Virus record (IMG/VR): IMGVR_UViG_3300001460_008321
Span: 5 to 28,141 of that record
Origin: a virus
Direction: 5' to 3' (one strand)
Length of the DNA: 28,137 nucleotides
This document shows positions 1 to 28,137 of the stretch, in pieces; position 1 is the first letter of the stretch; each line of letters starts with the position of its first letter. The translations under genes were made by a program, and so were the position numbers. Under the pieces are notes generated by a model. The model did no database searches. It was not told the origin of the DNA and saw only the letters and a program-made list of their open reading frames with translations.

Positions 1-14
1 TATATACATGCACT

Positions 15-116
15 ATGACCGAACCAGAAATTAATTTTACAGACGAGGTAGAACTCGACGAAACAATAGCATTTATACTAGATCGTATTGACGAAGCACA
101 ATTCGACGAGGATTGA
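15..116 (+). CDS. Small acidic hypothetical ORF (33 aa, may extend upstream)
   Basis: This short ORF starts at ATG 15 and ends with TGA at 114-116. It encodes 33 residues, about a third of them Asp or Glu, with a likely helix in the middle. The frame stays open to the window edge, so this could be the C-terminal end of a longer gene. No family is recognised. It is followed by an 80-nt gap before the Hsp20 gene, in which I see no convincing promoter. Confidence 0.35.
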   Translation: MTEPEINFTDEVELDETIAFILDRIDEAQFDED

Positions 117-196
117 TTTAGTATACCTCTATTGTCTGAGAATTTCCAGCACCCAAAACGGGGCTAGAAAAACAAAAACTAACTAAAAATAGTAGT

Positions 197-622
197 ATGA
201 CAATGATGATAAATAAAATGTTGGCTCCCTTGGTTTTCGAGGGAGATATCTTTAAGCGTATGCAGTTGTTAGCTAATGAAGCTAATACTCCATTGTATTC
301 AGGCTCAGAGCCTTACGATGCTTACAAGGACAAGGATGATAATTTTATTCTTGAGTTTGCATTAGTTGGATTAGATCAGGAAGATATTTCTGTATCTGTA
401 TCTGGCCAAACCTTAAAGATTGAGGCGGGATCTCAACAAAAAGATGATGATGCTGAATTCTACCATAGAAAAATATCTCGACGATCTGTCAAGAAGCACT
501 TTACCTTGCACCAGAACGTTGATAAGGACTCCATTCAGGCAGAATACAAGAATGGCCTACTGAGAGTCAAAATACCTCTAGAAAAAGAGGAGAAAAAAGA
601 TATAATGATTGAAGTTAAGTAA
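197..622 (+). CDS. Hsp20 / IbpA-type small heat-shock protein
   Basis: This 141-aa protein is a small ATP-independent chaperone that would hold unfolding proteins in the cytoplasm. The alpha-crystallin domain covers about residues 38-135. It begins at PYDAYKDKDDNFILEFAL, continues through GLDQEDISVSVSGQTLKIEA and ends in the family signature AEYKNGLLRVKIP. A C-terminal I-M-I fits the IXI tail that docks subunits in oligomers. The length matches bacterial IbpA. T4-like marine phages are known to carry hsp20 genes, which fits this setting. The N-terminus has three nearby Met codons (residues 1, 3, 4), so the exact start is uncertain, and no strong Shine-Dalgarno is visible. The gene is closed by a strong hairpin terminator just downstream. 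Confidence 0.93.
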   Translation: MTMMINKMLAPLVFEGDIFKRMQLLANEANTPLYSGSEPYDAYKDKDDNFILEFALVGLDQEDISVSVSGQTLKIEAGSQQKDDDAEFYHRKISRRSVKKHFTLHQNVDKDSIQAEYKNGLLRVKIPLEKEEKKDIMIEVK

Positions 623-644
623 AGCTTTGAAGTGACTTATATCG

Positions 645-682
645 CTCCTTCTAGGTTGTGCTTACCTAGAAGGAGTTTTTTT
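645..682 (+). terminator. Intrinsic terminator whose 3' arm doubles as a Shine-Dalgarno
   Basis: A perfect 12-bp stem pairs 645-656 (CTCCTTCTAGGT) with 664-675 (ACCTAGAAGGAG) around a 7-nt loop, and seven T follow at 676-682. This is a textbook rho-independent terminator behind hsp20. The 3' arm ends in AAGGAG, and the ATG of the next gene is at 683, so the same bases form a well-spaced ribosome binding site (7 nt) that is hidden when the hairpin folds. Confidence 0.9.
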
Positions 683-1294
683 ATGATCACTTACGGGATA
701 ACGGTAGCAGACGAGCTTTTCGAATTTAAAAGATTAATTAATTCACTTGAGCCATATGTTTTACCAGACGAAGAGATTGTCATCTTGGCAGATAAGAACA
801 AAGTAACTAAAGAGATTGAAGAGTTCTGCGAACTTTGCGGATTGAAGGTAAACTACTTTGATTTTAATAAAGATTTTTCTGAGTTTAAGAATACATTATT
901 TGAGTTATCTACAAAAGACTACTTGATGCAGATTGACGCTGATGAACAAATACCACCGTCTTTATTAAATGCATTAAGGTCAGTTGTTCAAAAAGGAGGT
1001 ATTGATCTGCTTTGGATTCCAAGGATTAATATCGTTCGCGGGGCGACAGGAGAACACATCAAAAAATATAACTGGACCATAAACGAAATGGGTTGGGAGG
1101 GATTCCCTGATTTTCAATCTCGCTTTGTTTCTACCAAAGGTCATGTTAAGTGGCAGAATAAAGTTCATGAGGTTTTAGCTGGAGCAAATAATCAAGCTAA
1201 ATTATCTAGTGATCCTATTGAGCATTTTTGCATCCTTCATGTTAAGGACATTCAGAAGCAAGAAAAACAAAATGACCTCTATGACACAATCTAA
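683..1294 (+). CDS. GT2-family glycosyltransferase
   Basis: This 203-aa GT-A-fold glycosyltransferase probably transfers a sugar to a surface glycan. It has an N-terminal strand MITYGITV, a nucleotide-sugar/metal motif D85-A-D87 (in MQIDADEQIPP), and a C-terminal block with FQSRFV and W..KVHEVL typical of short GT2 enzymes. I chose ATG 683 over an in-frame GTG at 632. The GTG start would put the terminator hairpin inside the coding region, while 683 has AAGGAG 7 nt upstream and begins right at the first beta strand. At 203 aa it is short for GT2 and lacks any membrane segment. Its end overlaps the next gene by about 20 nt. Donor and acceptor cannot be told from sequence. Confidence 0.82.
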   Translation: MITYGITVADELFEFKRLINSLEPYVLPDEEIVILADKNKVTKEIEEFCELCGLKVNYFDFNKDFSEFKNTLFELSTKDYLMQIDADEQIPPSLLNALRSVVQKGGIDLLWIPRINIVRGATGEHIKKYNWTINEMGWEGFPDFQSRFVSTKGHVKWQNKVHEVLAGANNQAKLSSDPIEHFCILHVKDIQKQEKQNDLYDTI

Positions 1295-2096
1295 AGTCCT
1301 TGTTAGGGTAGAGGGCGGGTTAGGAGATTGTCTTTTGTCTAATAGATTTATTCCTGCTATCAGAGAACATAACTCTGATTGTCATATTACTTTCGCTTTT
1401 GATAATAATAGAGGAGAGACTTACCAACTAGATGTTTTAGAGAGGTTTTATCCAAGCATGTCTGACAGATATTGTTTTTTGGGGGAGGTTGATAAGAGTG
1501 ATTATGATTTCTTTTATGATCTCCATATCGACAAAATGGAATGGACGACTTATGATTTTGATTGGTTGAGTAGATTCTATTACTTCCCAAAACCAGAGAT
1601 CACAGCCCCAAAAGGAGATTATGTTTGTTTGCACTTGACTCATAATTTATGGGAGCCAAAAAATCTTAAGAAGGATTATATCACCAAACTGGTCAACTCT
1701 CTTTATGATACTGGCAATAAGCTAGTCGCGATTTGCACAGAGAAAGAAAAAGAACGTTACTCTGATGTTTTGGATAAAGTTAAAATAGTTTGCTCTAGTA
1801 TTGAGGAGGCATGTATTACCGTAATGGGGGCTAAAGTTTTTGTAACCATTGATTCTGGTTTTAAGTATATGGCTTATGCCAATGGAGTTCCTACAATAGA
1901 AACTGCTGACTACTATTCACAAGTGGGAGTAACTAATCCGATGATTAAAGCGAGGTGGTTACCATTCCAAGAGAGGGGTTTACCTCTTTACTCTGATCCT
2001 CAATATTTCGCAATTGGGTTAAAAAATATTTTAGAGAATAGAATTTCTTCGATATTTCCTTATAATAATTCGATAGAAAGGACTTTTAAGATATGA
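1272..2096 (+). CDS. GT9-like (heptosyltransferase-type) glycosyltransferase
   Basis: This 274-aa GT-B-fold protein resembles ADP-heptose:LPS heptosyltransferases (GT9). The N-terminal loop VEGGLGDCLLSNRFIPAIR matches the GGLGD..L...al..lr signature. The C-terminal TIDSGFKYMAYANGVPTI matches the DSG.mH.A.a.g.P.v donor-site motif, with the usual His replaced by Tyr. ATG 1272 (or 1281) is taken as start, because earlier in-frame starts only add a hydrophobic stretch read from the preceding gene. It overlaps the upstream GT2 gene and the downstream methyltransferase gene (ATGA), which indicates translational coupling. It is shorter than cellular GT9 enzymes (about 320-350 aa). With the HldD-like gene at 19.6 kb, a role in heptose-containing surface sugar is plausible but inferred. 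Confidence 0.72.
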   Translation: MTSMTQSKVLVRVEGGLGDCLLSNRFIPAIREHNSDCHITFAFDNNRGETYQLDVLERFYPSMSDRYCFLGEVDKSDYDFFYDLHIDKMEWTTYDFDWLSRFYYFPKPEITAPKGDYVCLHLTHNLWEPKNLKKDYITKLVNSLYDTGNKLVAICTEKEKERYSDVLDKVKIVCSSIEEACITVMGAKVFVTIDSGFKYMAYANGVPTIETADYYSQVGVTNPMIKARWLPFQERGLPLYSDPQYFAIGLKNILENRISSIFPYNNSIERTFKI

Positions 2097-2743
2097 AGGA
2101 CAATAATTTTTGTGATTTTTTCGATAGGCAACCAGAAGAAAACTATGAACGTGATCATGGTGCTAGATTAGATTTTTTCGTAAAAGATTTTGAGTTGGAA
2201 AAGATCAAAAATCAAAGGATTGGAGATTTTGGGTGTGGTTATGGATGTTTATTCAAAAGATTAGATTCTGACAAAAACAAGTTTTTTGGTTTTGATGGAT
2301 ATGACTCTGAAGCAGCCACGAGTTATTGTGATTATACAATGGTAGACTTAGACCAAAAGTTCTCAGATTCTTTCCTAAAGAATGAAAAACAAGTTGATGT
2401 AGCCACATGCCTTGAGGTCATCGAACATGTTCAAAACCCCTACAATCTTCTTTACGAAATCAAAAAGATTCTCAAACAAGATGGCTTACTATATTTAACA
2501 ATTCCTCACTCTTCAATAACTCACAATACAATTTATCCAAGTTTAATTTATCCTCCTGAAAACTTTAAAGTATTCTTAGAACAAATGGCTTTTGAAGTTA
2601 AAGATGTAAGGATTCACAAAGAGGCTTTTGTACAAGTTGTCTTTACTTTGATTAACAAAGAGTGGTCGCATTCAAAAATGGTCTGGCCTAAATCTGAAGA
2701 TAAATTTAAAAACATTCCACCTCATTTCTTTGTTAATATATGA
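2093..2743 (+). CDS. Class I SAM-dependent methyltransferase
   Basis: This 216-aa Rossmann-fold methyltransferase is of the methyltransf_11/23 type. SAM-binding motif I is seen as IGDFGCGYGCLFKRL near residues 43-57. The acidic post-motif residue is FDGYD, motif II is DVATCLEVIEHVQNP and motif III is DGLLYLTIPHSS. The CLEVIEH string is typical of enzymes acting on small molecules or sugars, such as those in O-antigen clusters. It sits between two GT9-like genes with 4-nt overlaps on both sides, so methylation of a sugar or glycan in this cassette is the likely role. The substrate is unknown. Confidence 0.85.
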   Translation: MKDNNFCDFFDRQPEENYERDHGARLDFFVKDFELEKIKNQRIGDFGCGYGCLFKRLDSDKNKFFGFDGYDSEAATSYCDYTMVDLDQKFSDSFLKNEKQVDVATCLEVIEHVQNPYNLLYEIKKILKQDGLLYLTIPHSSITHNTIYPSLIYPPENFKVFLEQMAFEVKDVRIHKEAFVQVVFTLINKEWSHSKMVWPKSEDKFKNIPPHFFVNI

Positions 2744-4155
2744 ATACTTATATTGGATTTCATCAAGGCCAATATGGAGACCTTTTTATTTGTTTGACTG
2801 CGGCAAGAGTTGTAAAATCTCTTGATCCTAGCTGTAGACTTCTTTATGGAATAAACAAAAAATACAAAGATGTCGCAGAGGCTTTTAATCTCAGTGAAGA
2901 TATTGATGAAGTTGTAATTTGGGATGGTTATGATGATTGGCCCACTGAAAATGATAAGTTAAAAATAGAAGGGCTGAAGTTGAAATACGGGGACGTTAAA
3001 TTCTTTAATCCAATGCCAAAACACGTTATACCAGATTGGTATAATTACTGGCATCAGACTGAAGAGTTTTGCTTAATGCACGGTTTGCCAAGACCTCCTA
3101 AAGAATTACAAGATTTTAAATTAAACCACCCAAAGGTCGAGCAAGGGAACTACATTTGCATTTCTCCATATACAAGCTTTGGCAGAGCTAAAAATTTGAC
3201 TGAAGGAATGATTGAAGAAGTCAAGGGCTTTTGTAATTCGAATGACTTAGAATTAATTCAATTAGGTGGCTCAGATGATCCGTGTATAAGCGGTGTTGAA
3301 AAATTTAGTGGGACTTATTATGAGTCTCTTATAAAGATGTTGGGGAGTAAGGCTTTAGTTAGTGCAGATACTGGGATGGTTTGGGCAGCTTCTGCTTTTT
3401 CTCACCCAAGCTTAGTTTTTTACTCTACCAAATTTTATCCAAATTCTTCCACTTCTGAAAATTGGACTCCTAGAAATAAAAATCAAATTTCAATAGAGTC
3501 TGATTATATTTCTAATATTAATGTACCTGTATCAGAGTATTTACAAAAGACAATACTCGAAAGGACATATAGCAAAGAACAACAAGACTTGTTTGCCAAG
3601 AAGATAATTGGCGAACATGGATTTTTTCTAGACATTGGTTGTAGAACTCCTGTCGAAGAGAATAATACTAAACTATTAGAGCTATCTGGTTGGTCAGGAA
3701 TGCTTTTTGATATAGATGAAAATTTTGCGGAGCAATGCAAGAAGCAAAGGTTAAATCAAAGTTTCTGTATTGATGTGAGTTCTGGAGAGTTTATTAAAAT
3801 CTTAAAGCGGAACGGATGCCCTAAAGTTATTGATTATATTTCTATGGATGTTGATGGAGCCTCTTTAAAATGCTTGAAGAATTTGCTAGAATCTGGTTTC
3901 TCATTTAAGTGCATGACGTTCGAACACACTTGGGATTTGCATAATCCAGAAACAGAAAATTGCGTTCAAGAGTCTAGAGATTTATTGGAATTATTCGGTT
4001 ACAAAGTTTTATTCAAAGACGTTACTTTGGCTCATAGCGAACATATAGGAAAACCTTTTGAAGATTGGTGGATAAACCCTGAACTTTTAAATACTACTTT
4101 AGAGCCGAAGGAAAGCATGACTCATAAAGATATTATTAACTTTATTTACCCTTAA
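2740..4155 (+). CDS. Fusion: GT9-like glycosyltransferase + FkbM-like methyltransferase
   Basis: This 471-aa two-domain protein has an N-terminal half (about residues 1-265) that looks GT-B/GT9-like: GQYGDLFICLTAARVVKSL at the start and ALVSADTGMVWAASAFSHP as the donor-site motif. From about residue 290 a second domain begins with the SAM motif HGFFLDIGCR, then GWSGMLFDID and DYISMDVDGASLKCLKNL, characteristic of FkbM-type O-methyltransferases. It would couple sugar transfer and O-methylation in one polypeptide. It overlaps the upstream methyltransferase gene by ATGA and is 7 nt from a stand-alone FkbM gene. In the GT half the usual His of the donor motif is absent, so transferase activity is uncertain. 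No frameshift is seen at the junction. Confidence 0.75.
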   Translation: MNTYIGFHQGQYGDLFICLTAARVVKSLDPSCRLLYGINKKYKDVAEAFNLSEDIDEVVIWDGYDDWPTENDKLKIEGLKLKYGDVKFFNPMPKHVIPDWYNYWHQTEEFCLMHGLPRPPKELQDFKLNHPKVEQGNYICISPYTSFGRAKNLTEGMIEEVKGFCNSNDLELIQLGGSDDPCISGVEKFSGTYYESLIKMLGSKALVSADTGMVWAASAFSHPSLVFYSTKFYPNSSTSENWTPRNKNQISIESDYISNINVPVSEYLQKTILERTYSKEQQDLFAKKIIGEHGFFLDIGCRTPVEENNTKLLELSGWSGMLFDIDENFAEQCKKQRLNQSFCIDVSSGEFIKILKRNGCPKVIDYISMDVDGASLKCLKNLLESGFSFKCMTFEHTWDLHNPETENCVQESRDLLELFGYKVLFKDVTLAHSEHIGKPFEDWWINPELLNTTLEPKESMTHKDIINFIYP

Positions 4156-4162
4156 GTTAAAA

Positions 4163-4831
4163 ATGAATTTTAGAAATATAGAAAAATTAGCTTATTTAAA
4201 CTTTATTAATGATTCTTCTGTCGTGTATGACATTGGAGCGCATATTGGAGAAACGATTACTTTTTTTAATAATGCAACATCCCCTAAAAAAATATATGCA
4301 TTCGAACCCTGCCTTAAAAACTTTGAAGATTTAAAAAATAATACTTCTCAGTTTGGTAATGTTCAATATTTCGATGTAGCTCTTCTTGATAGGGCATATT
4401 CCTGCGAGACTAAGTTTAGAGATTGCAGAACAGAAGAACAGGATGCAGAACAACAGATTACGTATGTTGATATTAATGATTTTATAAATGAAAAGAATTT
4501 AGAGCGTCCAACTTTTATGAAAATTGACATTGAAGGCATGGAGTCTTTGGTTTTAAATTCCTTCACAAATATCTTTAGAATGGCAAGGCCAATTATGTAT
4601 GTCGAGATTCATGCAAAACCTAGAGATTTAGATGTTCAAGATTATAAAGACTGCCCTCATTGGGTTTGGCCAGAAGATGGGGGGTTCGACTTTAATAAAT
4701 TGAAAGACTTTAATTACGAAATTTTTTCAGAGAAACATGGGCTTTTAAATTTAGATGTTGATTGGAACCCATCTGAAGGAGATCATACTGGGTATATTCT
4801 CGCCCCTCAAAAAACCGTTAATTGGAATTAA
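4163..4831 (+). CDS. FkbM-family methyltransferase
   Basis: This 222-aa SAM-dependent O-methyltransferase has motif I VVYDIGAHIGETITFF (residues about 20-35), then IYAFEPCLKNFEDL with the acidic ribose-binding Glu. The FkbM hallmark FMKIDIEGMESLVLNSF is followed by PIMYVEIHAKP. FkbM enzymes methylate hydroxyls on sugars and polyketides and are frequent in phage and bacterial surface-sugar clusters. The gene lies between the GT9/FkbM fusion and gmd with gaps of only 7 and 3 nt, so it belongs to the same transcription unit. It is the third methyltransferase domain in this cassette. Confidence 0.9.
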   Translation: MNFRNIEKLAYLNFINDSSVVYDIGAHIGETITFFNNATSPKKIYAFEPCLKNFEDLKNNTSQFGNVQYFDVALLDRAYSCETKFRDCRTEEQDAEQQITYVDINDFINEKNLERPTFMKIDIEGMESLVLNSFTNIFRMARPIMYVEIHAKPRDLDVQDYKDCPHWVWPEDGGFDFNKLKDFNYEIFSEKHGLLNLDVDWNPSEGDHTGYILAPQKTVNWN

Positions 4832-4834
4832 AAA

Positions 4835-5863
4835 ATGAAAAAAGTAATAATCACAGGAGTCACAGGTCAAGACGGTAGTTTTATGGCAGACTACCTTTTG
4901 AAGAATACTGAACATACTATTGTCGCTGGAGTTCGACGATTAAGTGTTAAAAACCATGATAATATTAGTCATCTGGTAGATAATCCACGCTTCAAGCTTA
5001 TTGACTTAGACGTTGCAGATCAGGCTAATACAGAGGCAGTGATAGAAGAGGAGAAGCCAGATTACTTCATCAATTTCGCTGCTAATTCTTTTGTTGGTGT
5101 GAGTTGGAAGATGCCAGTTAATCATATGGAGACAAACGCAATGGCTGTTCTTTATCAACTAGAGGCTATAAGGAAACATTGTCCTAATTGCCGCTACTAC
5201 AATGCTGGCTCTTCAGAAGAGTTTGGAGACGTTTTATACTCTCCCCAGTCAGAGCTTCACCCTTTGCGCCCAAGAAGCCCCTACGGTGTTTCTAAGGCTA
5301 GTGCGAGGCACATGGTAAAAGTATGGAGAGATTCTTACGACCTTTACGCTATTCAAGGTTGGTTGTTTAATCATGAAGGTACTCGTCGTGGAGAAGAGTT
5401 CGTCACTCGTAAGATAACAAAGAATGTGGCTCGCATTAAAAATGAGTATATTTTAAATGATTTTAAACCTCTTGAGTTGGGGAATATTGATTCGAAAAGA
5501 GATTGGAGTGATGCGGAAGACTTTGTAGAAGGTGTTTGGTTAATGTTGAATCAAGAAGCTCCTAGAGAGTACGTCCTTTCTTCAAATGAAACTCATACTA
5601 TTAGGGAATTTGTAGAACAAGCGTTTAATTTTGCTGGCTTTGCTGTAGAAAAGTGCAAGTGGGTTGGTAAGGGTGTAGATGAGCAGTATGTGCATGAAGG
5701 TAGGATTTTGATGCAGATTAACCCAGAATTCTATAGACCTGCTGAAGTAGAGGTGCTTTGGGGAGACTCTTCAGATGCTAGGAGGGACTTGGGCTGGAAG
5801 CCTAAGACAAACTTTATTGGTCTTGTGAGAAAAATGCTTGCAAACGATATTAATTCATGTTAG
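4835..5863 (+). CDS. gmd: GDP-mannose 4,6-dehydratase
   Basis: This 342-aa extended short-chain dehydrogenase converts GDP-D-mannose to GDP-4-keto-6-deoxy-D-mannose, the precursor of GDP-fucose, rhamnose and perosamine. The NADP-binding loop G8-V-T-G-Q-D-G14 matches the Gmd-specific GxTGQDG. The active site carries S126-S127-E128 in NAGSSEEFG and Y150-GVS-K154 in RSPYGVSKA. The substrate loop FNHEGTRRGEEFVTRKIT is diagnostic of Gmd. It is near full length for the family (about 345-370). It ends the sugar cassette. No GDP-fucose synthase or aminotransferase follows in the window, so the product probably feeds a host enzyme or a gene elsewhere in the genome. Confidence 0.95.
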   Translation: MKKVIITGVTGQDGSFMADYLLKNTEHTIVAGVRRLSVKNHDNISHLVDNPRFKLIDLDVADQANTEAVIEEEKPDYFINFAANSFVGVSWKMPVNHMETNAMAVLYQLEAIRKHCPNCRYYNAGSSEEFGDVLYSPQSELHPLRPRSPYGVSKASARHMVKVWRDSYDLYAIQGWLFNHEGTRRGEEFVTRKITKNVARIKNEYILNDFKPLELGNIDSKRDWSDAEDFVEGVWLMLNQEAPREYVLSSNETHTIREFVEQAFNFAGFAVEKCKWVGKGVDEQYVHEGRILMQINPEFYRPAEVEVLWGDSSDARRDLGWKPKTNFIGLVRKMLANDINSC

Positions 5864-5872
5864 GATTGATTT

Positions 5873-6319
5873 ATGCCAAAGGGTAAAAAAGAATGTCCAA
5901 AATGTTCTGCCTTATGCTCTGCTCGTTCTCTAGTTTGTGAATGCGGGTTTAGTTTTAAAAATCAAAAAAAAACAGCCAAAAAACCTTCTTACTTTAAAGA
6001 GAGGCAACAGTTTATAAGGAAGATGCTGAATGATCAGCCTTCTATTAATTACAAACTGGATATGATCGCAGCTACAAAGCTGTTTAAGCGTTTTGAAAAT
6101 GACGTTGACTTTTTATTAAAGGTCAAGCCTCCATTTAAGTTTAATGGGTCAATAAAATATTTCTTGACCAAGGAGGGATTAGTATACTTAGATAAAAAAC
6201 ACAGGGAATTTTACTACAAGCCAAAAAACTCCGAGAAAATGGTTGACCACAAGCTCAAATTCGGAGAAGATAGATTGATCGAAAAAAGAAAAACCCTGAG
6301 AGATTTTTTAGATGAGTAA
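5873..6319 (+). CDS. Zinc-ribbon protein of unknown function
   Basis: This 148-aa protein starts with a compact zinc ribbon (C-P-K-C ... C-E-C-G-F within residues 6-26). A Lys-rich linker follows, then an alpha/beta domain of about 110 residues with no family I recognise. An AGGA sits 7 nt before ATG 5873. The end overlaps the recA-like gene by 8 nt, so the two are coupled. The position at the head of the replication operon suggests a nucleic-acid binding or regulatory role, but that is inference only. Confidence 0.6.
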   Translation: MPKGKKECPKCSALCSARSLVCECGFSFKNQKKTAKKPSYFKERQQFIRKMLNDQPSINYKLDMIAATKLFKRFENDVDFLLKVKPPFKFNGSIKYFLTKEGLVYLDKKHREFYYKPKNSEKMVDHKLKFGEDRLIEKRKTLRDFLDE

Positions 6320-7439
6320 GAAAAGTGCAAAAGAAAAAGTTGGGACTTCGCAATTTATGTCGAAGTTTTTTAAGAGTAATAAAGAATTCCACTACAACTA
6401 TGAAGAGACTGCAAAGCCTTACATAGTTTCGACTGGCTCCCTAATTCTAGATCAGTTTGTGGGTGGAGGTCTTGGAGCTGGACTCCAGCGTTTCATTGGT
6501 TGTAACGAGGGTGGTAAAACAAATGAAGCTCTTCATGTTATGAAGAATATGCTTGAGACGGTAGAGAAGACCAAGGGTCTTTATATCAAAGCGGAGGGTC
6601 GTTTATCAGCAGACATCCAAAAGCGTTCTGGATTGAAATTTGTGACTGACCCAGAAGACTGGGATTTAGGCACTTGCCTTGTTTGGGAGTGTCACATTTA
6701 CGACACAGTTTTTGATGGTCTTAGAGAATTACTAAGAAATAATCCAGATAGAGAAAAATTTTGCATTGTCATCGACAGTATGGATGGCTTGCTTCCTAAA
6801 TCTGATCTAGAGAAGACTACCAGTGATGCAGCAAAAGTTGCAGCAGGTGCATCTCTTACTTCAGATTTCTTAAAGCGAGTTAGTCTTGGAATGGGTAAAT
6901 TTGGTCATATGTGTATTATGGTCTCTCAGGTTCGGTCAACTATAAAGACTAATCAATATGCTCCTAGTGATCCAAACAACCAAACTAATTCTAGCGGTGG
7001 CAATGCAGCTCTTCACTATCCAGACTGGATTATAAACTTCGAAAGAAGAAACCAATCTGATCTAATTCTACAAGATCAAAAGGCAAGGCCAAGCCCAGAG
7101 AATTCTATTATAGGTCATTACGCGAAAGTTCATATTCAGAAGTCTACGAATGAAAGTACTGGTATGCGTATTCGTTACCCAATCAAGCATGGTCGATCTG
7201 ATGGTAAGTCTATTTGGATTGAGCGTGAGATCATTGAGATGCTTTTAATGTGGAACTTTATTGAGAAGTCTGCTTCTTGGTTTAAGATTGATGCTGAACT
7301 TATCAAGTATCTTGCTGATAGGGGAGTCGAAGTTCAAGAGAAGTATCAGGGGATGAAAGCTCTGTATGACCTTTTAGAGAACAGTGAGGAAATCACTAAG
7401 GGGATGCACTTATTTATTGCTGAGAATATTTTTGTATGA
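6312..7439 (+). CDS. RecA/UvsX-like recombinase
   Basis: This 375-aa RecA-fold ATPase would drive strand exchange and recombination-dependent replication. The Walker A motif is G63-C-N-E-G-G-K-T70, replacing the GPESSGKT of cellular RecA. Walker B is FCIVIDSMDGLLP. The L2/DNA-binding region MVSQVRSTIK ... SGGNAALHYPDWI matches a phage RecA-like family distinct from bacterial RecA. The RecA catalytic Glu is plausibly the E in the KAEGRLS block. It heads a run of replication proteins and overlaps its neighbours by 8 and 4 nt. It is close to T4 UvsX in size, but by eye I cannot decide between UvsX and other phage RecA groups, so no symbol is given. Confidence 0.88.
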   Translation: MSKKSAKEKVGTSQFMSKFFKSNKEFHYNYEETAKPYIVSTGSLILDQFVGGGLGAGLQRFIGCNEGGKTNEALHVMKNMLETVEKTKGLYIKAEGRLSADIQKRSGLKFVTDPEDWDLGTCLVWECHIYDTVFDGLRELLRNNPDREKFCIVIDSMDGLLPKSDLEKTTSDAAKVAAGASLTSDFLKRVSLGMGKFGHMCIMVSQVRSTIKTNQYAPSDPNNQTNSSGGNAALHYPDWIINFERRNQSDLILQDQKARPSPENSIIGHYAKVHIQKSTNESTGMRIRYPIKHGRSDGKSIWIEREIIEMLLMWNFIEKSASWFKIDAELIKYLADRGVEVQEKYQGMKALYDLLENSEEITKGMHLFIAENIFV

Positions 7440-7843
7440 TTTTTCTTACGACAACTGGTCGTGAACAGAAGCTAAAAAACTCATCGAAATATTTAATTGA
7501 CTGGGATAAAAAGTGTCGGAGTAAGATCCAAAAAAAAGTAAAAGACCTTTTATACTCACACTGGATTTCAGATGTAGTTTTTGAAGAGTTCCCTGTTCTT
7601 GGAACTAGAATGACTATAGACTTTTATAACGCGAATAAAAAACTTGCAATAGAAGTTGATGGCAACCAGCATTACAAATTTAATAAATTTTTTCACTCAA
7701 ACTCAAGGCAGAATTTTCTGTCACAATTGCAAAGAGACGAGAAAAAGGAATATTTTTGCGATATTAACAAAATTAGACTTGTAAGAATACTAGAGAAAGA
7801 TACTCTGAATGAAGATCTACTAAACGAGTTAGACGTAATATGA
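7436..7843 (+). CDS. Vsr/DUF559-like PD-(D/E)XK endonuclease
   Basis: This 135-aa protein has the restriction-endonuclease-like core seen in DUF559 and Vsr-type nucleases. D62 in MTIDFY is followed by the signature E73-V-D-G-N-Q-H79 in LAIEVDGNQHY, then a QLQRDEKKEYF helix. An upstream basic helix (CRSKIQKKVKDLL) resembles the part that packs before the nuclease core. The gene is wedged between recA-like and helicase genes with ATGA overlaps on both sides, so it is probably a resident recombination or repair nuclease (nicking, flap or junction cleavage) rather than an inserted homing endonuclease. It has no recognisable DNA-target domain such as NUMOD or HNH. Confidence 0.7.
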   Translation: MIFLTTTGREQKLKNSSKYLIDWDKKCRSKIQKKVKDLLYSHWISDVVFEEFPVLGTRMTIDFYNANKKLAIEVDGNQHYKFNKFFHSNSRQNFLSQLQRDEKKEYFCDINKIRLVRILEKDTLNEDLLNELDVI

Positions 7844-8061
7844 ATCTTTTTGATAAAACAGAAAATACTTTACCTCAAAGCATCCTTACTAAATTGTTCG
7901 ACTGTACTGGTTCTCCTAGTGGAGGAAACAAAGGATTCTTTTTATTTTACATAAATGAATCAGGCCATCCTACCTTCTCCAGTAAAACAGACAATGCTTG
8001 TGTTGACATGGCTCTCACTAAATTGGTTGAAATATTCCAACAGCAGGAGGTGGGCGAATGA
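7840..8061 (+). CDS. Small hypothetical protein in replication operon
   Basis: This 73-aa protein of unknown function has no membrane segment, cysteine motif or repeat. It is predicted to be a small alpha/beta protein with a Gly-rich turn (GSPSGGNKGFFLFYI) and a C-terminal helix. It overlaps the nuclease and helicase genes by 4 nt each, and its last codons contain the helicase ribosome binding site. The place suggests a helicase accessory or loader-like role, but nothing in the sequence proves it. Confidence 0.5.
   Translation: MNLFDKTENTLPQSILTKLFDCTGSPSGGNKGFFLFYINESGHPTFSSKTDNACVDMALTKLVEIFQQQEVGE
8045..8051 (+). promoter_or_regulatory. Strong Shine-Dalgarno for the helicase gene
   Basis: AGGAGGT lies 6 nt before ATG 8058, inside the end of the preceding gene. 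It stands out because most starts in this window show weak or no Shine-Dalgarno. It fixes the helicase start and suggests high translation of this gene. Confidence 0.75.
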
Positions 8062-9605
8062 TAGCTAGCTTAGACTTAGAGAAGACAGTTTTGAAAGGTC
8101 TTCTCCAGCACCCTCACAAGTGGGCTGAAGTTTCAGTGTTCTTAAATGAAAAAGATTTCTTTAGCGATGATTCTGTTGTAAATCTATCTATCTTCAAGCT
8201 CATCCGAAATGCTCTGAATAACACAGAGACTATAGATGACACCATCCTCATACCAAGGTTAGAACAGCTCAAGGTCAGTTTCCCAGATAGTATTGATCTC
8301 CCAGAATATATTCGCTCCCTTGTCTATCATAAGATAACAGAAGATATATTTATTTCTTCGGTAAAGGAATTGAAAAAGTTCTCTGCGCGTAGAGAGATTT
8401 ATCGCTCCGCAAGGGACGTAGCCTCTTATGTTAAAAAGGTCGATCCTGACATAAAATATTCAGAAATTATAGATAAAGCTGACGAAATCTATAATAAAAA
8501 TATCAAAGAGTTTGAGTTCTCTGACGATGGACCAGTTAATCTTTTTGACATGATGGAAGATTTAGTGGAAGATAGAGGGAATAATCCTGTTGAAGAATCT
8601 GGATTAATGGGTCCACACGAAAGAATAAACGAGATTTACGGATCTCTTCTTCTTGAGGGTAATATCTCTGTTATTGTAGCTCGTTCTGGCGTGGGAAAAA
8701 CTCAGTTCTGCATGGACTATACTACAAGAACTGGAGCTAAATATAACATCCCCGTCTTACACTTTGACAATGGGGAGATGAGTGAAGAAGAGCTTACTTT
8801 CCGTCAATGTTCTGCGATGAGTGGTATCCCCGTTTACCTCCTACAAAGTGGAAAGTGGAGAACTTCTAGCTATAAGGACTGGTCTGTTGAAGAGGTTGTG
8901 GCGAGGGTACGTAGAACTTGGGATAAGATTAAGGCTGGCAATATGCAGTTTTATTATGTGAATGTTGCTGGCATGTCTGCGGAAGAGATGTGCTCTTATC
9001 TAAAAAGGTATTACTACTCTAAAGTTGGCAGGGGTAACAGAATGATTTTTAGTTTTGATTACATTAAGACAGACTTCAATAACCTTGGTAAGAATGAAGG
9101 TTGGCAGCAAGTAGCCTCGATGGTTCATTTGTTCAAGCAGACTATTCACAGAGACTTGTGTTTTGATGGGAAGCCTTGCGTGTCAATGATGACTTCTGTT
9201 CAAGCGAATAGACTTGGAATTACTAGTAACCGTAACGCAGACTCTATTGTTGACGATGAAAGCGTTGTTTCACTTTCTGATGGCATTACTCAATTCTGCT
9301 CTCATTTGTTTTTGTTGAGGACAAAGGTTGCAGATGAAATTCACCAAGATGGAGATCGATTCGGTACTCATAAGCTAGTAAACCTTAAGGCTCGACACTT
9401 AGGCAAAGACGCTCTCCGTGCTATCAATGCTGTTGAGATGCCAGATGGTTCTAACCGAAAGAACTTTATAAACTTGAATATTCAAAATTTTAGAATCGAA
9501 GAAAGAGGAGACCTTCAAGATATTGTAAACTCTGTTAATAACGTTGATGTTTCGCTAGAGACCAACGAGGGCAATGACGATATTCCAATGGTTCTTTCGC
9601 AATGA
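8058..9605 (+). CDS. DnaB-like replicative DNA helicase
   Basis: This 515-aa helicase unwinds the fork ahead of the polymerase and would recruit the primase encoded next to it. The N-terminal helical domain starts at LEKTVLKGLLQHPHKW, the DnaB_N pattern. The RecA-like motor has Walker A ARSGVGKT (A208-T215), the H1a-like block HFDNGEMSEEELTFRQ, Walker B MIFSFDYIKTD, and a downstream Gln/Arg region (SVQANRLG ... KARHLGKD) equivalent to motifs H3/H4. The size fits DnaB and T4 gp41. It has a strong ribosome binding site and overlaps the primase gene by ATGA. Confidence 0.9.
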   Translation: MIASLDLEKTVLKGLLQHPHKWAEVSVFLNEKDFFSDDSVVNLSIFKLIRNALNNTETIDDTILIPRLEQLKVSFPDSIDLPEYIRSLVYHKITEDIFISSVKELKKFSARREIYRSARDVASYVKKVDPDIKYSEIIDKADEIYNKNIKEFEFSDDGPVNLFDMMEDLVEDRGNNPVEESGLMGPHERINEIYGSLLLEGNISVIVARSGVGKTQFCMDYTTRTGAKYNIPVLHFDNGEMSEEELTFRQCSAMSGIPVYLLQSGKWRTSSYKDWSVEEVVARVRRTWDKIKAGNMQFYYVNVAGMSAEEMCSYLKRYYYSKVGRGNRMIFSFDYIKTDFNNLGKNEGWQQVASMVHLFKQTIHRDLCFDGKPCVSMMTSVQANRLGITSNRNADSIVDDESVVSLSDGITQFCSHLFLLRTKVADEIHQDGDRFGTHKLVNLKARHLGKDALRAINAVEMPDGSNRKNFINLNIQNFRIEERGDLQDIVNSVNNVDVSLETNEGNDDIPMVLSQ

Positions 9606-10651
9606 CTGATTACAGATCTATTTTGGAGGACTTAGGGTATAAACTCAAAGATCATGGTTCTTATTGGAGAACTAGCGCAGTCTACAGGTCTGGGAGTAAT
9701 ACTACGGCCCTTCAAATTTATAAAGACACTGGAGTTTGGAAAGACTATGTAGAGGATTCTATTTTTCTTCCTTTTAAAGCCTTACTCCAAAAAACTCTTA
9801 ATACAAATGATAAGAATGTTTTAAATTCTTATTTGAAGACGGATGGTGTAAATATATATGAACGTGCCAGAAAAAAGCATCTTTTGAGTGAGGAGAAAAC
9901 ATACCCAGATACTTGTTTAAATAGACTATTGCCTCATTATGATTTTTATTTTAACAGAGGGATCTCAGAAGATACTCTTAAAAAATTTAAATGTGGATTA
10001 GCTATGTCTGGCAAAATGTATCAGAGAGTTATATTCCCTATTATGCGCTCTGATGGTAAGATACACGGGTTTTCAGGTCGTAAGGTAACAGATGACCCTA
10101 GACCCAAATGGCTACACAATGGGAGGTGTTCTGATTGGTTTTATCCTTATTATAGTATAAATGATGTCGCTGATGCGATTGAAGAACATCGTTGCGTATA
10201 TGTGGTAGAATCTATTGGAGATTGCATTTCTTTATTTAACGCTGGGATTAAGAATGTACTTGTTTCTTTCGGCTTGAACGTTTCACCAAAGTTCATTTCT
10301 AAACTTCATAGTTTACCTTTAGATAAAATTATCATTGCGTTTAATAATGATTTTAATTCAGGTTCGAACAGGGGATTTGAAGGCTCAATAAAGTCTATAT
10401 TTAAACTCTGCGATCAAATTGATTTTGACAAAGTATTCTTTTCCCCTCCTCCAGAGAATGATTTTGGAGACATGGATAAAGGTCAAATAGATAAATATGT
10501 TGAATATTGCGACTCAGTTAAACATAATGAATCGATGGCTAACGTTATTGATTTCGCTAAAGAGATGAATAAACGTGGGGTCAATAAAACATTCACTTCC
10601 AATTTACGGAAGTTTGAAAAAAAATACGACTTCCATTATGGAGAAATCTAA
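9602..10651 (+). CDS. DNA primase with TOPRIM domain, zinc site lost
   Basis: This 349-aa primase lays RNA primers for lagging-strand synthesis. The N-terminal 50 residues follow the CHC2-domain outline (GSYWRTSAVYR ... ALQIYKDTGVWKDY) but contain no Cys or His cluster, so the zinc ribbon is gone. A central block, YFNRGISEDTLKKFKCG and VIFPIMRSDGKIHGFSGRK, matches the DnaG/T7 catalytic core. TOPRIM is seen as VYVVESIGDCISLFNAGI and IIIAFNNDFN. The usual D-x-D is N-N-D here, with the Glu and Asp of ESIGD intact. It overlaps helicase and nuclease genes, so helicase and primase are made together. It has no fused helicase, unlike T7 gp4. Confidence 0.82.
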   Translation: MTDYRSILEDLGYKLKDHGSYWRTSAVYRSGSNTTALQIYKDTGVWKDYVEDSIFLPFKALLQKTLNTNDKNVLNSYLKTDGVNIYERARKKHLLSEEKTYPDTCLNRLLPHYDFYFNRGISEDTLKKFKCGLAMSGKMYQRVIFPIMRSDGKIHGFSGRKVTDDPRPKWLHNGRCSDWFYPYYSINDVADAIEEHRCVYVVESIGDCISLFNAGIKNVLVSFGLNVSPKFISKLHSLPLDKIIIAFNNDFNSGSNRGFEGSIKSIFKLCDQIDFDKVFFSPPPENDFGDMDKGQIDKYVEYCDSVKHNESMANVIDFAKEMNKRGVNKTFTSNLRKFEKKYDFHYGEI

Positions 10652-11684
10652 AAATAAGCCTCTCTCAGCCTCTCGCATAAAAACAATGCAAACTTGTACT
10701 TGGCAATATTGGGCCAAGTATCATCTGCGCTTACCAGATAAATCTAATCATGGATCTTTGCGTGGGACAATCTGCCATGCTGTTTTTGAGAACTTAGGTA
10801 ATCCTAAACACAGGAAGCATTATACAGCGATTATCAAAGCTCAAGATATAAATGTTAGTCCTCCGATTAAGAGGATGATAGAAGCTTACGCTAAAAAGTA
10901 TGAGATAGACGACTTTGAGAATATGGACCTAATCAACAAGATGACAGTTGAGGGTCTGAATTTTGATTTCTTTGGGGACACAGAGGGGAAGCCTACAGAA
11001 GCTATCTCTGAGAAAGATTTCGACATCTCTGTAAATGAAGGCGATAAGGATTATCGGATACTAGGCTTTATAGATAAACTATTTTTATTTAAAAGAAAAA
11101 AAACAGCTATAATCCGAGATTTCAAAACCTCAAAAAGTATCTTTGAAGGTAAGGAGTATACAGACAACATGCAGGATTACATGTATTGTCTTGCTGTTAA
11201 ATACTTGTATCCAGAATACTTGAAGAGACGCATGGAGTTCTTATTCTTAAAGTTCGACTTGAACGGGGAAGGTCTTATGGCTATGGAGCCGTTAGATGAA
11301 CTAGACTTAGAAGGTTTTGAATATTTTTTGACTGATGTTCAACAGGTAATCAATAATTTCAATCACAATACTGCGGTTAGTGGCCTTGCTTGGGATAAGG
11401 GGTATCCAGCGAAGGAAGAAGGGTTTGCTGGTAAAATTGTTTGTGGCAGAGCTACTCGCGTAGGACAATTAAAAAAGAACGGAGATTTAATGTGGCACTG
11501 TCCATTCAAGTTTCCATTTGAGTATTACCATTTGCTTGGAGAAAAAGACAAGTTCATTAAGTCGTCTTACGTTAAAGAAAATTTACAAGTTATGCTCGAC
11601 GAAGGAGTAGGGACTCATATTGAGAAGAAAAAATATTCTGGTTGCCCGTCTTTTTCGTTTGACAACACGAGTGATCTTCTTTAG
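10638..11684 (+). CDS. RecB/Cas4-like PD-(D/E)XK nuclease
   Basis: This 348-aa nuclease belongs to the PDDEXK_1 (RecB/AddB/Cas4) superfamily. The N-terminal signature is PLSASRIKTMQTCTWQYWAKY with the R-G-T...H.vfE helix (SLRGTICHAVFENL). The catalytic core is D146 in LGFIDKL and D161-F-K163 in IRDFKTSKS, followed by the Q-x-x-x-Y motif QDYMYCLAV. ATG 10638 is chosen because it sits just before the conserved domain and overlaps the primase stop by 14 nt; an earlier in-frame start only adds residues read from primase sequence. Four Cys (20, 269, 288, 336) are present, but their spacing does not match the usual Fe-S pattern. Role: end processing for recombination or replication. Confidence 0.85.
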   Translation: MEKSKNKPLSASRIKTMQTCTWQYWAKYHLRLPDKSNHGSLRGTICHAVFENLGNPKHRKHYTAIIKAQDINVSPPIKRMIEAYAKKYEIDDFENMDLINKMTVEGLNFDFFGDTEGKPTEAISEKDFDISVNEGDKDYRILGFIDKLFLFKRKKTAIIRDFKTSKSIFEGKEYTDNMQDYMYCLAVKYLYPEYLKRRMEFLFLKFDLNGEGLMAMEPLDELDLEGFEYFLTDVQQVINNFNHNTAVSGLAWDKGYPAKEEGFAGKIVCGRATRVGQLKKNGDLMWHCPFKFPFEYYHLLGEKDKFIKSSYVKENLQVMLDEGVGTHIEKKKYSGCPSFSFDNTSDLL

Positions 11685-11693
11685 AATTCCTGC

Positions 11694-12395
11694 ATGATCC
11701 CTCTTTTTAAGAGTCAGTTTAGTGTAGGTAAGTCTATTCTCACCGCAGAGAAAATATTGGATATAGCTAAAACCGACCAATTAGGAAAGGTTGTTTTACT
11801 TGAAGACACTTTTTATGGGTTTAGAGTATTTAACAAGCTCTTTCAAGAGGAGGAGGTTCCATTTGTTTTTGGATTAAAGATATCTGTTCTTAATACAGAG
11901 GGGGACTACAGCGAAAAACCTAGCAAGCTAGCTCTTTTTGCGAAAAACAACGAAGGAATACGAGATTTGAAAAGGATGTATTCTAACGCCTCTTTGAATG
12001 ACCGAAATTCTTTGATTTTATCTGAGTATAACAAAATTGATTTTAAGAATCTAAAAGTGTGCGTCCCATTCTACGACTCTTATATCTTTAATAATTTATT
12101 TCATTTTGGCTTATCTCACATAGATATTAAAGACTTAGATCCGGTTTACTTTATCGAAGATAATAATCACCCCTTTGATTTCCAAATTAAATCTATTATT
12201 GACAGTCTTGATGTTAAGACTCAAACTGTTAAGACGATACTTCATCGTGACAAAGATGACTTTGCTGCTTTACAAATGTATAAAGCAGCTTGTAATAGAT
12301 CTGGAGGTAGGACTCCAACCTTCCAAAACCCAAACTTAAATCACTTCTGCTCAGACGAGTTCTGTTGGGAGTCTTATAAAGATGCTACCACATAA
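11694..12395 (+). CDS. Detached, degenerate PHP domain of DNA polymerase III alpha
   Basis: This 233-aa protein resembles the N-terminal PHP domain of DnaE. MIPLFKSQFSVGKSILTAEK parallels the DnaE start (HL.vHSdYS...g), KVVLLEDTFYGFRVFNKLF parallels the alTDh.nl.G...fy block, and VPFVFGLKISV parallels gikPIiG.e. The metal-binding H-x-H and D-H residues are replaced (K-S-Q and E-D), so phosphoesterase activity is not expected. In cellular DnaE this domain is fused to the polymerase; here it is a separate gene two positions before the polymerase core. It probably serves as a structural subunit that rebuilds the full alpha surface. It starts 9 nt after the nuclease gene and overlaps the exonuclease by 14 nt. 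The match is by eye over limited motifs. Confidence 0.65.
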   Translation: MIPLFKSQFSVGKSILTAEKILDIAKTDQLGKVVLLEDTFYGFRVFNKLFQEEEVPFVFGLKISVLNTEGDYSEKPSKLALFAKNNEGIRDLKRMYSNASLNDRNSLILSEYNKIDFKNLKVCVPFYDSYIFNNLFHFGLSHIDIKDLDPVYFIEDNNHPFDFQIKSIIDSLDVKTQTVKTILHRDKDDFAALQMYKAACNRSGGRTPTFQNPNLNHFCSDEFCWESYKDATT

Positions 12396-12996
12396 TCAAA
12401 AATATTTAGTCTTTGACACGGAGACTGAGGGTCTTAATTTGCACTCTTCTCGTACTTGGCAAGTTTCATGGTTGATTTGCCAAGGCAATAGAGTCATTAA
12501 AGAGAACGATAGATATATTAGCCATAAAGACCTACAAATTAATAAAAAAGTGGAGCATTTGACAGGCTTCAGTTGGGATAAGTATAACGAGAGGAAGGAG
12601 CCTTTGAAGAAAGTTTGGGCTGATTTTAAAGTTGATTTATTTAACCCAGAATATAAAATTGTTGGTCAGAACCTTTTGGGCTTTGATGTCTACATGGTGG
12701 CTTGCATGCAAAGGTTGTTGGGGGAAACTCCTGATTATTCGTATCTTAATCGAATTTATGACACTAGAGCCTTCGGCAAGGCTTACAGAGAAGATCTCGA
12801 CAAGCCCAAGAAAGATTTGTTGAGTTGGCAGTATAAGATAATCCATGACCGATCCCTCAAGTCGAGAGTTTCTCAAAACCAATTGCTTAAATTCTTTGGC
12901 ATAGAGTTTGAAGAAGAGAAGTTGCATGATGCCTTATATGATAATAAGATGTGCTTCAAGGTTTTTTCTGCACTTAAAAAAGAAATGAATTTGTAA
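12382..12996 (+). CDS. DnaQ-like 3'-5' proofreading exonuclease (DEDDh)
   Basis: This 204-aa exonuclease is probably the proofreading subunit of the adjacent polymerase. Exo I is F11-D-T-E-T15, Exo II is VGQNLLGFD (N97, D102) and Exo III is H182-D-A-L-Y-D187, giving the full DEDDh set. The length is close to the E. coli epsilon catalytic domain. It lies between the PHP gene (14-nt overlap) and the polymerase core (TAATG overlap), an order that points to one assembled replicase. No obvious clamp-binding QxxLF-type peptide is visible. Confidence 0.9.
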   Translation: MLPHNQKYLVFDTETEGLNLHSSRTWQVSWLICQGNRVIKENDRYISHKDLQINKKVEHLTGFSWDKYNERKEPLKKVWADFKVDLFNPEYKIVGQNLLGFDVYMVACMQRLLGETPDYSYLNRIYDTRAFGKAYREDLDKPKKDLLSWQYKIIHDRSLKSRVSQNQLLKFFGIEFEEEKLHDALYDNKMCFKVFSALKKEMNL

Positions 12997-15557
12997 TGTT
13001 TAAAGATTTTTCTGTTTACGACGATTGTGAGCCTATTGGCGTTGAATTACCTAAGACTTCTGTCAGCGAAGCTGTATTGAGGAGTATTGGGCTTGGCGAA
13101 GAAAGCTCCACTAAAGAAATTATGTATGAGCTTACCCGCAAAGGATTGCGGGACAAAGGAATTACAAAGTATGAGAATAAAAAAGAATATTTTGATCGTG
13201 CCAAACAAGAGCTAGAGACTTTTGAAGAGCTTGGATTTACAGATTATATTTTGTTAAATTGGGATGTTTTAAACTTTTGCCATGAAAATAGTATTCCCAC
13301 CGGAGCAGGTCGTGGTTCTGCTGCTGGATCTTTAGTTTTGTATTTGCTTAGGGTTACTAATATTGATCCCATTCCTCACAATTTGTTCTTTGAACGTTTT
13401 GTATCAAAGAGTCGTGCTAAAAAAGTTTACGACAAACGAAATAAAGAGTTTCTTGTTGGCAGTCTACTTCCTGATGTTGACTCAGATATCAGTTATGAGC
13501 AAAGACAGAGAGTCATTCAATACATTGAAGAAAAACATAAGGGCAGGACAGCAAAAATTTTAACCTTCAACACTTTTAGTTCGAAGCTTTGCATTAGAGA
13601 GGCTACCAAGTATTTTGATGAAGCCAAAGAGGACCAAGCTAATTCAGTTAGTGACATGATTCCGAAACTTCATGGCAAAGTATCTTCTTTAGATAATGCG
13701 AGAGAAGAGAATGAGAAGCTCGACAATTGGGCTAAAAAACATAGTAGGACTTTTATTAATGCGAAGAAGATTGAGAATCTAATTAAAAACACAGGAGTCC
13801 ATCCATCTGGCATTGCTATTTGCTCTCAATCAATAGGAGATGTTGTGCCTCTTCAAAAAACTAAAGATGGAGACTTAGTAACAGGTTACAATATGCACGA
13901 TGTTGCTGACCTCATGGTTAAGTTCGATATTCTTGGTCTTAGGACATTAACAATCGCTCACAGGACTTGCGACAAGATTGGCATTGGCATAGATGAAATA
14001 GACCCTAATGACCCATTCATATATGAGAAGCTTCAAACCTATAATCATCCAGAAGGTCTCTTCCAGATTTCAGCAGATACAAACTTCAGGGTTTGCCAAG
14101 ACGTAAAGCCTGACAATCTCAATGAACTTTCTGACGTTGTAGCTCTTGCTAGACCGGGGGCTTTACAATTTGTTGACGAATATGTCCGACAGAAACAAGC
14201 CCCTCAATCAAGCAACCTTCATAAAGAGCTAGATGAAATCCTATCTTGGTCTAAAAACGTTATCTTGTATCAAGAGCAGTTGATGCAGATTGCTAACAAG
14301 GTTTTCGGTTTGACTCTAGAAGAGGCAGAAACTCTTCGTCGCATTGTTGGTAAGAAGAAGGTTGAGGAAATGCCGAAGTGGAAAGATAGAATTTATGATG
14401 CTGCACAAGCTCTAGGTTTAGATAGTCAGATCAGTGATTTCTACTGGACTGCCCTACAAGCTTCTGCTGACTACTCATTCAACAAGTCTCACAGTTTCGC
14501 TTATGCTGAATTGGCAGCTAAGACAGTTTATTTGAAGTACAAATATCCTAGAGAGTTCTTCTTGTCTGTCCTTGAGTCTTCTGAGTTTGACCCAGAGCCT
14601 CTTGAAGTTGTTGCTTCTGTCCATCAAGAGTTAGATTACTTTGGTGTTCGATTATTACCTCCAAGCCTATTTAAATCAAAAATGGACTTTTCTATTGAAG
14701 GTGACAACATTAGATATGGCCTTAATGGAATCAAAGGTATTTCTTCTAAATCTAAAGAAGGTCTTTTATCTTTCAAAGGGTCAGACGGGTTTGAAAGCAA
14801 ATATGATGTATTCATGGCAGCTAAAAATTGTGGAATTAATATCTCAGTGCTAGCTGCTTTGATTCAAGCTGGATCTATGGACGAGTCTACAGAAAAAAGA
14901 GGCAGGTTAGTTTTAGAGGCTCAAGCTTTCAACATATTGACAGACAGGGAGAAGAGAAATTTTAATCTATTTAAAGAGAGGTTTGGTGATGATGTTTTAA
15001 AAGCAATATCGGAAGTGATAAGGGTGAACGCTATTGCTGATGATGGTCGCCCAATAATGAAAGAATCTAGGTTTAATACCTTTAAGAAAAATTTTAAGAA
15101 TTACAAAGAGATCTTCGACAAGAATAAGCCATTCCAGAAGTTTTGTAATTGGTGGTATGAAAATACTTTATTGGGTTATAGTTACTCTTTCGATTTGAGA
15201 GACTGCTTTGAAGATGAATTCGGTTCCATGAGTAGTCTAAGAGAAATAGATGAGATCTCAGAAAGAACGAGTTTCAAGGTAGCTTGCCAAGTAAAAGATT
15301 TCTTCACAAATATCTCTCAAAGCGGTAATAAGTATATGATGATTAATGTTTCAGACAATACAGGCTCATCTAAATTTTTAATGATGGATAATTCTAGATC
15401 TAATACTCTTTCAGACTTCCTTTCACAATATAAAATATCGAAAGAGTGCATTTTGATCTTGAATGCTAGTAAAGGCCGTGGTAGTAGTTTTATAACTTCG
15501 GCTAGGGTGATTGATACTAAAATCATGATGAAGCTTAGAGATCTGAATAAAAAATGA
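12996..15557 (+). CDS. DNA polymerase III alpha catalytic core (DnaE-type, without PHP)
   Basis: This 853-aa family-C DNA polymerase is the phage replicase. The palm carries G103-A-G-R-G-S-A-A-G-S and the metal motif P159-D-V-D-S-D164. The third catalytic Asp is D311 in VKFDILGLRTLTIAHR. Further DnaE blocks are FFERFVS, HPSGIAI, VALARPGALQF, TLRRIVGKKK and SYSFNKSHSFAYA, followed by a thumb/fingers region. A C-terminal OB fold is suggested by SFKVACQVKDFF...GNKYMMINVSDNTG. It is shorter than E. coli alpha (1160 aa) chiefly because the PHP domain is encoded separately upstream. No clamp-binding motif is clear and no sliding clamp gene is in the window. It overlaps the exonuclease (TAATG) and the Clp-like gene (ATGA). 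Confidence 0.93.
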   Translation: MFKDFSVYDDCEPIGVELPKTSVSEAVLRSIGLGEESSTKEIMYELTRKGLRDKGITKYENKKEYFDRAKQELETFEELGFTDYILLNWDVLNFCHENSIPTGAGRGSAAGSLVLYLLRVTNIDPIPHNLFFERFVSKSRAKKVYDKRNKEFLVGSLLPDVDSDISYEQRQRVIQYIEEKHKGRTAKILTFNTFSSKLCIREATKYFDEAKEDQANSVSDMIPKLHGKVSSLDNAREENEKLDNWAKKHSRTFINAKKIENLIKNTGVHPSGIAICSQSIGDVVPLQKTKDGDLVTGYNMHDVADLMVKFDILGLRTLTIAHRTCDKIGIGIDEIDPNDPFIYEKLQTYNHPEGLFQISADTNFRVCQDVKPDNLNELSDVVALARPGALQFVDEYVRQKQAPQSSNLHKELDEILSWSKNVILYQEQLMQIANKVFGLTLEEAETLRRIVGKKKVEEMPKWKDRIYDAAQALGLDSQISDFYWTALQASADYSFNKSHSFAYAELAAKTVYLKYKYPREFFLSVLESSEFDPEPLEVVASVHQELDYFGVRLLPPSLFKSKMDFSIEGDNIRYGLNGIKGISSKSKEGLLSFKGSDGFESKYDVFMAAKNCGINISVLAALIQAGSMDESTEKRGRLVLEAQAFNILTDREKRNFNLFKERFGDDVLKAISEVIRVNAIADDGRPIMKESRFNTFKKNFKNYKEIFDKNKPFQKFCNWWYENTLLGYSYSFDLRDCFEDEFGSMSSLREIDEISERTSFKVACQVKDFFTNISQSGNKYMMINVSDNTGSSKFLMMDNSRSNTLSDFLSQYKISKECILILNASKGRGSSFITSARVIDTKIMMKLRDLNKK

Positions 15558-17854
15558 ACGACTTACCACTTACTCCACAATTAAAGTGCATCCTTAAGGG
15601 TGCTCAAGATTTAAACGAATTCCTTGGGAGAAATAAGGTTGATATAGATGTTTTTTTTCATTCATTTATTAGTGACCTAAGCTTGTCTTGTGAGAAATTT
15701 CTTGAAGAATCTTTTTGTAGGGAAGCTTTGTTTATTGCATCTAAAAAGGTCATCGAGAAGAAGAAGTCTAACAAAATTGTTTCTACTAAATATTCCACTA
15801 AATTAAATAAATTACTAAATGAATGTAAGTTTATTCAGAAGGAGCTGTTTGAATTAGATTACGTTAGCACAGAAGCTATTTTGCTTTGTTTCTTGAGTGA
15901 AGGGTTCACTCCGAAGGCTTTCTCTGGGGTTCTTGAGGAACAAGATAGAGATCTAATGGTGGAGTCTATAACTCGTTTTATAAAAGACGAAGAAGAAGTA
16001 GCACCAGAGGGAGAATCAGAGTATTCTTTTGCTGATGATATTTCTATGGATATAGTTGGCAAATGGATTGGGATGTTTGATGAAAACCCAATCCTTGATC
16101 AGTTCGCAGAAAACTTAAACTTAAAAGCCTCCCGTCATGAATTTGATAAAATAGTAGACTTTGATGACAAAATATCAGAGATAGCGACTATTCTTTGCAG
16201 AAAGAAGAAGCCAAACGCAATTTTAGTGGGACCAGCGGGAACTGGTAAAACTTCTTTGATTGAGGGTCTAGCTTCCAAAATTGTAAATGGTGAAGCTCCA
16301 GAGCTTATCGCGAATAAAGTTATCTACTCTCTTAGTTTGTCTAGTATGGTCGCTGGAACACAGTATCGTGGTCAGTTTGAAGAGAGGCTGGAGAAGTTTG
16401 TAGATGAAGTTAAGAAGTATGAAAATATTATTCTATTCATAGACGAGGTCCATACTCTTGTTGGTGCTGGAGGAACTACAGAAAACTCCCTAGAAGCTTC
16501 TAATATACTCAAGCCAGAGCTTGCTCGTGGCACAATTAGTTGTATTGGAGCCACTACAATAAACGAGTATACAAACACTATTAAAAAAGACTCTGCTTTA
16601 GATCGTCGTTTTGAAAGGGTTATTATCAAAGAGCCTTCTAAATTTCAGATGAAGGAAATTTTACCTACTATAACCTCTTATTACGAAGACTTCCATAATG
16701 TTAATTATACTCAAAACTTTATTGACAATGTTATTGTTTTTTGTGAAAAATATCTTCCAAATAAATTTTATCCAGACAAAGCAATTGACGTAATTGATCA
16801 TTGTGGAGCGCAAGCGAAAGTTTCCCACTGGGGCAATGATACTTCATTTAAAGAGTTGCAAGAACAAATAAAAGATAACGATGTAGATATAACCTCGACA
16901 GAATCATTATTATCATTTGTAACAGAAAAATTATCAGACTGGTCTGAAGACAAGGAGGATGAAGTTCCAGAAGTTAGGATGAAGCATCTTAAAGATTTCT
17001 TCTCAAAGAAGGAGAACCCTCTGAGGAAGCCAAAAATTTTATCTGATCTCTCTGAGAGTTTAAAGAAAAAGTTTATAGGCAATAATAGAATTATTGATTC
17101 TCTTATCGAATCCATATCTCTATCTAATTATGGAATATATAAAAAAGGGTCAGCTCCCAGCATTTATTGTATTACAGGAGTTGAGTCTAGTGGCAAAAGT
17201 TTTTTCTGTTCGACTTTGAAGGACTCTCTGGAAAAGAGTGGCGTGAATATCTTAAGCTACAGCGGAGTTCATTTTTCAGATGAGTTCGCTAAGTTTAAAA
17301 TCTTACCAGAGATAATGAATAACACTTCTTTATGTGAGAAGATTAATATCTATCCTAATAGTGTCATTATTATTGACGATTTCCACAAGCTACATTTGTC
17401 TGTTAAGAGTTTATTTGCTCAAATACTAAAGGACGGGAAGTTGCAAATGGCTAATGGAGATATAGCTGACTTTTCTAATGTCAAAATTTTTGTGACTAGC
17501 GGAGTAGAGGACACTTCATCAATGGGGTTTAACTCTGACAAGGAGTCTCCAACCTCGTCTATTTTTAAAGAATTATTATCTCTAGTTGACTGTAATTTAG
17601 TATTAAATGAAGCTCGCAAAAAGGACATATTTAGAATTCTTTATCATAAGATACAGAAGATCAATGAAGATTTGAGATTGAGCGATATAGAGGTATTATT
17701 TACACTAAGTTTTCTAAAGAAATTCGCTCGTTCTTCTAAGAACCTAGTTGATTTCCAAGATCGTTTCGAGGACCAGATTAATAAGTTTATATGTCAAGAG
17801 TTGACGGGAAACGCCTCTAAAATAAATTTAGATGAAATGGGTTTTCTTAGTTGA
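15554..17854 (+). CDS. ClpA/ClpC-like double AAA+ ATPase with degenerate second ring
   Basis: This 766-aa protein is a Clp/Hsp100 unfoldase. The N-terminal domain has two Clp_N-like repeats (LTPQLKCILKGAQDL... and STKLNKLLNECKFIQKE... with ILLCFLSEG). D1 is complete: Walker A G226-T233 (GPAGTGKT), pore loop AGTQYRGQFEER, Walker B D297-E298, Arg finger region LDRRFERV (350-357). D2 keeps Walker A G542-S549 (GVESSGKS) but has D608-D609 instead of DE. It shows no GYVG pore loop and no Arg-finger (FINR-type) or GAR sensor-2 motif. M657-G-F659 falls where ClpA/ClpC carry the ClpP-docking loop. It is coupled by ATGA to the polymerase gene. Likely role: remodelling or degrading host or replisome proteins, possibly through host ClpP; a clamp-loader-like role is a weaker alternative. 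Confidence 0.88.
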   Translation: MNDLPLTPQLKCILKGAQDLNEFLGRNKVDIDVFFHSFISDLSLSCEKFLEESFCREALFIASKKVIEKKKSNKIVSTKYSTKLNKLLNECKFIQKELFELDYVSTEAILLCFLSEGFTPKAFSGVLEEQDRDLMVESITRFIKDEEEVAPEGESEYSFADDISMDIVGKWIGMFDENPILDQFAENLNLKASRHEFDKIVDFDDKISEIATILCRKKKPNAILVGPAGTGKTSLIEGLASKIVNGEAPELIANKVIYSLSLSSMVAGTQYRGQFEERLEKFVDEVKKYENIILFIDEVHTLVGAGGTTENSLEASNILKPELARGTISCIGATTINEYTNTIKKDSALDRRFERVIIKEPSKFQMKEILPTITSYYEDFHNVNYTQNFIDNVIVFCEKYLPNKFYPDKAIDVIDHCGAQAKVSHWGNDTSFKELQEQIKDNDVDITSTESLLSFVTEKLSDWSEDKEDEVPEVRMKHLKDFFSKKENPLRKPKILSDLSESLKKKFIGNNRIIDSLIESISLSNYGIYKKGSAPSIYCITGVESSGKSFFCSTLKDSLEKSGVNILSYSGVHFSDEFAKFKILPEIMNNTSLCEKINIYPNSVIIIDDFHKLHLSVKSLFAQILKDGKLQMANGDIADFSNVKIFVTSGVEDTSSMGFNSDKESPTSSIFKELLSLVDCNLVLNEARKKDIFRILYHKIQKINEDLRLSDIEVLFTLSFLKKFARSSKNLVDFQDRFEDQINKFICQELTGNASKINLDEMGFLS

Positions 17855-17878
17855 CAAAACTAGATTTCCCCTTACAAT
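17851..17878 (+). promoter_or_regulatory. Sigma70-type promoter, predicted leaderless
   Basis: TTGACA (17851-17856) is a consensus -35, separated by 16 bp from TACAAT (17873-17878), a near-consensus -10. It overlaps the stop codon of the Clp-like gene. The next ATG is at 17885, 6 nt after the -10, so transcription should begin at or beside the start codon and give a leaderless mRNA. It would free the small-gene cluster from the replication operon. Confidence 0.75.
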
Positions 17879-17884
17879 AACGCG

Positions 17885-18097
17885 ATGATGAAATTAAATA
17901 CTAAGCAGAAAACTGCTCTAAAACTTATCCGTGCAACCCGTGGTCGGTTCTTCGGTCTTCAAACGACTCAAGGAGAAACCCTGAATGCTCAGTTCCTTGG
18001 AGAGACAAACGACTACATTACCATTTTTGATCGTAATGCTCGTTTTAATCGTCGTTTAGCGAAAACAAGTTTGGCTTCAGTTAATTCAAGTAATTAA
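17885..18097 (+). CDS. Small basic hypothetical protein (70 aa)
   Basis: This protein of 70 residues is rich in Arg, Thr and Asn and has no Cys or membrane segment. The middle (RGRFFGLQTTQGETLNAQF...YITIFDRNAR) reads as alternating short beta strands, compatible with an SH3-like or OB-like small barrel, and the surface would be basic. No family is recognised. It may start at 17885 or 17888 (ATGATG). It is the first gene behind a sigma70-like promoter and ends with TAATG shared with the next small gene. Confidence 0.6.
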   Translation: MMKLNTKQKTALKLIRATRGRFFGLQTTQGETLNAQFLGETNDYITIFDRNARFNRRLAKTSLASVNSSN

Positions 18098-18246
18098 TGA
18101 GCGGATCTACATCAAGGTATTTGAGAAGCTTGATTTCATTTCGAGCAGATCCAATTATGAAAAGAGTTTACAAGCGTCTTAAAAAACGCTACACTAAGCT
18201 CCCTCACAACAAAAAACATTTAATTAAATCTTATATTAGTTTATGA
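18097..18246 (+). CDS. Small, very basic hypothetical protein (49 aa)
   Basis: The ORF begins with ATG inside TAATG at the end of the previous gene and stops at TGA 18244-18246, sharing ATGA with the next gene. These junctions on both sides are the usual coupling pattern of this genome and argue that it is real despite its size. The 49-aa product is highly basic, with a run such as MKRVYKRLKKRYTKLPHNKK, and has no acidic stretch. It probably binds nucleic acid or membrane. No family is recognised. Confidence 0.65.
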   Translation: MSGSTSRYLRSLISFRADPIMKRVYKRLKKRYTKLPHNKKHLIKSYISL

Positions 18247-18449
18247 ACGAAGAAAATAAAACAAACAGTGAATGGTCAGAGCGTGAAATCGGAGCCTTAT
18301 GGCGTAAAGGTGGCGAAAAGCCCTTTTATTCTGGCAATCTTACAATCGGAGAGGAAAAAGTTGAAATTGTAATCTTTAAGAATAAATTTAAAGAGAAAGA
18401 TACTCAGCCAGACCTTCGCATTTATAAGAGTAAAGCTTTGCAGAAATAA
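18243..18449 (+). CDS. Small hypothetical protein (68 aa), beta-rich
   Basis: This protein of 68 residues contains W-S-E-R-E-I-G-A-L-W near the N-terminus, then G-N-L-T-I-G, V-E-I-V-I-F-K-N and Q-P-D-L-R-I-Y. The alternating strands with a PD-R-I-Y end are reminiscent of the small DUF736-type proteins, but the similarity is weak and read by eye. It overlaps its neighbours by ATGA and TAATG, so it belongs to a coupled set of four small genes. Function is unknown. Confidence 0.55.
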   Translation: MNEENKTNSEWSEREIGALWRKGGEKPFYSGNLTIGEEKVEIVIFKNKFKEKDTQPDLRIYKSKALQK

Positions 18450-18637
18450 TGTCTTCAGAGCAGGAACAAGAGCTTCATGAAGCACTTGTAAATCATATTA
18501 CAAGTAACTTAACTTTTGCAGAGTTGATCGACATAATCTCAACTTTGGTTAGAGAAGAGGTTGATCGGAAGCTTGAAAATATGAGTGAAGAAGAAAAACT
18601 TGAAAGTTATAAAGAAGTTTTTCAGAAAGAAGTGTAA
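18449..18637 (+). CDS. Small acidic helical protein (62 aa)
   Basis: This 62-aa protein is almost entirely helical and acidic (rich in Glu, Leu, Ser). It has heptad-like spacing in the middle (LTFAELIDIISTLVREEVDRKLE), so a small coiled-coil dimer is likely. It starts in a TAATG overlap with the previous gene. Its last codons (GTG TAA) fall in the GTGTAAC motif that precedes the next gene. Family not recognised. Confidence 0.6.
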   Translation: MSSEQEQELHEALVNHITSNLTFAELIDIISTLVREEVDRKLENMSEEEKLESYKEVFQKEV

Positions 18638-18638
18638 C
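18632..18638 (+). promoter_or_regulatory. GTGTAAC motif upstream of the 18647 gene
   Basis: GTGTAAC occurs 15 nt (first base to ATG) before the two-domain phage protein. The same string lies at matching distance before tail genes further on. Here it also contains the stop codon of the previous gene, so the match could be chance. Confidence 0.35.
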
Positions 18639-18646
18639 ATCATTTG

Positions 18647-19618
18647 ATGGAATACGATTTTTCTAAAGAAGCTAAAGAATTTCTAAATTCCCAAGCTGCT
18701 AAACGATCTGGGCCTAAAAGTGGAGCGCAAACTCCAGCGAAGCCTGATGAGCGGAAAGAAGGTTCTAGTAAGAACAAGAAAGGCAGCGCAGGGAAAGACG
18801 GGAAGAAAATAGCTTTTTCAGAAAAAATAGTGACTGCTCTGAAAAATAAAGTTAAGGAGCACAACGAGAAGCATTCTAAAAAAGTTTCTCTTACACAACT
18901 TAAAAAAATATACCGTAGAGGCGCGGGAGCATTTAGCTCTAGTCATCGTGTTGGAAAGACCAGAGGTCAGTGGGCGATGGCTAGGGTGAATATGTTTTTA
19001 AAAATGGTGAGTGGAGGCAAAGTTAAGAAGTCTTACCGTGCAGCAGATCAAGATGTCGCTAAGGGTTCAGAGGAATATCACCTAGAAGAACAAGGTCTGG
19101 CTTTTGTATACTTTGATGAATTAGATTTTGCTTTAGCTCGTTTCGATCTTCAAAGAGTTGATGCTTTAGAAGAATCAACTCAAGAGATCGAAGATCTTGA
19201 GTATACAGAAGCGGAGAAAAAAACTTTAAATAAGCCTTTCCGCTTAAAGGATGGCAAAAAGAAGTTTGGCGTTTATGTGAAAAGTCCCAAAACTGGCAAT
19301 GTTATTATGGTTAAATTTGGTGACCCTAATATGGAGATTAAGCGTGATGACCCAGCTCGTCGCAGAAATTTCCGCGCTCGTCATAAGTGCGACACAGCTA
19401 AAGACAAAACTACTCCCCGCTACTGGAGTTGTAAATTCTGGTCTAAAAAGCCTGTCAGTTCAATGGCTTCTGAAGAAGTTGTCGCTTGGGACGATAACGA
19501 AGAATTCTCTCGGTGGTGCTGGGACGATGAGTCTTTTGCAGAGCATCAAGATTTGTTGAACGGACATCCATTTTTAGAATCAGTAAAAGAAATTGTAGAA
19601 GACGAAGGCGATCTCTAA
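18647..19618 (+). CDS. Two-domain conserved phage protein (possible virion/head-associated)
   Basis: This protein has 323 aa from ATG 18647; a TTG 3 nt earlier is less likely. Residues about 20-65 are a Lys/Ser/Gly-rich disordered linker. The first domain (about 65-130) has SLTQLKKIYRRGAGAFSSSH and RGQWAMARVNMFLKM, a pattern (rg.gA...W..aRVN.F) that I recall from uncharacterised phage and large-virus proteins. A second domain near residues 195-275 has GVYVKSPKTGNVIMVKFGDP, the Arg-rich KRDDPARRRNFRARHKCD, and TPRYWSCKFWSKKPV. I recall a similar block, C-terminal in several marine phage proteins. Two Cys (HKC, SC) and conserved His may bind metal. The ends are acidic. The function is not established. 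Confidence 0.65.
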   Translation: MEYDFSKEAKEFLNSQAAKRSGPKSGAQTPAKPDERKEGSSKNKKGSAGKDGKKIAFSEKIVTALKNKVKEHNEKHSKKVSLTQLKKIYRRGAGAFSSSHRVGKTRGQWAMARVNMFLKMVSGGKVKKSYRAADQDVAKGSEEYHLEEQGLAFVYFDELDFALARFDLQRVDALEESTQEIEDLEYTEAEKKTLNKPFRLKDGKKKFGVYVKSPKTGNVIMVKFGDPNMEIKRDDPARRRNFRARHKCDTAKDKTTPRYWSCKFWSKKPVSSMASEEVVAWDDNEEFSRWCWDDESFAEHQDLLNGHPFLESVKEIVEDEGDL

Positions 19619-19624
19619 TATAAT
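19619..19624 (+). promoter_or_regulatory. Consensus -10 box directly before hldD
   Basis: TATAAT at 19619-19624 lies 6 nt before the GTG start at 19631, the same gap as at the 17885 gene. It overlaps the end of the upstream gene. No good -35 sits 16-18 bp upstream; TTGTAG is present but at 20 bp. If active, it would give a leaderless hldD transcript. Confidence 0.45.
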
Positions 19625-19630
19625 ACCTTT

Positions 19631-20431
19631 GTGAGAAGGGTATTAGTTACTGGTAGCGAAGGTTTTATTGGCAAGAACCTTTGTCCTTATCTTGAGAAAA
19701 GAGGAATAGAGGTCATTCCTTACGATATTAAGTTTGGAAATAGTTTACCTCCTCTGAGTGGTATTGATGCGGTTATTCACCTTGGAGCTAATTCAAGCAC
19801 CACAGAAACCGACTTAAAAAAGATATTAAATGAAAATTTTATATTCTCTGGCACTCTTTACCAGCTATGCGCCAATATGGACATTAAATTCCAATACGCT
19901 AGCAGTGCTTCGGTATATGGCATAGCAGACTCTTTTAAAGAAGATCAATTTTGTGTTCCTCTTAGCCCTTATGCGTATAGTAAATATATGTTTGACAATT
20001 GGCTTTTGAACGAGCAACATCCCTATCAAGGGTTCCGTTACTTTAATGTGTATGGACCTCATGAAGAGCATAAAGGGGATCAAGCTAGCCCTATTACAAA
20101 ATTCATTAACGAAGTTCAAGAAAATGGGGAGATCAAAGTATTTAGAGGAAAAGCAAGTAGAGACTTTGTCCATGTGGAAGATATTTGTGAGGTGCATTAT
20201 AGGATGCTCCATCATGATAATTCTGGTATCTTCAATGTTGGTACTGGCAATTCCATATCTTTTAAAGCTATTGCTGATAAAATGGCAGAAAACTCTGGAG
20301 CGAAAGTGAAACAGATCGCGATGCCAGAAAAACTAAAAGGGCAATATCAAAAATTCACTCAAGCAGATATCACAAAGTTAACGTCTGTGATTGGAGATAT
20401 GGAGTGGAAACAGGTTTTGGAGTGTATATAG
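19631..20431 (+). CDS. hldD: ADP-L-glycero-D-manno-heptose 6-epimerase-like (HldD/RfaD)
   Basis: This 266-aa extended SDR epimerase would convert ADP-D-glycero- to ADP-L-glycero-D-manno-heptose, the LPS core sugar donor. The NAD(P) loop is G8-S-E-G-F-I-G14 and the active site is SSASVYG with Y114-AYS-K118. Diagnostic HldD blocks are FNVYGPHEEHKGDQASP, RDFVHVEDICEV, GIFNVGTGNSISF, and especially LKGQYQKFTQADITKL, which parallels the RfaD C-terminus. GTG 19631 must be the start because the first beta strand begins there. It is about 40 residues shorter than E. coli HldD (310). It lies some 14 kb from the sugar cassette, but its product matches the GT9-like enzymes there. A generic NDP-sugar epimerase is the alternative. 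Confidence 0.85.
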   Translation: MRRVLVTGSEGFIGKNLCPYLEKRGIEVIPYDIKFGNSLPPLSGIDAVIHLGANSSTTETDLKKILNENFIFSGTLYQLCANMDIKFQYASSASVYGIADSFKEDQFCVPLSPYAYSKYMFDNWLLNEQHPYQGFRYFNVYGPHEEHKGDQASPITKFINEVQENGEIKVFRGKASRDFVHVEDICEVHYRMLHHDNSGIFNVGTGNSISFKAIADKMAENSGAKVKQIAMPEKLKGQYQKFTQADITKLTSVIGDMEWKQVLECI

Positions 20432-20441
20432 AATAAGAATA

Positions 20442-20708
20442 ATGTCTTTAATTAAAACTCTAGCTAAGAGCCTACAGCTTTACCTTGAATTAAGGAATAG
20501 ATTGGCTTTTTTTGAAATAAAAAATCAACATAGAAACATAAAAAATGAACTCATTAACGAAATTGAAGAATTACGGGCTGCTGGCGATAGTAACTCCTCT
20601 GATCGGGCTGACCTCTTGCGGAAGCGTCTCAAATCCGAAAACGACGACTTTGAACATATATCAACCGTCTTCATTAAAGCTCAAGGCGGGTCAACCGATT
20701 CAGACTGA
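20442..20708 (+). CDS. Rz-like coiled-coil protein (putative i-spanin partner)
   Basis: This 88-aa, highly charged, helical protein has a coiled-coil-like middle (HRNIKNELINEIEELRAAGD ... DLLRKRLKSENDDFEHIS). The first 25 residues (MSLIKTLAKSLQLYLELRNR) are amphipathic rather than a clear membrane anchor, which is unusual for an inner-membrane spanin. The assignment rests mostly on the lipoprotein gene embedded in its +1 frame, the classic Rz/Rz1 arrangement. An in-frame ATG at 20391 would overlap hldD and is less likely. If the pair is right, it would help fuse inner and outer membranes in the last step of lysis. Confidence 0.55.
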   Translation: MSLIKTLAKSLQLYLELRNRLAFFEIKNQHRNIKNELINEIEELRAAGDSNSSDRADLLRKRLKSENDDFEHISTVFIKAQGGSTDSD

Positions 20709-20793
20709 AGAAGGGGTTTACACCCCTCAGATAGATGAGGTTTGGCATTCAGATGCTCGCTTCAGGAAACTAGAGAGAGAACTTTTTGATTAA
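20545..20793 (+). CDS. Rz1-like outer-membrane lipoprotein (putative o-spanin)
   Basis: This 82-aa protein has a lipoprotein signal: basic start MNSLTKLKNYG, hydrophobic core LLAIVTPLIG and lipobox L22-T-S-C25. The mature part is about 58 residues. It starts inside the Rz-like gene in the +1 frame and runs 85 nt past its stop. Embedded or overlapping o-spanin genes of this type are a hallmark of lysis in phages of Gram-negative hosts. Its stop overlaps the stop of the convergent minus-strand gene within TTAA. Confidence 0.72.
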   Translation: MNSLTKLKNYGLLAIVTPLIGLTSCGSVSNPKTTTLNIYQPSSLKLKAGQPIQTEEGVYTPQIDEVWHSDARFRKLERELFD

Positions 20794-21623
20794 TTAAATC
20801 TATTCCTCCGTCTTAAAAGTAAAATTATAGGCAAAGCATTTAGCAGGGCTGAGTAAGCTTCTGGAATAGCGGTCGCAGTAGTTCCATTAAATTTCAAGAT
20901 AGAAGGGTTTTGGGAGAACGATACGCCATTCAAATAAATATCATCACCCTGTTCTGAAAACTCCTCTATTGAATCTAGAGTGAGCTGCGCGTTTGGAGAC
21001 AAATTAACGATAGATCTTTCTATTTGACTATTGATTGGGTCTCCAACTCCCCGTAGAGTCAAACTGCTAGTTGAATCTACATTTACCTTTAGACCAATTG
21101 AAGTAAACATGGCATACATACTAGACCCTTCAGTTATATTTAAAACTGAATATACATTATCATCATCATTTACTCCAGTGAAACCATTGCTTTTTTGAAA
21201 AGTAAAATCTGTAGACTTTAATGTTACTGAAAACCCATCTCCAATCTCGATATTTGAATAAGAGGGACTGTCTTCAAGTATTAAGGCATCTGTTATAGTC
21301 AATATGCTAGTGATAGCAGAATCTCGATCTAACTCTTTCAAGTCTGATTCTGAAAAATCCCAATTAGGAGCATCATAAAAATCATAAATTTCCTCTTCGT
21401 CTGCATCCCAAGGAATAATTGAATCTTCTTTTTTATCTTCGCTTTCAGTTATATCTACAACTTCCTCATTGCTGATCTGGATGGGTCTTTGGATATTGAC
21501 TACAGGGTTGATATTAGGGTTTTCTGTAGGGTTGATTAGGAATACATTTCCTTCTACAGAGGTAATAATAGCAGATTTAGCTACGGAAATAATTGAGAGT
21601 AAAGTTATGAGTGTGCGCTTCAT
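20790..21623 (-). CDS. Secreted PEP-CTERM-like protein
   Basis: This 277-aa exported protein has a signal peptide MKRTLITLLSIISVAKSA with an A-x-A-like cleavage site. The body is acidic and Asp/Ser/Thr-rich with beta-strand repeats (SSLTLRGVGD, NAQLTLDSI). The C-terminus is a tripartite sorting tail: AIPEAYS, then a hydrophobic LLNALPIILLL, then RRRNRFN. This copies the PEP-CTERM layout (V/I-P-E-P motif, TM helix, Arg cluster) used by exosortase, with Ala in place of the last Pro. Such proteins are common in exosortase-bearing Gram-negatives such as Verrucomicrobiota and are unexpected in a phage. The start overlaps the upstream small membrane gene by ATGA, so the two are co-translated. The function of the body is unknown; surface display during infection is inferred. 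Confidence 0.68.
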   Translation of the reverse strand: MKRTLITLLSIISVAKSAIITSVEGNVFLINPTENPNINPVVNIQRPIQISNEEVVDITESEDKKEDSIIPWDADEEEIYDFYDAPNWDFSESDLKELDRDSAITSILTITDALILEDSPSYSNIEIGDGFSVTLKSTDFTFQKSNGFTGVNDDDNVYSVLNITEGSSMYAMFTSIGLKVNVDSTSSLTLRGVGDPINSQIERSIVNLSPNAQLTLDSIEEFSEQGDDIYLNGVSFSQNPSILKFNGTTATAIPEAYSALLNALPIILLLRRRNRFN

Positions 21624-21811
21624 TTCTTCTTTTTTAGTATAAAGTTTTTAAGTTTAGTTAGATTCCCCGTCAACTTACCTAATAACCTACCCAGCTTACT
21701 ATTTTCAGGGACAATATAAGAAAGAGTCCCTAGCAAACCCAAGATAGAAATAATGAACTCAGGCATTGACCCCATGTAAGGAGCGAGTATTTTTTCAAAT
21801 AAATCTTCCAT
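21620..21811 (-). CDS. Small membrane protein, holin-like
   Basis: This 63-aa protein has one hydrophobic segment (PEFIISILGLLGTLSYIV, about residues 17-34), then PENSKLGRLLGKLTGNLTKL and a basic end NFILKKKK. One TM helix followed by a short amphipathic basic tail resembles small phage membrane proteins often found beside holins, whose tails read like TP..DD...K.....lA.N.G.AKN. It lies between the acidic protein gene (5-nt gap) and the PEP-CTERM-like gene (4-nt overlap) on the minus strand. It could be a holin, an antiholin or a membrane accessory of the cassette. Confidence 0.5.
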   Translation of the reverse strand: MEDLFEKILAPYMGSMPEFIISILGLLGTLSYIVPENSKLGRLLGKLTGNLTKLKNFILKKKK

Positions 21812-21816
21812 AATAA

Positions 21817-23037
21817 TTATTTTCTTATCATGTTAGGGAGTTTAATCACATCAGGGACTTGAGTGACTTGATCATCTTCTTCTAGTTCGAATGTTTCTTC
21901 TGAATTCTCAATATCTGTTTTTTTCTTTTCGCCCTCTTCCGACTGTTCTTCAGTCTCCTCTTTTTCTTCAGGCTCACCCTCTTCAGATTCTTCCTCCACT
22001 TCTTCTCCCTCATCTTCAGACTCCTCCTCTTCGGTCTCTTCTTCGGTCTCTTCTTTGGATTCCCCTTCGGATTCCTCTTCGGATTCCTCTTCGGACTCCT
22101 CTTCTTTGGGTTCCTCCTCTTCTCCTTCTTCTTCAGATTCCTCTTCTGATTCTTCAGTCTCTTCCCCTTCGTTTTCTTCTTCTGTCTCCTCTTCGGTTTC
22201 TACAGATTCTTCTTCTTTAACGGCCTTTCCTTCCCCTTCTCCTTCTCCTTCTTCATTGTTTTCTTCTGTAGGTTCGCCTTCATTTCCTTCTCCCTCGTTA
22301 GAAGCTTCTTCATTTGACGATTCGCCCTCTCCCTCTTCGCCACCAGATTCTTCACCTTCTCCTCCTTCGTAGCCTTCTTCAGACGTACCCACAACATCTC
22401 CATAACCTTTTTCGGCATATTCTACAATAGCTTCGGTAACACCACCAAAAGGTTGGAATCCGATTGTTGTCTCAGTAAAGTCATTTAAATTTGAAAATAC
22501 GTTATGTTCTTGCTCTGCTACGACAGCTATCTCAGTCCCCTTTTCTTTGGTGGTTTTTGCTTGGAAGTAGGCTCCACTACCTATAGACATAGTGCCAGCC
22601 ATTCCAATTGCCCCTACTTTTTGAACTGTTTCTTGTACAAAAGCAGTTAACCCAGTAGCTGCACTTGCGGTTTGAGTTGTCGCTCCAGCCGCTGCTACAG
22701 CCGCTGTGCCTTTCGCAGCTTTATCTAAAATATCTTTATTCTTTTCAGCTATTTCAGATAGCTTGTCCATAGTAGAAGTTTCAGGGGTTTCAGCCTTCAC
22801 TTCTTGGTTTTTATTTTTTTCAACTTTAACCTCTTCTTCCGGTTCGTCTTCTACTTCAGAACCACACTCGTCACAAACACAAGAGTTTTGTTCTAAATGC
22901 TTAATTTTTTGTAATAAAGCCCATGCTGTTTCTCTTGCATGACGGTCTAAGTCAGAGATGATTTTACTATCTTCTGGATTACAATATTTTTCAGCAAAAG
23001 CTTTCGCTTCCGTAAGGTCTTTCCGATGTTTACCCAT
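21817..23037 (-). CDS. Very acidic low-complexity protein with Cys cluster and hydrophobic segment
   Basis: This 406-aa protein has four parts. Residues 1-65 are helical and end with a C-V-C-D-E-C cluster that could bind metal. A Lys/Glu linker follows. About residues 105-160 are Ala/Gly/Thr-rich and hydrophobic (GTAAVAAAGATTQTASAATG, VGAIGMAGTMSIGSGAYF), possibly membrane-associated. From about 215 to 375 it is almost pure Glu, Ser, Gly and Lys in short repeats such as ESEEESEEESEG, ending in a hydrophobic-acidic tail (DVIKLPNMIRK). The isoelectric point must be extremely low. No family is recognised. Possibilities include a DNA mimic, a scaffold or a disordered envelope protein. It heads a three-gene minus-strand set and diverges from the holin-like gene. 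Confidence 0.6.
   Translation of the reverse strand: MGKHRKDLTEAKAFAEKYCNPEDSKIISDLDRHARETAWALLQKIKHLEQNSCVCDECGSEVEDEPEEEVKVEKNKNQEVKAETPETSTMDKLSEIAEKNKDILDKAAKGTAAVAAAGATTQTASAATGLTAFVQETVQKVGAIGMAGTMSIGSGAYFQAKTTKEKGTEIAVVAEQEHNVFSNLNDFTETTIGFQPFGGVTEAIVEYAEKGYGDVVGTSEEGYEGGEGEESGGEEGEGESSNEEASNEGEGNEGEPTEENNEEGEGEGEGKAVKEEESVETEEETEEENEGEETEESEEESEEEGEEEEPKEEESEEESEEESEGESKEETEEETEEEESEDEGEEVEEESEEGEPEEKEETEEQSEEGEKKKTDIENSEETFELEEDDQVTQVPDVIKLPNMIRK
21900..22380. repeat. Long purine/pyrimidine-asymmetric low-complexity tract
   Basis: For about 480 nt the + strand is nearly all C and T in TCTTCC-like words, coding the Glu/Ser-rich part of the minus-strand gene. Exact 12-nt tandem repeats are visible: TCGGTCTCTTCT twice at 22031-22054 and TTCGGATTCCTC at 22066-22077 and 22078-22089, with a third copy at 22090-22101 differing by one base. 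The tract could undergo slippage or form triplex DNA. Confidence 0.8.
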
Positions 23038-23047
23038 CTTAAAATAA

Positions 23048-23054
23048 GATACAC
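23048..23054 (-). promoter_or_regulatory. GTGTATC motif upstream of the acidic-protein gene
   Basis: On the minus strand GTGTATC lies 17 nt before the ATG of the 406-aa gene. It differs from GTGTAAC by one base (A to T at position 6) and mirrors a copy facing the other way in the same 48-nt divergent gap. Confidence 0.3.
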
Positions 23055-23069
23055 AAAAAACATTTTTTG

Positions 23070-23076
23070 GTGTAAT
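23070..23076 (+). promoter_or_regulatory. GTGTAAT motif upstream of the holin-like gene
   Basis: GTGTAAT lies 16 nt before ATG 23086. TGTAAT is one base from the consensus -10 TATAAT, and there is no clear -35. A short inverted repeat TGTAA-(6 nt)-TTACA spans 23071-23086, ending on the first base of the start codon. Confidence 0.4.
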
Positions 23077-23085
23077 GTATTTTAC

Positions 23086-23400
23086 ATGGATTTTAAAAAT
23101 CTAATAAGAGAATTTTTAGATGGTGGGTGGGTTATCCCTGTAATTGGTGCATCTGGCATGATTGCTCGTATGCTGACATACAAAGGCAATGTTTCAGTGA
23201 AGTCTTTTTTGAGGAATGTTGTAGCTGCGGCTATCCTATCAGGAATTCTATGGTTCGTTTTGCAAGATGCTCCCATAAGTGATTTTATTAAGGCTATTTC
23301 TTACGGTATTGTTGGAGTAGTAGCTCCAGAGATAATAAACGGGGTAATTGCATTAGCGAAGAAGTTTGAAAAGAATCCTGATAAATTCTTAAAAAAATAG
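23086..23400 (+). CDS. Holin-like membrane protein
   Basis: This 104-aa protein has two to three hydrophobic segments: WVIPVIGASGMIARML (about 15-30), FLRNVVAAAILSGILWFVLQ (about 41-60) and AISYGIVGVVAPEIINGVIALA (about 69-90). It ends in a charged tail KKFEKNPDKFLKK. Size, topology and the charged tail fit phage holins of the LydA/superfamily III type, which form inner-membrane holes that time lysis. ATG 23086 is used; an upstream ATG at 23026 would overlap the divergent gene and add unrelated residues. It is preceded by a GTGTAAT motif. It lies away from the spanin pair, and no endolysin gene is seen in the window. Confidence 0.65.
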   Translation: MDFKNLIREFLDGGWVIPVIGASGMIARMLTYKGNVSVKSFLRNVVAAAILSGILWFVLQDAPISDFIKAISYGIVGVVAPEIINGVIALAKKFEKNPDKFLKK

Positions 23401-23407
23401 ATAATTA

Positions 23408-23414
23408 GTGTAAC
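23408..23414 (+). promoter_or_regulatory. GTGTAAC motif upstream of the first tail-adapter gene
   Basis: TAGTGTAACA is centred here, 15 nt (first G to ATG) before the 23423 gene, in an 22-nt intergenic gap. The 10-mer is identical to the one before the 27496 gene. Confidence 0.45.
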
Positions 23415-23422
23415 ATAAAACA

Positions 23423-23770
23423 ATGGCTGGGACAAAATATGATATCGTTATTGAGCAGGGTGCTTGTCTCGACATTCCTTTAACTTTAAAGGATGACTCT
23501 AATACGGCCTATGATTTAAGGACAGATCAGGTTTATTTGACTGGAGTGATTTATCGTGATTATGATCAAGCGGTTCAAGCAACTTTCACTTATTCTGAAA
23601 CTGATGCTGTTAATGGTGCTGCCAAAATGTCTTTGAGTAGTTCTGATACTCAAGCTATGGAGCCAGCTTATAGTTCTTACGATATATTTTTAATCAAATC
23701 TGATGGTTGTGTTGACAGGTTGTTATATGGAATGGCAACTATTAGCGGAACCTCCGTTCCTCTTCCATGA
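23423..23770 (+). CDS. Phage tail/baseplate adapter-like protein (BppU-N-like)
   Basis: This 115-aa beta-sandwich-like protein starts KYDIVIEQGACLDIPLTLKD. It continues with an A-Y-D-L-R segment and ends SYDIFLIKSDGCVDRLLYG. This order (yd..i.qGa....l.l.d....DL ... YDi.li...g...rll.G) recurs in small phage structural proteins resembling the N-terminal domain of baseplate upper proteins, placed before tail-fibre genes. It overlaps the following fibre gene by ATGA, so it probably forms the attachment point of that fibre. Start 23423 follows a GTGTAAC motif. Confidence 0.65.
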   Translation: MAGTKYDIVIEQGACLDIPLTLKDDSNTAYDLRTDQVYLTGVIYRDYDQAVQATFTYSETDAVNGAAKMSLSSSDTQAMEPAYSSYDIFLIKSDGCVDRLLYGMATISGTSVPLP

Positions 23771-24990
23771 GCATTAATGTAACAGTCACAGAGACTCCCA
23801 ATGTAGACCTGTCGATATCCTCTTCGACAGGTTTAAATTTAGGTGTTGGTGGTACATCTCACAATTCACTTGTGGGTATTCAAGGTGGTGATACAGGCGA
23901 ATATTATCACTTAACATTAGATCAGTATAATCAAATAGGTGGTAACCCAGATGCCTTCGTAAATATCACAGGAGAAGAAACCATTAGTGGTGTTAAAACT
24001 TTTGCTTCTGGTTATATAATTAATGCTGGTGGACAAGACATATCTGTAACTGGTGATCTTGATGGTTCAGAGAGAAAGCTTTATATTGATGCTGAAGCTC
24101 TTATCATTGGAGACAACGCAGTAAACTCACTATATTCTGCTGCCATACTTGGTAGTGGCAACCAAATTTTTGGTGATTACGATATTATAGCAGGAGGGGA
24201 GTTAAATATTATTAGTGGTGATGATTATTCTGTTATTATTGGTGGTAGATCTAACTTAATTGAAAATGGTGGTCTTGGATATAACACAATCAATGGTGGT
24301 ACAGCTCATTCTATTAAGCAGTCTACAGCTTCTTTAGTGGATGGAGGTTATGATAATGACATCTTAGGAGCCTCTAATGCGGTTATTGTTGGTGGACAAA
24401 GTAGTAATATCACTAGTGGTACTATAGCACCTGATCACTCTATAATTTTAGGTGGTGAGAACAACAACATTCAGGATGCTTCTAATGCTATTGTAGTTGG
24501 TGGTGTTAATAATTTTGCTAGTGGGTCTTTTTCCACGGTTATGGCTGGAAGAGGAGGTAGGGCTATACATGAAGGTTCAATGGTTCTAGCTGACGGAAAA
24601 GTAGGTAGAAGTAAAACTTCTTTCTCGGATCATGGGTTGACAATTGATTTTGCAAGTGGGGTAGATGTGCCAACAGGTAATTTAGCGGTAGCAGAAGACA
24701 TAACTATGGGTGGAGAGACGGTGGCTACGAGAACTTGGGTCCAATCTCAAGAAACTAGCCAGAGATTTGATACAGTTTTACCTTCTGGTATAGATGAGAC
24801 AGGAATAGAATTCAGCACTGCATTTTCTTCTGCGCCAATGGTTCAATGTGAATTACAGCTACCAAGTGGAGGAGAAAGAACTTACTTTTTAGCAGTGAGA
24901 GACATAACTACTACTGGATTCTTTGTAGAATTTTCAGATAATATAGGTACAGGTTACGTGCTGCAAACGAGATCAATTCCGAATACATAA
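23767..24990 (+). CDS. Tail fibre/adhesin with YadA-like head repeats
   Basis: This 407-aa structural protein has an N-terminal fibre block with GIQGGDTGEYYHLTLDQYNQI, a motif recurrent in phage tail fibres. Then comes ITGEETISGVKTF, a frequent trimer-fibre element. Residues about 120-270 form repeats of the kind N-x-I-x-G-G (AILGSGNQIFG, IIAGGELNIISG, VIIGGRSNLIE, VIVGGQSSNITSG, IILGGENNNIQ, IVVGGVNNFASG), the left-handed beta-roll pattern of YadA-type adhesin heads. The C-terminus (AFSSAPMVQCELQLPSG ... ITTTGFFVEFSDNI) resembles receptor-binding tips of fibres. Probably a trimeric host-recognition fibre. It overlaps the next gene by TAATG. Confidence 0.8.
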   Translation: MSINVTVTETPNVDLSISSSTGLNLGVGGTSHNSLVGIQGGDTGEYYHLTLDQYNQIGGNPDAFVNITGEETISGVKTFASGYIINAGGQDISVTGDLDGSERKLYIDAEALIIGDNAVNSLYSAAILGSGNQIFGDYDIIAGGELNIISGDDYSVIIGGRSNLIENGGLGYNTINGGTAHSIKQSTASLVDGGYDNDILGASNAVIVGGQSSNITSGTIAPDHSIILGGENNNIQDASNAIVVGGVNNFASGSFSTVMAGRGGRAIHEGSMVLADGKVGRSKTSFSDHGLTIDFASGVDVPTGNLAVAEDITMGGETVATRTWVQSQETSQRFDTVLPSGIDETGIEFSTAFSSAPMVQCELQLPSGGERTYFLAVRDITTTGFFVEFSDNIGTGYVLQTRSIPNT

Positions 24991-25529
24991 TGGCACTAGA
25001 AATAAAATTAAAAAATTTAGTTGTAGAGACTCTTAATTCTGAGAATGTCTCAAAAGCTATTTTTGGTGGTGGTTCTGAGAATCCGAGTATTAACTCTCAG
25101 CAGAGCCAGTTTATTATTTCTAATGGTTTTTTCTCTACCGCTGGGGATGCCCAGACCTGCTTTTTTTTACTTCGTGGTAGTTCTACAGATGATTCTGAGA
25201 CTGAGTTGTTTTTAGATGGTTCTAATGCGAGGTTTGTCTTAGAAGATAATACTTCTTACTTTTTTTGTTGTCAGTTTATAGCAAGAGCAGAGAATGGTGA
25301 TACTGCTGTTATGCATGTTAATGGCGGTGCTAAGAGAGGATCTAGTGCGAACTCTGTAGAAATATTGGGAGAACCCCATAATCATATTATTCACGATGGA
25401 ATAGGCGTGGGAGATGTTCAGTTTTCAGTAAGTGCTTCAAATGGTTCTTTAAAATTCTTTGCGACAGGAAAATCTGAGACAAATATTCGCTGGCTAGGTA
25501 AAATTGACTTAACTCAATTAAAATATTAA
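24990..25529 (+). CDS. Tail fibre tip-like/structural protein
   Basis: This 179-aa beta-rich protein carries, after an N-terminal helix (ALEIKLKNLVVETLNSENVS), a pattern GDAQTCFFLLRGSSTDDSETELFLDGSN and FFCCQFIARAENGD, with LKFFATGKSETNIRWLGKIDL at the end. I recall this layout (G.AQ......T.......L..DG..., then ..W.a.i.l) as a recurring C-terminal module of marine-phage tail proteins. It starts in a TAATG overlap with the YadA-like fibre, so it could be its distal cap or an intermolecular partner. A short intergenic gap with a palindrome follows. The specific role is unsettled. Confidence 0.55.
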   Translation: MALEIKLKNLVVETLNSENVSKAIFGGGSENPSINSQQSQFIISNGFFSTAGDAQTCFFLLRGSSTDDSETELFLDGSNARFVLEDNTSYFFCCQFIARAENGDTAVMHVNGGAKRGSSANSVEILGEPHNHIIHDGIGVGDVQFSVSASNGSLKFFATGKSETNIRWLGKIDLTQLKY

Positions 25530-25550
25530 TTTTCTGATTCCCCCTTTATT

Positions 25551-25557
25551 GTGTAAC
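25551..25557 (+). promoter_or_regulatory. GTGTAAC motif upstream of the large fibre gene
   Basis: The motif lies 29 nt before ATG 25580 in a 50-nt intergenic gap, and its last bases form the left arm of a perfect inverted repeat. Confidence 0.45.
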
Positions 25558-25574
25558 TAGATTTAACTAGTTAC
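25553..25574. repeat. 22-bp inverted repeat just before the large fibre gene
   Basis: GTAACTAG (25553-25560) pairs with CTAGTTAC (25567-25574) around ATTTAA. No T tract follows, so it is not a terminator. It lies 5 nt before ATG 25580 and overlaps the GTGTAAC motif. It could be an operator for a dimeric regulator or a 5' mRNA hairpin. Confidence 0.6.
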
Positions 25575-25579
25575 TCATC

Positions 25580-27394
25580 ATGGCGACGAATTTAATTTAT
25601 AAAGGCGAACTTAACGGCACTCAGGTAGACTTTCGAACAGGAAGCCTGACGGATATATCAACCTTCACTGGAGATGTAAGGGGGACAGCAATACAAAACT
25701 CTATTGCAAATGGCGTTACTGATATTGGAGCCTCTCAAAATGCTATCTACGACATGTCGGGTGTTTTGGCTGCTTTAACGAATCACGTAGATATAACTCC
25801 GGGTTCTGACATTGAAGTTACAACAAATGCAAGTGGTTCTGTCCTAAATAATATCACTGTAGACCTTGATGCAGATGGTCACGTTGTTGCAACAGCTGTT
25901 AGTTCTATAAATTTAGATACTATTTATTATCCTAGAACAGAGGTTAACGTTCTCACTGGTATTTTAAATGGTCGGATTGCCACTAATGATACTGAATTAG
26001 CAACCTTAAGGACTGCTACTGGTGTTTTAAATACTAATATTACTGGTAATGATGCTGAACTTGTAACTTTAAGGACTGCTACTGGTTATTTGGAAAATCA
26101 GATTGACGATCTTCAAGCTGTTTCAGGCGTTCCTACTTTCGATGCTGTTACTGACGTTAATGCTGTTACAAGCAATGATATTACTGTTGGTGATATTCGT
26201 GTTGGTGGTGGTAGTATTACAGGTCCAGCTACAATCACGATTGATCCAGACGCTGCTGGTGCATCAGGTAAGGTTATTATCGCTGGAGACCTTCAGGTTG
26301 ATGGCACAACAACGACCATTAATTCTACAAGCGTCCAAATTGATGATCTTAGCTTAGTTCTTGGTACTGGTGCGCCTAATGCAGCGTCTGCTGATGGTGG
26401 AGGTATTATCATTGATGGAACTGGAGCTGCGAACATTGCTGAATTTACTTTTGATGGTACAAACAATCGTTGGAAAACTAATAGCATAGACATTGCTGCT
26501 GATATTGTTGGTAATGCTTCTACGGCATCATCTTGGGTAGCAGACTCTAGGATAGAGTTAGGTGGAGATTTACAAGGACATGTCGATTTTAACGCAGATA
26601 TGACTGGGACTCTGACTGCGACAATTGCAAATGGAGCTGTTGAAAATGACATGTTGGCAGGGTCTATTGCTAACTCAAAGTTTGTTAATAGTTCTGTTTC
26701 TTACGGTGGAGTTGCTCTATCATTGGGTGGGTCAGACGCTACTCCAGCTTTCGATCTTTCGGATGCTACCAATTATCCTACAACGGCACTTGTTGGCACA
26801 ATCACTAATACTCAGTTAGCAGGTTCGATTGCGAACAGCAAACTTTCCAATAGTAGTATTACAATTACTGCTGGGTCCGGGATTGCTGGAGGTGGAGCAG
26901 TTGCTCTTGGAAACACAACAAGTCTTGGCACATCCTCAGACCAAGGCCATCTTGATGAGATTGAACTTGGTTCTGATAATAGCGCAGAGACAAACTTGGT
27001 AACAAAGGGTGGTATCATTATACTTCGTGGTACAGGTGCTTACGGCATTACTACAAGTGGTGCGGCAAATGGAAACGCAATGGACTTGAATGATAAGACG
27101 ACTGTCGCTTTTGAAGGTGTTGTTCAATCAGTCAGAACAGACCAAGATTCTGACAATGGAAATCATGTTTCTATGTGGAAAATTCAAGGAGCAATCCGTA
27201 GAGATTCAGATAGTACAAATATGTTGCAATCTTTTGTTACGAACACTTTCCAAGGTTCAAATGCTGCGGCTAGTTCTTCTGAATTATCCGTAAGTGTGAA
27301 TGGGAATGGATTAAAAATCAATAACGTTTGGTCTCAAACTAATTTAGTTACTTCTGCTACAATTAATTATAACTGGATCGAAGACGCGTCCTAA
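25580..27394 (+). CDS. Large repetitive tail/structural fibre protein
   Basis: This 604-aa protein is rich in Ala, Thr, Asn, Gly, with few aromatic residues. Segments, in order: an N-terminal fibre domain; SGSVLNNITVDLDADGHVVA; three coiled-coil units of 21 aa (TGVLNTNITGNDAELVTLRTA type, about residues 126-176); LQVDGTTTTINSTSVQIDDL, a stretch common in cyanophage-type structural proteins; then two copies of LAGSIANSK.xNSS (AGSIANSKFVNSSV and AGSIANSKLSNSSI). The C-terminus includes HVSMWKIQGAIRRD and TINYNWIEDAS, a fibre-tip-like ending. It is a separate transcription unit: a GTGTAAC motif precedes it and a strong terminator follows. Likely a long side or tail fibre. Confidence 0.78.
   Translation: MATNLIYKGELNGTQVDFRTGSLTDISTFTGDVRGTAIQNSIANGVTDIGASQNAIYDMSGVLAALTNHVDITPGSDIEVTTNASGSVLNNITVDLDADGHVVATAVSSINLDTIYYPRTEVNVLTGILNGRIATNDTELATLRTATGVLNTNITGNDAELVTLRTATGYLENQIDDLQAVSGVPTFDAVTDVNAVTSNDITVGDIRVGGGSITGPATITIDPDAAGASGKVIIAGDLQVDGTTTTINSTSVQIDDLSLVLGTGAPNAASADGGGIIIDGTGAANIAEFTFDGTNNRWKTNSIDIAADIVGNASTASSWVADSRIELGGDLQGHVDFNADMTGTLTATIANGAVENDMLAGSIANSKFVNSSVSYGGVALSLGGSDATPAFDLSDATNYPTTALVGTITNTQLAGSIANSKLSNSSITITAGSGIAGGGAVALGNTTSLGTSSDQGHLDEIELGSDNSAETNLVTKGGIIILRGTGAYGITTSGAANGNAMDLNDKTTVAFEGVVQSVRTDQDSDNGNHVSMWKIQGAIRRDSDSTNMLQSFVTNTFQGSNAAASSSELSVSVNGNGLKINNVWSQTNLVTSATINYNWIEDAS
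25955..26106 (+). repeat. 63-nt tandem repeats in the fibre gene
   Basis: The word ACTGGT recurs at 25955, 26018 and 26081, exactly 63 nt apart. TTAAGGACTGCTACTGGT is identical at 26006-26023 and 26069-26086. The unit codes 21 residues of coiled coil; the third unit is partial. This suggests recent internal duplication that sets shaft length. Confidence 0.8.
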
Positions 27395-27411
27395 TACAGA
27401 AAATAAATATT

Positions 27412-27449
27412 AAACCTGCCTCGATTAACGTTGAGGCAGGTTTTTTTTT
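27412..27449 (+). terminator. Strong rho-independent terminator after the fibre gene
   Basis: An 11-bp perfect stem pairs 27412-27422 (AAACCTGCCTC) with 27433-27443 (GAGGCAGGTTT), with a 10-nt loop and nine T at 27441-27449. It ends the 25580 transcription unit 17 nt past its stop codon. Confidence 0.92.
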
Positions 27450-27468
27450 CTGCATTTGTGGTGAAATA

Positions 27469-27487
27469 GTGTAACAGAATGTATAAT
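27469..27487 (+). promoter_or_regulatory. GTGTAAC motif and TATAAT box before the last fibre gene
   Basis: GTGTAAC at 27469-27475 is followed by TATAAT at 27482-27487, 8 nt before ATG 27496. It comes right after a terminator, so a promoter is needed here. Which of the two elements is the true one cannot be decided; no good -35 is seen for TATAAT at 16-18 bp (TTGTGG is at 20 bp). Confidence 0.5.
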
Positions 27488-27495
27488 TCGTTGAT

Positions 27496-28137
27496 ATGTC
27501 TGAGTATTTCGTAGGAACAACAGGAACCAATAACCAAACCACCTTCGAATCTTTAAAGACTTCTGAAGTTCTGGATGATTTACAGTTAAATACCACACAT
27601 TCTCCGACATTTAACGGATTGACTGTCGGAAATCACATAATACCAGATGCGGATAACGAAGTAGACTTGGGAACCACGAATTCTAAAGATTTTAGGACGC
27701 TATACATTAGAGAGATTGATGTATTCAATGAACGCCTAAGAATAGATGGTAACGGTCTTGTTGGAAGATTTCGAGATCACAGCTCAGTAGGAGATGGTTT
27801 TCAGTTTGTACATTTAGGTTCAGAAATATTACGACTTGGTAATGGTAGTAGCGAAGCGGCAACTTTCGCAGGTGCTGTAACTGCTACTGCCTTTCATGGT
27901 GATGGTAGTAACCTAACAGGTTTATCCTCATCAACTGACAATACTAAACTACCACTGGCAGGTGGTAATATGACAGGACATATACTTCTTAATAATGGTA
28001 TTGAATTACGTTCTAAAGATAATAGTTCAAATATAAGAACAATTGCAAGAGTCAATAGTGGTAATCAATTAGAATTCGGCTGGTCAGGCGGAGGTCCAGT
28101 TAAGTTTATGGGTGGGGGTTCTTATGCTGAAAGGATG
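27496..28137 (+). CDS. Tail fibre protein, N-terminal part (cut by window end)
   Basis: This gene is open from ATG 27496 to the last base (214 codons, no stop). It starts MSEYFVGTTGTNNQTTFESL. It then has the fibre element NEVDLGTTNSKDFRTLYIREI, also frequent in marine-phage fibres, the phage fibre repeat ATAFHGDGSNLTGLSS, and LPLAGGNMTGHILLNNG, a widespread trimeric fibre motif. The C-terminal receptor-binding end, possibly with an endosialidase-type chaperone domain, would lie beyond the window. Confidence 0.82.
   Translation, partial: MSEYFVGTTGTNNQTTFESLKTSEVLDDLQLNTTHSPTFNGLTVGNHIIPDADNEVDLGTTNSKDFRTLYIREIDVFNERLRIDGNGLVGRFRDHSSVGDGFQFVHLGSEILRLGNGSSEAATFAGAVTATAFHGDGSNLTGLSSSTDNTKLPLAGGNMTGHILLNNGIELRSKDNSSNIRTIARVNSGNQLEFGWSGGGPVKFMGGGSYAERM

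Follow-up and report, generated by a model that had tools for sequence, protein, structure and literature searches.

The window, by which we mean the whole stretch of 28,137 nucleotides of viral DNA that was analysed, encodes a ClpA/ClpC-type AAA+ unfoldase directly behind a DNA polymerase III alpha gene. The first AAA+ domain (D1) of this protein keeps its motor motifs, and the second (D2) keeps the AAA+ fold and its Walker A motif while having lost its other catalytic motifs, a pattern found throughout 49 homologues that all carry an [ML]GF tripeptide at the ClpP-docking site of related unfoldases. The best explanation, which we hold to be probable though with real reservations, is that of an unfoldase with D1 as its one motor and D2 as a static collar docking on the ClpP of the host. 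We favour it because D1 is intact, D2 is constrained yet non-catalytic, the tripeptide is kept in every homologue and no phage protease was found in the records searched. The features concerned are listed below, with motifs named, and their roles assigned, as is usual for AAA+ proteins.

11694..12395, + strand: separate PHP domain of DNA polymerase III alpha (PF02811, PHROG 405)
12382..12996, + strand: DnaQ-like 3'-5' exonuclease of the same operon (PF00929)
12996..15557, + strand: catalytic part of DNA polymerase III alpha (polC), with NTPase, finger and HHH regions and the motif PDVDSD (Pfam; NCBIfam polc, 462 bits)
15554..15557, + strand: ATGA stop/start overlap of polC with clp
15554..17854, + strand: clp gene, ClpA/ClpC-type AAA+ unfoldase of 766 aa (PHROG 4871, NCBIfam, fold match)
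15554..15988, + strand: N domain, ClpC/Hsp104-like by predicted fold and fast evolving (AF2 model, matches to 5wbw and 6amn)
16091..16828, + strand: D1 AAA+ motor with lid, motor motifs kept (Pfam AAA and AAA_lid_9)
16229..16252, + strand: D1 Walker A, GPAGTGKT
16361..16372, + strand: D1 pore loop, QYRG (Y271 and R272 in 49/49 homologues)
16430..16447, + strand: D1 Walker B, ILFIDE
17051..17818, + strand: D2, AAA+ fold, catalytically degenerate (D2 model, pLDDT 83.8)
17177..17200, + strand: D2 Walker A, GVESSGKS, kept (GK in 49/49)
17300..17335, + strand: D2 pore-1 loop site, shortened and without GYVG (sequence pattern, n=49)
17363..17380, + strand: D2 Walker B, VIIIDD, with DD for DE (DD in 49/49, DE in 0/49)
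17519..17533, + strand: SMGFN, putative ClpP-docking loop, with M657-G-F659 at 17522-17530 (conservation and ClpC match)

The clp gene, its family and its operon

Residues 62-725 of the clp product matched PHROG 4871, annotated as 'ATP-dependent protease' (E 1e-103), and the Pfam families AAA, AAA_lid_9 and AAA_2 were all above their cut-offs. Its first match in the PDB was ClpC (E 1.5e-79). Against NCBIfam it scored 359.5 bits with ClpA (TIGR02639; equivalog cut-off 993) and 308.3 bits with ClpB (TIGR03346; disaggregase cut-off 1232), and it stayed under every equivalog cut-off tried (ClpA, ClpB and others). With 359 bits against a ClpA cut-off of 993, the product is therefore, by its sequence, a Clp relative and not a ClpA equivalog. 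The two-ring layout of Clp/Hsp100 class I proteins is present, with an N domain followed by two Clp-type AAA+ domains. PADLOC matches to the product were weak and lay mostly on the D1 P-loop; the match to PDC-M37B (E 0.00035), however, covered D2 residues 590-746.

The predicted structure of the full product (AF2) had a mean pLDDT of 77.5. Residues 2..763 of the model aligned with ClpC over 704 residues (Z 27.3, rmsd 14.1); at this rmsd the alignment is therefore one of domain by domain and not of a single body. Residues 5..361 aligned with the N domain and D1 of Hsp104 (1-360) over 318 residues (Z 25.9, rmsd 6.8).

IMG/VR was queried with the clp protein and with alignments of D2, of the N domain and of the whole protein, and GTDB genomes were also searched, giving 55 family loci in addition to that of the window. 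A first alignment of 23 members was later extended by 28, two of which end before the loop. The 49 homologues (45 distinct) used for counts below comprise the window protein and 48 of the 55 loci, excluding L124 and L126, which a contig end truncates ahead of the loop, the partial sequence L013 and four repeats (L003, L004, L011, L035); the last five likewise read SMGF. Three intact ClpC-like proteins (L059-L061) served as an outgroup and stand outside the family counts. In a D1 tree of 31 rows, the 12 family representatives formed one clade (100/100, stem 1.54), and the tree leaves the neighbours of that clade unsettled. Overall, members of the lineage occurred on over 50 contigs from uncultured phages.

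The Pol III alpha gene lay directly upstream of clp in every family locus reaching that far, preceded by the exonuclease and PHP genes in loci extending far enough. The initial annotation had pointed to the ATGA link with the polymerase, and the link proved general, ATGA being one of several forms: the distance from polC stop to clp start was -8 to +6 nt in 54/54 loci, with an overlap of 8 in 24, of 4 (the ATGA of the window) in 21 and of 1 in 4, the five others having spacings of 0, 0, 0, 3 and 6 nt. These 54 junctions omit only L013, whose contig begins inside the gene, and at each locus we took as the clp start the start codon closest to the match, either at it or upstream. The clp gene is probably translationally coupled to the polymerase operon. 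Among cultured relatives of the polymerase, the 15 matches listed out of 1340 records were all below 33% identity, none of them near.

The two AAA+ domains and the putative docking loop

The N domain was the fast-evolving part of the protein, with an all-pairs identity of 0.43 (minimum 0.22) in the 49 homologues and a dN/dS of 0.13-0.21 in six of ten pairs (extremes 0.03 and 0.48). Pfam Clp_N matched it weakly in the family (E 0.16, in one of seven members only). The middle-domain insert of ClpC was absent from the product when it was aligned with Clp proteins. D1 was the most conserved part, with an all-pairs identity of 0.83 and a dN/dS of 0.014-0.064 (11 pairs). Its Walker A GK, pore tyrosine, Walker B DE and arginine pair (R351/R352) were each present in 49/49 homologues, and the residue after GK was T in 47 and S in 2. 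The description of D1 as carrying every motor motif is borne out by these counts.

D2 had been described as inactive-looking, and the pattern extends to the whole family. The D2 model resembled ClpA best (Z 22.0, 269 residues aligned, rmsd 4.8), with ClpC and ClpB nearly equal in score, so that fold scores do not separate ClpP partners from ClpB. Walker A retention, which the initial annotation had passed over, was complete as regards GK, followed by S in 40 and T in 9 homologues. At the D2 pore-1 site (583-594), neither an aromatic residue nor a GYVG-like motif occurred in any of the 49. Sensor 1 reads TSG in the clp product and TSN or TTN in the partner proteins, its asparagine being found in only 2/49 homologues. 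No NR arginine finger was seen, residues 668-682 holding no arginine in 49/49, and the sensor-2 motif GAR was likewise absent from all 49. Position 694 holds arginine in 48 homologues and lysine in the remaining one; judging from the sequence, R694 could in principle stand in for the lost arginine. Homologues with an intact D2 were sought and numbered 0/49.

The loss of motifs was accompanied by clear constraint on the rest of the domain. All-pairs identity was 0.52 for D2 (minimum 0.35), 0.60 for its core and 0.40 for its lid, and 25 of the 151 core positions, including DD, were invariant in the 49 homologues. The dN/dS of the D2 core was 0.018-0.035, like that of D1, in eight of the ten pairs with a value; the other two, very close pairs with very small dS, gave 0.13 and 0.26, and one further pair was saturated. 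With most values this low, D2 is therefore not decaying.

The tripeptide M657-G-F659, which had been proposed to sit where ClpA and ClpC hold their ClpP-binding loop, indeed aligned with VGF (VGFN) of B. subtilis ClpC and with the corresponding tripeptide of other Clp proteins, ClpA included. It is a hydrophobic-Gly-hydrophobic tripeptide placed, as in ClpP-partner unfoldases, between D2 sensor 1 and the arginine-finger helix. The identical SMGFN occurs in one bacterial ClpC, L032, which scored 1355 bits against B. subtilis ClpC and came from a 'Listeria phage' record that is contaminated. The single ClpB compared (L033) has LGE at this site; ClpB is not known to have a ClpP partner. G658 and F659 were the sole invariant positions among the C-terminal 116 residues, those after sensor 1 (n=49). 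Methionine occupied position 657 in 43 homologues and leucine in 6, giving [ML]GF in 49/49, and either residue fits the hydrophobic-Gly-Phe docking motif, reported as Ile/Leu-Gly-Phe in PMC11005422. Codons at the loop varied among 23 sequences (four TCN at S656, four GGN at G658 and both TTY at F659); it is therefore the protein that is conserved and not the DNA. A chance tripeptide was ruled out by the conservation across 49 sequences.

The loop was modelled as low-confidence coil in both predictions, with pLDDT below 50 at residues 655-663 of the full model and a mean of 51 over block 171-180 of the D2 model. Such coil would fit a flexible docking loop and argues against burial of MGF, as far as the models go. 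The docking stretch measured 87-89 residues in those family members that were compared, against 97 for ClpA, 105 for the L032 ClpC and 95-108 across the intact Clp proteins of the comparison, a set without ClpX; the family stretch is shorter by about 10 residues than that of ClpA and by up to 18 than that of ClpC. In E. coli ClpX, an altered loop length lowers the affinity for ClpP, as does I268L (PMC7112951). By analogy, the short docking stretch and the leucine at 657 in 6/49 homologues count against docking.

Related Clp proteins and the family phage records

Fifteen other phage Clp proteins were compared, namely those of 11 named phages, three uncultured-phage assemblies and L059, hand-picked from IMG/VR and from 149 matching records, many of which were near copies or bacterial contamination. 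All 15 had a complete D2 with GYVG, DE, finger arginine and GAR; the arginine-finger pattern, being too narrow, missed SCTP-2, LR756501 and L059 (3/15), in which NR was visible in the alignments. Within this 15-protein sample, a D2 that appears dead from its sequence is special to the lineage of the window protein. The ClpA-like proteins of jumbo and other phages (RaK2, GAP32, PBECO4, XaC1, PA5oct, Atu_ph07, Phosso, SCTP-2 and others) are similar in length to the window protein, and many share a docking-like tripeptide. In RaK2, GAP32, PBECO4 and XaC1, however, the gene sits among tail and virion genes, whereas the clp gene of the window follows the polymerase. With bacterial ClpC and ClpA the phage protein has in common the order N-D1-D2, the D1 motifs, a near-full-length predicted fold and the tripeptide site, but its D2 has no GYVG, catalytic glutamate, arginine finger or GAR, and, compared with ClpC, the middle-domain insert is missing.

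Phage genes for ClpA, ClpX, ClpS and ClpP are known (PMC7824862, PMC6102473), as are ClpA and related genes (PMC12619734), and SPO1 Gp53 is an adaptor-like phage protein for host ClpCP (PMC6873191). Set against these precedents, the notion of a new kind of takeover factor was too strong. Gp53 exemplifies a phage protein turning the host Clp protease to its own use, as the window protein would in the role proposed here; Gp53 binds host ClpC as an adaptor-like protein, whereas the window protein would be an unfoldase that replaces ClpC. With phage ClpA, ClpP, ClpS and a ClpC adaptor already known, it is the form with a degenerate D2 that is new. No report of a phage Clp protein with such a D2, nor of a naturally occurring Clp machine whose D2 collar never hydrolyses ATP, was found in the literature searched, outside which most subscription papers lie.

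A structural parallel exists in Streptomyces ClpC1-ClpP1P2 with Walker B mutations, in which, according to PMC11005422, ATP was consumed in D1 only and the D2 LGF loops were docked on ClpP. The mutant ClpC1 and the proposed phage protein would thus share a non-consuming D2 docked on ClpP with D1 consuming ATP. That ClpC1 was mutated in the laboratory, in the Walker B motifs of both rings and in the middle domain, whereas in the phage protein D2 alone is degenerate, and naturally so.

No ClpP (PF00574, CLP_protease) was detected in 29 family phage records (0/4, 0/7 and 0/18), the same search being positive in 12/14 control genomes. These records were drawn, mostly as the larger ones, from 54 family contigs, all classed as linear by IMG/VR, so that some of the contigs are fragments. 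A family contig of 118 kb is probably a nearly complete genome, since two parts of the window are identical to it and the window bridges its two ends. The absence of ClpP from the 29 records fits the use of host ClpP. The outgroup record G013 also had no PF00574 match. In 14 family records, AAA_2 gave one match per record in 14/14 at E 0.001 (13 above the cut-off), and searches for ClpS (control 5/14), for the clamp-loader delta-prime family (control 13/14) and for the beta clamp (control 11/14), the latter two with one Pfam model each, found matches in 0/14 in every case. The sole cellular record with a copy came from the GTDB search: L070, 25 kb long and part of a MAG labelled Flavobacteriaceae, may be a phage contig misplaced in that bin; the MAG has six PF00574 matches, taken as cellular.

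Proposed mechanism and alternatives

In the mechanism that we favour, a phage ClpC/ClpA-type hexameric unfoldase would work with host ClpP; the hexamer, its ATP states, ClpP docking, degradation and substrate choice are all points that we infer. D1, as the only motor, would grip and thread the substrate by its QYRG pore loops. D2 would fold and, with Walker A kept, probably bind ATP, turning it over poorly given DD and the missing arginine finger and sensor 2. Its part would be that of a static collar, keeping the ring assembled and offering the [ML]GF loops to the hydrophobic ClpP clefts. Expression from the polymerase operon would let the unfoldase appear with the phage replication proteins, and the coupling suggests action at replication time. 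Substrates, host or phage, would be selected by the N domain, whose fast evolution suggests changing targets. A machine driven by D1 only may be weak, because in two-ring Clp ATPases D2 is the more critical ring for translocation (PMC11005422).

The protein might alternatively act without ClpP, unfolding or rebuilding replication complexes for the coupled polymerase, with [ML]GF binding another phage or host partner. The close junction in all 54 loci, with polC directly upstream in each, speaks for such a remodeller, as do the clamp and clamp-loader families missing from 14 records, since the polymerase may need other help. We nevertheless consider it unlikely: in the C-terminal half of D2 the single feature under strict conservation matches the ClpP-docking motif, with only the M/L exchange, and an unrelated binding site at the docking spot would be a coincidence. 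Moreover, a pattern search found no conserved clamp-binding motif in 21 polymerases, which leaves the pair with no biochemical tie. Retention of the docking loop beside a seemingly dead D2, the ring that is usually the main motor, could also mark a decoy that caps host ClpP through MGF, excludes host ClpX, ClpC and ClpA and so protects phage proteins. A cap needs no perfect D1, yet D1 is the most conserved domain, its catalytic residues and pore tyrosine unvaried and its dN/dS at most 0.064 and as low as 0.014, and this reading is decidedly unlikely.

That both rings are motors, D2 hydrolysing ATP by substitutes such as D609 as base and R694 as arginine, would agree with the universal D2 Walker A and the near-constant R694 (one K). 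Against this stand the catalytic glutamate, pore aromatic, finger arginine and GAR, absent from 49/49, and the sensor-1 asparagine, absent from 47/49, and we regard such activity as highly improbable. The motif losses of D2 could finally belong to a pseudogene in progress, but the 28 newly added reading frames had no internal stop (28/28, two of them cut by contig ends), and the constrained core with its invariant positions, DD among them, led us to reject a rotting D2 as hardly credible. The one-motor, ClpP-docking reading admits an extension, improbable in our estimate, that draws on the phage's own Pol III alpha and exonuclease and on the lack of a detectable clamp or clamp loader: the unfoldase, docked on host ClpP, would feed parts of the host replisome (e.g. 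alpha) into it and so free the host clamp machinery for the phage Pol III alpha. The missing clamp-binding motif in the polymerases gives this extension no help.

The family thus offers an apparent natural separation of functions, with one ring as motor and the other as docking collar, and a single natural protein would allow the need for D2 hydrolysis and D2 pore loops in two-ring Clp machines to be tested. If docking is true, the phage would impose its own choice of substrates on the host protease without encoding a protease, and its loop would provide a short natural sequence for comparison with known ClpP ligands.

Conserved residues of the second Clp domain

Within the lid of D2, the degenerate second domain of the Clp-type unfoldase, an arginine at position 694 (R694, 17633-17635) was near-invariant, being present in 48 of the 49 proteins compared, and may act as a substitute for the catalytic arginine that this domain has lost. 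At the D2 pore-loop site (17300-17335), a short replacement stretch was found in which the residues NTS are mostly conserved.

Clp genes in other phage records

Clearly bacterial clpC, clpA-clpS and clpB genes were found in L032, L021 and L033, respectively, records in a phage collection that are labelled as Listeria phage or Acinetobacter phage; these genes represent contamination. The clpA-like gene of RaK2-like jumbo phages (L018, L022, L030 and L017) is flanked by tail sheath and virion structure genes, a neighbourhood that hints at a role for its product in virion assembly.

Polymerase genes and other reading frames

11694-15557: parts of Pol III alpha, as separate PHP, exonuclease and catalytic ORFs
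20790-21623, minus strand: protein with a signal-like N-terminal start and a C-terminal IPEA, hydrophobic stretch and RRR
21817-23037, minus strand: protein whose low-complexity tract, rich in Glu and Ser, is very long

Neither a clamp family nor a clamp-loader family was detected in any of the 14 related records. Searches of Pfam and NCBIfam with the 20790-21623 protein returned zero matches; its C-terminal end resembles PEP-CTERM sorting signals, a possible clue to the host.

A variable island

The ends of the 118 kb family phage contig G001 (loci L077 and L082) are joined by the window, two parts of which are identical to the contig. The sugar and methyltransferase-like genes between Hsp20 and the epimerase gene (positions 1-5863 of the window, and G001) come in two differing sets, which looks like exchange of an island within the population.
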